In this document: positions 1-64,000 of the stretch, piece by piece | Layout: each line of letters starts with the position of its first letter | Position numbering within the stretch: position 1 is the first letter of the stretch | Assembly (NCBI RefSeq): GCF_001688725.2 | Contig: NZ_CP015401.2 | Coordinates: 186,001-250,000 of the forward strand | Reading direction: 5' to 3' | Origin: Bacteroides caecimuris | Lineage (GTDB): Bacteria; Bacteroidota; Bacteroidia; Bacteroidales; Bacteroidaceae | Length of the DNA: 64,000 nt | The notes under the pieces: generated by a model | What the model was told of the DNA's origin: nothing | Databases searched by the model: none | What the model saw: the letters and a program-made list of their open reading frames with translations, nothing else | Made by a program: the position numbers and the translations under genes

Positions 1-282
1 GGCCTGCGTGTCATCTGTTGCTTCCGTGAAATCCTGTTCAAAGGAAACGTGTACCTTGTAGGTGGTGGCTGCCGTGAATCCGTAGTCTGGTTGCGAACAG
101 GTGAGTTGTACGCTTTCGGCATTTTTCAGGTCGTATACGTTGTCGGCTGCATGAGCGGGAGTATCGAGCGTAAATGTGTCGGGTTCGTTCAAGACCGGAT
201 TGCTGTCATTGTCTGTTTCGCATGCCGTGAACAAAGGAAATGCAAACGTGGCAGCCAATAATATATTGAATATTTTCTTCAT
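1..282 (-). CDS. SusE-family outer membrane lipoprotein, N-terminal part
   Basis: The reading frame is open from an ATG at 280-282 to the window edge (94 codons), so the gene is partial at its 3' end. It begins with a lipoprotein signal ending in FTAC (Cys21), followed by an acidic stretch, DNDSNPVLNEPDTFTLDTPA, which is typical of the SusE N-terminal domain. SusE-family proteins are surface glycan-binding lipoproteins that work with a SusC/SusD transporter. The gene lies 34 bp downstream of the SusD gene and is presumably co-transcribed with it. The partner SusC is destroyed in this window, so present function is doubtful. Assignment rests on the signal, the motif and gene order. Confidence 0.82.
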   Translation of the reverse strand, partial: MKKIFNILLAATFAFPLFTACETDNDSNPVLNEPDTFTLDTPAHAADNVYDLKNAESVQLTCSQPDYGFTAATTYKVHVSFEQDFTEATDDTQA

Positions 283-316
283 AATGATATTCTTTTATAT
301 AATGATGGACTACTGA

Positions 317-1969
317 TTAATAATTGGAATTTTGTGACATATTCGGATTGTTGTTCAAGTCCGATACCGGAACCGGGAAAACGTTGTAGTGTGAAGCTAC
401 AGGCGCCCCGTTCATTGTTCCCCCTTTCCAGTCCCAAACGTACTTGTTTGTTGTGAACATATCGAAGCGAACCAGGTCGGAACGACGGCGGCCTTCCATG
501 TAAAACTCGCGTGACCATTCATCAATAAGTTCCTGTTCAGTCACAGTCTCTACCATTCTTGTGCAGTTGGCGCGCGAACGAAGTTTATTGATATCCGCTG
601 TCGCGTCTTTATCTTGACGGAAGAGAGCTTCGGCACGTGTCAGATAGGCTTCTGCCAAGCGGAACAGGGGGATGTCGGTGTCCGGATATTCGGTATGATT
701 CACGGGTTTGCCGTCCGAGCGGTAGTTCTGCCATTTGACGATGGACAATCCATTGGTGAATCCCGTGATGGCATCTGTCTGGAGTTTACGTCTGCCACCT
801 CCTACACCGGAATACAGCATGGCTCGGTCGTCGCCGGCTGCTTGGATGATATCTTCCGTCCGGAGACCGTATTGGGCATCGAAAGCGTCAATCTGTGCAT
901 CCGTATCCAATCCTTCGTTGGGAATTTCCACATCGTCGGGCAGTACGGGCACTTTGGTAAGGTCGGGGAAGAATTTCTGCACCATTGCTGCGCGGGCGAA
1001 GATGCAAGACCATCCGTTGGTGGTTCCCATGCGGGGCATGCCGGCAATGCGGGTGGCGCAGATCAAATAAACGGATCCGCCGTGGTTGCGTGTTTTCACG
1101 CCGTCCTGGCGGATGGGCAGGATGATTTCCTGCATGGCATTGGGGTTTTCATCATTGTCTGCCATGAATAGTTCGGCATAATTGTCGCACAGTTCATATC
1201 CCGAGTCGATTACTTTGCCAGCATATTCTTCTGCCTTTGCATAATCGGTTTGTCCGGTATATACACCTGCGTTCAGGTACAGACGTGCGCGGAGTAACCA
1301 GTTGGCTGCCTTGTCCGCACGGCCGAACGGTGCTTGGCGGGGTTCATACATATTGCCTTCAATATCGTTCAGTTCGTTTTGAATATAGGCATAGAGTTCG
1401 GCGCCTTTCTTTTCGACGGGTAATTCGTTGTTGAAGTGCTCTTTGAACGGTGCTTTCCCGAACAAATCGAGGAAGTACCAGTAGTGCAAGGCACGCAGGA
1501 AGCGTATTTCAGCGCGTTGGCGTAAAGTCTCTTCGTCTGTTTTCCCTTCCGTTTGATCCAGGAAGAAGTTATACTGTGTGATGTTGTATCCTAAGCGGAC
1601 ATACACCCACTCGGTGCGTTGGCTGGAAGAGTTCCAGTTGATGTTTGTAAATTGAGGAATGTCTTGGTTGTCCTGCCACGCCCAGAGACATTCGTCTGAG
1701 GGCAGTTCGTTGCAGTTGAAAGTGGTACGGTAGAAACCGGATTCGCCCTCGTCCTGTCCGTCAAGATCGGCGGAACCGGCGATACCCTTTTGTCCGGTCA
1801 ACCCTAACATGGCGTATCCTTTCACAAATACGCCTTGTTGGTCAAAACTTCCGTCTGTCTGAGGGTCGATAGGACTAATATTCAGGTCGTTGATGCATGA
1901 AGTTACTCCCAAGGAGAGAGAAGCAATCAGTGCAGCAGAAAATAGTTGTTTTATATATCTTATTTTCAT
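317..1969 (-). CDS. SusD/RagB-family outer membrane lipoprotein
   Basis: A 550-residue protein, normal length for SusD/RagB. It has a lipoprotein signal with the acylated Cys at position 25 (VTSC) and the family hallmark RAEIRFLRALHYWYFLDLFG around residues 150-170, which belongs to the TPR-like helical core. The C-terminus has the usual NPNMSQN-type ending. SusD proteins form a lid on a SusC TonB-dependent channel and capture oligosaccharides at the cell surface. The reading frame is intact, but upstream only the last ~46 codons of susC remain and no promoter is visible. The protein is therefore an orphan lid, possibly silent. The substrate cannot be inferred from sequence. Confidence 0.9.
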   Translation of the reverse strand: MKIRYIKQLFSAALIASLSLGVTSCINDLNISPIDPQTDGSFDQQGVFVKGYAMLGLTGQKGIAGSADLDGQDEGESGFYRTTFNCNELPSDECLWAWQDNQDIPQFTNINWNSSSQRTEWVYVRLGYNITQYNFFLDQTEGKTDEETLRQRAEIRFLRALHYWYFLDLFGKAPFKEHFNNELPVEKKGAELYAYIQNELNDIEGNMYEPRQAPFGRADKAANWLLRARLYLNAGVYTGQTDYAKAEEYAGKVIDSGYELCDNYAELFMADNDENPNAMQEIILPIRQDGVKTRNHGGSVYLICATRIAGMPRMGTTNGWSCIFARAAMVQKFFPDLTKVPVLPDDVEIPNEGLDTDAQIDAFDAQYGLRTEDIIQAAGDDRAMLYSGVGGGRRKLQTDAITGFTNGLSIVKWQNYRSDGKPVNHTEYPDTDIPLFRLAEAYLTRAEALFRQDKDATADINKLRSRANCTRMVETVTEQELIDEWSREFYMEGRRRSDLVRFDMFTTNKYVWDWKGGTMNGAPVASHYNVFPVPVSDLNNNPNMSQNSNY

Positions 1970-1990
1970 AATAGTTTGATTTAATGTAAT

Positions 1991-2128
1991 TTAGAATTGA
2001 AGGTTTAACCCTAATAAGAAAGTCATGGCTCTCGGGTATGGATTGGCGTCGATGCCGCTTCTCACTTCAGGGTCAAGACCTTTGTATTTGCTGATGATAA
2101 ACGGATTCTGTACTGTGGTTAGCGTACC
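1991..2128 (-). pseudogene. 3' remnant of a SusC-type TonB-dependent receptor
   Basis: On the minus strand the 46 codons before the TAA at 1991-1993 read ...[18 protein letters not shown], and later YPRAMTFLLGLNLQF. This is the characteristic last part of a SusC/RagA beta-barrel ending in a C-terminal Phe. The frame stops matching near 2120-2128, where a plus-strand regulator sequence begins. A SusC is normally about 1000 residues, so roughly 95% of the gene is missing. Its place directly upstream of susD is the expected susC position. Confidence 0.85.
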
Positions 2129-2800
2129 GGATATACGAGCAGGGCGACATAGACCGTGCTTATAACTACCTGAATTGCTCGATGGAAGATGCTGTGGCTT
2201 GTAATGCTCGGCTGCGCTTTATTGAGGTCACCGAGTTTTTCCCTATTATAGATAAGGTGTACAAATTGAAAGAAGAAAAAGAGCGTGCCGTCTTCCGGAC
2301 AATGCTTATCAGTGTCAGTATGCTCTCTTTCTTTCTCCTGATTGCCGTTTTCTATTTGTATCGCTGGATGAAGAAACTGTTTGCCATGCGGCATGATTTA
2401 AGTTTGGCGAACAAACAGATGCAGACAGTAAATAAGGAACTGGAACAGACGGGAAAAATTAAAGAGGTATATATCGCCCGCTATCTGGACAGATGTGTCA
2501 ACTATCTGGATAAGCTGGAAACGTATCGTCGTTCACTGGCGAAGTTAGCTATGGCGTCACGTATCGAGGACCTGTTCAAAGCCATCAAATCCGAACAGTT
2601 CATCCGTGACGAGCGGAATGAATTCTATAATGAGTTTGATAAGTCTTTCCTGAAACTGTTTCCGAACTTTATTACCGCCTTTAATGAACTGCTGGTAGAA
2701 GAGGGGCGCATATATCCGAAATCCGACGAACTGCTGACAACCGAACTTCGTATCTTTGCTCTTATCCGTTTGGGGGTGGTAGACAGTAATAAGATAGCCC

Positions 2801-3828
2801 ACCTGTTGGTTGAATTAAATTAGAGAATATTTTATCTGCCCAATCGGACGATGATTAACGAAATTGACATATTGCATGAACGTCATTGCAGCGATTTTGC
2901 CTGCCATTCGGGTGAAAAGACCGCAGGATTGCTTTGCGTAGTTTCGTATCATCATAAGATTGTCGTTGAGCTGAGAAAATATCGTTTCGATACGTTTACG
3001 GAACCTCTTGTATGCCCATGTGGGCGGACGCCAGTTTTTCTGATTAAGCCGATATGGAACTTCAAGAGTGATATTTGCTGCCTCAAAGAGATTCTTCTGA
3101 ATCTCAGCACTGAGATAGCCTTTGTCTCCAAGCATCATGCAATCATGATATTCCCAGCGTACGTCCTTGAGATAATGAAGGTCATGGACGCTTGCGGCAG
3201 TCATGTCAAAGGAATGGATAACACCACGTATTCCGCAGACTGCATGGAGCTTATATCCATAGTAATGCAAGCCTTGCGAAGCGCAGTATCCCCAGTCAGG
3301 AGCCGCATCGGGATTGTCTTGTCCCATGGTGCATCGTTTCGCCCGTGCGTTCTGGCATACCTTTACAGGTTTGGAATCAATGCAGAACACATCTTCGGAT
3401 CCATCAATGGCTCCGGCTACATCCTTGCGGATTTCTTCTGCAAGTCGTGCTGTAAACTTACGTCGGGCATTGAACTGTCTCCGACTGATCAGGTTTGGAA
3501 AATCCTCCTTACACTCATTATGCAATCGATGAAAAAGAAGATTCTCGCTGTCGAATCCGAAGGCTTCGGCGGTTATGCCGAGAGCAATTACTTCGAGGTC
3601 CGAGAACTTGGGGACAACGCCACATCTTGGGACGTTTCCGAGTTCATTAACACGATTTCCAGCGAAATCCTTGCATATTCCGAGGATTCTGACGAAATTT
3701 GCTATGAAGTTGCGCATAAGCAGTGCAATAGTACTTAGTAGTTTGGTCACCACTAATTTACTAATAATCTGTGAATTGTGCAACTTTTTCATTTGTAGAT
3801 ATTTAAAACTTTAATTCAACCAACGAGT
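2801..3828. mobile_element. IS982-family insertion sequence (complete, 1028 bp)
   Basis: The ends are imperfect inverted repeats: ACCTGTTGGTTGAATTAAA on the left, and ACTCGTTGGTTGAATTAAA when the right end is read inward, differing at two positions. The element is flanked by a 7-bp direct repeat ATAGCCC (2794-2800 and 3829-3835). Removing the element and one repeat restores the regulator reading frame (KIAH-FLGYS). Size, AC-starting ends and target duplication length fit the IS982 family. The single transposase gene is intact, so the copy could be active. Confidence 0.9.
2815..3792 (-). CDS. IS982-family transposase
   Basis: A 325-residue DDE transposase filling most of the element. It has [19 protein letters not shown] with the first Asp near 139, LGDKGYLS with Asp near 223, and RIETIFSQL with Glu near 269. 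[20 protein letters not shown] and the C-terminal run around [16 protein letters not shown] are typical of the family. Both the start and the stop lie just inside the terminal repeats. It would catalyse cut-and-paste movement of the element. Confidence 0.93.
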
Positions 3829-3942
3829 ATAGCCCATTTCCTGGGATACTCGTTGGCTACTATCTATAATTATCGTAGTCGGATGCGTAATAAAGCTGTC
3901 GGAGACAAAGATCAGTTCGAGCAGAATGTAATGAACCTATAA

Positions 3943-4237
3943 TGTCATTCAAAGATAACAATGTGTTATTGCTTCGTAAGATACGAGGCAGTAATGTCTG
4001 TGTATAAAGCAAATATTCACGTTTAGTGTTCAATAATCCACCGTATCTCTCTCTTTTTTTCTACCTTTCCTCTAAAAAGAAAAATCTCCCGCTCTTATAT
4101 TCGCATGTAACTTACTTGTATCTAATCAATTACACTTATAGTCCGTAAATTTTCCCACAAAACGTCTAAGACGACAAGTATTTTGTCGTCTGAACTAGTA
4201 AAGTTTGTTACTTTCCTCTTCAGCCTAAAAGGACTAC
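3943..4237. other. Non-coding stretch between regulator remnant and IS110 element
   Basis: I see no convincing gene here. The stretch is A+T-rich with pyrimidine runs near 4048-4075. It holds one strong hairpin at 4170-4190: GACGACAA, a 5-nt loop, then TTGTCGTC. The hairpin lacks a clear T-run on either side, so a terminator role is uncertain. It may be old PUL intergenic sequence or part of the IS110 element's flank. Confidence 0.4.
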
Positions 4238-5647
4238 GCCGGTGTCCAATCCCTCTATGGATACAATAATTTTGTAAACGCGCTCATGTGGCAGCACAAA
4301 GGTAATTATGTTGTCGATAGAGGTATATCGGAAAGGTCTATCCGACCAATAACGATTCTAATGCTTGAAGATCATTTTGCCATTCCGCCTCCTTTTCAAG
4401 CCGCTTGAGGTAAACATCTATAAAATCCTCGTCTTTTGTCAGCATGTGCCATACCGCGACCAATAGCTTTCGGGCGATGGCTACTTGTATCTTCATCTTG
4501 TTCTTATGGCGTTGGGTGCATTGCACGTAGCTGAAGTTTGAGAAAAAGCAGTTTCGGGTTCTTGATGCGACCCAGGATATTTCAATCAATATCTGACGCA
4601 GGAATCGGTTCCCATGCGTCGTCCTGTTGCTTTTGACTTTATTGTTGCTTATATCATTGCGTGGTTTCAATCCACACCATCCCACAAGGTTTGTTGCTTT
4701 TTCAAACGGTTTCATGTCAGCCCCGGTCTCCGCAATTATAGCCGAAGCGGCGCGTTCTTTAACACCGGGGATGCTCTGTAGACGTTTGAATTGTTTCGGG
4801 AAGTGTTCCTGGCACATGGAAATGAGGGCATTCCTGCATTCTTCGATTTGTCGCTCGATTACCCCTATAAGCTCTGCGTATTGCTTTAACAAACAGATGT
4901 CTGCCTGGTGAAAGTCACCCGTTACGGCATCCTTTATGATGTTGCGTCCGTATTTCCGTAGAGTTTTTCCATGAATGAGTTTCACAAGCTCCTCAGGGTC
5001 GGTTATCCCGGTTATTATTGCACGGACGCATTTCTGATAGCTTTTTCCATTGACTCGGGATACATAGTTACTTAACCGGAAACCGCATCGCTGTAAAGCA
5101 GCGTCCTGTTTATTGCTGTTATACGTCAGGTCCTCATTCAGGTCGAAGATGCGACGGTTATACTTGCGCATGTCCTGCACTGTCTTATCCGGCACAAAAC
5201 TTCCACGAATCAGATTCTTCAACAAGCATTCCGCTATCCATTGGGCATCCTTCACATCACTCTTGCGACCGGGAAGCTGCTTTATAAAATAAGGATTTAC
5301 CAATTTGAGAGACATGCTCTCGCACAAGGCATTCCACACAGGGACCCAATAGGTTGAAGTGCTTTCCATGGCTGCCTCTGTCACCCCATGAGAAACCATC
5401 TCGGAACACATAAGTTCTAAATCAGGAGTCAATGTACCATAAACTTTTGCAAAAATAACGGCCTCTGTATTATCCATCACACAGAGATAAATTGTATCTT
5501 TGTGGACATCAAGGCCGGCCACGATTCTGTCTTTGTCCATATTTGAGATTTTTTAGTTACACTCCTTAAATATAGGACATTCGTAACAATTAAACGAAGT
5601 ATGAAGCAGAGTTTGAGGGTTGGCCTCGGTTTTTATTGGGCCGGTGT
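4238..5647. mobile_element. IS110-family insertion sequence (boundaries tentative)
   Basis: An intact IS110-type recombinase gene is flanked by an 8-bp direct repeat GCCGGTGT at 4238-4245 and 5640-5647. IS110 elements lack terminal inverted repeats and normally show only a short shared core at each junction, so this repeat is a candidate boundary. A span of ~1.4 kb is normal for the family. About 90-100 nt of non-coding sequence lies on each side of the gene inside these limits. Family members carry a guide (bridge/seek) RNA in such flanks. The exact ends cannot be fixed from one copy. Confidence 0.6.
4338..5540 (-). CDS. IS110-family transposase (DEDD recombinase)
   Basis: A 400-residue protein with the two-part IS110 layout. 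The N-terminal RuvC-like DEDD domain has GLDVHKDTIYL (Asp11), EAAMESTSTYWVPVW (Glu59) and GRKSDVKDAQWIAECL (Asp95/Asp98). The C-terminal Transposase_20 domain has FKRLQSIPGVKERAASAIIA and VGWCGLKPRNDISNNK followed by GNRFLRQ. Family members perform guide-RNA-directed recombination. The frame is complete. The next gene downstream of the element, alkaline phosphatase, is on the other strand. Confidence 0.93.
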   Translation of the reverse strand: MDKDRIVAGLDVHKDTIYLCVMDNTEAVIFAKVYGTLTPDLELMCSEMVSHGVTEAAMESTSTYWVPVWNALCESMSLKLVNPYFIKQLPGRKSDVKDAQWIAECLLKNLIRGSFVPDKTVQDMRKYNRRIFDLNEDLTYNSNKQDAALQRCGFRLSNYVSRVNGKSYQKCVRAIITGITDPEELVKLIHGKTLRKYGRNIIKDAVTGDFHQADICLLKQYAELIGVIERQIEECRNALISMCQEHFPKQFKRLQSIPGVKERAASAIIAETGADMKPFEKATNLVGWCGLKPRNDISNNKVKSNRTTHGNRFLRQILIEISWVASRTRNCFFSNFSYVQCTQRHKNKMKIQVAIARKLLVAVWHMLTKDEDFIDVYLKRLEKEAEWQNDLQALESLLVG

Positions 5648-5669
5648 AGAAAAACTCGATTTTTCTATA

Positions 5670-5677
5670 TAATTTTG
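5670..5677 (+). promoter_or_regulatory. Probable promoter -7 box for alkaline phosphatase
   Basis: TAATTTTG matches the Bacteroides -7 consensus TAnnTTTG and lies 33 bp before the ATG at 5710. No clean -33 TTTG sits at the usual distance. The site is only about 22 bp from the presumed IS110 end, so the original upstream control region may have been displaced by the insertion. Confidence 0.5.
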
Positions 5678-5709
5678 TAGGCCTAATCTAAAAATAAATA
5701 TACTAGAGA

Positions 5710-7110
5710 ATGAAAAAGTTAATCTACACGTTGTTCTTTGTCCTTATCTCCGTTGTTGCCAACGGGCAGGCGAAGTACGTATTCTATTTCATCGGGGATG
5801 GAATGGGGGTCAATCAGGTAAATGGTACGGAGATGTATCAGGCGGAAATTCAAAGTGGTCGCATTGGCGTCGAGCCTTTGTTATTTACTCAATTCCCAGT
5901 TGCTACTATGGCAACTACTTTCTCTGCTAAAAATTCAGTAACCGACTCTGCTGCTGCAGGTACTGCATTAGCAACAGGCAAGAAGACTTATAATCATGCA
6001 ATTTCTGTGGGAGAGGACAAGAATGCTATTCAGACTGTAGCTGAAAAGGCAAAGAAAGCTGGTAAGAAAGTTGGTGTAACTACTTCTGTTAGTGTAGATC
6101 ATGCTACTCCTGCCGCATTCTATGCACATCAACCCGATCGTAATAGATATTATGAAATAGCTTTGGATTTGCCAAAAGCAAATTTTGATTTTTATGCAGG
6201 TGGTGGTTTTCTTAAACCGACTACATCTTTTGACAAGAAAGAAGCTCCAAGTATTTTTCCTATTTTTGAAGAAGCCGGATATACAGTAGCACGTGGCTAC
6301 AATGACTATAAGGCAAAAGCTGCAAAAGCAGAAAAGATGATCCTGATTCAGGAAGAAGGTGCTAATCCATCTTGTTTACCTTATGCTATCGATCGTAAAG
6401 AAGGTGATTTGACTTTAGCGCAGATTACAGAAAGTGCAATTGATTTTCTTACTAAAGATAATAAGAAAGGGTTTTTCTTGATGGTAGAAGGTGGCAAAAT
6501 AGACTGGGCGTGTCATGCGAATGATGCTGCTACAGTGTTCAACGAAGTAAAGGATATGGATAATGCTATCAAGGTAGCTTATGAGTTTTATAAAAAACAT
6601 CCGAAAGAAACCCTTATTGTCGTTACTGCCGACCATGAAACAGGTGGTATCGTGCTGGGTACAGGAAAATATGAATTGAACCTGAGCGCATTGCAGCATC
6701 AGAAACATTCTGCTGACGGACTTTCACAACGTATTAGCGAATTGAGAAAATCAAAAGGCAATAAAGTGACTTGGGAAGATATGAAAACATTCCTGAGCGA
6801 AGAAATGGGTTTCTGGAAACAATTCCCTATTTCATGGGAACAGGAAAAGAAATTACGTGATGAGTTTGAAAAATCATTCGTGAAGAATAAAGTCGTATTT
6901 GCTGAGAGTATGTACTCCAAGAGTGAACCGATGGCTGCACGTGCTAAAGAAGTGATGGATGAAATAGCTATGGTAGGTTGGGTAAGTGGCGGACACTCTG
7001 CCGGTTATGTGCCTGTATTCGCTATCGGCGCAGGTTCTCAACTGTTTGGAGAAAAGATTGATAACACGGAGATTCCTAAAAGAATTGCGAAAGCAGCAGG
7101 ATATAAATAA
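5710..7110 (+). CDS. Secreted alkaline phosphatase (PhoA family)
   Basis: A 466-residue protein with a cleavable signal peptide (about residues 1-19, ending ANG). Catalytic features are in order: FIGDGMG with metal ligand Asp30, NSVTDSAAAGTALATG with nucleophile Ser80, MVEGGKIDWACHAND around 258-271, VTADHETGG with Asp308/His309, and SGGHSAGYVPV with His429. This is the complete metal-binding and nucleophile set of the family. It hydrolyses phosphomonoesters in the periplasm to release phosphate. It stands alone on the plus strand, convergent with efp, with a shared terminator. The IS110 element ends shortly upstream, so expression may be altered. Confidence 0.93.
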   Translation: MKKLIYTLFFVLISVVANGQAKYVFYFIGDGMGVNQVNGTEMYQAEIQSGRIGVEPLLFTQFPVATMATTFSAKNSVTDSAAAGTALATGKKTYNHAISVGEDKNAIQTVAEKAKKAGKKVGVTTSVSVDHATPAAFYAHQPDRNRYYEIALDLPKANFDFYAGGGFLKPTTSFDKKEAPSIFPIFEEAGYTVARGYNDYKAKAAKAEKMILIQEEGANPSCLPYAIDRKEGDLTLAQITESAIDFLTKDNKKGFFLMVEGGKIDWACHANDAATVFNEVKDMDNAIKVAYEFYKKHPKETLIVVTADHETGGIVLGTGKYELNLSALQHQKHSADGLSQRISELRKSKGNKVTWEDMKTFLSEEMGFWKQFPISWEQEKKLRDEFEKSFVKNKVVFAESMYSKSEPMAARAKEVMDEIAMVGWVSGGHSAGYVPVFAIGAGSQLFGEKIDNTEIPKRIAKAAGYK

Positions 7111-7126
7111 GAATAGAATTGTATGA

Positions 7127-7172
7127 ATATAAAAATAGCCGGGAGTCCTTGAATTCCCGGCTATTTTTATAT
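7127..7172. terminator. Bidirectional terminator between alkaline phosphatase and efp
   Basis: A perfect 18-bp inverted repeat (7127-7144 and 7155-7172) with a 10-nt loop. The stem carries an A-run on the left and a T-run on the right, so it serves both converging genes. Confidence 0.92.
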
Positions 7173-7182
7173 GTCTTGCAAA

Positions 7183-7749
7183 TTATGCTTTTACACGTCC
7201 TACGTAAGAACCATCGCGAGTGTCGATTTCAATTGTTTCACCTTCGTTGATGAACAACGGAACACGTACGGTTGCACCTGATTCTACAGTGGCAGGTTTC
7301 AGTGTGTTGGTAGCTGTATCACCTTTCACGCCCGGTTCTGTATAAGTTACCTTCATTTGAACCTTGATCGGCATGTCTGCATAAAGAACAGTTTCTGTAG
7401 AAGCGTCAGAAACAACTTCCAATACTGCACCTTCGAGCAGGAAGTCAACACCGTTAATCAAATCGTGAGCGATAGGGTGTTGGTCGAATGTTTCTTGGTT
7501 CATGAAGATATAATCATCTCCTTCTTTATACAAAAATTGGTATGGACGACGTTCTACACGTACATCTTCCAATTTTTCACCGATGTTGAAACGGCGTTCG
7601 AGAACGTAACCGCTAACTACATCTTTCAGTTTAGTACGCATGAAAGTATTACCTTTACCTGGTTTTACATGCAGGAATTCGATACAGAAATAGAGCTTTC
7701 CGTCCATACGGATACAAGTTCCGTTTTTGATGTCTTGAGCATTAATCAT
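7183..7749 (-). CDS. efp: Elongation factor P
   Basis: 188 residues, full length for EF-P. Domain I has HVKPGKGNTFMRTKLKDV with the tip lysine at Lys32, the residue modified in many bacteria. It is followed by two OB domains, ending with the signature IEIDTRDGSYVGRVKA. EF-P binds the ribosome between the P and E sites and relieves stalling at polyproline. A good promoter lies upstream (7808-7839), and the gene appears monocistronic. I see no epmA/epmB-type modification genes nearby. Confidence 0.98.
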   Translation of the reverse strand: MINAQDIKNGTCIRMDGKLYFCIEFLHVKPGKGNTFMRTKLKDVVSGYVLERRFNIGEKLEDVRVERRPYQFLYKEGDDYIFMNQETFDQHPIAHDLINGVDFLLEGAVLEVVSDASTETVLYADMPIKVQMKVTYTEPGVKGDTATNTLKPATVESGATVRVPLFINEGETIEIDTRDGSYVGRVKA

Positions 7750-7807
7750 ACTGCTATTTTTCTTAATCTATTATTGTTATTTAATTGTTTTCGCAGGAAT
7801 TCGACTG

Positions 7808-7839
7808 CAAAAGTAATCTAAATCAGTAAAAAACACAAA
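7808..7839 (-). promoter_or_regulatory. Promoter of efp
   Basis: On the minus strand, -7 TACTTTTG (7808-7815) and -33 TTTG (7836-7839) are separated by 20 bp, an almost ideal Bacteroides promoter. Confidence 0.8.
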
Positions 7840-7866
7840 AACTTTTGAGCAAAAATGAGTTATCTC

Positions 7867-7897
7867 TTGGTTAATTTAAAAAAAATGCCTATTTTTG
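7867..7897 (+). promoter_or_regulatory. Promoter of rpmH
   Basis: TTGG (7867-7870) and TATTTTTG (7890-7897) with a 19-bp spacer. This gives a leader of about 37 nt before the L34 start. It is divergent from the efp promoter. Confidence 0.75.
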
Positions 7898-7941
7898 CAG
7901 CCCGATTACATAGAATAATAACATAAAAACAAGATACAGTA

Positions 7942-8103
7942 ATGAAAAGAACATTTCAACCCTCTAACAGAAAGAGAAAGAACAAACATGGTTTCCGTGA
8001 GAGAATGGCATCGGCTAATGGTCGTAGAGTATTAGCTGCTCGTCGTGCGAAAGGCAGAAAGAAACTGACTGTTTCTGATGAGTACAACGGACAAAAGTGG
8101 TAA
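7942..8103 (+). CDS. rpmH: 50S ribosomal protein L34
   Basis: A 53-residue basic protein starting [19 protein letters not shown] and continuing [20 protein letters not shown], the invariant L34 sequence. It has a short Bacteroidetes-type C-terminal extension ending NGQKW. L34 is a structural component of the large ribosomal subunit. In this genome it stands alone next to efp, not beside dnaA or rnpA. It has its own promoter and a strong terminator. Confidence 0.98.
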
Positions 8104-8115
8104 TCACCTATCATC

Positions 8116-8166
8116 AGGAAACAAAAAAAGGCGTGGAATTTAATCTTCGCCTTTTTTTTGTTTCCT
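8116..8166 (+). terminator. Terminator of rpmH
   Basis: An inverted repeat of about 18 bp (8116-8133 with 8148-8166, one bulged base). The descending arm contains eight consecutive T residues. Confidence 0.88.
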
Positions 8167-8204
8167 AATTTTCTGGAGAATAGTGCGTTAAAAAGCAATG
8201 GTGT

Positions 8205-8390
8205 TTGCTCTTGTTTCTAATTTTTTGTTTTTCTTTGTGGTATAGAATAAAATTCATAAACAAACATACGGAATGGAATAAGCAGATTCGGGACCTGAAA
8301 CCCCGTATAATTATAATAAGGTTGTTGAAATCTATAGGAGTGGGGATTATAGTTGCAGCAATTCTGGCGATGATAAGTGTTCTTGCATAG
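8205..8390 (+). CDS. Possible small membrane protein (start uncertain)
   Basis: An open frame with protein-like composition: a basic part (NKQIRDLKPRIIIIRLLKSI) followed by a hydrophobic segment GVGIIVAAILAMISVLA at the C-terminus. No ATG or GTG occurs in a suitable place. The given start is a TTG at 8205, and a start further in is equally possible. No promoter or neighbour supports it. I do not recognise a family and it may not be a gene. Confidence 0.3.
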   Translation: MLLFLIFCFSLWYRIKFINKHTEWNKQIRDLKPRIIIIRLLKSIGVGIIVAAILAMISVLA

Positions 8391-8443
8391 CGGATGGGGA
8401 CATTTTTCATCGCTTACTTTTTAAAAGTTCAACTATTTTGTCG

Positions 8444-8451
8444 TATCTTTG
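8444..8451 (+). promoter_or_regulatory. Promoter -7 box for the PASTA-rluD-ddl run
   Basis: TATCTTTG fits TAnnTTTG. Its position rules out the in-frame ATG at 8438 as the start of the PASTA gene and points to 8468 or 8474, giving a leader of only ~10-16 nt. Confidence 0.7.
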
Positions 8452-8467
8452 GCGCATATTAACAGCA

Positions 8468-9124
8468 ATGCGTATGACTATTAAAGAATTCTTTTCTTTT
8501 AAAACAAATAAATTTTTCTGGGTGAACATTATCGCCATGATTGTAGTGGTGGTAGTGATGATATTTGGTGTATTGAGGTGGCTTGATATACATACTCATC
8601 ATGGTGAAACTGTTGCCGTTCCCGATGTGAAAGGGATGACGGTGGACGAAGCAGCGAAAATGTTCAGGAATCATGGTTTGGTATATGTGATTTCTGATAC
8701 CAAATATGTGAAGGATAAAGCAGCAGGTATCATTCTCGAACTGAAGCCGGGAGTCGGTGAGAAAGTGAAAGAAGGACGTACGATATACCTGACTGTCAAT
8801 ACATTGGATGTACCTTTGCGTGCTATTCCCGATGTGGCGGACAACAGTTCGCTCCGTCAGGCGCAGGCTAAATTGCTGAATGCCGGTTTCAAACTGAATC
8901 AGGTTCAATTGGTAAGTGGTGAGAAAGATTGGGTATACGGCGTGAAGTATCAGGGACGTCAGTTGGCTGCTGGCGAGAAAATTCCTGTGGGATCTTCGTT
9001 AACATTGATGGTAGGAAACGGTTCCGGTGATACGTCGGGAGAAGATTCGGCCGATGTTCCAGTAGATACGGACCAGCCGGTTACGTCAGAATCGTCATCT
9101 ACTCAAGATGATAGTTGGTTTTAA
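8468..9124 (+). CDS. Membrane-anchored PASTA domain protein
   Basis: 218 residues from the chosen ATG. A short basic cytoplasmic N-terminus is followed by one membrane segment (~19-37, IIAMIVVVVVMIFGVL). Two periplasmic PASTA domains follow, at ~48-115 (VPDVKGMTVDEAAKMFRNHG) and ~118-190 (IPDVADNSSLRQAQAKLLNA), then a Ser/Thr/Asp-rich tail. PASTA domains bind peptidoglycan fragments or beta-lactams in kinases and PBPs. Here there is no kinase or transpeptidase domain, so it may act as a wall-sensing or anchoring partner. It lies first in a run with rluD and the cell-wall enzyme ddl, which fits an envelope role. Confidence 0.85.
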   Translation: MRMTIKEFFSFKTNKFFWVNIIAMIVVVVVMIFGVLRWLDIHTHHGETVAVPDVKGMTVDEAAKMFRNHGLVYVISDTKYVKDKAAGIILELKPGVGEKVKEGRTIYLTVNTLDVPLRAIPDVADNSSLRQAQAKLLNAGFKLNQVQLVSGEKDWVYGVKYQGRQLAAGEKIPVGSSLTLMVGNGSGDTSGEDSADVPVDTDQPVTSESSSTQDDSWF

Positions 9125-9150
9125 TAGATAAATAACAGAAACGGACTCGC

Positions 9151-10224
9151 ATGATAGAGGAAGAACTTCCGGATGAACTGGAGAATGATTTGGATGATAT
9201 AGAACCTGTCGGTAACGAATCCCAGCTTTACGAACACTTCCGTGTGGTTGTAGATAAGGGACAAGCGATGGTCAGAGTCGACAAATATCTGTTCGAACGT
9301 ATTGTCAATGCTTCGCGCAACCGTATTCAGAAGGCTGCCGAAGACGGATTCGTTATGGCCAATGGCAAGCCGGTGAAAAGTAGCTACAAAGTGAAACCGC
9401 TGGATGTCATAACGGTGATGATGGATCGCCCTCGTTATGAAAACGAGATTATTCCTGAAGATATTCCCCTTACTATTGTTTATGAAGATCCATACATAAT
9501 GGTGGTGAATAAACCGGCAGGGTTGGTAGTGCATCCGGGACACGGAAACTATCATGGCACGCTGGTTAATGCACTCGCTTGGCACATGAAGGATATACCT
9601 GATTACGATGCCAATGACCCGCACGTGGGACTTGTTCATCGCATCGATAAAGATACTTCGGGCTTGCTGGTGATTGCCAAGACACCAGATGCCAAAACAA
9701 ATCTGGGACTCCAATTTTTTAATAAGACTACCAAACGAAGATATCGTGCTCTGGTGTGGGGCGCTGTAGAACAGGATGAAGGAACGATTGTCGGTAATAT
9801 CGCCCGCAATCCGAAAGACCGGATGCAGATGGCAGTGATGTCTGACCCGATGATGGGCAAGCATGCCGTTACGCACTACCGTGTATTGGAAAGACTGGGA
9901 TACGTAACCCTTGTGGAATGTATACTTGAAACAGGGCGTACCCATCAGATTCGTGTCCACATGAAGCATATCGGTCATGTATTGTTCAATGACGAACGTT
10001 ATGGCGGGCATGAGATACTGAAAGGAACTCATTTTAGTAAATACAAACAGTTTGTAAATAATTGCTTTGACACTTGTCCCCGACAGGCTTTGCATGCTAT
10101 GACGTTGGGGTTTGTGCATCCCGTCACAGGTGAGGAAATGTACTTTACTTCCGAACTTCCGGATGACATGACCCGGCTTATCGAGAAGTGGAGAGGCTAT
10201 ATAAGTAATAGAGAATTAGAATGA
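9151..10224 (+). CDS. rluD: RluD-type 23S rRNA pseudouridine synthase
   Basis: 357 residues. An acidic N-terminal ~25 residues precede an S4 RNA-binding domain (~41-90, VRVDKYLFERIVNASRNRIQ). The RluA-type catalytic domain follows, with HRIDKDTSG and catalytic Asp166, and the conserved ETGRTHQIRVHMKHIGH later. RluD enzymes convert uridines in helix 69 of 23S rRNA to pseudouridine. Gene order S4-RluD followed by ddl is common in Bacteroides. The stop overlaps the ddl start by ATGA, showing translational coupling. Confidence 0.9.
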   Translation: MIEEELPDELENDLDDIEPVGNESQLYEHFRVVVDKGQAMVRVDKYLFERIVNASRNRIQKAAEDGFVMANGKPVKSSYKVKPLDVITVMMDRPRYENEIIPEDIPLTIVYEDPYIMVVNKPAGLVVHPGHGNYHGTLVNALAWHMKDIPDYDANDPHVGLVHRIDKDTSGLLVIAKTPDAKTNLGLQFFNKTTKRRYRALVWGAVEQDEGTIVGNIARNPKDRMQMAVMSDPMMGKHAVTHYRVLERLGYVTLVECILETGRTHQIRVHMKHIGHVLFNDERYGGHEILKGTHFSKYKQFVNNCFDTCPRQALHAMTLGFVHPVTGEEMYFTSELPDDMTRLIEKWRGYISNRELE

Positions 10225-11195
10225 AACGCAACATCGCTATCGTAGCAGGAGGAGATACCTCTGAAATTGTAGTTTCCCTGCGTAGCGCACAGGGTATTTA
10301 TTCCTTTATCGATAAGGAAAAGTATAATTTGTATATCGTGGAGATGGAAGGCCGTCGCTGGGAAGTACAATTGCCGGACGGAAATAAAGTGCCGGTAGAC
10401 AGAAACGACTTTAGTTTTACGAACGGAACAGAAAAAGTTGTGTTCGATTTTGCTTATATCACCATCCACGGTACGCCCGGTGAGGATGGTCGCCTCCAAG
10501 GATATTTTGATATGATGCGTATTCCGTATTCCTGTTGTGGAGTATTGGCAGCTGCCATTACATACGACAAGTTTACCTGCAATCAATATCTGAAAGCTTT
10601 CGGAGTGCGCATTGCCGAATCATTGTTGCTACGCCAGGGACAATCGATTTCTGACGAGGAAGTAGTGGAAAAGATCGGTTTGCCTTGTTTTATCAAGCCT
10701 AGTCTGGGAGGTTCGAGTTTCGGAGTTACGAAAGTAAAGACAAAAGAACAAATACAGCCGGCCATTGTTAAAGCTTTCGGAGAGGCGCAAGAAGTGCTTG
10801 TAGAAGCGTTTATGGATGGAACGGAATTGACTTGCGGTTGCTATAAGACCAAAGAGAAGACAGTCATCTTCCCGCCTACGGAAGTGGTGACGCACAATGA
10901 GTTCTTTGATTACGATGCTAAATATAACGGACAGGTAGATGAAATCACCCCTGCGCGTATCTCGGACGAACTGACCGAGCGTGTGCAGATGTTGACTTCG
11001 GCTATCTATGATATATTAGGTTGTTCCGGCATTATCCGTGTGGATTATATTGTAACTGCCGGTGAAAAACTGAATCTTCTCGAAGTCAACACAACTCCGG
11101 GAATGACTACTACCAGCTTTATCCCCCAGCAAGTGCGTGCAGCCGGACTGGATATAAAGGATGTGATGACCGATATTATTGAAAACAAATTTTAA
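10221..11195 (+). CDS. ddl: D-alanine--D-alanine ligase
   Basis: 324 residues, the usual length. The N-terminal fold has VAGGDTSEIVVSLRSAQGIY. The ATP-grasp region has CFIKPSLGGSSFGVTKVK, and the C-terminal metal and substrate signature is IIRVDYIV...LEVNTTPGMTTTSFIPQQ. It joins two D-alanines for the peptidoglycan stem peptide, in the cytosol. It overlaps rluD by 4 bp and is followed closely by an acyltransferase. Confidence 0.96.
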   Translation: MKRNIAIVAGGDTSEIVVSLRSAQGIYSFIDKEKYNLYIVEMEGRRWEVQLPDGNKVPVDRNDFSFTNGTEKVVFDFAYITIHGTPGEDGRLQGYFDMMRIPYSCCGVLAAAITYDKFTCNQYLKAFGVRIAESLLLRQGQSISDEEVVEKIGLPCFIKPSLGGSSFGVTKVKTKEQIQPAIVKAFGEAQEVLVEAFMDGTELTCGCYKTKEKTVIFPPTEVVTHNEFFDYDAKYNGQVDEITPARISDELTERVQMLTSAIYDILGCSGIIRVDYIVTAGEKLNLLEVNTTPGMTTTSFIPQQVRAAGLDIKDVMTDIIENKF

Positions 11196-11202
11196 TCACG
11201 TG

Positions 11203-12351
11203 ATGGATCTGACAGAGTTTAATGAAATTCGTCCTTACAATGATGAGGAACTTCCCCAAATCTTTGAGGAACTGATTGCTGACCCGGCTTTTCAGAAAGC
11301 TGCTACCGGGGCTATACCGAACGTTCCATTTGAACTTCTGGCGCAGAAAATGCGTACCTGTAAGACTAAGCTTGATTTTCAAGAAGCATTTTGCTATGGT
11401 ATTTTGTGGAAGATAGCGGCAGATCATACCGCCGGACTGACACTGGATCATACCGCCATACCGGATAAAAGTAAAGCTTATACGTATATATCGAATCATA
11501 GAGACATTATTCTCGATTCGGGCTTTCTCTCTATTTTGTTGATTGACCAGGGAATGGATACGGTAGAAATAGCGATTGGAGACAACTTGCTGATTTATCC
11601 CTGGATTAAGAAACTGGTACGTGTCAATAAATCATTCATTGTGCAGCGGGCATTGACAATGCGGCAGATGTTGGAATCTTCAGCACGTATGTCTCGTTAT
11701 ATGCATTACACCATTTCGGAGAAAAAACAGTCCATTTGGATTGCGCAGCGTGAAGGGCGTGCAAAAGATTCGAATGACCGTACGCAAGACAGTGTGTTGA
11801 AAATGCTGGCAATAGGTGGTGAAGGTGATTTGGTAGACCGTTTGATAGAAATGAACATTGCTCCGCTTGCTATTTCATACGAATATGACCCGTGTGATTT
11901 TCTGAAAGCGCAGGAGTTTCAGTTGAAGAGAGACATCGAAGGGTATAAGAAGACGACGCAGGACGATTTGATTAATATGCAGACCGGTCTTTTCGGATAT
12001 AAAGGCAGGGTACATTTTCAGGTTGCCCCTTGTCTGAATGATGATCTGAAAGAGTTGGACCGTTCGTTGCCGAAACCGGATTTATTTGCCCGTGTCTCTG
12101 CTTGTATTGACCGACACATTCATTGTAACTACCAGTTATATCCGGGAAATTATGTGGCGTACGATTGGCTGAATGGCACAACGGAATTTGTATCCAATTA
12201 TACGGAAGAAGAGAAACAACAGTTTATGAACTATATTGAACAACAATTGGCAAAGATCAAGATTCCGAATAAGGATGAGGACTTTTTGCGTGAGAAGTTG
12301 TTATTAATGTATTCCAATCCGTTAGTTAATTATTTAGCAGCTTGCCGATGA
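11203..12351 (+). CDS. Putative phospholipid/lysophospholipid acyltransferase
   Basis: 382 residues from the ATG at 11203. An upstream TTG at 11179 is open but overlaps ddl and is less likely. The motif SNHRDIILDSGF (His near 99) resembles the NH-x4/5-D catalytic motif of glycerol-phosphate acyltransferases. IWIAQREGRAKD (Glu near 184) resembles the glycerol-phosphate binding motif. Bacteroidetes encode a conserved group of such PlsB/PlsC-like proteins. The product is probably a cytosolic-face membrane-associated acyltransferase in lipid synthesis. The substrate is unknown. Its stop overlaps the next gene by 4 bp. Confidence 0.7.
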   Translation: MDLTEFNEIRPYNDEELPQIFEELIADPAFQKAATGAIPNVPFELLAQKMRTCKTKLDFQEAFCYGILWKIAADHTAGLTLDHTAIPDKSKAYTYISNHRDIILDSGFLSILLIDQGMDTVEIAIGDNLLIYPWIKKLVRVNKSFIVQRALTMRQMLESSARMSRYMHYTISEKKQSIWIAQREGRAKDSNDRTQDSVLKMLAIGGEGDLVDRLIEMNIAPLAISYEYDPCDFLKAQEFQLKRDIEGYKKTTQDDLINMQTGLFGYKGRVHFQVAPCLNDDLKELDRSLPKPDLFARVSACIDRHIHCNYQLYPGNYVAYDWLNGTTEFVSNYTEEEKQQFMNYIEQQLAKIKIPNKDEDFLREKLLLMYSNPLVNYLAACR

Positions 12352-13049
12352 AAGGAGGAAAATTACATGTTATCTGGTTGTGGGGATTGCTTTTCCTGAT
12401 GACTGCCTGTGGAGATGATGATTATTATTATCCTTCGGTGAAACTGGAATTTGTGACTGTAAAGACTGGAGATGATGGTCGTATACAAACGCTTATTCCT
12501 GATAAGGGAGAGGCTTTGCCTGTGGCGGAAGACCGTACGGGGTCTGTTATTGCCGCAAATACCTACAAACGTGTAATGAGTAACTATGAAGTGCTTTCGG
12601 ACGGAAGTGCAGCTACTATATATTCTTTGCAATCGCTCATTGTGCCGCTGCCTAAGCCGGAAGATGATCCGGTGTATAAAGACGGTATAAAGCAAGCCCC
12701 GGTAGAGGTGGTCAGTATTTGGCTGGGGAGGGATTATCTGAATATGATCCTGAATCTCAAGGTCAGTACAGGCAAAGGACATACTTTCGGCATAGTGGAA
12801 GATGTGTCTGAACTTAAAACAAATGGTATTGTGAATATGTTGTTATACCATGATGCGAACAGTGATGAAGAATACTATAATCGGCGTGCTTACATTTCCG
12901 TTCCTTTGGAGCAATATATGGATGAGGAGCATCCTGACCGAACGATAAATATTAAGTTTACATATTGTACGTACGATAAGGATGGATCTGCGGTAGTATC
13001 TGAAAAGTATTGTGATCCCGGGTTCGACTATACTCCTGGGCAGAATTGA
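12348..13049 (+). CDS. NigD-like lipoprotein
   Basis: 233 residues from the ATG at 12348, which overlaps the acyltransferase stop (ATGA). The lipoprotein signal ends LMTAC with Cys21, followed by an acidic GDDDYYYPSVKLEFVTV. That sequence and the beta-rich C-terminal half match the NigD-like family found in Bacteroides. NigD was named as an immunity-like gene in a bacteriocin locus, but most relatives have no known role. No toxin gene is present here. The context suggests a constitutive envelope lipoprotein. Confidence 0.8.
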   Translation: MKGGKLHVIWLWGLLFLMTACGDDDYYYPSVKLEFVTVKTGDDGRIQTLIPDKGEALPVAEDRTGSVIAANTYKRVMSNYEVLSDGSAATIYSLQSLIVPLPKPEDDPVYKDGIKQAPVEVVSIWLGRDYLNMILNLKVSTGKGHTFGIVEDVSELKTNGIVNMLLYHDANSDEEYYNRRAYISVPLEQYMDEEHPDRTINIKFTYCTYDKDGSAVVSEKYCDPGFDYTPGQN

Positions 13050-13063
13050 ATAATAGAGTATAT

Positions 13064-13456
13064 ATGTTTAAATTGAATCAATTAATCGTGGGGATATTTT
13101 TATTTCTCTCTTCCCTTTTCTCTTGTCAGCAGAAAGGAGATTTTCAATCCATGAATGTAGAGGAGTTTGATTCTCTTATTCAGAATGAGGATATACAACG
13201 TCTGGATGTCCGCACACTTGCGGAATATTCGGAGGGGCACATCACGAAGACAATCAACATCAATGTGATGGATGATTCTTTTGCTTCAATGGCTGATTCA
13301 TTATTACGGAAGGATAAACCGGTGGCTGTGTATTGTCGTAGCGGGAATCGGAGCAAGAAGGCAGCGGCAATTTTGAGTGAGAAGGGATATAAGATCTTTG
13401 AACTTGATAAAGGATTTAATTCCTGGCAGGAGGCTGGCAAAGAAATAGAGAAATAA
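13064..13456 (+). CDS. Rhodanese-domain lipoprotein
   Basis: 130 residues from the ATG at 13064. The lipoprotein signal ends LFSC (Cys21). A single rhodanese domain follows: MNVEEFDSLI, DVRTLAEYSEGHI and the active-site loop VYCRSGNRSKK with Cys91. Rhodanese domains carry sulfane sulfur on this cysteine or serve as redox proteins. Here it would act in the periplasm. It is the last gene of the run that begins with the PASTA protein, starting 14 bp after the NigD-like stop. Confidence 0.88.
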   Translation: MFKLNQLIVGIFLFLSSLFSCQQKGDFQSMNVEEFDSLIQNEDIQRLDVRTLAEYSEGHITKTININVMDDSFASMADSLLRKDKPVAVYCRSGNRSKKAAAILSEKGYKIFELDKGFNSWQEAGKEIEK

Positions 13457-13508
13457 GGTAAAGTAAAGAGCGGGCGGCAAGTAATAGCCGGCTTTTATTT
13501 TAAATACA

Positions 13509-13592
13509 ATAAGAACAAAAGAACATCTCAATCTTCAAATTCTATTTTATATCTATAAGTAGGATTTTAAAGAGATGTTCTTTTGTTCTTAT
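13509..13592. repeat. Long perfect inverted repeat, 21-bp arms
   Basis: Arms at 13509-13529 and 13572-13592 are exact reverse complements, with a 42-nt spacer. The site lies between the convergent rhodanese and argF' genes, so it may work as a two-way terminator. The large loop and the non-T-rich outer flanks are atypical of a terminator. Confidence 0.75.
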
Positions 13593-13632
13593 GCGTTAAT
13601 GGAAGAGGCTTTTCGACCTCTTTCTTTTTCGG

Positions 13633-14589
13633 TTATTTCAGTCCTTCCAATAGTCTTCTCAGAACGACAGTTGCCGAGATCTCACGATTGGCAGCTTCCG
13701 GAATAACAATCGATTGCGGACTTTCAATCACATCGTCTGTCACAATCATATTTCTGCGAACCGGAAGACAATGCATGAAATAAGCGTTGTTGGTAACCGC
13801 CATTTGACGGTCGCTGACTGTCCAATCGCGATCTTTGCTTAATATCTGCCCGTAATTGTCGCCGGAATAAGCTGCCCAGTTCTTGGCATATATAAAGTCG
13901 GCTCCTTCGAAAGCCTTCATTTGGTCGTATTCTACTTTTGCGTTGCCTACGAATTGCGGGTCGAGTTCATAACCTTCGGGGTGGGTGATGACAAATTCGT
14001 AATCCGTTGCGTTCATCCATTCGGCAAAAGAATTGGGAACAGCTTGTGGCAATGGACGTGGATGCGGAGCCCAGGTCATGACCACTTTAGGACGTGCTAT
14101 TTTCTTGTATTCTTCAATGGTAATCAAGTCGGCAAAGCTCTGTAATGGGTGGCGTGTTGCCGCTTCCATCGAAAAGACCGGACGTCCGGAGTATTGGATA
14201 AATTGATTGATAATCGTTTCCTGATAGTCAAAGTCGCGGTTTTCGAAACGGGCGAAAGAGCGTACTCCGATGAGATCACAATAACAGCCCATTACCGGAA
14301 TGGCTTCTAAGATATGTTCCGGTTTATCGCCATCCATAATGACGCCACGTTCGGTTTCCAGTTTCCATGCACCTTGATTGATATCTAGTACTATTACATT
14401 CATTCCCAAGTTGATTGCAGCTTTCTGTGTGCTAAGGCGGGTGCGCAGGCTAGAGTTGAAGAAGATCATCATCAAAGTCTTGTTTCGTCCTAGTTCTACA
14501 TATTTGAAGCGGTCTTTTTTAATTTCGAATGCTTCTGCAAGGGCTGATTTTAAATCGCCGATGTCCTGTACGCAAGTAAATTTCTTCAT
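13633..14589 (-). CDS. argF': N-succinylornithine carbamoyltransferase (ArgF')
   Basis: 318 residues. The carbamoyl-phosphate loop is NSSLRTRLSTQ (46-54) in place of the STRTR of ordinary enzymes, and the C-terminal motif is MHCLPVRRN. The proline-rich loop HPRPLPQAVPNSFAEW is the feature described for the Bacteroides fragilis transcarbamylase that uses N-succinyl-L-ornithine. It carbamoylates the acylated ornithine, so arginine synthesis here proceeds through acylated intermediates up to citrulline. It lies downstream of proA, away from the main arg operon at 36-41 kb. Substrate choice (succinyl versus acetyl) is inferred from the family. Confidence 0.9.
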   Translation of the reverse strand: MKKFTCVQDIGDLKSALAEAFEIKKDRFKYVELGRNKTLMMIFFNSSLRTRLSTQKAAINLGMNVIVLDINQGAWKLETERGVIMDGDKPEHILEAIPVMGCYCDLIGVRSFARFENRDFDYQETIINQFIQYSGRPVFSMEAATRHPLQSFADLITIEEYKKIARPKVVMTWAPHPRPLPQAVPNSFAEWMNATDYEFVITHPEGYELDPQFVGNAKVEYDQMKAFEGADFIYAKNWAAYSGDNYGQILSKDRDWTVSDRQMAVTNNAYFMHCLPVRRNMIVTDDVIESPQSIVIPEAANREISATVVLRRLLEGLK

Positions 14590-14666
14590 ATCATTTATTT
14601 TTTAATTCTTAATTTTCAATTAGTTTCGCTCAAAACGTTGTTTATTTCTAACATAAAGGTATCGTC

Positions 14667-15923
14667 TCAATTTCTTCTCGTTTGTCCGTCTCCTTCGATG
14701 ACCCATTTGTAAGAAGTGATTTCTTCCAGCCCCATCGGACCGCGCGCATGTAGTTTTTGCGTACTGATTCCGATTTCTGCTCCTAATCCGAATTGCGCTC
14801 CGTCAGTGAAAGCGGTAGATACATTGGTGTATACGCAGGCAGCATCCACAATCTTTGTGAACAAAGCTGCACGTTCCTTGTTTTCGGTAACAATACACTC
14901 GCTATGTTTGGAACTATTTTCCTGAATATGTCCTAAGGCATCTTCGAAGCTTTTTACGGTTTTGACAGCCATTTTATAATCCAGAAACTCTGTGCCGAAA
15001 CTTTCTGCTTTGGCGTGTTCCAGAAGTTCGGCAGGATAGCGGTTTTCTAATGCTTGATAAGCCTGTGCGTCAGCATAAATAATGACATGGCTGTCTTTTA
15101 GTTTCTCGCAAAGCATGGGGAGATCGGTCAGTCTCTTCTCATGTATAATGGTGCAGTCCAGCGCATTACATACGCTAACTCTGCGTGTCTTCGCATTGTG
15201 AATAATAGCTGCCCCCTTGTTTACATCTCCAAATTCATCAAAGTAAGTGTGACAGATACCTGCCCCTGTTTCAATAACGGGAATCTTTGCATTCTCGCGT
15301 ACGAAATGGATCAGGCTGCTGCTGCCTCTGGGGATAATCAGATCTACGTAACCCACTGCATTCAGCAATGCTGCCGTAGCTTCTCTGTCAGCCGGAAGTA
15401 GCTCTACAATGTGTGGATTGATATTGAATTTCTTCAATACTTCGTGAATCACACTGATGATAGCCCGGTTGGAACAGTCGGCATCACTTCCTCCTTTCAA
15501 TATGCAGGCATTTCCACTCTTTAGGCAAAGGGAGAAAACATCAAAACTGACATTCGGACGGGCTTCGTAAATAATTCCTATCACTCCGAAAGGAACACTG
15601 ACTTTTGTTAATTTCATCCCATTGGGACGAACACTTTCTTTCAACACTTTACCCAAAGGAGAGGGGAGCGTCGCTACGTTGCGTGTATCTGCGGCAATGC
15701 CTTTTAAACGTTCTTCCGTCAATTTCAACCGGTCGTACTTCGGATCATTTTTGTCCATCCGTGCGAGGTCTTTTTCATTCTCTGCGAGAATGAAAGGTGT
15801 TTCTGCAATTGCTGCGTCAGCTACTGCATTTAAAATCTGATTGATGATGTCATCATTCAGCAGGGCTAATTCCCGACTTGCCACCTGTACGGCAGCAAAG
15901 GTTTCGTTTAAATTTGTAGTCAT
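14667..15923 (-). CDS. proA: Glutamate-5-semialdehyde dehydrogenase (gamma-glutamyl phosphate reductase)
   Basis: 418 residues, the normal length. [18 protein letters not shown] and [13 protein letters not shown] are nucleotide-binding signatures. The catalytic cysteine is Cys252 in [10 protein letters not shown], and the C-terminus has [20 protein letters not shown]. It reduces gamma-glutamyl phosphate to glutamate semialdehyde with NADPH, the second step to proline. It follows proB but with a ~465-bp gap and its own -7 box. argF' lies 77 bp downstream. Confidence 0.97.
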
Positions 15924-15961
15924 TTGCTCCTTTTTTGCATTAAATAGAAAGATAAACTATG

Positions 15962-15969
15962 CAAATATA
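15962..15969 (-). promoter_or_regulatory. Promoter -7 box of proA
   Basis: TATATTTG on the minus strand, 38 bp before the proA ATG. This suggests proA-argF' has a start independent of proB. Confidence 0.55.
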
Positions 15970-16193
15970 GTGAATGATGTGAATAAAACTAGTCGAAAAC
16001 AGAAATAAATGTTGCTTTTGTGGTGGTATGTCAATAATATATGGGGGGCTTGATATGGATGTAGTTCACAAATTCTATAAAATCCTGTATTTGTGTTGCA
16101 GATGCTTTATCTGCGATACATTATACAATCGAAGACAAGCTTTAGTTTCTGATACAATAATAAGCTGTTTTAGCCTATTCTGACAAAGGTTTA

Positions 16194-16277
16194 TTCTCAT
16201 AGCAGTGAGAAAATTTTCTCATAGTAATGAGTATTTTTTCTCATTACTATGAGAATTTTTTCTCATCGTGGTGAGAA
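16194..16277. repeat. Array of four palindromes with 22-bp period (TTCTCAT type)
   Basis: Four 18-nt units begin at 16194, 16216, 16238 and 16260, exactly 22 bp apart. Each is TTCTCAT, a 4-nt centre (AGCA, AGTA, TACT, CGTG), then ATGAGAA or GTGAGAA. The second unit ends ATGAGTA. The 4-nt spacers are A/T only. The array lies in the 465-bp proB-proA gap, downstream of the proB stop and upstream of the proA promoter. Apart from this array and the promoter, I see nothing else recognisable in 15970-16388. Confidence 0.9.
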
Positions 16278-16388
16278 TGTATGAGAATATGTGCTTCCCT
16301 GATAATGGTTGACTATTTTATTTCTTATCACTGCTGAGGGGTGGCTTGAAAGATTATTAACCCTATCTGCAGTTGACCTTATTATTGA

Positions 16389-17471
16389 TTATTCAATGTA
16401 TAGATAGTCATAATGTACTACCGGTTTCTTTCCATGCTTACCGATTGCTTCTTGTACCTGTTTGGAGTCGCAGTTCACCTTTCCAACGCCCACTTGATTT
16501 CCCTGAAAGTCCATGATACGCACAATGTCATCTTTCTCAAATTCACCTACAATGTGAGTGATTCCGATGGGGAGGATACTGACAGCCTTTTCAGAGTTTA
16601 GAACTTCCGTTGCACATTCATTGATATGAATTTCTCCTTTGGCAAACCCCTCGCTATGAGCAATCCATTTCTTGACACTGGATACCGGTGCGTTTGAAGG
16701 GATAAAACGTGTACAAAGCGTTTCCTTCGGATGCTGAAGCAAATCTACTAGAATATGATCCCGTTTTCCGTTGGCAATAATCACTGTAATCCCTTCGTCA
16801 GCTACTTTGCGGGCAATGTTTGTTTTCGTCAACATCCCCCCCCGTCCGAAACTGGACTTCGTTGCCTGAATATAATTGGATAAATCCTTTCCGTGATCGA
16901 TCTCCCGGATAACAGAAGAACCCGGATCAGCAGGAGAACCATTGTAAATTCCGTCAATGTTGCTTAGGATAATGAGAGCCTGTGCATCCATCATGGAAGC
17001 GATGAGTCCGGACAATTCGTCATTATCAGTGAACATAAGCTCGCTGACGGAAATTGTATCATTTTCGTTGACAATAGGAATGACACTGTTTTCAAGCATT
17101 ACCGTCATACAGTTTTTCTGATTCAGATAATGGCGGCGGGTACCGAAACTTTCTTTCGTAGTCAACACCTGACCAACAGGAATACTATGTTCGCGGAAAA
17201 GTTCGTAGTAACGGTTGATTAGTTTGGCTTGACCTACAGCAGAAAACAACTGGCGTTGGTCTACACTATCGAGTTTTTTCTGTGGATGCACTTCACTGCG
17301 CCCGGAAGCAACAGCTCCCGAAGAAATCAGAATGATTTCCACCCCGGATTTATGCAATTCTGCTATCTGGTCAACAAGTGCCGACATACGGGTAACGTCC
17401 AGCGTTCCGTCGCGGCGTGTCAATACATTGCTTCCTACTTTTACTGCGATTCGTGTAAATTCCTGTTTCAT
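16389..17471 (-). CDS. proB: Glutamate 5-kinase with PUA domain
   Basis: 360 residues. The amino-acid kinase domain covers ~1-260 with IAVKVGSNVLTRRDG and IILISSGAVASGRSEV, then NENDTISVSELMFTDNDELS. A PUA domain covers ~275-355 (KGEIHINECATEVLNSEKAV). It phosphorylates L-glutamate on the gamma carboxyl, the first step of proline synthesis, and is usually feedback-inhibited by proline. It lies upstream of proA on the same strand. Confidence 0.97.
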   Translation of the reverse strand: MKQEFTRIAVKVGSNVLTRRDGTLDVTRMSALVDQIAELHKSGVEIILISSGAVASGRSEVHPQKKLDSVDQRQLFSAVGQAKLINRYYELFREHSIPVGQVLTTKESFGTRRHYLNQKNCMTVMLENSVIPIVNENDTISVSELMFTDNDELSGLIASMMDAQALIILSNIDGIYNGSPADPGSSVIREIDHGKDLSNYIQATKSSFGRGGMLTKTNIARKVADEGITVIIANGKRDHILVDLLQHPKETLCTRFIPSNAPVSSVKKWIAHSEGFAKGEIHINECATEVLNSEKAVSILPIGITHIVGEFEKDDIVRIMDFQGNQVGVGKVNCDSKQVQEAIGKHGKKPVVHYDYLYIE

Positions 17472-17494
17472 TCTTTACTAACGATTTGAAAGCG

Positions 17495-17502
17495 CAAATA
17501 TA
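17495..17502 (-). promoter_or_regulatory. Promoter -7 box of proB
   Basis: TATATTTG on the minus strand, 23 bp before the proB ATG. Confidence 0.55.
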
Positions 17503-17652
17503 GAGCTTTTTGTCGATATGTTACTAAAACAGACTAAAAAGAATTATCTTTTCAGCCAGATAGAGAAAAGATAAACAATGAAACATACAAACCTGCAAGT
17601 AGGGCAGATGAGCTCTTTCATCGTAATGGATGGTCCTGAACGGATTCTCTAA

Positions 17653-17812
17653 ACATTTTATATTTTTGCTGATGCACGCAAATTTACTCCCGGACTCGAT
17701 TTTAGTACGGGAGGCGAAGGATATGTACGTTTCTCCTATGCAAACTCATTGGCGAATATCTGCGAAGGACTCGACCGCATCAGTCGCTATCTTTCTCGGT
17801 CCGGCTTTTGAT
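17653..17812 (+). pseudogene. 3' remnant of a class I/II aminotransferase
   Basis: In one plus-strand frame the codons read TFYIFADARKFTPGLDFSTG, then GEGYVRFSYANSLANICEGL, then DRISRYLSRSGF and a TGA at 17810-17812. This is the C-terminal end of an aspartate-type aminotransferase. A stop precedes it at 17650-17652. Upstream sequence near 17610-17635 in another frame (RADELFHR) may be an eroded earlier part. About 85% of the gene is gone. The last 33 bp overlap the DUF2007 gene on the other strand. Confidence 0.75.
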
Positions 17813-18013
17813 AAGTGCGGTGGCGGCTTCGTATTCTTCCTCTGTCACAAGAACGGATACGGAAGGAGCGATATAGGGTGCCAATGTCCCGATAATTCCA
17901 TCTTTGATCACGCAACGGATATCATTGCTTTCTAATAGCCCTTTGATGATTTCGGCTTCCCATGGGGATCCGGAGAATACTTCTATTGCCTTGTTATAAT
18001 CTTCTTCTTTCAT
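17780..18013 (-). CDS. DUF2007-family small protein
   Basis: 77 residues. KAIEVFSGSPWEAEIIKGLL, IKDGIIGTLAPYIAPSVSVL and VTEEEYEAATALI match DUF2007, described as putative signal-transducing proteins related to PII-like folds. No catalytic residue is known. It is cytosolic, with no signal or membrane segment. It lies 72 bp downstream of murI on the same strand. Its 3' end overlaps the aminotransferase remnant. Confidence 0.8.
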   Translation of the reverse strand: MKEEDYNKAIEVFSGSPWEAEIIKGLLESNDIRCVIKDGIIGTLAPYIAPSVSVLVTEEEYEAATALIKSRTEKDSD

Positions 18014-18085
18014 GATCTTACTTATTAGGGGTTATCTACAACTATAACAAAAAAGAGAGAGAAAGGGTTACTTTTTTCTTGAATT

Positions 18086-18928
18086 TTATTCGAGTGTGAT
18101 GTGTTTTACACTAATCTGTTGTTTCAGGAAAGTAGAAGCCGATTCTGAGAACTTTTCTTCCGCTTCGGTCGTGTAAAACTGACAGTTTCCATTCTTCGTG
18201 CATTTTGCATCCATTTCAGGATGTCTTTTCAGGTAGTCTTTCAGGCTTTCCGCAACATATTCGCCTTGTGCGATTACACTGATATGCTCCGGAATATATT
18301 GCCGGATTTTGGGGAGAAGTATGGGGAAATGGGTACATCCGAGAATGACAGTATCTATTTGAGGATCCTTCGATAGCAATTGGTCGATGTACTTCCGGAT
18401 AAAATAATCTGCTCCTTCGTCCTGTGATTCATTGTTTTCAACTAGTGGTACCCACATCGGACATGCTGTGCCGCTGACTTGGATTTCGGGAAACAGTTTG
18501 TGTATTTCCAACGGATACGATTCGGATTTGATGGTTCCTGCTGTTGCCAGTACACCGATATGCTGGTTTTTGCTTATCTCTCCGACACACTCTACGGTAG
18601 GGCGGATGACTCCGAGCACACGACGATCCGGATCGATACTTGGTAAATCATTCATCTGGATACTGCGCAAAGCTTTTGCAGAAGCTGTATTGCAAGCTAA
18701 TATAACCAGGTGGCAGCCCATGTCAAATAGTTTATTGACCGCTTGCCGGGTAAATTCGTATACGACCTCAAAAGAACGTGTCCCGTAAGGAGCACGTGCA
18801 TTATCTCCCAAATAGATATAATCATATTCCGGTAATATTTCTCTTATCTTGTCTAAAATAGTCAGACCTCCGTAACCGGAGTCAAATATTCCGATCGGTC
18901 CGGGCGTATGGGATAGATGTTGCTTCAT
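18086..18928 (-). CDS. murI: Glutamate racemase
   Basis: 280 residues. Signature IGIFDSGYGGLTIL, first catalytic cysteine Cys79 in ILACNTASA, and second, Cys197, in VILGCTHFPILL. YLGDNARAPYGTRS is also conserved. It interconverts L- and D-glutamate to supply D-Glu for peptidoglycan. It has its own -7 box at 18950-18957. The preceding ompH gene is separated by a strong terminator. Confidence 0.97.
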   Translation of the reverse strand: MKQHLSHTPGPIGIFDSGYGGLTILDKIREILPEYDYIYLGDNARAPYGTRSFEVVYEFTRQAVNKLFDMGCHLVILACNTASAKALRSIQMNDLPSIDPDRRVLGVIRPTVECVGEISKNQHIGVLATAGTIKSESYPLEIHKLFPEIQVSGTACPMWVPLVENNESQDEGADYFIRKYIDQLLSKDPQIDTVILGCTHFPILLPKIRQYIPEHISVIAQGEYVAESLKDYLKRHPEMDAKCTKNGNCQFYTTEAEEKFSESASTFLKQQISVKHITLE

Positions 18929-18949
18929 GACACACTTGATTTATATACG

Positions 18950-18957
18950 CAAATGTA
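18950..18957 (-). promoter_or_regulatory. Promoter -7 box of murI
   Basis: TACATTTG on the minus strand, about 21 bp before the ATG. Confidence 0.6.
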
Positions 18958-18964
18958 CGCCAAA

Positions 18965-19010
18965 AAAAGGGAAAGAGAAAGAAGATGATCCTTCTTTCTC
19001 TTTCCCTTTT
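18965..19010 (-). terminator. Terminator of the bamA-ompH run
   Basis: A perfect 20-bp inverted repeat (18965-18984, 18991-19010) with a 6-nt loop. Read on the minus strand it ends in a T-run. It separates ompH from murI. Confidence 0.92.
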
Positions 19011-19036
19011 GGTATTTCTTTATTCTTGGTCAGCTC

Positions 19037-19552
19037 TTATTTGATACCAAGATGTGCTTTTACCTTGTTAGTCAAGTTGATACTTTGTGATTCGTTTACG
19101 TATGGAATCGAAGTTCTTGCCAGGTCGAAGATGTAGATTACCCCTTCAGCAGCGCCTACGGCTTTGATAGCATTGTCCAACTTCTGATAGATAGGAGTCA
19201 TGGCATCATTTTGTGCTTTCGCCATTTGCTGTTGAGCATCTTGCTGGAATTGATCTTGTCTTTGCATCATATCTTGCAATTCTTTTTGTCTTCTTTCAGC
19301 AATGTTGGGAGGAAGAGAATCCTTAGCGATAGCTTGTTGGAATTCTTGGTATTTCTTGTTGAATTCTTCCTGCGTTCTCTGAAGTTCAGCAGTAAGTTGT
19401 TTTTCTAAAGTCTGAATATCATTTTGAGCTTTGGTGAATTCTGGCATCACAGTGATGATTTCCTGTGCATTAATGTGACCGAATTTCAGGTTCTGTGCAA
19501 ATACACCCATTGGGAGTGCAAGCAACATTACAAGTGCAATTTTTTTTAGCAT
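19037..19552 (-). CDS. OmpH/Skp-family periplasmic chaperone (second copy)
   Basis: 171 residues. The signal peptide ends GVFA before QNLKFGHINAQEIITVMPEF. A long charged helical region (~45-125, rich in Gln/Lys/Glu) has the coiled-coil character of the Skp tentacles, and the C-terminal strand is EGVIYIFDLA. Skp-like proteins hold unfolded outer membrane proteins. It is the second of two adjacent paralogues downstream of bamA, with its own -7 box at 19596. Confidence 0.92.
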   Translation of the reverse strand: MLKKIALVMLLALPMGVFAQNLKFGHINAQEIITVMPEFTKAQNDIQTLEKQLTAELQRTQEEFNKKYQEFQQAIAKDSLPPNIAERRQKELQDMMQRQDQFQQDAQQQMAKAQNDAMTPIYQKLDNAIKAVGAAEGVIYIFDLARTSIPYVNESQSINLTNKVKAHLGIK

Positions 19553-19595
19553 AGTTCTATAATTTATTTGAATGATTTTTAGTTATTTCCAGCTG

Positions 19596-19603
19596 CAAAT
19601 GTA
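19596..19603 (-). promoter_or_regulatory. Promoter -7 box before the second ompH
   Basis: TACATTTG on the minus strand, 44 bp upstream of the ATG at 19552. The second chaperone may be transcribed separately as well as with bamA. Confidence 0.5.
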
Positions 19604-19608
19604 TGAAA

Positions 19609-20124
19609 TTAATTTGAATATCCTAATTTTCTTAGGATTTCATCACTAATATCTATGCGTGGATTTGCAAATATTATACCTGTAGCGGAGGCTCTGTCGA
19701 TTATCAAATCATATCCATGTTGTTGTGATATAGCTTTCACAGCTTCATAAATATCGTCCTGAATCGGAGTAATCAACTTGTCTCTCATCTTGGCTAATTC
19801 GCCTTCCGGACCGAAGTAGTTACGCTTCAACTCGGCTGCCGCTTTTTCTTTAGCTACGATTGCATCTTCTGTCTTTGTCTTTTGTGTGGCAGAAAGAGTG
19901 GAAGATTTTGCCTGGTAGTCCTGAAACATCTTCTGTGCTTCTTTTGCTAGGGCTTCTACTTCGCTCTGGTATTTTTTCGTAGCTTCTTGCATTTGCTCAT
20001 TAGCGCTTTGAGCTGCCGGAATATTCTTCATGATATATTCCGTATCGATCAGTGCAAACTTCTGTGCATTTGCCGCCATGCTGACAGCAAACAGCACCAT
20101 GATTAATAGAACAGACTTTCTCAT
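19609..20124 (-). CDS. OmpH/Skp-family periplasmic chaperone (first copy)
   Basis: 171 residues from the ATG at 20124. That start gives a clean signal peptide MRKSVLLIMVLFAVSMAANA, whereas an ATG at 20148 would add eight residues and overlap the bamA stop. The mature part begins QKFALIDTEYIMKNIPAAQS, then a long helical coiled-coil region (~45-120), and ends DLIIDRASATGIIFANPRID. Role as for the neighbouring paralogue: keeping outer membrane proteins soluble in transit to the Bam complex encoded directly upstream. Confidence 0.93.
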   Translation of the reverse strand: MRKSVLLIMVLFAVSMAANAQKFALIDTEYIMKNIPAAQSANEQMQEATKKYQSEVEALAKEAQKMFQDYQAKSSTLSATQKTKTEDAIVAKEKAAAELKRNYFGPEGELAKMRDKLITPIQDDIYEAVKAISQQHGYDLIIDRASATGIIFANPRIDISDEILRKLGYSN

Positions 20125-20147
20125 AACGTTTAGTTTTTGATGATACA

Positions 20148-22802
20148 TTAGAATTCTTGTCCTAAGATAAAGTGGAATTGACTTCCTCCGTATTGTTTAG
20201 AACCAAATACTTTATCGAAACCGTAACCCCAGTCAATACCCATCATACCAATCATCGGCAGGAAGATACGAACACCGACACCGGCAGAACGTTTCAATTC
20301 GAATGGATTGAATTTCTTGATATCGTGCCATGCGTTACCAGCTTCTAAGAAACCTAACACATAAATGTTGGTACTTGTTTCCAGCATCAACGGATATCTT
20401 AATTCAATGCCGAGGCGTGCGTAAGCATAACCTTCAGATCCGTATGGGGTTAATGCGCTGTTTTCGTAACCACGCAAAGCGATACTTTCAGTTGCATAAG
20501 TTGAATAACCGGTCATACCGTCACCACCCACGTCGAATGTTCCGAACGGAGATTTCTTGTATTGGTTGTAGTGACCTAACAAACCGAATTCAGTACGTGT
20601 CATTAACACCAGACATTTCGGATGTGCAATCGGGTCCATCAACGGAGTATACGTTTTGCCTTTGAATTTCCATTTGTGGTATTCTATCCATTTATGAAGT
20701 TTATTCATGTTGTCCTGGGTAATGCTACCTGTTTCAGGGTTAGTATAATATCCCTTGTAGTCTTTACCGTCCATCAATGAGTAAGGCGGTGTGATCTGAA
20801 CTGACAATGAGAAATCTGAACCTGAACGGGGGAAGATCGGGTTGTCAATAGAGTTACGTGCCAAAGTCAATGAAAGGCTAAGGTCATTACATTTACCATT
20901 GGTTACCGGGAAGTATTGCCAGTCGCTCAAGTTATAGCGTTGGTAAGCTAATTCGGCAGAAAGAGTGAAATAGTCATCCGGCCATTTTAGACGTTTACCC
21001 CAACCTACGGAAAGTCCCCACATTTTGATAGACTTGTCCGGGTCGTAATAGTTTTCGTAGTTGTTATAGTTACCGTAATTGTACATACCATAACCACCGT
21101 AACCACTATACAAGCTGTTGTAGTAGTTGTTGAAATAGCTGGAATTGTAGTAACGACTACTGATGTCTGTCTGTACAGAGAAGAAGGCAGATACAGAGAA
21201 TGAGTTCGGACGTTTGCCGCCAAACCATGGATCGAAGAATGAAATACTGTATGATTGGTAGTATTTAGCATTCGTCTGTCCGCTGATGGTCAATGTTTGT
21301 CCGTCACCTTGCGGCAGGATACCACGGTAGTTTTCACCCGGGTGTAACAGGTTGGCTACAGAGAAGTTGGTAAACTTCAAACTCAATTTACCAATGATAC
21401 CCGTTTGTCCCCAACCAGCAGAGAACTCTACCTGGTCGTTGGCTTTGGAAGTCAAAGGCAAGCCTATGTCAACAGTTCCGTTCATCGGATCCGGTTGAAT
21501 ATCCGGTTGCAGTTTTTCCGGGTCAAAGTGTCCCATCTGCTGGATCTCGCGCAAAGAACGCATCAAGTCTTCTTTGCTGAACAGCTGTCCCGGACGGATA
21601 CGAAGTTCACGGCGAACGACGTTTTCATACAAACGGTCGTTACCGCTGATCTTAATCTTATTGATAGTAGCCTGACGGCCTTCATAGATTCTCATTTCAA
21701 GGTCGATAGAGTCGCCAACGATATTTACTTCTACCGGATCAAGGTTGTAGAAGAGGTAACCGTTATTATAATATAAGTTACCAATAGCATCATCGTCTGT
21801 AGAAACACGCTCATTCAACAACTTCTGGTTGTATACATCACCTTTCTTCATACGAAGCAGGAAGTTCAACTGTTCCGATGGATAAAGAGTATTACCTACC
21901 CACGTCACGTTGCGGAGGTAGTATTTCTGACCTTCGTCTATATCCAAATATACATCTACCGTCTTTTCATCATACTGTGAAATGCTGTCTTTCACGATCA
22001 TTGCATCACGATATCCCAGCTCATTATACTTGTCGATGATAAGTTGTTTATCCGCTTCAAAGTTTTCCGGCACGAATTTCTTGGTGCGGAACAAGTTTAG
22101 AAGTTTGCCTTTCTCATTGGTTTTCTTCATTACTTTTTTCAGCTTGGAAGCCTTGATTGCAGTGTTTCCTGCAATGGTGATTTGGTGTACTTTGATTTTT
22201 TCCTTTTTGTCTATATCAATGTCCACAATCACTTGATTCTCGCTGGAAGGATCGTCTTTTTGGGCAATGATTACTTCGGCATTTTTAAATCCCTTGTCAT
22301 CAAAATAACGTTTGATCAATGTTTTGGCACGGTCTACGGTATTCGGAGTAATCTGCATACCTTTTACCATTCCTAGCTTAGCCTCAAGATCCGTACGTTC
22401 AGACTTCTTTACACCATGATAACGTACGTCTGCAATACGCGGGCGTTGTGTCAGGCTGATTTTTAACCAGATTTTGTTGCCTTCTATTTTCTCGGCTGTG
22501 ATTTGTACATTTGAGAACAAACCATGCTTCCAATAACGTTTGATCGCTCCAGTGATTTCGTCACCCGGCACAGTAATTGTTTGTCCTACCGATAGTCCGG
22601 ATAGTCCAATCAATACATAGTCTTCATAATTCTTTACGCCTTCGACTTTAATATCTGCTATCTCATACTTTTTGGGTGTTCCGGAGTATAAGATGACAGG
22701 TTTTGAGTCTTCATCAGTGTTAGCATTTTGCGCAACGCCTGTTGTCGCAAAGCAGCACAGGCAGACAAACGTTATGAATATAAAGGAAATACGATAATGC
22801 AT
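20148..22802 (-). CDS. bamA: Outer membrane assembly factor BamA
   Basis: 884 residues. Signal peptide ~1-24, then POTRA repeats over about 45-440 (IADIKVEGVKNYEDYVLIGL, VHQITIAGNTAIKASKLKKV and others), then an Omp85 beta-barrel ending in FHFILGQEF with the terminal Phe. The barrel has the Omp85 lid-type motif RGYENSALTPYG. It is the central insertase for outer membrane beta-barrels. A Tyr/Asn/Gly-rich low-complexity run occurs at ~547-588, probably a surface loop. The gene lies between uppS (30 bp upstream) and the two Skp-like chaperones, a coherent envelope-assembly cluster. Confidence 0.96.
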   Translation of the reverse strand: MHYRISFIFITFVCLCCFATTGVAQNANTDEDSKPVILYSGTPKKYEIADIKVEGVKNYEDYVLIGLSGLSVGQTITVPGDEITGAIKRYWKHGLFSNVQITAEKIEGNKIWLKISLTQRPRIADVRYHGVKKSERTDLEAKLGMVKGMQITPNTVDRAKTLIKRYFDDKGFKNAEVIIAQKDDPSSENQVIVDIDIDKKEKIKVHQITIAGNTAIKASKLKKVMKKTNEKGKLLNLFRTKKFVPENFEADKQLIIDKYNELGYRDAMIVKDSISQYDEKTVDVYLDIDEGQKYYLRNVTWVGNTLYPSEQLNFLLRMKKGDVYNQKLLNERVSTDDDAIGNLYYNNGYLFYNLDPVEVNIVGDSIDLEMRIYEGRQATINKIKISGNDRLYENVVRRELRIRPGQLFSKEDLMRSLREIQQMGHFDPEKLQPDIQPDPMNGTVDIGLPLTSKANDQVEFSAGWGQTGIIGKLSLKFTNFSVANLLHPGENYRGILPQGDGQTLTISGQTNAKYYQSYSISFFDPWFGGKRPNSFSVSAFFSVQTDISSRYYNSSYFNNYYNSLYSGYGGYGMYNYGNYNNYENYYDPDKSIKMWGLSVGWGKRLKWPDDYFTLSAELAYQRYNLSDWQYFPVTNGKCNDLSLSLTLARNSIDNPIFPRSGSDFSLSVQITPPYSLMDGKDYKGYYTNPETGSITQDNMNKLHKWIEYHKWKFKGKTYTPLMDPIAHPKCLVLMTRTEFGLLGHYNQYKKSPFGTFDVGGDGMTGYSTYATESIALRGYENSALTPYGSEGYAYARLGIELRYPLMLETSTNIYVLGFLEAGNAWHDIKKFNPFELKRSAGVGVRIFLPMIGMMGIDWGYGFDKVFGSKQYGGSQFHFILGQEF

Positions 22803-22832
22803 TTATGTTATAATTTGATGTTTCGAGTTATA

Positions 22833-23567
22833 TTAGCTGATCTGTTCACTGGTTTTGCCGAATCGGCGTTCCCTTTGTTGGTATTCCCAAATGGCTTTGT
22901 AGAGTTCTTCTTTGTTGAAGTCCGGCCAGAAGGTATCACAAAAATAAAGCTCCGAATAAGCACATTGCCATAGAAGGTAATTGCTTAACCGGATTTCTCC
23001 TCCCGTGCGGATCAGTAAATCCGGATCGGGCATAAAATTAGTATTCAGATGAGATGAGATATACTCATCGGTTATTTGTTCGGGAGATATTTCTCCCGTT
23101 TTTACCTGCGTTGCTATTTGCCGTACTGCTTCAGTTATTTCCCAACGTGATGAGTAACTAAGAGCTAGTACCATATACATTCCACTATTCTTGGATGTGC
23201 GTTCTATACATGATGCCAAACTTTTCTGAACTTCAACCGGCAACTTCTTGAAATCACCGATTACGTTGAAGCGAATATTGTTCTTCATCAGTGTCTCTTC
23301 TTCAATAGATTCGAGCAATAGATTCATCAAAGCTGCTATCTCGTCTTGTGGTCGATTCCAGTTCTCGGTAGAGAAGGTATAAAGTGTCAGGTACTTAATC
23401 CCCAGTCTGGCAGCCTCTTCAGTAATATTCTGTACCGTTTCAGCGCCAGCACGGTGACCGTAAGTACGTTCTTCCCCTCGTTGTTTTGCCCATCGTCCGT
23501 TGCCGTCCATGATGATGGCTACGTGTTGTGGTATCCGAGTTTTGTCTATTTGTTCTATATAGGACAT
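22833..23567 (-). CDS. uppS: Isoprenyl transferase (undecaprenyl diphosphate synthase type)
   Basis: 244 residues. [20 protein letters not shown] carries the catalytic Asp21, and later come [34 protein letters not shown] and [12 protein letters not shown]. All are cis-prenyltransferase signatures. It makes the C55 lipid carrier for peptidoglycan and surface glycans. It is directly upstream of bamA on the same strand and 26 bp after the DUF6242 gene. Confidence 0.97.
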
Positions 23568-23593
23568 CTTTTTATTTTAAACGTATACGTTTT

Positions 23594-25099
23594 TTATTTC
23601 TTGGCATTTGCCAAATCAAACCATAGTTGATTAAGACGACCACGCCATACCTCTGAACCATGCTCATACGTATGTGTTTCAGTTGTGGTTGCCTTTGTAC
23701 TTTCTTCTTTCTCTACCTCTTCTTTGAAACTAGCATTTCCTTTACTAAAGATAATCCATAGATTTTGAGTATTAGGATCTAGCACCATTGAATAGTTGGT
23801 TTTGCCTCTGAATTCAGGATCTACGCTAGGGTTTGGAGTTCCTCCTTTGCTCCAATCTCTATGGGGGAAGGAGAATTTTGCATTCGCCTTTTTCCAGAAT
23901 AATCCTTGATTGGAAACATAAATAGAACTGAAGTCTTGACCAAATATGTATACTAAGTCATTATAATATATAATAGATGGTTGAGTGTATTTAGGACAGT
24001 ATGCAACAGAGGAAGTAGTTGAGAACTCAACCCATTTGTTTCCGTCATATCCCCATACAATGGTCGTTTCTAATTCACTGTCATCAGCCAAAGTCGCTGT
24101 TTCTGTATCTCCTACTAAAAGGACAGATTTAATATTTGTCGCAGATTCATATACCGTGTAAGATATATTTTTAGTTGGGAAGTTAGCAGGCACTTTTCCT
24201 TCGTTATAAGTTTCAAGTGTCTCTTGTTGTTCATTATTTGTTTGATGATAGAAATAGCGTTGACCATCTGCTCCTTTCTTTATATAACAAATTCTGCTAA
24301 CATCTTTATTTGTTAATGTGGCTAAAAGTAACTCCACTCCGTCACCAAATTTCGTGGATGCCTCCCAATTTATTCCATCTTCAGATTCATAAACTTTATC
24401 ATCGGATGTGGCATATAGCATGGCGTTACTTCCATCGAACTGGAAGGTTATGATAGAAGTCGGAAGTTTACCTGCCGGTAATCCTTCTATTTCTATACGA
24501 TTCCAACTGCCAAAATTGGTTAAAGAGTTTTTGTATGCATATAATTGACTGCCAACTACCGAGTATGTGAAAACTTCATTTCCCCAAATAATAGATTTTT
24601 GTTCTCCTACAATTTGGTCATCTATTTTATTCATATATTTCCACCTCAACGAATCCGGATCATAGTTATGCACATTTACCTTAATAGTATATTCCTTAGT
24701 TTGATTAGGAGATATACCTGCTAATGCTTCTGTTGACCATACCTTTATAGTAAGCGGTTTTCGAAGATCGATTGAATCATTGATGTTTAAGACGGAATCG
24801 TTTCCGCTTTTGTCCTTCATTGTAACAACACCTGATGCAGTTGTTAATGTTTTGATTAAAATCTTGTCAATGATGGTATCGGCATGAACAGGAAGTGAGT
24901 CTTCGTTATAGATTTCACATGATAATTGGTCAATTGTGAATTTATACTTTACCCCATACCCCCCGATTGTGTCAAGTTCAAACGCATGTATAGTTGCATC
25001 CGGGCTATATTCGATGTTATTATCGTCATCAAGACATGACGTTATAACAAATGACACCATGAAAAAACTCGCAATGAATGATAAAAACTTTATTTTCAT
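23594..25099 (-). CDS. DUF6242-type lipoprotein
   Basis: 501 residues. The lipoprotein signal ends FVITSC (Cys22), followed by acidic LDDDN. N-terminal beta-sandwich-like repeats lead into a C-terminal half with kelch/propeller-like strands (GSQLYAYKNSLTNFGSWNRI, DDKVYESEDGINWEAS, DLVYIFGQDFSSIYVSNQ). This fits the Bacteroides family DUF6242, which has no known function. The location upstream of uppS-bamA in the same direction suggests co-transcription with the envelope cluster. No enzyme motif is evident. Confidence 0.72.
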   Translation of the reverse strand: MKIKFLSFIASFFMVSFVITSCLDDDNNIEYSPDATIHAFELDTIGGYGVKYKFTIDQLSCEIYNEDSLPVHADTIIDKILIKTLTTASGVVTMKDKSGNDSVLNINDSIDLRKPLTIKVWSTEALAGISPNQTKEYTIKVNVHNYDPDSLRWKYMNKIDDQIVGEQKSIIWGNEVFTYSVVGSQLYAYKNSLTNFGSWNRIEIEGLPAGKLPTSIITFQFDGSNAMLYATSDDKVYESEDGINWEASTKFGDGVELLLATLTNKDVSRICYIKKGADGQRYFYHQTNNEQQETLETYNEGKVPANFPTKNISYTVYESATNIKSVLLVGDTETATLADDSELETTIVWGYDGNKWVEFSTTSSVAYCPKYTQPSIIYYNDLVYIFGQDFSSIYVSNQGLFWKKANAKFSFPHRDWSKGGTPNPSVDPEFRGKTNYSMVLDPNTQNLWIIFSKGNASFKEEVEKEESTKATTTETHTYEHGSEVWRGRLNQLWFDLANAKK

Positions 25100-25127
25100 T
25101 TGAAAGATTGTGTTTATTTACAAGTTG

Positions 25128-25135
25128 CAAAAATA
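25128..25135 (-). promoter_or_regulatory. Promoter -7 box of the DUF6242-uppS-bamA-ompH run
   Basis: TATTTTTG on the minus strand, 28 bp before the DUF6242 ATG. The four genes downstream are closely spaced. Confidence 0.6.
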
Positions 25136-25240
25136 GAAACATTTTTTCCGATAATGAACATTACAGGTAAGTTTTATATAAAATTATAGATAATAACACT
25201 GTTTTTATCGACGTAAAACCCCTGAATAGAACTATCTTAG

Positions 25241-26296
25241 CTATATTCGACGAACATAATGCCAAATATGTCTTTCGAAGTGCTCTTCTATCGAATAACT
25301 AAAATTATCGTCCATTTGAGGTGCTTTAACACCGGAGTGTAACCGGCTGGGACACTTTTCGATATAGGCTTCATCCCATAGTTCATTATCAATGAATGAT
25401 TGCAACAATTGCCTGCCTCCTTCCACCAATAATGATTGTATCTTTCGTTGATACAATGCTTCCATGATCTGTTTCAGTGGGTTATGGCTAAAGTTGATAG
25501 TGATATATGTGATGTTCTTTTTTTCTGGCTGTTGCTTTTCAGTAAAGATTAATGTAGGCACGTTTCCATCGAATATTTGTAAATCATCTGGAAGGGATAA
25601 CGCGCGATCTAACACAACGCGTATCGGGTTGTGTCCATACCAATTACGTACCGTAAGTGACGGGTTGTCCAATAAAGCAGTTCGTCTGCCTACCATAATC
25701 GCATCCGCCTCCGCTCTTTTTTTATGCACTAGCATGGAAGTAAAAGGAGAGGAGAGGAGTACCGGTTTTCCACCTGTACGTTCTATATCAATAAAGTGAT
25801 CGGCTGATTCTGCCCATTTCAGTGTGATGAAAGGACGGTGAAGTGTGTTAAATGTGATAAAACGGCGAATCAGCGATTTGCATTCTTCCTCTAATACACC
25901 GACTGTCACTTCCCGTCCGGCATCCCGTAGTTTCTGAATTCCCCGTCCGGCTACTTCAGAAAAAGGGTCTTGGCAACCGATAACAATATGTGGTATCTGC
26001 TTCTCTATAATAAGATCAGCACAAGGAGGCGTTTTTCCATAATGCGAACAAGGCTCCAGGCTGACATAAATCGTAGAACGTTTCAATAATGACTCATCTT
26101 TGACAGCACGGATCGCATTAACCTCCGCGTGTGCCTCGCCACAGCGAATGTGGTAACCTTCGCCGATAATTTGCCCGTCACATACAATAACAGCCCCTAC
26201 CATCGGGTTTGGAGATACGTTGCATAACCCGTTCTTTGCAAGCTCAATGCAACGTCTCATGTATTTTTCTTCTTCCATTTTGGTGCTCTTCGCCAT
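25241..26296 (-). CDS. ribD: Bifunctional riboflavin deaminase/reductase RibD
   Basis: 351 residues from the ATG at 26296. A later ATG at 26278 (MEEEKYM) aligns better with known RibD starts, and an earlier one at 26362 would run into prmC. The deaminase domain carries the zinc site GEAHAEVNAI and LEPCSHYGKTPPCADL. The reductase domain includes RPFITLKWAESADHFI, AIMVGRRTALLDNPSLTVR and LLVEGGRQLLQSFI. It deaminates and reduces the pyrimidine intermediate of riboflavin synthesis. It is divergent from prmC with under 40 bp between starts, leaving no room for an FMN riboswitch, and none is visible. Confidence 0.94.
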   Translation of the reverse strand: MAKSTKMEEEKYMRRCIELAKNGLCNVSPNPMVGAVIVCDGQIIGEGYHIRCGEAHAEVNAIRAVKDESLLKRSTIYVSLEPCSHYGKTPPCADLIIEKQIPHIVIGCQDPFSEVAGRGIQKLRDAGREVTVGVLEEECKSLIRRFITFNTLHRPFITLKWAESADHFIDIERTGGKPVLLSSPFTSMLVHKKRAEADAIMVGRRTALLDNPSLTVRNWYGHNPIRVVLDRALSLPDDLQIFDGNVPTLIFTEKQQPEKKNITYITINFSHNPLKQIMEALYQRKIQSLLVEGGRQLLQSFIDNELWDEAYIEKCPSRLHSGVKAPQMDDNFSYSIEEHFERHIWHYVRRI

Positions 26297-26304
26297 ATTA
26301 TTCT

Positions 26305-26312
26305 TACTTTTG
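26305..26312 (+). promoter_or_regulatory. Promoter -7 box of prmC-recX
   Basis: TACTTTTG, 20 bp before the prmC ATG, so the leader is very short. Confidence 0.65.
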
Positions 26313-26332
26313 CACTCCGAAATTGTGAAAAT

Positions 26333-27169
26333 ATGAATCGTATCACCGCTTACATTCGCCAATCTTTGCAGGAAGTATATCCACCGGAGGAGGTAAAAGC
26401 CCTTTCGATGCTGATTTGTTGCGACATGTTAGGTTTAGATGCGCTCGATATTTACATGGGCAAAGATATAATTTTATCTGAATGCAAACAGCGTGAATTA
26501 GAAAACATTATATTCCGTTTACAGAAAAATGAACCTATACAGTACATTCGTGGTATTGCGGAGTTTTGTGGAAGGAATTTTAAGGTTGCTTCCGGCGTAC
26601 TGATTCCCCGGCCGGAGACCGCGGAGCTTGTGGAACTAATAGTAGAGGAGAATCCAAATGCTCGGCGTCTATTAGATATAGGTACGGGAAGCGGATGTAT
26701 TGCGATCTCTTTGGATAAAAAACTTCCGGATGCAGAAGTAGAAGCTTGGGATATTTCGGGAGAAGCATTGGCTATTGCTCGTAAAAACAATGAAGCCTTG
26801 GAAGCTCGGGTGAGATTTCTACAAAGAGATGTTCTGGCCGATGACTGGGGAAAGATACCGTCTTTCGATGTTATTGTTAGCAATCCGCCTTATGTGACCG
26901 AAACGGAAAAGAACGAAATGGACGCTAATGTCCTTGATTGGGAACCGGGGCTGGCCCTGTTTGTTCCTGACGAGGACCCTTTACGGTTTTATAATCGTAT
27001 CGCCCGTCTGGGAAGTGAATTGCTCTTGCCGGGTGGGAAACTTTATTTTGAAATCAACCAGGCCTATGGTCGGGAAACAGCACACATGCTTGAAATGAAC
27101 CAATATCGTGATGTTCGTGTTATAAAAGACATATTTGGAAAAGATAGAATAGTTACAGCTAACCGATGA
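26333..27169 (+). CDS. prmC: Release factor glutamine N5-methyltransferase
   Basis: 278 residues. An N-terminal helical domain (~1-80) recognises the release factor. The methyltransferase core has LLDIGTGSGCIAISL (SAM loop, ~113-127) and the catalytic VSNPPYVTE with Asn-Pro-Pro-Tyr at 184-187. IPRPETAELVE is also conserved. It methylates the Gln of the GGQ motif in RF1/RF2. It overlaps recX by 4 bp. Confidence 0.96.
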   Translation: MNRITAYIRQSLQEVYPPEEVKALSMLICCDMLGLDALDIYMGKDIILSECKQRELENIIFRLQKNEPIQYIRGIAEFCGRNFKVASGVLIPRPETAELVELIVEENPNARRLLDIGTGSGCIAISLDKKLPDAEVEAWDISGEALAIARKNNEALEARVRFLQRDVLADDWGKIPSFDVIVSNPPYVTETEKNEMDANVLDWEPGLALFVPDEDPLRFYNRIARLGSELLLPGGKLYFEINQAYGRETAHMLEMNQYRDVRVIKDIFGKDRIVTANR

Positions 27170-27648
27170 GTGCACAATTAACTGATGAAGAGGCTTTAAA
27201 TCGCGTAGCCTCTTACTGCTCCACTGCCGAGCATTGCCGGGCAGAAATAAATGAGAAGTTACAACGTTGGGGAATTGCCTATGATACCATTGCGCGTATT
27301 CTTGACCGACTGGAATCAGAGAAGTTTATTGATGATGAACGTTTCTGCAGGGCTTTTGTAAATGACAAGTTCCGCTTTGCCAAATGGGGGAAAATGAAAA
27401 TAGCCCAGGGACTTTATATGAAGAAGATCCCATCAGATGTGGCATGGCGTTATCTGAACGAAATAGATGAAGAAGAATACCTTTCTATTTTGCGTGACCT
27501 GCTGGCTTCGAAACGGAAAAGTGTCCATGCGGCAGACGATTATGAATTGAATGGAAAGCTGATGCGATTCGCTATGAGTCGTGGTTTTGAACTGAAAGAT
27601 ATTAAACGTTGTATCGACATTCCCGATGAAGAGGAACAAATTGACTGA
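27166..27648 (+). CDS. recX: RecX-family regulatory protein
   Basis: 160 residues, three-helix repeats typical of RecX: ALNRVASYCSTAEHCRAEIN, ILDRLESEKFIDDERFCRAF and VNDKFRFAKWGKMKIAQGL. RecX inhibits RecA filaments in proteobacteria. In Bacteroides the partner is inferred. It is translationally coupled to prmC by an ATGA overlap. Confidence 0.9.
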   Translation: MSAQLTDEEALNRVASYCSTAEHCRAEINEKLQRWGIAYDTIARILDRLESEKFIDDERFCRAFVNDKFRFAKWGKMKIAQGLYMKKIPSDVAWRYLNEIDEEEYLSILRDLLASKRKSVHAADDYELNGKLMRFAMSRGFELKDIKRCIDIPDEEEQID

Positions 27649-27690
27649 AAAAATAAACGGATTCTTCTTTTTATTTTCGTTCAATTTCTG

Positions 27691-27698
27691 TACTTTTG
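27691..27698 (+). promoter_or_regulatory. Promoter -7 box of pyrE
   Basis: TACTTTTG, 28 bp before the pyrE ATG. Confidence 0.65.
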
Positions 27699-27726
27699 CG
27701 GCAAATAATTAATAGTTAGTTTAGTT

Positions 27727-28365
27727 ATGAAAAACTTAGAGAGACTATTTGCAGAGAAACTGTTGAAAATTAAAGCTATTAAACTTCAACCCGCTAACCC
27801 TTTTACATGGGCTTCCGGATGGAAATCTCCCTTTTACTGTGACAACCGTAAAACTCTGTCCTATCCTTCTCTTCGTAATTTTGTGAAGATTGAAATTACA
27901 CGTCTGATATTGGAGCGATTCGGACAGGTGGATGCGATTGCAGGTGTGGCTACAGGTGCTATTCCGCAGGGAGCTTTAGTAGCTGATGCATTGAATCTGC
28001 CGTTCGTGTATGTTCGTTCTACCCCCAAAGATCACGGATTGGAAAACTTGATTGAAGGTGAGCTTCGTCCGGGTATGAAAGTCGTAGTCGTAGAGGATTT
28101 GATTTCTACAGGTGGTAGTAGTTTGAAGGCTGTTGAAGCAATTCGTCGCGATGGTTGCGAAGTGATCGGTATGGTTGCAGCTTATACGTATGGATTCCCG
28201 GTAGCACAAGAGGCATTCAAAAATGCAAAGGTGACTTTGGTAACGTTGACCAATTATGAAGCTGTGCTTGATGTCGCTCTTCGTACAGGTTATATTGAAA
28301 AAGAAGACATACAGACATTGAACGAATGGCGTAAAGACCCTGCTCATTGGGATGCTGGAAAATAA
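27727..28365 (+). CDS. pyrE: Orotate phosphoribosyltransferase
   Basis: 212 residues. PRPP-binding loop KVVVVEDLISTGGSSLKAV (~118-134) and the orotate-side motifs FTWASGWKSPFYCDNR and GVATGAIPQGALVADAL. It converts orotate and PRPP to OMP in pyrimidine synthesis. It has its own promoter and a downstream hairpin terminator. Confidence 0.97.
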   Translation: MKNLERLFAEKLLKIKAIKLQPANPFTWASGWKSPFYCDNRKTLSYPSLRNFVKIEITRLILERFGQVDAIAGVATGAIPQGALVADALNLPFVYVRSTPKDHGLENLIEGELRPGMKVVVVEDLISTGGSSLKAVEAIRRDGCEVIGMVAAYTYGFPVAQEAFKNAKVTLVTLTNYEAVLDVALRTGYIEKEDIQTLNEWRKDPAHWDAGK

Positions 28366-28394
28366 GATTCATTTTTTGAACAAACATATTTGGT

Positions 28395-28437
28395 AAAAAG
28401 AACTGTTCGGACAATATTTGGCCGGATTGTTCTTTTT
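28395..28437 (+). terminator. Terminator of pyrE
   Basis: AAAAAGAAC (28395-28403) pairs with GTTCTTTTT (28429-28437), and the T-run continues to 28439. Confidence 0.7.
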
Positions 28438-28460
28438 TTGTTTTATACTAATAGAAATTT

Positions 28461-28871
28461 ATGAGTAATTTTGAGAGTAGTGTCAAAGTAATACCTTACA
28501 GTCAGGAACGTGTGTATAATAAACTTTCGGATTTAAGTAATCTGGAAGCAGTCAAAGACCGTTTGCCAAAAGATAAGGTACAGGATTTGAGTTTTGATTT
28601 GGACACGTTGAGTTTTAGTGTTTCCCCTATTGGGCAATTGACTTTGCAAATTGTAGAGCGCGATCCTTGTAAATGCATAAAGTTGGCGACAACTAACTCT
28701 CCTCTTCCTTTTAATATGTGGATTCAACTGGTTGAAACTGCAGAAGAAGAGTGTAAAGTGAAGGTAACTATCGGAATGGATCTTAATCCATTTATGAAAG
28801 CAATGGTGCAGAAACCTCTCCAGGAAGGTTTGGAGAAGATGGTTGATATGCTGGCTGTTATTGAATATTAA
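28461..28871 (+). CDS. SRPBCC-fold protein of unknown function
   Basis: 136 residues without signal or membrane segment. The pattern FESSVKVIPYSQERVYNKLS, a central strand set (LSFSVSPIGQLTLQIVERDP) and a long C-terminal helix (ALQKPLQEGLEKMVDML-like) fit the START/SRPBCC ligand-binding fold. No ligand can be named. It ends 10 bp before argH and is probably co-transcribed with it. Confidence 0.75.
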   Translation: MSNFESSVKVIPYSQERVYNKLSDLSNLEAVKDRLPKDKVQDLSFDLDTLSFSVSPIGQLTLQIVERDPCKCIKLATTNSPLPFNMWIQLVETAEEECKVKVTIGMDLNPFMKAMVQKPLQEGLEKMVDMLAVIEY

Positions 28872-28881
28872 ACTTTTTTTT

Positions 28882-30222
28882 ATGGCACAGAAACTTTGGG
28901 AGAAGTCCGTACAGGTAAATAAGGATATCGAACGTTTTACAGTAGGTTGTGACCGTGAGATGGATCTTTATTTGGCCAAGCATGATGTACTTGGCTCTAT
29001 GGCCCACATTACGATGCTTGAAAGCATTGGGTTGTTGACGAAAGAAGAACTGGACCAGTTGCTGGTGGAATTGAAGAGTATTTATGCCTCGGCCGAAAAA
29101 GGTGAATTTGTGATAGAAGACGGGGTGGAAGATGTACATTCGCAGGTAGAATTGATGTTGACCCGTCGTTTGGGTGATATCGGAAAGAAAATACATAGTG
29201 GCCGTTCCAGAAATGATCAGGTTCTCTTGGACTTGAAACTTTTTACCCGTACGCAAATAAAAGAGGTTGCCGAAGCGGTGGAACAACTATTTCATGTCTT
29301 GATCCGTCAGAGCGAACGATATAAAAACGTTTTGATGCCGGGGTATACACACCTGCAGATTGCAATGCCTTCTTCTTTTGGCTTGTGGTTTGGTTCCTAT
29401 GCCGAGAGTCTTATGGACGATATGCTGTTTTTGCAGGCAGCATTTAAAATGTGCAATCGTAATCCGTTAGGTTCAGCAGCCGGATATGGTTCGTCTTTTC
29501 CTTTGAACCGTACCATGACGACTGATTTATTAGGCTTTGATTCAATGAATTACAATGTTGTATATGCTCAAATGGGGCGTGGAAAGATGGAACGCAATGT
29601 TGCTTTTGCATTGGCTACGATTGCCGGAACAATCTCCAAATTAGCTTTTGATGCCTGTATGTTTAACAGTCAAAACTTCGGTTTCGTCAAGTTGCCCGAT
29701 GACTGCACCACAGGATCCAGCATTATGCCTCATAAGAAGAATCCTGATGTGTTTGAACTGACACGTGCTAAATGTAATAAATTGCAATCGCTTCCTCAAC
29801 AGATTATGATGATTGCGAACAATCTGCCTTCCGGCTATTTCCGTGATTTGCAGATTATCAAAGAAGTTTTCCTTCCTGCTTTTCAGGAATTGAAAGACTG
29901 TTTGCAGATGACAACTTACATCATGAATGAAATAAAAGTAAATGAACATATTCTTGATGATGACAAATACCTTCTTATTTTTAGTGTGGAAGAGGTAAAT
30001 CGTTTGGCACGTGAAGGTATGCCTTTCCGTGATGCATATAAAAAGGTAGGTTTGGATATTGAGGCAGGTAAATTCTCGCATACTAAAGAAGTACACCATA
30101 CTCATGAAGGTAGTATCGGTAACCTTTGTAATGCAGAAATCTCCGCATTGATGCAGCAAGTGATTGATGGATTCAACTTTTGTGGAATGGAGAAAGCGGA
30201 GAAAGCACTGCTTGGAAGATAA
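28882..30222 (+). CDS. argH: Argininosuccinate lyase
   Basis: 446 residues from the ATG at 28882. An upstream ATG at 28843 lies inside the previous gene and adds 13 residues foreign to the family. The fumarase-superfamily signature TGSSIMPHKKNPDVFEL is at ~278-294. HSGRSRNDQVLLDLKLF and MPGYTHLQIAMPSSFGLW are also conserved. It cleaves argininosuccinate to arginine and fumarate. It is separate from the arg operon at 36-41 kb. Confidence 0.96.
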   Translation: MAQKLWEKSVQVNKDIERFTVGCDREMDLYLAKHDVLGSMAHITMLESIGLLTKEELDQLLVELKSIYASAEKGEFVIEDGVEDVHSQVELMLTRRLGDIGKKIHSGRSRNDQVLLDLKLFTRTQIKEVAEAVEQLFHVLIRQSERYKNVLMPGYTHLQIAMPSSFGLWFGSYAESLMDDMLFLQAAFKMCNRNPLGSAAGYGSSFPLNRTMTTDLLGFDSMNYNVVYAQMGRGKMERNVAFALATIAGTISKLAFDACMFNSQNFGFVKLPDDCTTGSSIMPHKKNPDVFELTRAKCNKLQSLPQQIMMIANNLPSGYFRDLQIIKEVFLPAFQELKDCLQMTTYIMNEIKVNEHILDDDKYLLIFSVEEVNRLAREGMPFRDAYKKVGLDIEAGKFSHTKEVHHTHEGSIGNLCNAEISALMQQVIDGFNFCGMEKAEKALLGR

Positions 30223-30267
30223 AATAAACTTTCGGAGGATAGTTTTTTAAACTTTCCTCCGAAAAGA

Positions 30268-30299
30268 TTTGGCAGAAACAAGTAAACTACTTATCTTTG
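30268..30299 (+). promoter_or_regulatory. Promoter of the tRNA-Gly/tRNA-Leu pair
   Basis: -33 TTTG (30268-30271) and -7 TATCTTTG (30292-30299) with a 20-bp spacer, a full consensus match 16 bp before the tRNA. Confidence 0.85.
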
Positions 30300-30315
30300 C
30301 ACCCGTTGAAAAAAC

Positions 30316-30388
30316 GCGGAAATAGCTCAGTTGGTAGAGCATAACCTTGCCAAGGTTAGGGTCGCGAGTTCGAGTCTCGTTTTCCGCT
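30316..30388 (+). tRNA. tRNA-Gly (GCC)
   Basis: 73 nt. Acceptor GCGGAAA/TTTCCGC, anticodon loop TTGCCAA on stem TAACC/GGTTA, T-arm GCGAG-TTCGAGT-CTCGT, discriminator T. CCA is not encoded. Confidence 0.95.
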
Positions 30389-30404
30389 CTTTCTTTGAAA
30401 GGAT

Positions 30405-30488
30405 GCTCGAATGGTGGAATGGTAGACACGAAGGACTTAAAATCCTTTGGCCATTGCGGCTGTGCGGGTTCAAGTCCCGCTTCGAGTA
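30405..30488 (+). tRNA. tRNA-Leu (TAA)
   Basis: 84 nt with a long variable arm. Acceptor GCTCGAA/TTCGAGT, anticodon loop CTTAAAA on stem AAGGA/TCCTT, T-arm GCGGG-TTCAAGT-CCCGC, discriminator A. It lies 16 nt after tRNA-Gly, in the same transcript. Confidence 0.94.
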
Positions 30489-30494
30489 CTCTAA

Positions 30495-30525
30495 GGGACG
30501 AATCGTGTTTTTCACGGTTCGTCTC
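30495..30525 (+). terminator. Terminator after the tRNA pair
   Basis: GGGACGAATCGTG pairs with CACGGTTCGTCTC allowing G-U pairs, with a 5-nt T loop and a T-rich tail (TTTCTTTTT). Confidence 0.75.
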
Positions 30526-30645
30526 TTTCTTTTTATCCCCGTTACCTGTTGGATATGAATACGGCTCAGTTGTAATTCTTGGGGGATTAATATTGGCTCA
30601 GTCTGAAAATTTGGGGGATTGCGTTAAAATTCTTATTTTTGCATA

Positions 30646-31017
30646 ATGAAAACATCCTCTTCCCAAACGATTGATCCTGTTGCTTCTTTAAGCTTGTTCT
30701 TGCCTTCAGGAATCCTTGATTACTTCACCCTAGTCAATCATGTATCTCAGGATACTTGCTTTATTCTTTATTTAGAGGAGAAAGCGACTATTCCTTCCGA
30801 GTACTCTGATCTCCATCTTCACTCAAAAGGTTTCCTCCCTGAGATTGAAGTTCAGGACTTCCCTATCCGTGGTAAAGCCGTTTATTTACGTATCAAGCGT
30901 CGTCGCTGGGAAGATCCATCCACCGGGCAGACGTATAGTCGTGACTGGAGTTTGGTAGCCACCGGTACTCGCATAACCGCTGAGTTCGGTGCTTTTTTAA
31001 AAGAATTACTTGGATAA
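30646..31017 (+). CDS. ISAon1-family transposase, N-terminal region protein
   Basis: 123 residues. It begins at an ATG shortly after the inner left end and contains LSLFLPSGILDYFTLVNHVS and a C-terminal basic segment YLRIKRRRWEDPSTGQTYSR that probably binds DNA. It matches the short first ORF of ISAon1-type elements. It overlaps the second ORF, which lies in the +1 frame relative to it. Joining would need a +1 (or -2) shift or reinitiation. Confidence 0.8.
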   Translation: MKTSSSQTIDPVASLSLFLPSGILDYFTLVNHVSQDTCFILYLEEKATIPSEYSDLHLHSKGFLPEIEVQDFPIRGKAVYLRIKRRRWEDPSTGQTYSRDWSLVATGTRITAEFGAFLKELLG

Positions 31018-31993
31018 TCACGCTGTTAGCTGCCAAAGTGTAGCCGAGCATTACTGCATGGATGGCAAACATCTTCAAAGCCAATATAAAGACCACCTGA
31101 GTGACTTCCAGAATTGGGATCAGAGAGCACATGCCCAAGAGTATATCCTTTATCCAAAGAATATGGGTTATCACCTATGTATTGACGAGACGGCTTTAAG
31201 CAAGGGAGATCTTTATACCATCTTAATAAATAGAGATAAGCGAGGCAGGAAAGGTTCTATTATAGCTGTAATTCAGGGCACTAAAACCGATGATATCATT
31301 GCGGTACTTACAAAGATGCCACAGGAGCTGCGGAATCAAGTCAAAGAAATCACACTGGATATGGCAGGGAGCATGCAAAAGATTGCGAAAACGTGCTTTC
31401 CACGTGCCATGCAGGTGATTGATAGGTTTCATGTACAAAAACTTGTATATGAAGCTGTACAAGAGTTGCGCATTACATATAGATGGCAAGTGATAAAAGA
31501 GGAGAATAAAGCCATGAAAGCGGCAAAAGAGAAGGGGGAAGTATATAAAGCGGAAGAACTCGAAAACGGAGATACACTCAGGCAATTATTGGCCAGAAGC
31601 AGATATTTATTATTTAAATCACCTGACAAATGGACCAAGAGTCAGAAAATCAGGGCAGAATTACTTTTCAAGCAGTTTGAAGATATTAAGCACGTATATT
31701 ACTACTCATTGGAGTTGGGAAAGATATTTTCCACAAACTATGACAAGGATGTAGCAAGAGCAAAGCTGGCACTATGGTATAATAAGATTGAAGAATATGG
31801 ATACGATACATTCACAACAGTAGCAAACTCTATTGAGAACCATTACGAAAGGATTTTAAACTTCTTTGTGAACAGGAGTACAAATGCAGCTGCAGAAGCA
31901 TTCAATGCTAAAATCAAAGCATTTAGGGCATCATTTAGAGGAGTCGTGGATATGAGATTCTTCCTTTTTAGGCTAGCAAAGGTATATGCATAA
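31010..31993 (+). CDS. ISAon1-family transposase, catalytic part (ISL3-like DDE)
   Basis: 327 residues from a TTG at 31010. The frame is open only from 31001, after a TAA at 30998. DDE-type features are YHLCIDETALSKGDLYTILI, VKEITLDMAGSMQKIAKTCF with MQVIDRFHVQKLV, and the C-terminal NRSTNAAAEAFNAKIKAFRA with the final Glu. This is the ISL3-related catalytic core. Lack of an ATG and the overlap with the first ORF suggest recoding or coupled translation. Confidence 0.82.
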   Translation: MDNHAVSCQSVAEHYCMDGKHLQSQYKDHLSDFQNWDQRAHAQEYILYPKNMGYHLCIDETALSKGDLYTILINRDKRGRKGSIIAVIQGTKTDDIIAVLTKMPQELRNQVKEITLDMAGSMQKIAKTCFPRAMQVIDRFHVQKLVYEAVQELRITYRWQVIKEENKAMKAAKEKGEVYKAEELENGDTLRQLLARSRYLLFKSPDKWTKSQKIRAELLFKQFEDIKHVYYYSLELGKIFSTNYDKDVARAKLALWYNKIEEYGYDTFTTVANSIENHYERILNFFVNRSTNAAAEAFNAKIKAFRASFRGVVDMRFFLFRLAKVYA

Positions 31994-32013
31994 ATGGAAG
32001 TTACAAATATTAA

Positions 32014-32365
32014 GGCTCAGTCTGAAACTTGGGGGATTTGATTTAGGGCAATCACATCCCTAAAATTTCATTTCTGTACGGTTTTGAATGAAACCGTTCG
32101 GAAATGAGCCAAGTATTGATCCATACTAAGATTTAAAATGATATAATTATCTTGCACACCTACACTCTTTGCATTTATTCGATTGATACATAGAGATATA
32201 ATTGTGTGTAAGATACCGTTGCAGATGTGTGCAAGATAATTATACCATTTTAAACTCTATGTAATGCAGGAGCTATTATGATTTTGTTCAAAACAGTACC
32301 GGAATGAATCTATTTTTTAAGATGTGATTGCCCTGAATCAAATCCCCAAGAATTACAACTGAGTC
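32014..32365. repeat. 352-bp palindromic, MITE-like module
   Basis: The ends are ~45-bp imperfect inverted copies (32014-~32057 and 32321-32365). Inside, a 28-bp pair (32132-32159 and 32227-32254) is reverse-complementary at 27 positions. No gene is present. It shares terminal sequence with the upstream transposase element, as non-autonomous derivatives do. The rest of 32366-32506 shows nothing recognisable. Confidence 0.75.
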
Positions 32366-32506
32366 GCTTTTTGTTTATCCGTTTATCACTGATTCATTCT
32401 GTCTCAAATTCTGATTTCATCAAAGAAAGCCACCTTACATTGTTTTGAGTTATATCGGACTGACGTTAAAATAATCTTTTTCCACTTGATTTTATCTGAT
32501 TATTGC

Positions 32507-32514
32507 TACTTTTG
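32507..32514 (+). promoter_or_regulatory. Promoter -7 box of the Rpn nuclease gene
   Basis: TACTTTTG, 95 bp before the ATG at 32610, so the leader would be ~88 nt. Confidence 0.5.
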
Positions 32515-32609
32515 TACATAATGCTCCGGAAAGCTATTGAGGCATTTCAAAGGGAGGTCCATATTGTTGTTATACGAAGGGGCTGGATTGGAATTTCAAA
32601 CTATAAAAA

Positions 32610-33476
32610 ATGGAAAAAGACATGGTAACGGAAGGAATACAGGATAAATATGTAAATCCATATACCGATTTCGGATTCAAGTTGCTTTTTGGTACAGCAA
32701 TGAATAAGGAATTGTTGATCAGCTTTTTAAATGCGCTTTTATTCAGGGAAGAGGTCATCAAGGATGTCACTTATCTTAATGCTGAACATCTTGGAACGCA
32801 GGAATATGACTGTCGAGCTGTCTTTGATGTCTATTGTGAGAATGAGAAGGGTGAGAGGTTCCTGGTTGAGATGCAGCGTGGCGAGCAGCAGTTCTTTAAG
32901 GACCGCAGTGTCTTTTATTCCACTTTCCCTATTCGTGAACAGGCCAAACGTGGGGAATGGGATTATGAGTTGAAGGCTGTCTACGTGGTGGGTATCCTGA
33001 ATTTCTCCTTTGACAATTCTGATGTGGAGTATTTCCATCATGAGGTGAAGCTTGTAGACCTTTATACTCATAAGATATTCTATGACAAGCTCACCTTTGT
33101 TTATCTTGAAATTCCGAAATTCAACAAGAGTGAGGATGAGTTGGAGAGCATGTTTGACAAGTGGCTGTTTGTCTTGCGTAATCTTGCCTCTCTGCTTGAA
33201 CGTCCTAGAGCATTGCAGAACAGAGTTTTTGACCGCCTTTTTGAAACAGCGGAGATAGCAAAGTTTACCCAGACTGAACTGAGTGAGTATTGGGACAGTT
33301 TGAAAAATTTCCGCGACTGGTATAGTGTTATATTTACGGCAGAAAAGAAAGGAAGGGAAGAAGGAGAGAAAAAGAAAGCCATAGAAGTAGCCCGTTATTT
33401 AAAGTCTTCAGGAACTTCAATAGAATTAATTATCGGAGCAACCGGCTTATCTAAAGAGGAAATAGAAATGTTATAG
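32610..33476 (+). CDS. Rpn-family PD-(D/E)XK nuclease
   Basis: 288 residues. The family opening NPYTDFGFKLLFGTAMNKEL is followed by the nuclease core DCRAVFDVYCENEKGERFLV and EMQRGEQQ with Asp73, Glu87 and Gln89, and FFKDRSVFYST. The C-terminal helical tail is Lys/Glu-rich (KKGREEGEKKKAIEVARYLK). Rpn proteins are DNA endonucleases annotated as recombination-promoting or putative transposases, and have been linked to horizontal transfer and defence. It stands alone with its own promoter next to an IS. Its function in this host is unknown. Confidence 0.88.
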   Translation: MEKDMVTEGIQDKYVNPYTDFGFKLLFGTAMNKELLISFLNALLFREEVIKDVTYLNAEHLGTQEYDCRAVFDVYCENEKGERFLVEMQRGEQQFFKDRSVFYSTFPIREQAKRGEWDYELKAVYVVGILNFSFDNSDVEYFHHEVKLVDLYTHKIFYDKLTFVYLEIPKFNKSEDELESMFDKWLFVLRNLASLLERPRALQNRVFDRLFETAEIAKFTQTELSEYWDSLKNFRDWYSVIFTAEKKGREEGEKKKAIEVARYLKSSGTSIELIIGATGLSKEEIEML

Positions 33477-33500
33477 TGTAAACTGAATATGTTATTTACG

Positions 33501-33532
33501 AATGAGGGTACTCAGAAATGGGTACCTTCATT
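33501..33532 (+). terminator. Possible terminator of the Rpn gene
   Basis: AATGAGGGTAC pairs with GGTACCTTCATT with two mismatches, followed by a short T-run. Confidence 0.5.
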
Positions 33533-33711
33533 ATTTTGAGGGGTATAAGTTGATGATTGATAATATAAAAAATCTTCTAAATAACAGAAAGAGGAAGGCA
33601 GACTTTTTAAATATGTATGTTTAACTTTTGCTTCCTTCTCTATACCTGCCATTATAGTTATTTTGCCTAGGTATTTGTTTAATAGGCTATTTATTGTTTG
33701 GCAGATATGAA

Positions 33712-33746
33712 AAGAACGATATTACATCATCTGTAATATCGTTCTT
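33712..33746 (-). terminator. Terminator of the acyl-CoA synthetase run
   Basis: A perfect 15-bp stem (33712-33726, 33732-33746) with a 5-nt loop, 24 bp after the synthetase stop on the minus strand. I see no gene in 33533-33711. Confidence 0.85.
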
Positions 33747-33770
33747 CTATTGATTAGAGTTGTTTATGAT

Positions 33771-35426
33771 TTATTTCTTATCATTCTGACGAATCTCCAC
33801 CCGGCGTATCTTACCGCTGATTGTCTTTGGTAGCTCTTCCACGAATTCAATCACACGCGGATATTTATAAGGAGCGGTCACTTTCTTCACGTGGTTCTGC
33901 AATTCCTTAATCAGTTCTTCTCCGGCGCGATTCTTATAGTCTTTGGATAGAACAATCGTAGCTTTTACCACCTGTCCGCGAATCTCGTCGGGTACTCCGG
34001 TGATGGCACATTCCACAACAGCCGGATGAGTCATCAAGGCACTTTCCACTTCGAATGGACCGATGCGGTAACCGGAACTCTTGATAACGTCGTCTGCACG
34101 GCCTACAAACCAGAGATAGCCGTCTTCGTCTTTCCAGGCAACGTCTCCTGTATAATAGATGCCGTCGTGCCAGGCTTCGTGTGTACGTTCCGCATCGCGA
34201 TAATACTCTTTGAAAAGTCCGAGAGGTTTTCCTTTATGGGTACGGATTACGATTTGCCCCTGTTCACCGGCTTCAACGGAACGACCTTCGTGGTCAATCA
34301 AGTCAACATCGTATTGAGGGTTCGGCAGCCCCATGCTTCCCGGTTTCGGTTCCATCCATGGCATGGTGGCGATGGTCAGGGTAGTTTCCGTCTGTCCGAA
34401 ACCTTCCATCAGTTTGATACCTGTCAGTTTCTTGAATGTATCAAATACGGCAGGGTTCAATGCTTCTCCGGCAATGGTGCAGTATTTGAGTGAAGACAAG
34501 TCGAACTTTGTCAGGTCTTCGTGAATCAGGAAGCGGAAGATGGTAGGAGGCGCACAGAGAGAGGTGACATGATAGTTTTGTATCTTTTCAAGAATGTCTC
34601 CCGGCGTAAACTTCTCGTGGTCGTAGACGAAGATATTGGCTCCGGCAATCCACTGTCCGTAGAGTTTTCCCCATACAGCTTTTCCCCAGCCGGTATCGGC
34701 AATGGTGAGGTGCAGACTGTTCTCGTTCAGGTTGTGCCAAAAACTACCGGTAACGATATGACCTAACGGATAAGTAAAGTCATGTGCCACCATCTTAGGT
34801 TCGCCTGTGGTGCCGGAGGTAAAATACATCAGAGAGATGTCGTCGTTAGTGTTCGCATGGCGCGGACGTACGAACGGGGCGGCATTCTCGATGCCCTGAT
34901 GGAAATCTTCGAAGCCTTCCGGGATTTCCGGACCGACACTGATTAACTTTTCAACCGTGGGACATTCGGGAAGAGCCTCTTTGATATGTTGCAGGATGAT
35001 TCCTTCGCCGGCAGCTACAATCATTTTGATGTCGGCAGCGTTGCAACGATAGATAATATCCTTCTTGGTCAGCAGGTGAGTAGCCGGAATAACGGTTGCC
35101 CCCAGTTTGTGAAGGGCGATAATGCTAAACCAGAACTCATAGCGGCGTTTCAGAATCAGCATCACCATGTCGCCCCGACCGATGCCCAGGCTCTGGAAGT
35201 AAGAGGCGGTCATATCCGTATAACGCTTCATGTCGGCAAATGAGAATTGGCGGCTCTCGCCTTTGTCATTTGTCCAAAGCAAAGCGTTCTTGTCAGGTTG
35301 TTCGGCGGCCCAGGCGTCTACTACGTCATAGCCGAAGTTGAAGTTCTCCGGAACGTTTATTTTCAAGTTTTTGATAAAATCCTCTTGTGAGCTGAAAGAG
35401 GTCTGTGATAAAAATCTTTCTACCAT
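33771..35426 (-). CDS. AMP-forming acyl-CoA synthetase
   Basis: 551 residues. The adenylation P-loop is [12 protein letters not shown] (~201-212). Later come [33 protein letters not shown] and the C-terminal [10 protein letters not shown] with catalytic Lys539. Size and pattern resemble the medium-chain (ACSM-like) acyl-CoA ligases of the acetyl-CoA synthetase superfamily. It activates a carboxylic acid to acyl-CoA with ATP. The acid is not determined. It lies 8 bp after an XRE-cupin regulator, a pair often conserved in Bacteroidetes. Confidence 0.88.
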
Positions 35427-35433
35427 GATGTTA

Positions 35434-35988
35434 TTACATAATTACTGCCAGAAAACGTAATGTCTTGCCATCGAGCGCTTTCATGCCATGTGGAAGTTTG
35501 GAATTGAAATAGATGCTGTCGCCTTGGTTGAGGATGATTTCTTTGCCTTCGATGTTGATAAGCATCCTGCCTTCGATGACCAGGTTGAACTCTTGTCCGG
35601 TGTGTTGGTTGTAGTGGATAGGTTCGTCGTCCCCTTTCGGTTCGACGGTAACGATGAACGGGTCGGCGGTGCGGTTCATGAAGCCCGATGCCAGTGACTG
35701 GTATTTGTAGGCTTTCGTACGTTCGATGCTGACGCCTTTGCCGGCACGGGTCACGAAATAACTGCTCATCTTAGGTTCTTCGCCGAACATCAGCGTGTCG
35801 AGTGAGACATTGTAGGTGCGCGCTATTTTTTGCAGCATACTGACGGAAATGTCATATTCTCCGGTCTCTGCACGGCGGTATTCTTCAGCAGAGATGTCGC
35901 TTTCGCGGGCAATGTCCTCAGAAGTCAGTTCCAGTACATCACGCAATCCGCGGAGGCGTTCTGCGATTTGTTTAATTTGGTCATTCAT
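35434..35988 (-). CDS. XRE-family regulator with C-terminal cupin domain
   Basis: 184 residues. The HTH domain ~1-65 includes [20 protein letters not shown]. The cupin_2 domain ~108-180 includes [20 protein letters not shown] and [20 protein letters not shown]. Such proteins sense a small ligand through the cupin barrel and bind DNA. It is directly upstream of the acyl-CoA synthetase in the same direction, so it probably controls that gene. It lies 66 bp downstream of proC. Confidence 0.9.
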
Positions 35989-36053
35989 ATTATTTGGTGA
36001 TTAATTGTTTAGTGGTTAATTATTTATCAGTGATTTAGTTAGTGGTCAATCAT

Positions 36054-36827
36054 TTATTTGGAGGCTTTCATGGCTTGGATAACGGCGGAGGTGAATCCGT
36101 TGTGTTCCAGTTCATTGATTCCTTTGATGGTGATTCCTCCCGGAGTGGTTACTTTGTCTATTTCCACACTGGGGTGGGTGTCGTTGTTTAGAATCAGTGC
36201 GGCTGCTCCTTTCAGTGACTGTGCTACCATGGTCATCGCATCCTTCGGACGGATTCCCATTTCGATGCCGGCTTGCATGGCTGCCTGAACGTATTTCAAT
36301 ACGTAAGCAATGCCGCAGGAGGCCAGTGCAGTGGCTGCCGCTATCTTATCTTCGGGAATAAGCATCACGGTTCCCATCTCGCTGAACAACCGGAGGATGA
36401 ATTTGTCTTGTTCATCGTTCGTATTGCGGGCGGCAACAAGTGTCATGCTTTCCAGTTCGCTGATAGCGGTGTTGGGGATAAGGCGGAACATCGGCATTTC
36501 CGGTGCTACGACGTAATGCGCCAGTTCCTCGAAACTGATACCGGCAGCTACGGAGATGAGTATCTGTTTGCTTTTCAGTTTCAATTCGCGCATCACCGGT
36601 TCTATAAACCATGGTTTGACAGCAAGGATGACAATATCTGCACCTGTGGCAGCTTCCGCGTTATTGTTGGTGATAGAGATACCCGGAAATTCCATTTTCA
36701 GTTTCTCTAGTTTTCCGGCACTCGGATTGGACACGATGATATCCGCATCGTCTATCAGGCTTCCTTTTGCCAGGCCGCGAGCGATGGAACCGCCCATGTT
36801 TCCTGCACCGATGATAGCTATTTTCAT
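36054..36827 (-). CDS. proC: Pyrroline-5-carboxylate reductase
   Basis: 257 residues. The Rossmann motif IAIIGAGNMGGSIARGL is at the N-terminus. LAVKPWFIEPVMRELK and the C-terminal signature region TTPGGITIKGINELEHNGF follow. It reduces P5C to proline, the last step after ProB/ProA encoded at 14-17 kb. It has its own promoter (36859-36866) and follows the argD terminator. Confidence 0.95.
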   Translation of the reverse strand: MKIAIIGAGNMGGSIARGLAKGSLIDDADIIVSNPSAGKLEKLKMEFPGISITNNNAEAATGADIVILAVKPWFIEPVMRELKLKSKQILISVAAGISFEELAHYVVAPEMPMFRLIPNTAISELESMTLVAARNTNDEQDKFILRLFSEMGTVMLIPEDKIAAATALASCGIAYVLKYVQAAMQAGIEMGIRPKDAMTMVAQSLKGAAALILNNDTHPSVEIDKVTTPGGITIKGINELEHNGFTSAVIQAMKASK

Positions 36828-36858
36828 ATTACGCTTGTTTTTAATAAGTTGTCATAGG

Positions 36859-36866
36859 CAAAGGTA
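36859..36866 (-). promoter_or_regulatory. Promoter -7 box of proC
   Basis: TACCTTTG on the minus strand, 31 bp before the ATG. Confidence 0.65.
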
Positions 36867-36887
36867 ACGGTAAATTGCGAAAAAACA

Positions 36888-36933
36888 AAAAGCAGCCTGA
36901 ATAAGAAATAAAATTCTGATAGAGGCTGCTTTT
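36888..36933 (-). terminator. Terminator of the arginine operon
   Basis: AAAAGCAGCCT (36888-36898) pairs with AGGCTGCTTTT (36923-36933). On the minus strand a T-rich run follows the hairpin. It ends the argR...argD transcript. Confidence 0.82.
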
Positions 36934-36967
36934 ATCGTTGGCTGTTTATTATTAATCAAATGAGTGG

Positions 36968-38089
36968 TTAAAGTGCTTTCTTGAACCGTGCGAGGAACTC
37001 GTCTGCTTCTTCCATGCTGAGGCAGAGGGGCGGCAGAAGACGCAGTACGTTCGTGCCGCTTGCTCCCGTGAACACGTGTTCGTCATAGATGAGACGGCTG
37101 CGCAATTCCTTGATGGGTTCTTCGAATTCGAGTCCAATCATAAGCCCGCGTCCGCGCACTTCTTTGATTTGCGGGAATTTCTTCAACTCTTCCAGCAAGT
37201 AGTTGCCCACTTTCGCTGCGTTTTCTACCAGGTTTTCCTGTTCGATAACGTCCATTACGGCGAGGGCTGCCGAGCATGCCAGATGGTTTCCGCCGAAAGT
37301 GGTTCCTAGCTGTCCGTACACAGGCTTGAACATCGGACTGATAAGAACGCCCGCCATCGGGAAACCGTTGCCGATGCCTTTGGCTACGGTGATAATGTCC
37401 GGTCTGATGTCATTGTACTGGTGGGCGAAGAATTTGCCGCTACGTCCGTATCCGCTCTGAATCTCGTCGAGAATCAGGATAGTGCCCGTCTCGCTGCAAA
37501 CTTTGCGGAGCTCCTGCATAAATTCGGTGGTCGGTATCTTGATGCCGCCTACCCCTTGTATTCCTTCAATGATAACGGCGCATGTGTCTCCTTCAGACAA
37601 TTCCTGCTTCATCGCTTCCACGTCGTTGAGCGGGAGATAGGTGACATGACCGTTATTGTTGATAGGGGCGATGATGGAAGGATTATTGGTCGCTTCTACC
37701 GCCAGAGACGTCCGTCCGTGGAATGCCTTATTGAAGGAAACCACTTTGGTACGTCCGTTATAGAAAGAGGCCAGCTTCAAGGCGTTTTCGTTCGCTTCGG
37801 CTCCACTGTTAATCAGGAACAGGGTGTAGTCTTCGTAGCCGGAAATCTTTCCCAGCCGTTCGGCTACCTGTTGTTGCAGCTTGTTGATGACCGAGTTTGA
37901 GTAGAAACCAAGATTGGCTACCTGGTTGCTAATCATCTCTACATAGTGAGGGTGTGCATGTCCGATAGAGATAACGGCATGACCTCCGTAGAGGTCCAGA
38001 TATTCCGTTCCGTTCTCATCCCATACTTTGCAACCGTTGCCCTTGACAATGTTGATGTTATATAAAGGATATACGTCGAATAATTTCAT
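36968..38089 (-). CDS. argD: N-acylornithine aminotransferase
   Basis: 373 residues, a fold-type I PLP enzyme. LINSGAEANENALKLA and LILDEIQSGYGRSGKF with Asp208 are conserved, and the PLP lysine is Lys237 in ITVAKGIGNGFPMAG. It converts N-acylglutamate semialdehyde to N-acylornithine. Together with ArgF' the substrate is probably the succinyl form. It lies 12 bp after argC. Confidence 0.93.
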   Translation of the reverse strand: MKLFDVYPLYNINIVKGNGCKVWDENGTEYLDLYGGHAVISIGHAHPHYVEMISNQVANLGFYSNSVINKLQQQVAERLGKISGYEDYTLFLINSGAEANENALKLASFYNGRTKVVSFNKAFHGRTSLAVEATNNPSIIAPINNNGHVTYLPLNDVEAMKQELSEGDTCAVIIEGIQGVGGIKIPTTEFMQELRKVCSETGTILILDEIQSGYGRSGKFFAHQYNDIRPDIITVAKGIGNGFPMAGVLISPMFKPVYGQLGTTFGGNHLACSAALAVMDVIEQENLVENAAKVGNYLLEELKKFPQIKEVRGRGLMIGLEFEEPIKELRSRLIYDEHVFTGASGTNVLRLLPPLCLSMEEADEFLARFKKAL

Positions 38090-38101
38090 GATTCTTTGTT
38101 T

Positions 38102-39070
38102 TTAAAAGGCTGAAGGCTTCAGCCGCAGTCCCACCGTTTCTTCCAGATTGAACATCAGGTTCATGTTATGAACCGCCTGTCCGCTGGCGCCTTTCAGCAA
38201 GTTGTCGATACAGGAGATAATCAATAGCTTCTCACCGTGTTTCTCCAGATGTATCAGGCACTTATTAGTATTAACGACTTGTTTCAAGTCAATATTCTTC
38301 TCTACGATGTGTACAAAGGAGTCTTTTGCATAATATTCCTCATACATGCGGACGATTTCTTCCAGCGCTACTTTGGTTCTGACTACCATCGTGGCAAAGA
38401 TACCGCGGGCGAAATCGCCACGGTATGGGATGAAGTCTATCTCCGCATCGAAGCTGTTTTGCAGCTGTTTCAGCGATTGCTTGATTTCCGGCACGTGCTG
38501 GTGCTCGAATGCTTTGTACACACTCATGTTGTTGTTTCTCCAACTGAAATGACTGGTGGCACCCGGTTTCACTCCGGCTCCCGTGCTTCCTGTGATGGCG
38601 TTTACCATTACATCGTCCGTCAGCATCAGGTTCTTGGCAAGCGGGAGCAGGCCGAGCTGGATGCAGGTGGCAAAACAGCCGGGGTTGGCTACGTGCTTTG
38701 CCGTACAGGTGGCGCGGCGGTTCAGTTCCGGCAGGCCGTAGATGAAGTCGTGGTCGTCGCTCTTGATGCGGTAGTCCATGGAGAGGTCGATAATCTTCAG
38801 TTCTTCCGGTATGTGGTGGCTTTCCATGAATTTCTTCGTATCGCCGTGGGCGGTGCAGAAAAAGAGGACGTCGATTTCGTCCAGAGGCAACTGGTCGGTG
38901 AATCTCAAGTCTGTTTCTCCGTACAAGCCTTCGTGTACGTCGGTGATTCTGTTTCCGGCATTGCTGCTGCTGTTGATAAATACGATTTCAGTCTCCGGAT
39001 GGTTGAGCAGCAGACGGATTAGTTCGCCTGCCGTATATCCTGCGCCGCCGATGATTCCTGCTTTAATCAT
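38102..39070 (-). CDS. argC: N-acyl-gamma-glutamyl-phosphate reductase
   Basis: 322 residues. NADP-binding GIIGGAGYTAGELIRLLLNH, catalytic Cys132 in VANPGCFATCIQLG, and DYRIKSDDHDFIYGLPELNR. It reduces the acyl-glutamyl phosphate. It overlaps argG by 4 bp (translational coupling). Confidence 0.95.
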   Translation of the reverse strand: MIKAGIIGGAGYTAGELIRLLLNHPETEIVFINSSSNAGNRITDVHEGLYGETDLRFTDQLPLDEIDVLFFCTAHGDTKKFMESHHIPEELKIIDLSMDYRIKSDDHDFIYGLPELNRRATCTAKHVANPGCFATCIQLGLLPLAKNLMLTDDVMVNAITGSTGAGVKPGATSHFSWRNNNMSVYKAFEHQHVPEIKQSLKQLQNSFDAEIDFIPYRGDFARGIFATMVVRTKVALEEIVRMYEEYYAKDSFVHIVEKNIDLKQVVNTNKCLIHLEKHGEKLLIISCIDNLLKGASGQAVHNMNLMFNLEETVGLRLKPSAF

Positions 39071-40275
39071 ATCTCTTCGTCTTTGTGGTTGTTATAGTAA
39101 ACGCGTAGCGGGGTAGAGGTCACTTTGATAAATCCTTTGGCGTCTTCGGCCGTCCAGCCTTTCTGCATTTCGCCGTATTCTCCGAATTTGGTTTTCACCA
39201 GGTCGTCTTCCGATTCCACGCCTACGGTAGAGAAGGAGAGCGGGCGGAGCTCGAGGATAGCCGTACCGTTCACGTTGCGCTGGCTTTCCTGCAACATGGC
39301 TTCGATGTCACGCATCACCGGTTCGAGGTATTGGCTTTCGTGGAGGAACATACCGTACCAGTTGGCCACCTGGTCTTTCCAGTATTGCTGCCATTTGCTC
39401 AGTGTATATTTCTCGAGGAAGCGATGGGCGCCGATAATCAGCATCGGGGCGGCTGCTTCGAATCCTACACGGCCTTTGATGCCGATAATGGTATCACCCA
39501 CATGCATGTCACGGCCGATGCCGTAGGCCGCACCGATTTCTTCCACTTTCTGGATGGCTTTAATCGGGTCGTCAAACTTCTCGTCGTTGACGGCTTTCAG
39601 TTCGCCTTTCTCGAAGGTGAGGCGGAGCTGTTCGCTGCCTTCTTTTTCGACGTGTTTGAGGTAGGCGGTTTCGGGCAGTCCTTGTGCGGAGTCGAGGATT
39701 TCGCCGCCGCAGATGGACGTCCCCCACAGACCTACGTTGTACGAGTATTTCAGTTTGGTGAAGTCGGCGCTGAAACCATGTTTGTTCAGGTAATCAATTT
39801 CTTCCTGGCGGCTCAATGCCATGTCGCGGGTCAGTGTGATGATTTCCACATTGGGGGCCAACACGAGGAAGGTCATGTCGAAACGGATCTGGTCGTTGCC
39901 TGCTCCGGTGGAGCCGTGTGCGATGGCGTCCGCACCGATTTCGTTGGCATAGCGTGCGATGGCCAGTGCCTGGAAGATGCGTTCGGAGCTGACTGAAATA
40001 GGGTAAGTGCCGTTGCGCAACACATTTCCGAAAACCATGTATTTCAGGCTCTTCTCGTAGTATTCGCGGGTGACGTCCAGCGTCACGTATTCCGCTGCTC
40101 CCAGTTTGTAGGCGTTCTCTTCGTTTGTTTTCAGTTGTTCTTGGCTGAATCCGCCCGTATTGGCACAAGCTGCATATACTTCGTAGCCTTTTTCTTTGGC
40201 GAGGTACATGACGGTGAACGATGTGTCCAGTCCGCCGCTGAATGCCACCACTACTTTTTTCTTCTTTTCTTCCAT
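39067..40275 (-). CDS. argG: Argininosuccinate synthase
   Basis: 402 residues. PP-loop VVVAFSGGLDTSFTVMYLAK (~8-27), plus AIAHGSTGAGNDQIRF and KYSYNVGLWGTSICGGEILD. It condenses citrulline and aspartate with ATP. It lies 17 bp after the GNAT gene in the arginine operon. The next enzyme, ArgH, is encoded at 28.9 kb. Confidence 0.96.
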   Translation of the reverse strand: MEEKKKKVVVAFSGGLDTSFTVMYLAKEKGYEVYAACANTGGFSQEQLKTNEENAYKLGAAEYVTLDVTREYYEKSLKYMVFGNVLRNGTYPISVSSERIFQALAIARYANEIGADAIAHGSTGAGNDQIRFDMTFLVLAPNVEIITLTRDMALSRQEEIDYLNKHGFSADFTKLKYSYNVGLWGTSICGGEILDSAQGLPETAYLKHVEKEGSEQLRLTFEKGELKAVNDEKFDDPIKAIQKVEEIGAAYGIGRDMHVGDTIIGIKGRVGFEAAAPMLIIGAHRFLEKYTLSKWQQYWKDQVANWYGMFLHESQYLEPVMRDIEAMLQESQRNVNGTAILELRPLSFSTVGVESEDDLVKTKFGEYGEMQKGWTAEDAKGFIKVTSTPLRVYYNNHKDEEI

Positions 40276-40292
40276 AGTGCTGTATGTTTTTT

Positions 40293-40871
40293 TTAGATGT
40301 TATTTCTTTCTTGTTCCTTTTTGATGTTCCTCGGTTCTGCCGGGTCGTATAGCATGGCTGTGCAGATGCAGAACTTGCGGTTTTTCGCCACCAGGATGTC
40401 ATGGTTGATGCATCCTTCGCACCCTTTCCAGAAGGCTTCGTCGTCCGTCAGTTCGTTGAAGGTGACGGGTACGTATCCCAGTTCCGTATTCATCTTCATC
40501 ACGGCTGCTCCGGAGGTGAGGCTGAATATTTTCGCTTTCGGCCATCGGAGCCGTGCCAGTTGGAAAGAAGCCTGTTTGATGCGTTTTGCCAGTCCCAATC
40601 CGCGGAAGTCGGGATGAACAATCAGGCCGGAAGTGGCTACATATTGCTTGTTTCCCCATGATTCGATATAGGTGAATCCGGCAAACGTGTCGCCGCAAAG
40701 GGCGATGATTGCTTTGCCTTCTTTCATCTTTGTCGCTACGTATTCGTGTGTACGTTCTGCGATTCCTGTTCCTCGTACGGCGGCAGCATTTCTGATAGTT
40801 TCCAAAATAGTGTCAACGTAAACCTCATGCGAGGCGTCGGCTACCATAACATCTATTGGTTGAGTGTCCAT
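40293..40871 (-). CDS. GNAT-family acyltransferase, likely N-acylglutamate synthase
   Basis: 192 residues. GNAT acetyl-CoA loop VATSGLIVHPDFRGLGLAKR (~78-97), then LTSGAAVMKMNTELGYVPVT, and a C-terminal Cys-rich tail (KGCEGCINH, FCICTAML). No argA or argJ is visible in the window, and the gene sits between argR and argG in the operon. The simplest inference is that it performs the first acylation of glutamate, with succinyl-CoA or acetyl-CoA. The succinyl form would agree with the ArgF' type. Sequence alone cannot settle the donor. Confidence 0.8.
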   Translation of the reverse strand: MDTQPIDVMVADASHEVYVDTILETIRNAAAVRGTGIAERTHEYVATKMKEGKAIIALCGDTFAGFTYIESWGNKQYVATSGLIVHPDFRGLGLAKRIKQASFQLARLRWPKAKIFSLTSGAAVMKMNTELGYVPVTFNELTDDEAFWKGCEGCINHDILVAKNRKFCICTAMLYDPAEPRNIKKEQERNNI

Positions 40872-40897
40872 TTTTTATATTATATAAATAGGTATGA

Positions 40898-41371
40898 TTA
40901 TTCGATATTGGGGATGATGACTGACAGGAGCTGGCGTATTTTGCTGATGCCGGTTCCTTCGCGCAGCACCAGCATGATGGTATCGTCGCCGGCAATGGTT
41001 CCCAGGATTTCGCCGAATTCGTGGTTGTCGATGTCATACGCCATGCTGCTGGCATAGCCGGGGCGGGTGCGGATGACGGCAATGTTGCCGGAAAACTGTA
41101 GGGAGATGAATCCGTTGTTGCGTAACATTTCGCCGGCACTCTGGTCGGTAGAGCGTTTATACATGATGTTGTTCGGCAGTACGTATACGTACTTTCCGTA
41201 CATACCGGCGGCTTTGGCTACTTTCAGTTGTTTCAAGTCGCGCGAGAGGGTGGCCTGCGTCAGTTCGAAGCCTTCGCGGTTCAGCTCTTGCAGCAGTTCT
41301 TCCTGCGAACCGACTTCCTTGCTTGAGATTATCATTTTGATGGCGTCCAACCGATTTGCTTTCTTCTTCAT
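40898..41371 (-). CDS. argR: Arginine repressor
   Basis: 157 residues from the ATG at 41371. An upstream in-frame ATG at 41398 would sit across the promoter. The N-terminal winged HTH reads ELLQELNREGFELTQATLSR with DLKQLKVAKA. The C-terminal arginine-binding core has GTIAGDDTIMLVLREG. It is first gene of the operon and likely autoregulatory: repeated TGCAT-type boxes cover the start region. Confidence 0.94.
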   Translation of the reverse strand: MKKKANRLDAIKMIISSKEVGSQEELLQELNREGFELTQATLSRDLKQLKVAKAAGMYGKYVYVLPNNIMYKRSTDQSAGEMLRNNGFISLQFSGNIAVIRTRPGYASSMAYDIDNHEFGEILGTIAGDDTIMLVLREGTGISKIRQLLSVIIPNIE

Positions 41372-41456
41372 TGCATAATTATTCTGATGATGGTGCAAAA
41401 GTATGCATTATTTTGGAGAAAAGATGCATAAAACCAAAGTTTTTTTGCATAAAAGT
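41372..41456 (-). promoter_or_regulatory. Promoter and ARG-box-like cluster before argR
   Basis: The -7 box TACTTTTG (minus strand, 41396-41403) lies 25 bp from the argR ATG. Around it are four TGCAT-containing A/T-rich motifs: TGCATAATTATTC at 41372, ATGCATTATTTT at 41403, ATGCATAAAA at 41424 and TTGCATAAAA at 41445. ARG boxes are A/T-rich 18-bp palindromes with TGCAT/ATGCA-like or TGAAT cores. The layout suggests ArgR represses its own operon here. Confidence 0.6.
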
Positions 41457-41560
41457 GATTTTTTCCCCGTTCGGTAAGGCCGACTCGGGGGGACGGGGGA
41501 TTGGGACGGAAACTGCGGGGGCTGTTATCAAAGGCGTTGCGCTTTGCGCTCATACGTCGA

Positions 41561-41640
41561 AGGTGGTTTTTTCTTTCATAAAGAGGTGTTCTTCTTTTCG
41601 TAAGGAGGTGTTTTTCTTTTCGTAAAGACGAGTTTTTCTT
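41561..41640. repeat. Tandem array with ~22-bp period (CTTTTCGTAAAG type)
   Basis: Unit starts AGGTG/ACGAG are at 41561, 41584, 41606 and 41628 (steps of 23, 22 and 22). Each unit has a pyrimidine run and a small dyad: CTTT-CAT-AAAG, CTTTTCGTAAGG, CTTTTCGTAAAG. The fourth is partial. It is intergenic, upstream of argR. Confidence 0.85.
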
Positions 41641-41818
41641 TTCCATTCATGAGGAAATGCATCGGTGGGCCGGAAAAAATGTTTGGTGGTATGCCATTGA
41701 CGGGCGGCTGAATCCGTGGTGAAATAAACGTTAAGCTGTGCATAAAGAATATTAATTATTCATCCCGTATAGATATGGCTGTTGTAATGTATTTTTTCCG
41801 TCCGGCGCTGCTCCTTTC

Positions 41819-41879
41819 TCTCATTTTCCTCTCATCTTCGTATCCCCTTCGTTTCCCCTTCGTTCCCTCTTCGTTCTAG
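41819..41879. repeat. Tandem array with 11-bp period
   Basis: Successive 11-mers TCTCATTTTCC, TCTCATCTTCG, TATCCCCTTCG, TTTCCCCTTCG, TTCCCTCTTCG, then partial TTCTAGG. Each step is exactly 11 bp. It is strand-asymmetric (pyrimidine-rich on the plus strand) and intergenic, ~350 bp upstream of the DUF6266 gene. Confidence 0.8.
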
Positions 41880-42228
41880 GTAATCATTATTATTTACAAA
41901 AAAACGGCTAAATATACTTTCGAAATGTAACGAGAATATAACTTAATAGGGACTTGAAGGGCGTATGTATAACAGATGTTAAAGAGATGCTGATAAGGCA
42001 CTCTGTAGATGTGTCCGCATTTTTCCGTTCCCGTATCCGGCATGGTTTAACGTTTGGTAACGAAAGTGCCCGTGCGTTGCCAAACCATTTGCCGCACCGA
42101 TTCGTTGAATTGTCAAACAAGCGCTTGGATAGTTATTACGAGCCGGCTTACTTCTCCCTCACCTTCCTCCGGGAACTTGACCGATAGACTTAAACAGACT
42201 CCATTGTTAAATTTAAAAACTTAGAATC

Positions 42229-43431
42229 ATGGCAAAAGGTAATACCCTGAGAGGTAAATTCACAGGAAGAATCGGAGAAGACGTTTTCTACGTACGGGAC
42301 GGTGAACAAATCGTCCGCAACTACACCCCGGGAAGTTTGATAAAAGACCCGAAAACCCCGGAACAGATGGCCGTACGCACGCGGTGGGCCAACATCGTCA
42401 ACATGTATAAAAGCTTCAACGGCACGCTGAAGGATTGTTTCGAAACGAAACGCCGCGGGCAGAGTGACTACAACCGCTTCGTGAGCATGAACATGCAGAT
42501 GCCCCCTGTCTTCCTCACCCGTCAGGAGGTGGAACTGGGAGTCTGCATCGCCGCCGACTATTACATATCGCAAGGCTCGCTGCCTTCCATCGGCGTGACG
42601 GGCACTGACGAAACGGCCTACACCAACATCAGCCTGGGAGACCTGAAGATAGACGAGACGACGACGATTGCACAGTTTGCCCGTGCCGTGGTGGAAAATA
42701 ACGTCGAATACAACTATTACGACCAAATCAGTTACTTTTCAGCCCTACAGCTCACCTCGCCCGACGGCATGCCTTACGTACGCGGCACACAGACGCGCAT
42801 CAACCTCAACCCCACGGATACGACGACGCTGCTCTCCATCGCTCCTTCGTACGGATTCTCCACCACCGACGGATTTCTCGGTCACGGAGAGTACGTCGGA
42901 CAAGGCGCCTTCGGATGGGTACACTCCCGACGCTCGTCCAATCGCGTCCTCGTCTCCTCGCAACAGCTCATCGCCAACAACGCCCTGCTGCCGCAATACA
43001 CCTCCTCCGTGGCGGAAGAAGAGGCCATGCAGTCATATGGCGTCAAGGCGGGCATCTTCATCAAGCCTGACAAACTGAGCGGAGGCAGCGGAAACACCGA
43101 ACAGGTCACCGTGCCGCCCACGGTGAACATCGTCAACATCGACGGGAAAGCGCGCCAGCCGGGCGACCCGCGCTTTGCCTGCGGACCGACCGTAGCCATC
43201 CACCTCACCGGAAACAACCTGAATGCGATTACCAACCTACAGCTTGCCTACGCCGCCGGAAGCCATCAGAGCGCAACGACTACCGTGGACGCCACCATCG
43301 CCGCAGGAGCCACGCCCACGCAGCTGGAAGCTACCGTCGAAGTGCCTGCCGGAAGCTATTGCGACAGGCTCATTGCCGACGGAGTGGAAATCATCGCCTT
43401 CAGCCAGGAAGCGCCCGACCCCGCCGCATGA
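42229..43431 (+). CDS. DUF6266-family protein, G+C-rich
   Basis: 400 residues. The start MAKGNTLRGKFTGRIGEDVF and following YVRDGEQIVRNYTPGSLIKD match the Bacteroides DUF6266 family, whose function is unknown. It has no signal peptide and no membrane segment. The C-terminal ~100 residues (PPTVNIVNIDGKARQPGD onward) look like a separate beta-domain. Codon third positions are mostly G or C, clearly unlike the neighbouring arg and mannan genes. It stands alone between argR and the rha operon, with a strong hairpin after it. This suggests recent acquisition or unusual expression. Confidence 0.75.
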   Translation: MAKGNTLRGKFTGRIGEDVFYVRDGEQIVRNYTPGSLIKDPKTPEQMAVRTRWANIVNMYKSFNGTLKDCFETKRRGQSDYNRFVSMNMQMPPVFLTRQEVELGVCIAADYYISQGSLPSIGVTGTDETAYTNISLGDLKIDETTTIAQFARAVVENNVEYNYYDQISYFSALQLTSPDGMPYVRGTQTRINLNPTDTTTLLSIAPSYGFSTTDGFLGHGEYVGQGAFGWVHSRRSSNRVLVSSQQLIANNALLPQYTSSVAEEEAMQSYGVKAGIFIKPDKLSGGSGNTEQVTVPPTVNIVNIDGKARQPGDPRFACGPTVAIHLTGNNLNAITNLQLAYAAGSHQSATTTVDATIAAGATPTQLEATVEVPAGSYCDRLIADGVEIIAFSQEAPDPAA

Positions 43432-43463
43432 CGACGCGCCACTGGCCTCAGTATGATATTATA

Positions 43464-43491
43464 ATGCTGCCTGCCTGTCGGCAGGCAGCAT
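43464..43491 (+). terminator. Hairpin after the DUF6266 gene
   Basis: A perfect 12-bp G+C-rich stem (43464-43475, 43480-43491) with a 4-nt loop. A T-run is weak, so termination strength is uncertain. Confidence 0.7.
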
Positions 43492-43571
43492 CATGTCTGA
43501 ATTTAATGTATAATGTCAAAATACACATCCTTTCCATCAAAAAGCATAAGGAAAGGGAGCAGAAAACCGCC

Positions 43572-43579
43572 TACCTTTG
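43572..43579 (+). promoter_or_regulatory. Promoter -7 box of the rha operon
   Basis: TACCTTTG, 44 bp before the rhaB ATG, with no matching -33 TTTG. A poor -33 element is consistent with dependence on the AraC-type activator encoded downstream. It sits inside a short dyad (CCTAC...GTAGG). Confidence 0.6.
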
Positions 43580-43622
43580 CCATGTAGGTAAATGGATACC
43601 TTAAATATATAGACAGAATACC

Positions 43623-45080
43623 ATGAAACAAAACTTTTTTGCAGTCGACCTGGGCGCAACAAGCGGCCGTACAATCTTAGCAACCTTCACCGAAGGCGGA
43701 CTAAACCTCGAAGAGATTAACCGTTTTCCCAACCACCTGATTGAAGTGGGCGGACATTTCTACTGGGATATCTATGCATTATACCGTCACATCATCGACG
43801 GATTGAAGCAGGTGGCTCATCGTGGCGAATCCATAGCTTCTATCGGAATTGATACGTGGGGAGTGGATTTTGTATGCATCGGAAAAGACGGAAACCTCCT
43901 CCGTCAGCCCTACGCCTATCGTGACCCCCATACGGCGGGTGCACCCGAAGCCCTTTTCGCCCGCATCCCGCGTAGCGAAGTATATGCCAAAACGGGCATT
44001 CAGATTATGAATTTTAATTCACTTTTCCAACTGGATACGTTACGCCGCAACCGCGACAGCGCACTGGAGGCGGCAGATAAAATACTGTTCATGCCCGATG
44101 CATTAAGCTATATGCTGACCGGAGAGATGGTGACGGAATACACAATCGCCTCGACAGCACAGCTCGTAAACGCCCGGACACGTCGGCTGGAACCGGAACT
44201 GCTGAAAGCAGTCGGCCTGAGCGAAAAGAATTTCGGACGCTTTGTGTTCCCCGGCGAAAAGGTGGGAGTATTGACGGAAGAAGCGCAAAAGATAACCGGA
44301 CTGGGGGCAATCCCCGTCATTGCCGTAGCCGGACATGACACCGGTTCGGCCGTGGCTGCCGTTCCGGCACTCGATCGTAACTTTGCCTATTTGAGCAGCG
44401 GGACCTGGTCGTTGATGGGAGTTGAAACGGATGCTCCGGTGATTAATGCCGAAACGGAAGCGTTGAACTTCACCAACGAAGGCGGTGTGGAAGGCACCAT
44501 CCGCCTGTTGAAGAATATCTGCGGAATGTGGCTGCTGGAACGTTGCCGCCTGAATTGGGGAGATACAAGCTACCCCGAATTAATCAGCGAGGCGGATGCT
44601 TGCGAGCCGTTCCGTAGCCTGATTAATCCGGACGACGATTGTTTCGCCAATCCTGCGGATATGGAAAAAGCCATTGCCGAATATTGCCGGGCTACCGCAC
44701 AGGCAGTACCCGAGAAACGCGGACAAGTGGTGCGTTGCATCTTTGAAAGTTTGGCTTTGCGTTATCGCCAGGTGTTGGAGAACTTACGTTCGCTTTCTCC
44801 TCGTCCGATTGAGACCCTACACGTGATTGGCGGCGGCAGCCGTAATGACTTGCTGAATCAGTTTACAGCCAATGCGACAGGAATCCCCGTAGTCGCCGGC
44901 CCGTCCGAAGCTACCGCTATCGGCAATGTGATGATTCAGGCGATGGCGGCAGGCGAAGCGACGGACGTTGCCGGCATGCGACAGCTGATCAACCGCTCCA
45001 TCCCCTTGAAAACCTACCGGCCGCAAGATACGGAAGCCTGGGACGCGGCTTATATCCATTTCAAGAATTGCGTCCGATAA
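43623..45080 (+). CDS. rhaB: Rhamnulokinase
   Basis: 485 residues, FGGY kinase. VDLGATSGRTILATF near the N-terminus, SIGIDTWGVDFVCIGKDG, AVAGHDTGSAVAAVPA, and the C-terminal HVIGGGSRNDLLNQFTANAT. It phosphorylates L-rhamnulose at C1. First gene of the operon (rhaK in B. thetaiotaomicron usage). Confidence 0.95.
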   Translation: MKQNFFAVDLGATSGRTILATFTEGGLNLEEINRFPNHLIEVGGHFYWDIYALYRHIIDGLKQVAHRGESIASIGIDTWGVDFVCIGKDGNLLRQPYAYRDPHTAGAPEALFARIPRSEVYAKTGIQIMNFNSLFQLDTLRRNRDSALEAADKILFMPDALSYMLTGEMVTEYTIASTAQLVNARTRRLEPELLKAVGLSEKNFGRFVFPGEKVGVLTEEAQKITGLGAIPVIAVAGHDTGSAVAAVPALDRNFAYLSSGTWSLMGVETDAPVINAETEALNFTNEGGVEGTIRLLKNICGMWLLERCRLNWGDTSYPELISEADACEPFRSLINPDDDCFANPADMEKAIAEYCRATAQAVPEKRGQVVRCIFESLALRYRQVLENLRSLSPRPIETLHVIGGGSRNDLLNQFTANATGIPVVAGPSEATAIGNVMIQAMAAGEATDVAGMRQLINRSIPLKTYRPQDTEAWDAAYIHFKNCVR

Positions 45081-45136
45081 TGCATCGGACAACCGACAGA
45101 ATAATCATTCATTCATTTAAACTAATATAGAATATC

Positions 45137-46393
45137 ATGAAAAAGGAAGAACTGATTCAGAAAGCGTATGAGATTGCTGCCGAACGCTATGCGGCAGTAG
45201 GTGTAGACACCGAACAAGTGTTGAAAACGATGCAGGATTTTCATCTGTCACTCCACTGCTGGCAGGCCGACGACGTTGCGGGATTCGAAGTACAGGCCGG
45301 CTCGCTGACCGGAGGTATCCAAGCTACCGGCAACTATCCGGGCAAGGCCCGCAACATCGACGAACTGCGTGCCGACATCTTGAAAGCCGCCTCTTATATC
45401 CCGGGCACTCACCGCCTCAACCTGCACGAAATCTATGGAGATTTCCAGGGCAAGGTGGTAGACCGCGACCAGGTGGAACCGGAACACTTCAAGAGCTGGA
45501 TTGAATGGGGTAAAGAACACAACATGAAGCTCGACTTCAACTCTACCTCTTTCTCGCATCCGAAATCGGGCGACTTGTCTCTTTCTAACCCCGATGAAGG
45601 CATCCGTCAGTTCTGGATTGAACATACCAAACGTTGCCGTGCCGTTGCAGAAGCGATGGGCGAGGCACAGGGAGACCCGTGTATCATGAATCTTTGGGTG
45701 CACGACGGAAGCAAGGATATCACGGTGAACCGCATGAAATATCGTGCATTGCTGAAAGATTCTCTGGACCAAATCTTCGCCACCGAATATAAGAATATGA
45801 AGGATTGCATCGAATCTAAAGTGTTCGGTATCGGTCTGGAAAGCTATACAGTGGGGTCCAACGACTTCTATATCGGTTATGGCGCTTCTCGCAACAAGAT
45901 GATTACGCTGGATACCGGTCATTTCCACCCCACGGAAAGTGTGGCCGACAAAGTCTCCTCACTGTTGCTTTATGTGCCCGAATTGATGTTGCACGTAAGC
46001 CGCCCCGTCCGTTGGGATTCGGACCACGTTACTATCATGGACGACCCGACCATGGAACTCTTCCAGGAAATCGTCCGCTGCGGTGCTCTGGACCGTGTAC
46101 ATTATGGTCTCGACTACTTCGACGCATCTATCAACCGTATCGGCGCATACGTAATCGGTAGCCGTGCCGCACAGAAATGTATGACCCGTGCTCTGCTCGA
46201 ACCCATCGCCAAGTTGCGCGAATACGAAGCCAACGGACAGGGATTCCAGCGTCTGGCGCTGCTCGAAGAAGCAAAAGCGCTGCCTTGGAATGCAGTTTGG
46301 GATATGTTCTGCTTGAAGAACAACGTTCCGGTAGGTGAAGATTTCATCGCGGAAATCGAAAAGTACGAAGCCGAAGTAACTTCTAAACGATAA
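45137..46393 (+). CDS. rhaA: L-rhamnose isomerase
   Basis: 418 residues, full length. SLHCWQADDVAGFEVQAG, GNYPGKARNIDELRADIL, LDFNSTSFSHPKSGDLSLSN, and metal-site region DTGHFHPTESVADKVSS with RWDSDHVTIMDD. It isomerises L-rhamnose to L-rhamnulose using a divalent metal. It lies 56 bp after rhaB, with rhaT 3 bp downstream. Confidence 0.97.
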   Translation: MKKEELIQKAYEIAAERYAAVGVDTEQVLKTMQDFHLSLHCWQADDVAGFEVQAGSLTGGIQATGNYPGKARNIDELRADILKAASYIPGTHRLNLHEIYGDFQGKVVDRDQVEPEHFKSWIEWGKEHNMKLDFNSTSFSHPKSGDLSLSNPDEGIRQFWIEHTKRCRAVAEAMGEAQGDPCIMNLWVHDGSKDITVNRMKYRALLKDSLDQIFATEYKNMKDCIESKVFGIGLESYTVGSNDFYIGYGASRNKMITLDTGHFHPTESVADKVSSLLLYVPELMLHVSRPVRWDSDHVTIMDDPTMELFQEIVRCGALDRVHYGLDYFDASINRIGAYVIGSRAAQKCMTRALLEPIAKLREYEANGQGFQRLALLEEAKALPWNAVWDMFCLKNNVPVGEDFIAEIEKYEAEVTSKR

Positions 46394-46396
46394 GGT

Positions 46397-47416
46397 ATGG
46401 AAATCTTAATCGGCTTGTTGATTATAGCCATCGGTAGCTTTTGCCAGTCCAGCTCTTATGTACCTATCAAGAAGGTAAAAGAATGGAGCTGGGAAAGCTT
46501 CTGGTTGATACAAGGTGTGTTTGCCTGGCTGGTGTTCCCGTTCCTGGGCTCACTGCTGGGCGTACCCCAAGGGGGCAGTCTGCCCGGCTTGTGGGGAGCG
46601 GGAGGTGTCGGAATGAGCATCTTTTATGGTATATTGTGGGGAGTAGGAGGGTTGACTTTCGGACTTTCCATGCGCTATCTGGGTGTTGCGCTCGGACAGA
46701 GTATCTCATTGGGCACTTGTGCCGGTTTCGGAACCCTTCTTCCGGCGCTCTTTGCCGGTACAAACCTGTTCGCAGGCAACGGACTGATTCTTTTGCTGGG
46801 TGTTTGCATCACGTTGGCTGGTATTGCTATTATCGGGTATGCCGGCAGCCTGCGTGCACAAAACATGAGCGAAGAGGAAAAACGCGCTGCCGTAAAAGAC
46901 TTTGCATTGACAAAAGGCTTGCTGGTAGCACTCCTGGCTGGTGTCATGAGTGCCTGCTTTGCTTTGGGGCTGGATGCGGGAACACCTATCAAGGAAGCCG
47001 CCTTGGCTGGGGGAGTGGAAGGACTTTATGCCGGTCTGCCGGTTATCTTCCTGGTTACGCTTGGAGGCTTCCTGACAAATGCAGCTTATTGTCTGCAACA
47101 GAATGTGGCTAACAAAACGATGGGCGACTATGCCAAAGGAAAAGTGTGGGGCAATAATCTGGTGTTCTGTGCGTTGGCAGGCGTACTATGGTATATGCAG
47201 TTCTTCGGATTGGAGATGGGCAAGAGCTTCCTCACCGAAAGCCCGGTGTTGCTGGCTTTCTCCTGGTGTATCCTGATGGCATTGAATGTAACCTTCAGTA
47301 ATGTTTGGGGAATAATTCTGAAAGAATGGAAAGGGGTGTCCACCAAGACTATCACTGTGCTGATAGCTGGTCTGATTGTCCTTGTCTTCTCTTTGGTGTT
47401 CCCAAATTTGTTCTAA
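46397..47416 (+). CDS. rhaT: L-rhamnose/proton symporter
   Basis: 339 residues with about ten membrane segments, e.g. EILIGLLIIAIGSFCQSSSY at the N-terminus and TITVLIAGLIVLVFSLVF at the C-terminus. The RhaT-type sequence SSSYVPIKKVKEWSWESFWL is present. It imports L-rhamnose across the inner membrane. It is third in the operon. Confidence 0.94.
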   Translation: MEILIGLLIIAIGSFCQSSSYVPIKKVKEWSWESFWLIQGVFAWLVFPFLGSLLGVPQGGSLPGLWGAGGVGMSIFYGILWGVGGLTFGLSMRYLGVALGQSISLGTCAGFGTLLPALFAGTNLFAGNGLILLLGVCITLAGIAIIGYAGSLRAQNMSEEEKRAAVKDFALTKGLLVALLAGVMSACFALGLDAGTPIKEAALAGGVEGLYAGLPVIFLVTLGGFLTNAAYCLQQNVANKTMGDYAKGKVWGNNLVFCALAGVLWYMQFFGLEMGKSFLTESPVLLAFSWCILMALNVTFSNVWGIILKEWKGVSTKTITVLIAGLIVLVFSLVFPNLF

Positions 47417-47427
47417 AAAAATCAAGA

Positions 47428-47486
47428 ACGGATTACACGGGTTACGCAGTTTTTTTATAACTTGCGGCAAAACCCGTGTAATCCGT
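47428..47486. repeat. Inverted repeat of the GGATTACACGG type
   Basis: A perfect 16-bp pair ACGGATTACACGGGTT (47428-47443) and AACCCGTGTAATCCGT (47471-47486) in the rhaT-rhaD gap. It could attenuate transcription or act as an mRNA processing site. A related sequence follows the rhaO remnant at 48606. Confidence 0.8.
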
Positions 47487-47512
47487 GCCTAATTTAAAAA
47501 AATATATATATA

Positions 47513-48322
47513 ATGAAATCAATTTTAGAGAATCGTCCGGCACTTGCCAAGGAAGTAAACAAGGTAGCGGAAGTTGCCGGATACTTGTGGCAGAAAGGAT
47601 GGGCCGAACGTAATGGTGGCAATATCACTGTCAATATCACAGAGTTTGTAGACGATGAAATCCGTCAGATGGAGCCGATCAGCGAAGTAAAGCCTATCGG
47701 TGTGACGCTTCCTTATCTGAAAGGCTGCTATTTCTACTGCAAGGGAACTAATAAACGCATGCGTGATTTGGCCCGCCGGCCGATGGAAAACGGTTCGGTA
47801 ATCCGTATTCTGGATGACTGTGCCAGCTATGTGATTATTGCGGATGAAGCCGTAGCCCCGACATCGGAATTGCCTTCCCACTTGAGCGTACACAATGACC
47901 TGTTGAGAAAAAACTCTCCTTATAAAGCATCTGTACACACACACCCGATTGAGCTGATTGCCATGACACATTGTCCGAAGTTCCTGGAAAAAGATGTGGC
48001 CACCAATCTGTTGTGGAGTATGATTCCCGAAACAAAGGCATTCTGCCCGCGTGGTCTGGGTATCATTCCTTATAAGTTGCCCAGTTCGGTAGAACTGGCG
48101 GAAGCTACCATCAAGGAATTGCAGGACTATGATGTCGTGATGTGGGAGAAACATGGCGTATTTGCAGTGGATTGTGATGCTATGCAGGCATTCGACCAGA
48201 TTGATGTACTCAATAAGTCGGCTCTGATTTATATTGCAGCCAAGAATATGGGCTTCGAACCGGATGGCATGAGTCAGGAACAGATGAAAGAAATGTCAGT
48301 AGCTTTCAATCTTCCTAAATAA
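47513..48322 (+). CDS. rhaD: Rhamnulose-1-phosphate aldolase
   Basis: 269 residues, class II aldolase. Zinc ligands are in KASVHTHPIELIAMTHC (His142, His144). NGGNITVNITEF and MWEKHGVFAVDCDAMQAFDQ are also conserved. It splits rhamnulose-1-phosphate into DHAP and L-lactaldehyde. The lactaldehyde reductase that should follow is truncated. Confidence 0.95.
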   Translation: MKSILENRPALAKEVNKVAEVAGYLWQKGWAERNGGNITVNITEFVDDEIRQMEPISEVKPIGVTLPYLKGCYFYCKGTNKRMRDLARRPMENGSVIRILDDCASYVIIADEAVAPTSELPSHLSVHNDLLRKNSPYKASVHTHPIELIAMTHCPKFLEKDVATNLLWSMIPETKAFCPRGLGIIPYKLPSSVELAEATIKELQDYDVVMWEKHGVFAVDCDAMQAFDQIDVLNKSALIYIAAKNMGFEPDGMSQEQMKEMSVAFNLPK

Positions 48323-48330
48323 TATTTGTA

Positions 48331-48579
48331 CGCCAGTCGTCGAATTTGGGAGTGGACACTGCCGGAATGAGTGAAGCGGAAGGTGTGAAGGCGGCTATTG
48401 AAGCAGTAAAAGCCCTTTCCCTTAGCATCGGCATCCCTCAGAAACTGCATGAAATCAATGTGAAGGAGGAGGATATTCCTGCATTGGCAGTGGCGGCTTT
48501 CAATGATGTTTGTACGGGTGGTAATCCTCGTCCTACTTCGGTAGCAGATATCGAAGCTATATATCGCAAAGCTTTCTAA
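48331..48579 (+). pseudogene. Truncated lactaldehyde reductase (rhaO/fucO type)
   Basis: The frame reads GVDTAGMSEAEGVKAAIEAV, then KALSLSIGIPQKLHEINVKE and ends NPRPTSVADIEAIYRKAF. This is the last ~77 residues of an iron-dependent group III alcohol dehydrogenase normally about 384 long. The N-terminal NAD-binding domain and iron ligands are missing and there is no ATG, only a TTG at 48346. In related operons the intact gene follows the aldolase. Lactaldehyde made from rhamnose must be handled by another enzyme. Confidence 0.85.
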
Positions 48580-48605
48580 AAGCTGGTTCTTGCGGAAGCT
48601 CTTTT

Positions 48606-48708
48606 CACCACAGATTGCACAGGTTTATACAGGTTTACACAGATTTAATTCTTAAATTATTGATTCTTCTATATCAAGATTCCGCATTAATCCGTGCAGT
48701 CTGTGGTG
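48606..48708. repeat. Long-range inverted repeat CACCACAGATTGCAC type
   Basis: 15-bp arms (48606-48620, 48694-48708), one mismatch, spacer 73 nt. The left half also holds three direct GTTTA/ACACAG-like copies. It lies between the rhaO remnant and the rhaR promoter and resembles the repeat at 47428. Confidence 0.7.
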
Positions 48709-48769
48709 TTTCCTTACTATAACCGGATGTTTTTTGGTATCCTTGCGTGTGTTTTCTGAAAATAATTCC

Positions 48770-48777
48770 TATTTTTG
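48770..48777 (+). promoter_or_regulatory. Promoter -7 box of rhaR
   Basis: TATTTTTG, 31 bp before the rhaR ATG. Confidence 0.65.
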
Positions 48778-48807
48778 TCCAACTCAATTGCATGAAAACA
48801 CACTGGT

Positions 48808-49707
48808 ATGATCGAGGATAATAGTTTAGGACTTGAATTCAAATATCTGATTGTAAATGACATGGACCGCAAATTCGGTCTGTGGGTAAATACTGTCGGC
48901 TATCAATCCATTCCTCCCGATTCGCCTTACCCGTTGAAAGAGCATCCTTCCGGCTACTTCTTTAATGCGGAAAAAGGGCGGGTGCTTCGTGAGTATCAAT
49001 TGGTATATATCACCAAGGGTCGCGGTTTGTTTTCGTCCGATTCTACCTCTGAAAAGCAAGTTTGTAAAGGCAGGCTGATGGTCTTGTTTCCCGGCCAGTG
49101 GCATACATATCGTCCGTTGCGGCAGACTGGTTGGACGGAATATTATATCGGTTTCGAGGGACCTATGATAGACGCCATTGTTGATGATGCTTTTTTGTCG
49201 CAGGAACAGCAAATACTGGAGATAGGCCTTAATGAAGAGTTGGTCTCATTGTTTTCCCGTGCTCTTGCCGTAGCCGAAGCGGATAAGATTTCCGCGCAAC
49301 AATATCTTTCCGGGATTGTGCTCCACATGATAGGGATGATTCTTTCCGTCTCCAAGAATAAAGTTTTTGAGATGAGTGATGTGGACCAGAAGATCGAACA
49401 GGCAAAGATTATTATGAACGAGAATGTATCCGGCAATGTGGACCCGGAAGAGTTGGCTATGCGGCTCAATATCAGCTATTCATGGTTCCGTCGTGTCTTT
49501 AAGGAGTATACAGGTTATGCTCCTGCCAAATATTTCCAGGAATTGAAACTTCGTAAAGCCAAACAACTGCTGGTGGGAACTTCCCAGTCTGTGAAAGAGA
49601 TTTCTTTCTTTCTTGGTTTTCAGTCTACCGAGTATTTCTTTTCTTTCTTCAAGAAACGTACAGGGCTTACTCCGCTGGAGTATCGTTCGTCCGGGCGGGA
49701 GGAATGA
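48808..49707 (+). CDS. rhaR: AraC-family activator of rhamnose use
   Basis: 299 residues. The N-terminal cupin-like sensor (~1-180) includes YQLVYITKGRGLFSSDSTS and LMVLFPGQWHTYRPLR. The C-terminal double HTH (~195-290) includes ELAMRLNISYSWFRRVFKEY and VKEISFFLGFQSTEYFFSFF. The sensor probably binds L-rhamnose. Position after the operon and the weak -33 of the rhaB promoter fit an activator role. Confidence 0.9.
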   Translation: MIEDNSLGLEFKYLIVNDMDRKFGLWVNTVGYQSIPPDSPYPLKEHPSGYFFNAEKGRVLREYQLVYITKGRGLFSSDSTSEKQVCKGRLMVLFPGQWHTYRPLRQTGWTEYYIGFEGPMIDAIVDDAFLSQEQQILEIGLNEELVSLFSRALAVAEADKISAQQYLSGIVLHMIGMILSVSKNKVFEMSDVDQKIEQAKIIMNENVSGNVDPEELAMRLNISYSWFRRVFKEYTGYAPAKYFQELKLRKAKQLLVGTSQSVKEISFFLGFQSTEYFFSFFKKRTGLTPLEYRSSGREE

Positions 49708-50095
49708 ATTGCCGCATAGCCCTGATGTAAACCTTGTGTGCGGTTGTCCTGACTCAAGACAAGGGACCTTTTTCTATGATTTTTATAAGAATATCATCCC
49801 CGCTATATTTCCTGTTATGATGCGATGCGGATGTAATGTCGGGTTGGTCGAATCCGGAAATGAATATAGAATTGTACGAAGAGTAGTTTTCGATTACTAT
49901 ATGTAAATATTAGTAAGATGATTGATGAATGGATGTGCAACTGAGTCTAAATACTGCCTTGTTAATAGAAAAGGATGATATTATGTTAATTGTCTTATTA
50001 TAAAAGAATTAACCTGTTAATAACTTTGTTGATATCCTTGTTGATAATTGAAATAGGATTGTGAATAACATTAATAAAGAAGAGCTGCCATAAAA
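49708..50095. other. A+T-rich intergenic region without a recognisable gene
   Basis: A weak dyad CCTTGT...ACAAGG follows rhaR (near 49730-49762) and could terminate it. Short copies of TGTTAATA/TTGTTGATA recur at 49960-50045. No coding sequence is supported. Confidence 0.5.
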
Positions 50096-50125
50096 AAGAA
50101 GAACCGCATTTCTGCGATTCTTCTT
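50096..50125 (-). terminator. Terminator of tRNA-fMet
   Basis: A 13-bp stem (50096-50108, 50113-50125) with one G-U pair and a 4-nt loop. A T-run follows on the minus strand. Confidence 0.85.
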
Positions 50126-50132
50126 ATCTTAG

Positions 50133-50205
<73 letters not shown>

Positions 50206-50219
50206 ATGTTTAACGAGTG

Positions 50220-50250
50220 CAAAGGTACGGCTTTATTTGGAATACACAAA
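50220..50250 (-). promoter_or_regulatory. Promoter of tRNA-fMet
   Basis: Minus strand -7 TACCTTTG (50220-50227) and -33 TTTG (50247-50250) with a 19-bp spacer. Confidence 0.82.
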
Positions 50251-50400
50251 TTATTTGGAGAATATTTTTCTAATAAATTCTCCTTTTTTTCTTATATGAC
50301 TGAAAATGAGTAGTATAATATTTAGACTTTTTTTTAGTACCTCAAAATACACAAATGTTAATATTCTCTCTATTTTCTTGTATGGTCTAAAGAAAAGCGT

Positions 50401-50408
50401 TACTTTTG
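50401..50408 (+). promoter_or_regulatory. Promoter -7 box of the tetR-fabG run
   Basis: TACTTTTG, 35 bp before the tetR ATG. CTTG about 20 bp upstream may be the -33 element. Confidence 0.6.
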
Positions 50409-50442
50409 CTCAAAATATTCAGCAATGTGCAATTTGTAACCT

Positions 50443-51033
50443 ATGACCGTATCCAAGACAAAAGCCAAGTTAGTAGATGTAGCCCGTCAGTTGTTTGCGA
50501 AGATGGGAGTAGAAAATACGACTATGAACGATATCGCTCTTGCTTCTAAAAAAGGGAGACGAACGCTTTATACTTATTTTAAAAGTAAGGATGAAATCTA
50601 TCTGGCTGTTGTGGAATCGGAATTGGATATTTTGTCGGATATGATGAAGCGGGTAGCCGAGAAAAACATTTCTCCGGACGAAAAACTGCTGGAGCTGATA
50701 TATACCCGATTAGACGCAGTGAAAGAGGTGGTCTATCGGAACGGGACGTTGCGTGCTAACTTTTTCCGTGATATATGGCGGGTGGAGAAGGTGCGTAAGA
50801 AATTCGACGCAAAGGAAATACAGTTCTTTAAGACTGTTCTGTTGGAAGGACAGGCAAAAGGAGTTTTTCATATTGACGATGTGGAGATGACTGCCGACTT
50901 GATACATTATTGTGTGAAAGGCATTGAAGTTCCTTATATTCGTGGACATATAGGTGCACATCTGGATGAAGATACAAGAAACAGATATGTGTCCAACATT
51001 GTGTTTGGCGCACTGCATAGAACAGAAATTTAA
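50443..51033 (+). CDS. TetR/AcrR-family regulator
   Basis: 196 residues. The N-terminal HTH is LVDVARQLFAKMGVENTTMN with DIALASKKGRRTLYTYFKSK. The C-terminal ligand domain is helical with no known match. It lies 16 bp upstream of fabG, so a role in fatty-acid synthesis control is plausible but inferred from position only. Confidence 0.88.
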   Translation: MTVSKTKAKLVDVARQLFAKMGVENTTMNDIALASKKGRRTLYTYFKSKDEIYLAVVESELDILSDMMKRVAEKNISPDEKLLELIYTRLDAVKEVVYRNGTLRANFFRDIWRVEKVRKKFDAKEIQFFKTVLLEGQAKGVFHIDDVEMTADLIHYCVKGIEVPYIRGHIGAHLDEDTRNRYVSNIVFGALHRTEI

Positions 51034-51049
51034 TTAAATAACTTTTAGT

Positions 51050-51796
51050 ATGGGATTATTAGACGGAAAAACAGCCATTGTGACCGGTGCTGCTCGCGGT
51101 ATTGGTAAGGCTATCGCTCTTAAGTTTGCTGCCGAAGGCGCAAACATCGCATTTACTGACCTTGTCATTGACGAAAATGCAGACAATACAGTTAAAGAAT
51201 TGGAAGCAATGGGTGTGAAAGCCAAAGGTTATGCTTCTAACGCTGCTAACTTTGAAGATACTGCAAAGGTCGTAGAAGAAATCCACAAGGACTTCGGACG
51301 TATTGATATATTGGTAAACAATGCCGGTATCACTCGTGACGGCTTGATGATGCGTATGAGCGAACAGCAATGGGATATGGTAATCAACGTGAACCTGAAG
51401 TCTGCATTTAACTTCATCCACGCTTGTACCCCCATCATGATGCGTCAAAAAGCTGGTAGCATTATCAATATGGCCTCTGTTGTAGGTGTTCACGGAAATG
51501 CTGGACAGGCTAACTATGCTGCTTCTAAAGCAGGTATGATTGCATTGGCTAAGTCTATCGCACAAGAGTTGGGCTCTCGCGGCATCCGTGCCAACGCTAT
51601 CGCTCCGGGATTCATCCTGACAGACATGACAGCTGCTCTATCTGACGAAGTAAGAGCTGAATGGGCAAAGAAAATTCCTTTGCGTCGTGGTGGTACTCCT
51701 GAAGATGTGGCAAACATCGCTACCTTCCTGGCTTCTGATATGTCTTCTTATGTATCAGGTCAGGTGATTCAGGTAGATGGTGGTATGAATATGTAA
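51050..51796 (+). CDS. fabG: 3-oxoacyl-ACP reductase
   Basis: 248 residues, SDR family. Cofactor motif VTGAARGIGKAIALKF, NNAG at ~90-93, catalytic Ser143 (MASVVGVHGN), Tyr156 and Lys160 (NYAASK). The C-terminus is GQVIQVDGGMNM. It reduces 3-oxoacyl-ACP in fatty-acid elongation. Codon use looks typical of well expressed genes. Confidence 0.95.
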   Translation: MGLLDGKTAIVTGAARGIGKAIALKFAAEGANIAFTDLVIDENADNTVKELEAMGVKAKGYASNAANFEDTAKVVEEIHKDFGRIDILVNNAGITRDGLMMRMSEQQWDMVINVNLKSAFNFIHACTPIMMRQKAGSIINMASVVGVHGNAGQANYAASKAGMIALAKSIAQELGSRGIRANAIAPGFILTDMTAALSDEVRAEWAKKIPLRRGGTPEDVANIATFLASDMSSYVSGQVIQVDGGMNM

Positions 51797-51805
51797 TCGA
51801 ACAGA

Positions 51806-52477
51806 ATGACTGTTGTATACGAAGACAACCATATCATTGTAGTCAACAAGACCGCTTCCGAGATTGTCCAGGCAGACAAGACGGGAGATACGCCGCTTTC
51901 GGAGAGTGTGAAACTGTATCTGAAAGAGAAGTATCAGAAACCCGGAAATGTCTTCATCGGTGTGACACACCGGCTGGACCGCCCCGTAAGCGGTCTTGTT
52001 ATTTTTGCCAAGACGAGTAAGGCACTTACGCGTCTCAATGATATGTTCCGCACCAGTGAGGTGAAGAAGACTTATTGGGCAGTCGTGAAAAATGCGCCGA
52101 AAGAACCGGAGGGCGAACTGGTGCATTTCCTTGTGCGCAATGAAAAGCAGAACAAGAGTTATGCGTACGATAAAGAAGTGCCGAATAGCAAGAAGGCGAT
52201 TTTAGACTACCGTTTAATAGGCCGTTCAGAGAATTATTTCCTGCTCGAAGTTGACTTGAAAACCGGACGCCATCATCAGATTCGCTGCCAACTGGCAAAG
52301 ATGGGATGTCCTATCAAGGGAGATTTGAAGTATGGCTCTCCACGCTCCAATCCTGATGGAAGTATTTGTCTGCATGCCCGGCGAGTACGGTTTGTACATC
52401 CCGTCTCGAAAGAGTTGATAGAGCTTGAAGCTCCTCTTCCCGATGGAAACCTATGGAAAGGATTTGAACTGTTCTAG
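51806..52477 (+). CDS. RluA-family RNA pseudouridine synthase (no S4 domain)
   Basis: 223 residues, catalytic domain only: DNHIIVVNKTASEIVQ, HRLDRPVSGLVIFAKTSKAL with catalytic Asp58, and LKTGRHHQIRCQLAKMGCPI. It is shorter than RluD at 9.2 kb, which carries an S4 domain. The target uridine is unknown. It starts 9 bp after fabG. Confidence 0.88.
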   Translation: MTVVYEDNHIIVVNKTASEIVQADKTGDTPLSESVKLYLKEKYQKPGNVFIGVTHRLDRPVSGLVIFAKTSKALTRLNDMFRTSEVKKTYWAVVKNAPKEPEGELVHFLVRNEKQNKSYAYDKEVPNSKKAILDYRLIGRSENYFLLEVDLKTGRHHQIRCQLAKMGCPIKGDLKYGSPRSNPDGSICLHARRVRFVHPVSKELIELEAPLPDGNLWKGFELF

Positions 52478-52574
52478 GCAGTGCAAATCCTTCTTCTTTT
52501 TGCCAAAAGAGTAAACTTGCCTGCCATTCTTCCGGTTAATTCTAGCGACAGCCGGTAAATTCCCCGATACATAT

Positions 52575-52582
52575 TATATTTG
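52575..52582 (+). promoter_or_regulatory. Promoter -7 box of the first GH92 gene
   Basis: TATATTTG, 52 bp before the ATG. There is no clear -33, as expected if an HTCS activator is needed. Confidence 0.5.
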
Positions 52583-52634
52583 CATCATTCGCTAATTAAA
52601 TTACTATATTCAGTTATACTAAAAAAAAATACGA

Positions 52635-54905
52635 ATGAAGGCATTTAAACTACTCGCACTTACTTCCTGCTTTTTACTTGCGACAGGAAGCGGAGTTGCA
52701 CAACGGGACTATTCAAAAAGTGAAGGACTGCTTCAGTATGTCGACCCTTATATCGGCTCCGGTTATCACGGGCATGTATTTGTAGGAACGAGCGTTCCTT
52801 ACGGCATGGTGCAGCTCGGCCCTAGCAATATCCATAAAGGATGGGACTGGTGCTCCGGCTATCATTATTCCGACAGCATCCTGATAGGTTTCTCGCATAC
52901 TCATCTGAGCGGTACGGGATGTACCGACTTAGGTGATATTCTCATTATGCCGTTGAATGAAATCCGTACTCCTAGAGGAAATCAGGATGATATACGTGAC
53001 GGCTACGCTTCCCGCTATTCGCACGATAATGAGATAGCCCGTCCGGAATATTACTCCTTACTTCTCGATCGCTATAATATCAGAGCGGAACTGGCGGCAA
53101 CAGACCGGGTAGGCTTCCATCGTTATACATACCCCGAAGGCAAGCCTGCTTCTATATTGATTGACTTGCGCGAAGGGAACGGCTCGAATGCCTATGATAG
53201 CTATATCCGTAAAATAGACGACTATACAGTAGAAGGCTATCGCTACGTAAGGGGGTGGAGCCCTTCCCGGAAAGTCTATTTTGTGCTGAAGAGCGACAAG
53301 AAGATAGAGCAGTTTACAGCCTACGATGATAATACGCCGAAACCCTGGGACCAACTGAAAGTAGCATCCGTAAAAAGCGTCCTCACCTTCGGCAATGTAA
53401 AACAAGTAAAGATAAAGGTTGCTATTTCTTCCGTTAGCTGTGCCAATGCAGCAATGAACCTGCAAGAAGAACTTTCTCACTGGGACTTTGACAAAACAGT
53501 AAAGATGAGTGCCGGACGATGGAATAAAGAACTTGCAAGAATGACAGTAGAGACGGATGATGAGGCTTCCAAACGTACTTTTTATACTGCGCATTATCAT
53601 ACCATGATTGCTCCTACGCTTTATTGTGACGTGAATGGAGAATATAGAGGGATGAATGATATGATTTATACTGACCCGAAGAAGGTCAACTATACCACCC
53701 TTTCTTTATGGGATACCTACCGAGCCCTGCATCCTCTGATGACTATCATCCAGCCTGAAATGGTAGACAACGTGGTCAACTCCATGCTTTCCATCTACCG
53801 CCAGCAGGACAAGCTTCCTATCTGGCCTTTGATGAGCGGTGAAACTAATCAAATGCCGGGTTATAGCTCCGTCCCTGTCATTGCCGATGCTTACCTGAAA
53901 GGATTTACCGGATTTGATGCGGAAGAAGCATTGCAGGCAATGAAAGCGACTGCCACTTATGAGAAACAAAAAGGAGTCCCTTATGTGATAGAGAAAGGAT
54001 ATATCCCTGCCGATAAAATCCATGAAGCTACCTCGATAGCCATGGAATATGCAGTAGATGACTGGGGAATTGCCGCCATGGCACGTAAAATGGGAAAGAC
54101 CGGAGATGCGGCAACTTACGCGAAACGTGCGCATTACTATAAAAACTACTTCGACTCTTCCATCCACTTCATCCGTCCGAAGTTGGAAGACGGTTCCTGG
54201 CGTACTCCTTATGACCCGGCACGTTCCATCCATACCGTCGGAGATTTTTGCGAAGGTAACGGCTGGCAATATACATTTTTCGCTCCGCAAGACCCGTATG
54301 GACTAATCGGGCTGTTCGGCGGTGATAAACCGTTTGTTGCAAAACTTGATGACTTTTTCACCAACAATGACAGCATGGGCGAAGGCGCATCCAGTGATAT
54401 TACCGGACTTATCGGGCAATACGCACATGGAAATGAACCGAGCCATCACGTCGCCTACCTGTATGCATATGCCGGCGAGCAATGGAAAACGGCAGAGAAA
54501 GTCCGTTTCATCATGGATGAATTCTATACAGACCGACCGGACGGTATCATCGGCAATGAAGACTGCGGTCAGATGTCCGCCTGGTATCTTCTTTCATCCA
54601 TGGGGCTTTATCAAGTGAATCCGTCGGACGGTGTATTTGTTTTCGGCAGCCCGTGTTTTAAGAAAGTCGAAATGAAGGTACGTGGTGGCAAGACATTTAC
54701 AGTTGAAGCTCCCAACAATAACAAAGAGAATATTTATATCCAGAAAGTTTATTTGAACGGTAAGCCTTATAATAAGAGTTATATCATATATGATGATATT
54801 ATCAACGGCAGCACTTTGAAGTTTGTAATGGGAAAGAAACCGAATAAGAATTTCGGCAAGGCTCCGGCAAACAGACCGGTTGCTTTGAATAAGATAAATG
54901 AATAA
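52635..54905 (+). CDS. GH92 exo-alpha-mannosidase
   Basis: 756 residues with a signal peptide (~1-22, ending GVAQ). Family 92 landmarks: YVDPYIGSGYHGHVFVGTSV, GFSHTHLSGTGCTDLGDI, NYTTLSLWDTYRALHPLMTI, GYIPADKIHEATSIAMEYAV, TGLIGQYAHGNEPSHHVAYL and NEDCGQMSAWYLLSSMGLYQ. GH92 enzymes are calcium-dependent inverting alpha-mannosidases that act on mannan side chains or N-glycans. It is periplasmic or surface-exposed. It is the leftmost gene of the mannan locus and faces right, away from rluA. Confidence 0.94.
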   Translation: MKAFKLLALTSCFLLATGSGVAQRDYSKSEGLLQYVDPYIGSGYHGHVFVGTSVPYGMVQLGPSNIHKGWDWCSGYHYSDSILIGFSHTHLSGTGCTDLGDILIMPLNEIRTPRGNQDDIRDGYASRYSHDNEIARPEYYSLLLDRYNIRAELAATDRVGFHRYTYPEGKPASILIDLREGNGSNAYDSYIRKIDDYTVEGYRYVRGWSPSRKVYFVLKSDKKIEQFTAYDDNTPKPWDQLKVASVKSVLTFGNVKQVKIKVAISSVSCANAAMNLQEELSHWDFDKTVKMSAGRWNKELARMTVETDDEASKRTFYTAHYHTMIAPTLYCDVNGEYRGMNDMIYTDPKKVNYTTLSLWDTYRALHPLMTIIQPEMVDNVVNSMLSIYRQQDKLPIWPLMSGETNQMPGYSSVPVIADAYLKGFTGFDAEEALQAMKATATYEKQKGVPYVIEKGYIPADKIHEATSIAMEYAVDDWGIAAMARKMGKTGDAATYAKRAHYYKNYFDSSIHFIRPKLEDGSWRTPYDPARSIHTVGDFCEGNGWQYTFFAPQDPYGLIGLFGGDKPFVAKLDDFFTNNDSMGEGASSDITGLIGQYAHGNEPSHHVAYLYAYAGEQWKTAEKVRFIMDEFYTDRPDGIIGNEDCGQMSAWYLLSSMGLYQVNPSDGVFVFGSPCFKKVEMKVRGGKTFTVEAPNNNKENIYIQKVYLNGKPYNKSYIIYDDIINGSTLKFVMGKKPNKNFGKAPANRPVALNKINE

Positions 54906-54961
54906 GAAGAACATAGTTTTCAATAGGTAATAGGATTCAGATAGTTGTTTGAACGTAGTTT

Positions 54962-55007
54962 TCAGTCCTCTTCCATAAGACTAACAGGTTTTATAGAAGA
55001 GGGCTGA
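54962..55007 (+). terminator. Probable terminator of GH92
   Basis: A perfect 12-bp pair (54962-54973, 54996-55007) with a 22-nt loop, 57 bp after the stop. The T-run is weak. Confidence 0.6.
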
Positions 55008-55118
55008 ATGTTATTAATGGAAACAATGGAATAGCGAATAGCGTTAAATATGTGCAAAGAGTTTGTACATAACTTGCTTGAATGTGATTGGCTGATTTCT
55101 CTTTGAGAATCCAAAAAT

Positions 55119-55173
55119 AAATCCTGCTTTCAAACTCTATTCTTTTCAGTGAATAGGGATGAGAGCAGGATTT
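55119..55173 (-). terminator. Terminator of the GH130 run
   Basis: Outer stem AAATCCTGCT/AGCAGGATTT (55119-55128, 55164-55173) plus an inner stem CTCTATTC/GAATAGGG. Minus-strand reading ends TTATTTTTGG. It lies 37 bp after the GH130 stop. Confidence 0.8.
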
Positions 55174-55209
55174 GTGTTTTCTATAACCGGCTGTTTGTTA
55201 TTTCATTGC

Positions 55210-56361
55210 TTATGGCAGCGGGTCAGCCTTGGCGGGGCGTTTCGGGTCATAAACGGCTACGCCTACCTTGGAGTCTGCACAGCCATAATACAAATACCAT
55301 TTGTTTTTGAAGTAAACCATTCCTTCGATAAAGACGGTGCCGTCTACATATTGCCCGCTTTTCTCGAAGCTGTCCATCGGACGGAAGAACGGTTCGTCAA
55401 GACGGGTGATGAAGCGGGTCGGTTCGTTGGCATCGAAAAGAGCTTGTCCGGCAGCATAGACGTTGGCGGTGTAGCGTTTGTCTCCTCTTCCCGCATGGTT
55501 CTTTCCGTTGTAGAGAAGGACGATCCCTTTTGGGGTGTAGATAGCCGGAGGTCCACATTCGGTCAGATGGCTGTCGAAATATCCGTCGCGGGGAGAGAAT
55601 AGTTTCTTTAGGGAGCCGTCTATGTTGACAACAGGCGTCCAGTTGATTAAATCATCGGAAGTGGCGGCAAATACATGTTCTTCGCCCCAGTACATAAAGT
55701 ATTGCCCGTTGATTTTCTTGATAAGCTGTTTTCCTTTTACTACTTCCGTCAGGATAGAGCCGGATTTGCATCCCAGGTTAAAGAATTTCCCGTTGTATGC
55801 TTTGGCAAAGGCAGGGCCGTGCTTTGTCCAGTCTTTCAGATTGCGGGAAGTGGCTACTGCCAGGCGGGGCACATGGCGGTTCCATTGCGTGTACATCATT
55901 ACATAAAGTCCGTCTTCTGTCACGGCAACTCGCGGGTCTTCACAGCCACCCGGCCATTCCAGTTCTTTTTGCGAATCATTGTCCGGATAGAACACCGGCG
56001 ACTTTTCCCGTTTGAAACGCGTGCCATCGGTAGAAGTGGCATAGCCGAGACGGGAAGTGCGGTGACCGATGCCGACACCGGACTTATCTTCTGAACGATA
56101 CAATACGACAATCTCCCCATTGTAGAGTGTGGCTGCCGGATTGAAGGTGTCATTCGATTCCCAGGCAATGGAATCTTTTGCCAACGGGCAATAAAACTTA
56201 GTGTTTTCTATGGGAGATATTACAGGATTGACGTTCTTCGGACGTTCGAAACCGCCGAAAGCCCAATCGGGCAATTTGTTCTCTTTGTTATTGGCAGACT
56301 GTCCGTAGGCGGTACAGGTCATCATCGTTGTAGCAAGTAGAAATAAAAAAGTTGATTTCAT
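55210..56361 (-). CDS. GH130 beta-mannoside hydrolase/phosphorylase
   Basis: 383 residues with signal peptide (~1-20, TCTAYG). Five-bladed propeller motifs: NPAATLYNGEIVVLYRSEDK, WPGGCEDPRVAVTEDGLYVM, GHRTSRLGYATSTDG, GYFDSHLTECGPPAIYTPKG. The secretion signal favours a hydrolase over a phosphorylase. GH130 members of this kind in Bacteroides mannan loci cleave beta-1,2-linked mannose as in Candida mannan. Linkage is inferred from family and locus. Confidence 0.9.
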   Translation of the reverse strand: MKSTFLFLLATTMMTCTAYGQSANNKENKLPDWAFGGFERPKNVNPVISPIENTKFYCPLAKDSIAWESNDTFNPAATLYNGEIVVLYRSEDKSGVGIGHRTSRLGYATSTDGTRFKREKSPVFYPDNDSQKELEWPGGCEDPRVAVTEDGLYVMMYTQWNRHVPRLAVATSRNLKDWTKHGPAFAKAYNGKFFNLGCKSGSILTEVVKGKQLIKKINGQYFMYWGEEHVFAATSDDLINWTPVVNIDGSLKKLFSPRDGYFDSHLTECGPPAIYTPKGIVLLYNGKNHAGRGDKRYTANVYAAGQALFDANEPTRFITRLDEPFFRPMDSFEKSGQYVDGTVFIEGMVYFKNKWYLYYGCADSKVGVAVYDPKRPAKADPLP

Positions 56362-56478
56362 AATCTATTAATTGGTTTATGAGGACAATTACTCCTCTAC
56401 ATATAAATTAAAAAAATAAAAAAATGCTGTCATCTGTCACATGATTAGATGCAAGTGCTTGATAATGCATGAGTTATT

Positions 56479-56529
56479 ATGTGACAGCATGATGTGATAG
56501 CAGTGTGACGACAACTGTTGCTGTCACAT
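56479..56529. repeat. Inverted repeat ATGTGACAGCA / TGCTGTCACAT
   Basis: Perfect 11-bp arms (56479-56489, 56519-56529), with further CTGTCA copies at 56426 and 56434. It lies in the 351-bp gap between GH130 and the GH125 remnant. Possibly a terminator or a regulator site. Confidence 0.6.
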
Positions 56530-56544
56530 TGTGTGTGCTTACGG

Positions 56545-56668
56545 GAAAAGAATTGTTTCCTTATTTGAAACCATAGTTTCAACGGTGAGAAACCATAGTT
56601 TCAGCAGTGGGAAACTGTAGTTTCAAAGGCTTGAAACTTTAGTTTCTATTGCTTGAAACTCTTGTTTC
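56545..56668. repeat. Array of palindromes with 22-bp period (GAAAC N4 GTTTC type)
   Basis: Five 14-nt units start at 56567, 56589, 56611, 56633 and 56655, exactly 22 bp apart: GAAAC, a 4-nt centre (CATA, CATA, TGTA, TTTA, TCTT), GTTTC. A looser unit (GAAAAGAATTGTTTC) sits one period earlier at 56545. The 8-nt spacers differ from each other. It lies in the gap downstream of the GH125 remnant and upstream of GH130. Confidence 0.92.
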
Positions 56669-56712
56669 CGAAGCATGAATCAATTATCTCATAGGCAAGA
56701 GCAGGGTAGGAA

Positions 56713-57147
56713 CTACCGGATACTGTTCAATAAGTCCACTTTTCCTTCGTTGACAAGTCTCAGGATTAACTCCCCGAACAGTGTATTCTGCCATGCAAAC
56801 CAGGAACGGGTGAAGTTTTTCGGGTCATTTTTATGGAAGGACTCGTGCATGAAACCTGTTCCGGCATCCGTGTCCATCAACATTTTGATGCAAGTCTTGA
56901 TTTCCGCATCGTTCTGGCTGGTGAACGCTTTCATCATAATGCTCATCGGCCAAATCATGTCATATCCGATATGCGGGCCACCGATACCCTCTCCGGCAGT
57001 ACCTTTGAAGAAGTAAGGATTATCCTCACTCCATACGAATTTGCGGGTATTCTGATAAATCGGGTCGTTCACTTTTACGTCTCCCAGATGTATGTTGGCT
57101 GTGCCCAAGAGTGCCATGGATAAGCAAAAGGCTTTAGTAATATTCAT
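56713..57147 (-). pseudogene. GH125 exo-alpha-1,6-mannosidase with internal in-frame deletion
   Basis: 144 residues from the ATG at 57147. A signal-peptide-like start MNITKAFCLSMALLGTANI is fused at ~57090 to the family C-terminus: GDVKVNDPIYQNTRKFVWSE, GIGGPHIGYDMIWPMSIMMK, TGFMHESFHKNDPKNFTRSW, WQNTLFGELI. GH125 enzymes are about 430-480 residues, so some 300 are missing, including the region expected to hold the general acid. The deletion is in frame, so a small secreted protein may still be made, without catalysis. Confidence 0.85.
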
Positions 57148-57166
57148 GGTAATAGTTTTTAATTGA

Positions 57167-58328
57167 TTAAATTTCGGCAAATAATTCGATGAGACAAGCA
57201 TTGTCGAGCAGCCATTTATACTGCTCTTCGTTGTGTCCCGACCAATCCCGGCCTAATAGTCCGTTTTCGTCCCGGTAACTTTCCCAGGCATGCACGGCAT
57301 TGTCTGCCATGGCATCGACATACATCGGATTCTTGTCAACTTTATACAGGGCTTTCAGTCCTCTGAATAAAATCACGTTGAACCACGCCATGTCTTTATG
57401 CACCTTGACTGCCGGGTCTTTCTTGTCGGCTTTTGTACGGAAAAATGCATCTGTTCCTGCGGCTGTCTGTTGTGCGTCGCGCAAGTACTGTTTGTCCCCT
57501 GTTTCCTCGTAAAGCAATACGCCCGCTTGAATCATCTGTCCGCTGTTGTAGGCATATTTGTCTTTGGAGATGTCTCCTTTCAGGTTGATATTGTCCCAGT
57601 AAAGGTGGTCGTCAGGGTCGCACAGATGCTTTTTCGTCCAGGCATAAGTCTCTTTCGCCTTTTCCAGATACCTGGCGTCTTTTGTCAGCCGGTACAGTTT
57701 GACACCGAGCACTGTCGACGGGGCGTTGGAACAAGTATGCTTCGCCTCTTTCTGCTGTTCGCACCAGAAGATGCCTCCCCCCCCCCATTTCATCGCTCCA
57801 TCCGCTGTAAATATATTGATACAGTGCGACGGCTTTCTTCAAATAAGCAGGCTTGTGCGTCAATTGGTAGTAGTCGCAGTAATCCAGTGCAATCCAGATG
57901 TTGTCGTCATAATAACGTCCGTGCTGCCCATACTTGGCAGGATACGACTGGTAGCAGGCTGGCAGGCGGCTTTCGTCCCAATACTGCTCCATTCCCGGAA
58001 GAATCCGCTTTTCGAGTATCTTTTTGTACTTTTTATTTCCCGTAGCTTTGTATAGCGCCACACAGCCCGACATCATCCCGGAATACGGCCATAGGAAAGA
58101 CGCTTTCAGCGTTCCGTTCTGTTGCGTACCGCCTGCCAGATAAGTGATTTTCTGGTCGGGATTGACGGGATACGTTTCTGTCAGTAGCCCGTCATTTGTC
58201 TGATACAGATTCAAGACATTATATAGAATCGAGTCGGCAATAGAAAGATAGCGGGCATTTCCTGGAGTCTTTCCTACTGCGGAAGTAAGGCAAAATAGCA
58301 TACAGGCTGCAAAACATATATTTCTCAT
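57167..58328 (-). pseudogene. GH76 endo-alpha-1,6-mannanase, frame broken at a G10 tract
   Basis: The start is the ATG at 58328 (signal peptide [19 protein letters not shown]). The first part contains [20 protein letters not shown] with the Asp-Asp pair typical of GH76 catalysis and runs to GWSDEMGGG. There the minus strand has ten G residues (plus-strand C10 at 57777-57786), and the frame shifts to end at 57612. The remainder ([20 protein letters not shown] through [12 protein letters not shown]) continues in the other frame to 57167. Nine or six G would give one continuous protein of about 386 residues. It may be a phase-variable gene, a true pseudogene or a sequencing error. Confidence 0.85.
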
Positions 58329-58418
58329 AGGAGTATCGGAGTTGGGAATTGAAACTTTCAGGTTATTAGTGAAAAGTGTCAGCCGAATGACGGATAGACG
58401 GCACACGGCTGACAAATA

Positions 58419-59369
58419 TTATTTCTGTTGCCGCTCGTCAAACTCCAGTTCCACCTTCACGGGAAAATGGTCGGAAGGCGTGCGTGCCTGGTAAGCCTTG
58501 ATGTCGATTTCTTCCGGACAGTCGTTCGCCTGCTTCTTCTCGCCGTTTCCTACGATGCTGCGGTATGTATCCGTCAGTACGCCGTATCTTTTCACGTGGA
58601 AAGACGGCGACACGAACACATGGTCGATACGGCTTTCCGTAAAGCTGTCCGGGTCGAAGTCATTGAACGTACCGTTGATGGCATAGCGGAAATCACACTT
58701 CTCGTAAGAGTCGCACAATACCCCTTTGCTCACGAAAGCATCATACGACTGGTGAGTCTGGTCGACATTGAAATCTCCCGTCAGGATAGCCGGAAGGTCT
58801 TTGCCTTTGCCGAGTTCCTTCATCTTGTCCTGTACGAGGAATGCGCTTTCCACGCGGGCTTTTTTACCGATATGGTCCATGTGCAGGTTGAAGAAAAGGA
58901 ATTCGAAACCGGTGTCCTTGCATTTGAAATGTCCCCAACTGCAAATACGCGGCAGTACGGCATCCCAACCTTTGCTAGGCACGTCGGGCGTTTCTGACAA
59001 CCAGAAATCCCCCTTTTCTATCACGTCAAACTTGTCCGTACGATAGAAAATCGCGGAATGTTCGCCTTTCTCTTTGCCGTCGTCGCGTCCTACACCGATA
59101 TAATCATAACCGGGCAATGCCTCTTTCATGTCCTTCAGTTGATGGATGAAGCACTCCTGCGTGCCGAAAATGTCGAAATCATGGTATTGCACCATTTGGA
59201 CAATGACCGGGTAACGTTGTCCCCAACCGTTTCCGTTGACGGAGTCGCTGCCGTTGGCGTTTCTCAGATTGTAGGAGGCAACGGTGATGGAAGTAGGCTG
59301 ATAGTTACTTTGGCAACCGCAAAAGACTATCGCGACAATAGCAATAAATAAAAGGCTTTTAAGTTTCAT
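58419..59369 (-). CDS. Endonuclease/exonuclease/phosphatase-fold lipoprotein
   Basis: 316 residues. Lipoprotein-type signal IVAIVFCGC (Cys19). Catalytic motifs: SYNLRNANGSD, IFGTQECFIHQL (metal Glu), LFFNLHMDHIG, LTGDFNVDQTHQSYD and TPSDHFPVKV (His301). The fold cleaves phosphodiester or phosphomonoester bonds. In a fungal mannan locus it could remove phosphate from mannosyl-phosphate groups, which is an inference from context. It has its own promoter. Confidence 0.9.
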   Translation of the reverse strand: MKLKSLLFIAIVAIVFCGCQSNYQPTSITVASYNLRNANGSDSVNGNGWGQRYPVIVQMVQYHDFDIFGTQECFIHQLKDMKEALPGYDYIGVGRDDGKEKGEHSAIFYRTDKFDVIEKGDFWLSETPDVPSKGWDAVLPRICSWGHFKCKDTGFEFLFFNLHMDHIGKKARVESAFLVQDKMKELGKGKDLPAILTGDFNVDQTHQSYDAFVSKGVLCDSYEKCDFRYAINGTFNDFDPDSFTESRIDHVFVSPSFHVKRYGVLTDTYRSIVGNGEKKQANDCPEEIDIKAYQARTPSDHFPVKVELEFDERQQK

Positions 59370-59406
59370 GTTTTTATAGTTTGTTTGATAGATAATTCTC
59401 AGACTT

Positions 59407-59414
59407 CAAAAGTA
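59407..59414 (-). promoter_or_regulatory. Promoter -7 box before the EEP gene
   Basis: TACTTTTG on the minus strand, 38 bp before the ATG, between the GH92 stop and the EEP start. Confidence 0.55.
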
Positions 59415-59421
59415 CGATATT

Positions 59422-61710
59422 TTATTCAAATGAAAGAGAGTAGGGAGCATCTTTTTCAGTGGTTCCCCGTTGTTTGTCGGGTACAGGGCTCATCCGGAAT
59501 TGGATATTCGCACCTCGCGTCAACTGGTCGTGTGTAAGATAATTGCGTGAGTACGGCTTTCCGTTCACTTTCATTTCTTTGATGTAGCAGTAGTCGGGCT
59601 GGTTGTTATCCGACTTGATAGTGACTGTTTTCCCGTTCTCCAGATGCAGTTTGGCTGATTTGAAGAGAGGAGAGCCTACGACATACTCGTCGGTTCCCGG
59701 ACAAACAGTGTAGAAGCCTAAGGCGGAGAATACATACCAGGCAGAAGTCTGACCGTTATCCTCGTCACCGCAATAACCGTCCGGTGCGGCGGTATACAGC
59801 TTGTCCATTATTTCGCGTACCCGGTACTGGGTTTTCCAAGGCTCGCCGGAATAGTTGTAAAGATAAACCATGTGCTGAATCGGCTGGTTGCCGTGTGCAT
59901 ATTGTCCCATGTTCATCACCTGCATCTCGCGCATTTCGTGAATCATGCCGCGGCTTTCCATTCCCAGCTTGCCCGGAATTACGAATACGGAATCCATCAT
60001 GGTATTGAATTCTTTCTTGCCGCCCATCAGGTCGATAAGCCCTTGCGGGTCGTGGAATACACAGAAACTCCAGTGCCAACTGTTACCTTCGCAAAATTCG
60101 CCGCTCCAGTCTACCGCGTCGAAGTTGGGGTTGAATACACCTTTATCGTCCTTGCCCACCATCAGTTTGCGTTCCGGGTGATAGACATTCTTGTAGTTCT
60201 GTGCGCGCTTTTTATAAATCTCGATTTCGTCGGCCGGTTTACCCAGTTTCTTGCCTAATGCATAGATAGTCCAGTCGTTATAAGCGTATTCGAGGGTGCG
60301 GGCTACGTTCTGCCCGATTCCGATGTTGTTGGCTACATAGCCCAGTTGGTTGTAGGACTCATAACCGAGACGGCCGGAAGCAGTCCCGCGGAGATGCGCG
60401 TTCGTTCCGTGTTTCAACGCTTCCCAAAGAGTTTCGATGTCATATCCGCGCAAACCTTTGATATAGGCGTCCGCTACAACGGAAGCCGAGTTGTTGCCTA
60501 CCATGCAGTCGCGGTGTCCCGGTGTCGCCCATTCGGGCAGGAAGCCGCTTTCCTTGTAAGCGTTCACCAGTCCTTCCTGCATCTTCCGGTTCATTGACGG
60601 ATACATCAGGTTGAGGAAAGGAAACAGACAGCGGAATGTATCCCAGAATCCGGTGTCGGTAAACATATACCCCGGAAGTACTTTGCCGTTGTAAGGGCTG
60701 TAATGCATCACTTGTCCCTTCGCGTCTATTTCGTAGAAACTGCGCGGGAAGAGCATCGAACGGTACAGGCAGGAGTAGAACGTGCGCAGGTTGTCGATGT
60801 TGTCGTCTTCTATCTCTACCTTGCCCATTTCACGGTTCCATATGTTTCGTCCGCTGCTCACCAGTTGGTCGAAAGTCTTGTTGCCTAGCTCTTTCAGGTT
60901 CAGTTCCGCCTGTTCGGGGCTGATAAAAGAAGAGGCGACACGGGCGTGGACGATTTCTCCTTTTTTCGTGGCGAATCCGATGACAGCTCCCGTATGGTTC
61001 CCCTTCGCTTCCGTTTCATTAGGGAGAATCCTGTTTTCCGAAACGGTGGAAGTAAACGTAAACGGCTTGTCGAACTGCACTACAAAGTAGTTCTTGAAGT
61101 TTTCGGGCACACCGCCGCTGTTCTTTGTCGAATAGCCGATAATCTTGTTCTCTTCGGGAATCACTTTGATGTAAGAACCTTTGTCGAAGGCATCCAGGAT
61201 GACATAGGAATTCTTCGTTTCGGGATACGTAAAGCGAAACATGGCTGCACGTTCGGTGGGAACGAGTTCGGTAGTCACGTCATGGTCGGCTAGATACACC
61301 TTGTAATAATAAGGCTTGGCGACTTCCGCCTTGTGAGAGAACCAACTGGCGCGCCGGTCCTGGTCGAATACCAGTCCGCCGGTAATGGGCATGATGGCAA
61401 ACTGGCCGTAGTCGTTCATCCACGGGCTGGGTTGGTGCGTCTGCTTGAATCCCCGGATTTTGTCGGCATTGTACGTATATGCCCAGCCGTCTCCCATTTT
61501 ACCGGTCTGCGGTGTCCAGAAATTCATTCCCCACGGCAATGCCGTAGCTGGATACGTGTTTCCGGTAGATAGTTCAAACTTGGATTGGGTACCTACCAGT
61601 GTGCTGACATAGTCTACCGGATTCTTAACGGCAGAAGATTGCAGGCTGTACAACACGGCACCTCCAAGAAATAGCAAGTGTTTAAATGAAAAATGTGCTT
61701 TCATGAACAA
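59422..61710 (-). CDS. GH92 exo-alpha-mannosidase (second)
   Basis: 762 residues; an in-frame ATG at 61704 is an alternative start. Signal peptide to about residue 28 (LQSSA). GH92 landmarks: YVSTLVGTQSKFELSTGNTY, MFTDTGFWDTFRCLFPFLNL, GYVANNIGIGQNVARTLEYA, MGQYAHGNQPIQHMVYLYNY, DEDNGQTSAWYVFSALGFYT. It differs clearly from the GH92 at 52.6 kb in its N-terminal part, so linkage specificity probably differs. It is the first gene of the minus-strand mannan run and divergent from the HTCS gene. No consensus promoter is seen (only TATTTTCG near 61744). Confidence 0.94.
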   Translation of the reverse strand: MFMKAHFSFKHLLFLGGAVLYSLQSSAVKNPVDYVSTLVGTQSKFELSTGNTYPATALPWGMNFWTPQTGKMGDGWAYTYNADKIRGFKQTHQPSPWMNDYGQFAIMPITGGLVFDQDRRASWFSHKAEVAKPYYYKVYLADHDVTTELVPTERAAMFRFTYPETKNSYVILDAFDKGSYIKVIPEENKIIGYSTKNSGGVPENFKNYFVVQFDKPFTFTSTVSENRILPNETEAKGNHTGAVIGFATKKGEIVHARVASSFISPEQAELNLKELGNKTFDQLVSSGRNIWNREMGKVEIEDDNIDNLRTFYSCLYRSMLFPRSFYEIDAKGQVMHYSPYNGKVLPGYMFTDTGFWDTFRCLFPFLNLMYPSMNRKMQEGLVNAYKESGFLPEWATPGHRDCMVGNNSASVVADAYIKGLRGYDIETLWEALKHGTNAHLRGTASGRLGYESYNQLGYVANNIGIGQNVARTLEYAYNDWTIYALGKKLGKPADEIEIYKKRAQNYKNVYHPERKLMVGKDDKGVFNPNFDAVDWSGEFCEGNSWHWSFCVFHDPQGLIDLMGGKKEFNTMMDSVFVIPGKLGMESRGMIHEMREMQVMNMGQYAHGNQPIQHMVYLYNYSGEPWKTQYRVREIMDKLYTAAPDGYCGDEDNGQTSAWYVFSALGFYTVCPGTDEYVVGSPLFKSAKLHLENGKTVTIKSDNNQPDYCYIKEMKVNGKPYSRNYLTHDQLTRGANIQFRMSPVPDKQRGTTEKDAPYSLSFE

Positions 61711-61878
61711 ATGAATTTATTGATTTGATAATAATTTCTACGACGAAAATAGGGAGAAAAGAAATGCTACTATGGGAAGTCGAAATACTAAATTGTCATG
61801 TGGCGCTATAATTAACCAAACAGGCGCGCATTCTTACATATATTCTACGCTAAAAAAGTGCTGAAAAGTTTTTTTGTT

Positions 61879-61886
61879 TACCTTTG
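61879..61886 (+). promoter_or_regulatory. Promoter -7 box of the HTCS gene
   Basis: TACCTTTG, 29 bp before the ATG at 61916. Confidence 0.6.
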
Positions 61887-61915
61887 TCATATTGCAAATC
61901 TAAGGATTCTATGCC

Positions 61916-64000
61916 ATGAAAAAACATTGTATTTTACTTTTATTCTACTGTATTAATCTGCTGATGAATACAGCCGGTGCCTATAATCTGAAGCAAGTTG
62001 CCGACAAGGAATATATGTCTAATAGCTCTATTACTTCTTTGTGCCAGGACGATAAAGGACTGATGTGGATCGGTACTTGTGACGGACTTAATATCTACGA
62101 CGGTCAGGAGATCGAAGAGTTTAAGGCTCGTGACAAGGAGGATTACTTATCTGGCAATCAAATTGATAATATTATCTATACAGGCAACGATACCTATTGG
62201 TTTCAGACCTATTATAGCCTGATTCGCTTGGACCGTAAAACGAACTCCATTACACGCTTTAATGAGTTTCAGAAATTGTTTCTGATGAATCGGGATAAAC
62301 ATGGGACTTTATTTATTATTAAAGACAGCAACTGTATCTATTATTTTCATGAAAAGGAAGGTGTTTTCAAAAAAATCAATGTGACTGGTATCCCGATTTC
62401 GGATGTCATTACTTTTTTCTTCGATAATAATAATCGTATGTGGGTAATGATGAAAGGGTATAATCGGTGTTACGATCTGCAACTGGATCCTGTGACGAAG
62501 AATATCACCTTAGTATTACAAAAAAGCGCTCTGGAATACCATACCCCATTGATTTATTGCTTTTATGAGGAAGAAGCTGTTTACTATGTAGATAAGGAAT
62601 ACAATCTCTATACATTCTATTTTGAAACTAAAAAGAGTGAATTTATAGCTAATCTGGGAGCAGAAATACAGGCGCTTGACAAGATCTCCTCAATAGTTAA
62701 ATATCATGATAGTTTTTTTGTCGGCTTAATGATGGACGGTGTTCTGGTGTTGGAAAGGCGAAAAGATAGCGGTGAATACCAAATTCAGACCTTACCTATA
62801 AATAGCGGGGCATTCAGCCTGATAAAAGACCGTTTTCAGGATGTAGTCTGGATAGGTACAGACGGTCAGGGGGTGTATCTTTATTCGAATCCTCTTTATT
62901 CTATAAAATCAGTGGTACTGAGTAACTATACCGAAAAAATAGAACGTCCCGTGCGTGCTCTGCTGCTTGATAAGGAGCGTACTTTTTGGATCGGTACGAA
63001 AGGGAATGGTATACTTAAAATTTTTGATTATGAAGTGGATAAAAATCTATCAGACTGTCGATCGGAGATACTGACAACATCGAACAGCGGTTTAGGCAGC
63101 AATGCGGTCTACTGTATCGGAGAAAGTAACCGTAACTTGTTATGGATTGGTGATGAAGAAGGACTGAACTTTTATTCATATCGCGAACGCCGTATCAAGA
63201 AACTTCCTCTTTGGATTGATAATGAGGAATTCAAATACATACATGATATTTATGAAACGGAAGACTCGGAATTATGGCTGGCCAGTGTGGGGATGGGAGT
63301 AGTCAGAGCGCGCATCGGAGGTACACCGGATTATCCGGTTCTTGAAGATGTACAACGATATGTGGTCAATGGCGGAGAGTTCGACTCCAATTACTTCTTT
63401 ACTATCTGCAAAGGGGACACTCTGAACTTATTGTTCGGCAATATGGGGCATGGAGTTTTCCGTTTCAATAATACAACCAACGGATTGGAACCGCTGACCA
63501 CTCATAAATATGAGAATATGAACTTGAACAAAGTAGTGCCTATTATGAAAGATGAGGCAGACAATTATTTGATTGGTACTACTTATGGAGTCATCAAGTA
63601 TGCCTCGGAAAATTCTTATCAATTGTTTAATGCAAAAGACGGTTTTTTGAACAGTACCATCCATGCCATCCTAAGACATTCACCTGATAACTTCTGGTTG
63701 AGTACGAATCAAGGATTGATTAATTTTGATACTAAAAGAAATGTATTCCGCTCTTATGGTTTGGGCGACGGGCTTAAAGTCGTCGAATTTAGTGACGGAG
63801 CTTCCTATAGAGATCCGCAAACGGGTACTTTATTTTTTGGAGGAATCAACGGCTTTGTAGCTATTCAGGCAGACGGACGTCCCGAACAACTTTATATGCC
63901 TCCCATCTACTTTGACAAACTCTCTATCTTTGGAGAACAATACAACCTTGGGGAATTTATCACTAGTAAAAAGGAGAATGAAGTATTGGATCTGAAATAC
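61916..64000 (+). CDS. Hybrid two-component system sensor/regulator, N-terminal part
   Basis: Open for 695 codons from the ATG at 61916 to the window edge. Signal peptide (MKKHCILLLFYCINLLMNTA) then repeated beta-propeller blades of the Reg_prop type: SSITSLCQDDKGLMWIGTCD, VRALLLDKERTFWIGTKGNG, AVYCIGESNRNLLWIGDEEG, TIHAILRHSPDNFWLSTNQG. A Y_Y_Y-type domain appears to begin near the end. The kinase, receiver and AraC HTH domains would lie beyond the window. Such proteins sense an oligosaccharide in the periplasm and activate their own PUL. It is divergent from GH92, so a mannan-derived signal is likely. Confidence 0.92.
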   Translation, partial: MKKHCILLLFYCINLLMNTAGAYNLKQVADKEYMSNSSITSLCQDDKGLMWIGTCDGLNIYDGQEIEEFKARDKEDYLSGNQIDNIIYTGNDTYWFQTYYSLIRLDRKTNSITRFNEFQKLFLMNRDKHGTLFIIKDSNCIYYFHEKEGVFKKINVTGIPISDVITFFFDNNNRMWVMMKGYNRCYDLQLDPVTKNITLVLQKSALEYHTPLIYCFYEEEAVYYVDKEYNLYTFYFETKKSEFIANLGAEIQALDKISSIVKYHDSFFVGLMMDGVLVLERRKDSGEYQIQTLPINSGAFSLIKDRFQDVVWIGTDGQGVYLYSNPLYSIKSVVLSNYTEKIERPVRALLLDKERTFWIGTKGNGILKIFDYEVDKNLSDCRSEILTTSNSGLGSNAVYCIGESNRNLLWIGDEEGLNFYSYRERRIKKLPLWIDNEEFKYIHDIYETEDSELWLASVGMGVVRARIGGTPDYPVLEDVQRYVVNGGEFDSNYFFTICKGDTLNLLFGNMGHGVFRFNNTTNGLEPLTTHKYENMNLNKVVPIMKDEADNYLIGTTYGVIKYASENSYQLFNAKDGFLNSTIHAILRHSPDNFWLSTNQGLINFDTKRNVFRSYGLGDGLKVVEFSDGASYRDPQTGTLFFGGINGFVAIQADGRPEQLYMPPIYFDKLSIFGEQYNLGEFITSKKENEVLDLKY

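Follow-up and report, generated by a model that had tools for sequence, protein, structure and literature searches.

22-bp palindrome arrays in Bacteroides caecimuris lie within a probable MITE-like mobile element

Introduction

BrickBuilt of Porphyromonas gingivalis is described, in the available part of its report, as a minisatellite MITE that is intergenic, gene-free and present in ∼19 copies per genome (PMC4596501). It has a leader and a tail with inverted-repeat ends and a central short tandem repeat, the number of repeats varies between strains, and long stem-loops are predicted (PMC4596501). According to the same part of the report, a BLASTn search by its authors gave no match beyond P. 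gingivalis and P. gulae (PMC4596501). Also described there is MITE464/PgRS of P. gingivalis, a MITE with an internal 41-nt tandem repeat (PMC4596501).

The locus reported here is an array of short palindromes in a 64,000-bp stretch of the Bacteroides caecimuris genome (the window), which a first-pass annotation had assigned to no named element class. BrickBuilt, as far as the available account goes, is a named element of related design (PMC4596501). Like it, the present element is gene-free and intergenic, has a central tandem repeat and two flanking modules (one in the window), is present in a comparable number of copies and comes from the same bacterial order. However, the BrickBuilt repeat is given there as 23 nt long (AGAYCATARTATCCTCTCRTRTG), whereas the units here measure 22 bp and have GAAAC or TTCCC arms, its leader and tail differ from one another, whereas the ends here carry repeated words of several families, and its IS5-type ends (GAGACC..TTGCA) are not found here. 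Terminal repeats of the form GAGAC(C/T)NTTGCA were absent within 700 bp of all 13 GAAAC arrays of the genome, one occurred somewhere in 1 of the 18 TTCCC stretches, and the 118 arrays listed from other genomes had left ends in 0 cases and right ends in 2, with 2 and 2 in the wrong orientation. In a test for dyads, resolving the ambiguous letters of the BrickBuilt unit led to p=0.40. We class the element among the minisatellite MITEs, as a form distinct from BrickBuilt. MITE464/PgRS, going by the same partial account, is likewise a MITE with an internal tandem repeat and differs in its 41-nt repeat and its ends.

REP sequences (GTAG/CGTC tags), as characterized in the accessible part of the source, are likewise short intergenic palindromes that are often clustered, but those described here have no constant tag, keep a strict 22-bp period and are embedded in a larger insert (PMC3733652). 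The open-licence literature yielded no Bacteroides element of this design, which is weak evidence of absence. CRISPR arrays have partly palindromic repeats, variable spacers and an adjoining leader. The arrays described here differ from them in their 8-nt spacers, 14-nt dyads, many small loci and mode of insertion.

Results

The window array and its recurrence in the genome

The features of the locus are as follows.

55210–56361, minus strand: neighbouring gene, Glyco_hydro_130, outside the element
56394–56530, plus strand: W1 end module, with outer CTCTAC, an A-rich tract and GTGACAGCA-type words around an AT-rich middle
56395–56400, plus strand: CTCTAC, the putative outer border of the end module, from aligned copies and the queC–queF comparison
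56425–56440, plus strand: paired words TGCTGTCA-T-CTGTCAC, in columns largely invariant in the alignment
56481–56527, plus strand: direct words GTGACAGCA, GTGATAGCA and GTGACGACA and inverted TGCTGTCAC, from sequence and alignment
56545–56566, plus strand: loose first array unit, in phase, read from the sequence
56567–56668, no strand: five perfect GAAAC-N4-GTTTC dyads of period 22, starting at 56567, 56589, 56611, 56633 and 56655
56713–57201, minus strand: neighbouring gene fragment, C-terminal part of Glyco_hydro_125 (profile positions 305–414 of 414), outside the element

A scan for perfect dyads bore out the first-pass description of five units exactly 22 bp apart with a looser sixth in phase; a decayed unit follows the fifth perfect dyad at ∼56677. 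The array also stands out from shuffled sequence: a pattern of two dyads 22 bp apart has four overlapping matches in the window and none in each of 100 shuffles. The genome as a whole (4.84 Mb, one contig) contains 23 such matches in 13 loci and no match to the reversed control pattern. When up to three mismatches were allowed, there were 62 two-dyad matches genome-wide versus 3 for the reversed control, and the single motif GAAACTNNAGTTTC was found at 29 places versus 2 for its control.

A collection of 131 arrays was made up of the 13 in this genome and the 118 listed from others. Among the matches listed for these, and with one seed pair per locus removed beforehand, neighbouring dyads (at most one mismatch) were spaced by 22 bp in 154 of 182 cases. 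Within the same matches, the arms most often vary by an A-to-G change at position 2 or by the corresponding change in the mirror-image arm. Constant arms, varying centres and unrelated spacers had been claimed; the variation is as described, but the arms are not fully constant and the spacers, while variable, are non-random in composition. Beside the window array, the GH125 gene and the GH76 gene (57167–57793; profile positions 134–337 of 366) are both fragments and lie in a locus of the alpha-mannan type.

End modules accompany most arrays

A DNA search with the window locus showed that the block to the left of the array is likewise dispersed and is often accompanied by an array. In the window this end module is a 96.9-bit match to a sequence model, R1 (genome positions 242394–242530). 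Of 31 end-module matches, 27 were aligned (near-identical L190, L191 and L197 and one spurious match in L200 were omitted), giving a common W1 layout of CTCTAC, an A-rich tract, TGCTGTCAYCTGTCAC and ∼40 AT-rich bases, followed by GTGACAGCA, GTGACAGCA, GTGACGGCA and inverted TGCTGTCAC. Ten copies in the genome score 80 bits or more against model R1. Seven directly adjoin a GAAAC array. In an eighth (L012), a gene with transposase domains lies between end and array, which are adjacent in the relative L193. The remaining two are not paired with a GAAAC array.

Counted from the arrays, 11 of 13 GAAAC loci have a W1, W2 or W3 end, including the L012 end, 2 kb from the array past the transposase gene, and the L017 end, ∼400 bp from the array past another repeat. 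No known end was found at the GAAAC loci L013 and L018. Weaker matches to the model reveal the word families W3 (GTGAGGGCA/TGCCCTCAC) and, in a similar layout, W4 (ATGAGAA/TTCTCAT). A second arm family in this genome, TTCCC-N8-GGGAA, also with period 22, has 49 matches in 18 loci compared with 0 for the control. An end module was present in the fetched stretch at 17 of these loci (W3 in 8, W4 in 9), and one of the 18 has no known end. For both arm families together, an end module is therefore found at 28 of 31 array loci (13 GAAAC and 18 TTCCC), and the window element has a single one. As a background, 400 kb of sampled genome contained three end words, two of them next to 22-bp arrays. A generic detector of word-bearing ends returned one hairpin only in a 464-kb sample (window 13511–13590, both strands) and is too strict for counting, since it missed the window's own end. 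That hairpin is ∼80 bp long with arms AAGAACAAAAGAACATC.

Array flanks in other species share word-like repeats of a GGTGTAGG type (L027, L058) and a TGTGACAACC type (L043, L073, L113), which suggests further end families. In L258, a W3-like end accompanies 22-bp units built around TATTAATA. Four TTCCC elements (L275, L276, L280, L281) adjoin a near-identical AT-rich sequence, which may resemble an rRNA operon leader. Several elements (L017, L018, L254, L257) contain or adjoin another short repeat, the ends of which are of the type AACGTAAGTTCGATATAA; these ends resemble those of ISPg3/MITE239 as given in the available part of the BrickBuilt report (PMC4596501).

The array is the middle of an insert

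Between queC and queF (genes named by Pfam), an interval of ∼560 bp in this genome holds a W1 end, an array and a second, inverted end, which carries words of family W2 (GGTGATAGG, GGTGAAAGG) out to a GTAGAG-like border. The interval was examined in 23 of the 99 genomes from a queC–queF search. It is filled in 9, namely this genome, four relatives that align over the full length and 4 of 18 fetched relatives; it is altered in 2, which keep W2 words and have no dyad within one mismatch; and it is empty in 12, where the aligned gene parts are 14 to 139 bp apart with neither a dyad nor a word between them. Presence and absence at an orthologous site is a property of MITEs, and because the unit of end, array and inverted end is present or absent between queC and queF, the array is read as the middle of an inserted, MITE-like element. 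The array had been taken as isolated and free-standing, a description that we reject, since the queC–queF insert exceeds the array and ends occur at 28 of the 31 array loci.

The two queC–queF ends have in common only the outer border and the A/T tract. Elsewhere two W1 ends face each other, 515–778 bp apart, as the terminal inverted repeats of a MITE would, and an array lies between them in all five cases read (L194, L203, L268, L269 and L270). In a long class the facing ends span 2.7–2.9 kb. The copy in this genome (L010:3724–6450) encloses an array and a BT4734-like/VapE/DUF3874 gene, and five relatives (L263–L267) show a similar spacing. Since the relatives share this stretch, it may be a single ancient locus instead of several transposed copies; otherwise, the enclosed gene is a candidate cargo or partner of the element. 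Other BT4734-like genes were considered as partners and rejected, with an end word near 1 of 6 loci only (at 1003384). A role of the ends as terminator or insulator was likewise rejected, as the W1 end is T-rich on the outward strand and the W3 end is A-rich there.

Other 22-bp arrays in the window

Two further arrays in the window had been noted at 16194 and 41561. Their existence, 22-bp period and dyads were upheld, with coordinates from TRF and dyad probabilities relative to shuffled units.

16190–16266, no strand: 22-bp array with arms TTCTCAY/RTGAGAA (W4 letters), dyad p=0.023
41568–41643, no strand: 22-bp array with a weaker dyad, CTTT-N4-AAAG, p=0.02

Inspection by eye recognised no end module beside either of them, and a word search found no W1–W4 word there. 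An 11-bp tandem repeat, half of 22, lies near the second at 41836–41876. Period 22 is favoured, as TRF reported it for 12 of 21 intergenic rows of period 16 or more in the 464-kb sample (the window plus 400 kb), counting rows that overlap. In a unit-level dyad test, 3 of 11 22-bp arrays of other sequence beat shuffled units (combined p=0.14), the test being weak enough to give p=0.09 for GAAAC units alone and p=0.13 for TTCCC units alone. Period and dyad thus count as distinct traits. The proposed recurrence of period 22 with unrelated arms stands, but the dyad is not a rule for every 22-bp array of this genome, 8 of the 11 having none beyond chance.

Distribution in the Bacteroidales

A cross-species scan with one genome per species gave at least 118 array stretches outside this genome. 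Among the 118 listed, 114 are from Bacteroidales and 4 from other groups, two of which are metagenome bins; hosts among the matches listed include Bacteroides, Phocaeicola, Mediterranea, Prevotella, Parabacteroides and Porphyromonas. The two-dyad pattern was matched by 4 of 395 genomes drawn across the phylum and by 6 of 295 drawn across the order, where three families supplied all matches (6 of 10 genomes, compared with 0 of 285 elsewhere). Going by organism names, these families would be Bacteroidaceae, Tannerellaceae and Porphyromonadaceae. One genome has 63 two-dyad matches in 2.3 Mb. The pattern also occurs in six viral contigs (L159–L164), most of them seemingly unlike the chromosomal elements and some with the pattern apparently inside coding sequence.

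In Porphyromonas, TATTGCTGTCC lies to the left of the array and its inverse to the right in 4 of 19 testable arrays, with the left copy alone in 6, the right alone in 4, and the wrong orientation in 1 and 0. This pair of ends was found in none of the 87 other arrays among the matches listed and in none of the 13 in this genome. These Porphyromonas elements are the same array in another vehicle.

Change in orthologous arrays

Five sets of orthologous arrays were compared. Differences occur at 492 of 5,357 sites (9%) in the arms, 702 of 2,136 (33%) in the centres, 1,492 of 4,221 (35%) in the spacers and 2,468 of 10,126 (24%) in the flanks. These counts omit a doubtful orthologue, L015, which moves the arms from 9.1 to 9.2% and the spacers from 36 to 35%. 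Arms thus change about one-third to one-quarter as fast as centres and spacers, a contrast overstated to an unknown degree since the pairwise counts are non-independent and the units are recognised by their arms. The claim of a conserved dyad and spacing with drifting centres and spacers thus extends to orthologues. In the L192/L194 pair there is little difference (spacers 9%, arms 5%), and in the L011 pair nearly all sites are identical. The arms show few paired changes. Only the outermost pair has an excess, with 7 double changes (p=0.005), of which three are complementary, so it is the letters that are kept more than the pairs. The middle two bases of the centre are complementary in 80 cases versus 178 expected; perfect palindromes are therefore under-represented. 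Orthologues also differ by whole 22-bp units, and L190 has 66 bp, or three units, that the window array does not have. To that extent the suggestion of a slippage-driven spacer holds. Strict spacing can be passed on as units duplicate, with no need for selection.

Discussion

We consider it likely that the element is a non-autonomous, gene-free, MITE-like mobile element and that its dyads are kept as a sequence-specific module phased at two helical turns. A full copy has two inverted end modules, each with a CTCTAC-like border, an A/T-rich tract and a repeated short word, on either side of the 22-bp dyads. The end words are probably bound in trans by a transposase or a helper. As for the dyads, they would be sites of a dimeric DNA-binding protein, all facing one side of the helix at a distance of two turns, and the protein bound to them could shape the middle of the element or help to bring its ends together, while the units would multiply by slippage or unequal exchange. 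Because the dyads are kept letter by letter and show no clear strand, they resemble sites of such a protein more than an RNA structure. Counting against mobility, no transposase with these ends was seen at the loci examined and no new insertion was seen within one species; no clear target-site duplication was seen at queC–queF, where the flanks are too diverged.

The main rival is that the element is mobile and the array a neutral tandem repeat carried along by it, in which hairpin-templated repair and unit exchange recopy the arms. We regard this as rather improbable. The whole-unit differences between orthologues, such as the three units of L190, are what it predicts, unit turnover is reported for BrickBuilt in the available part of its description (PMC4596501), and 22-bp arrays without dyads exist. 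It does not readily account for the recurrence of identical arms and an identical period across three families of the order and across different vehicles, for the centres and spacers of the same units having escaped homogenisation, or for the avoidance of perfect palindromes at the centre, which templated repair would not favour. A quite different possibility, raised also by the first-pass annotation, is that the array acts as RNA, its transcripts folding into serial hairpins or one long stem and so marking or protecting transcript ends. Folding of the window array beats that of all 200 shuffles on either strand (z=−5.6 and −4.7), although this is expected of any such array. RNA hairpins would show G–U mismatches on the transcribed strand, but with one array per locus (11 arrays) the arms gave 12 G–T and 16 A–C (p=0.57). 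With orthologues included and two-ended elements excluded (25 arrays) the counts were 21 versus 39 (p=0.03), a weak lean toward the array-to-end strand, and with two-ended elements entering twice they were 30 versus 48. The stems of the end modules show 56 G–T versus 9 A–C on one strand, which is no more than suggestive, as two columns account for 32 of the 56 and a double change was seen in only 1 of 22 pairs.

Of the 13 arrays in this genome, 6 are between convergent genes, 7 between tandem genes and 0 between divergent ones (control intervals 25, 58 and 35; p∼0.01), but the avoidance of divergent pairs was unconfirmed in other genomes, where 18 of 88 placed arrays among the matches listed are divergent versus 98 of 359 in the control. 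No terminator-like site was found in 56362–56712, ten loci had no Rfam match at the gathering score, and window 54800–58000 gave sub-threshold, chance-level rows only. Together with the scarcity of paired change in the arms, this leaves hairpins or transcript-end protection with no clear support, and we think such a role quite improbable. More improbable by far are palindromes of the REP/BIME type moved by a REP-associated transposase. The palindromes are indeed intergenic and clustered, and 41 of 591 units have GTAG at their foot, where ∼14 would be expected for an average tetramer; however, 550 of the 591 lack the tag, CGTC is at the foot of 3, and the insert also holds long word-bearing ends.

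If the array is the functional module of a mobile element, as we favour, it could be one that is reused. The two-turn-phased GAAAC dyad array might then ride on unrelated MITE-like vehicles in three Bacteroidales families because some conserved protein of these bacteria recognises it, with the end words of the vehicles diversifying family by family; we offer this tentatively and judge it doubtful.

One genome thus contains 31 array loci of two arm families scattered among ordinary genes, with two unrelated palindrome alphabets and one common period. To our knowledge, few DNA-organising or silencing factors are known in this bacterial group. If a host protein reads the arrays, they would map its sites directly and offer a way to reach such a factor. 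If there is no reader, they would be a countable system for the life of minisatellites inside mobile DNA, and a caution for the annotation of terminators, small RNAs and regulatory sites between Bacteroides genes.
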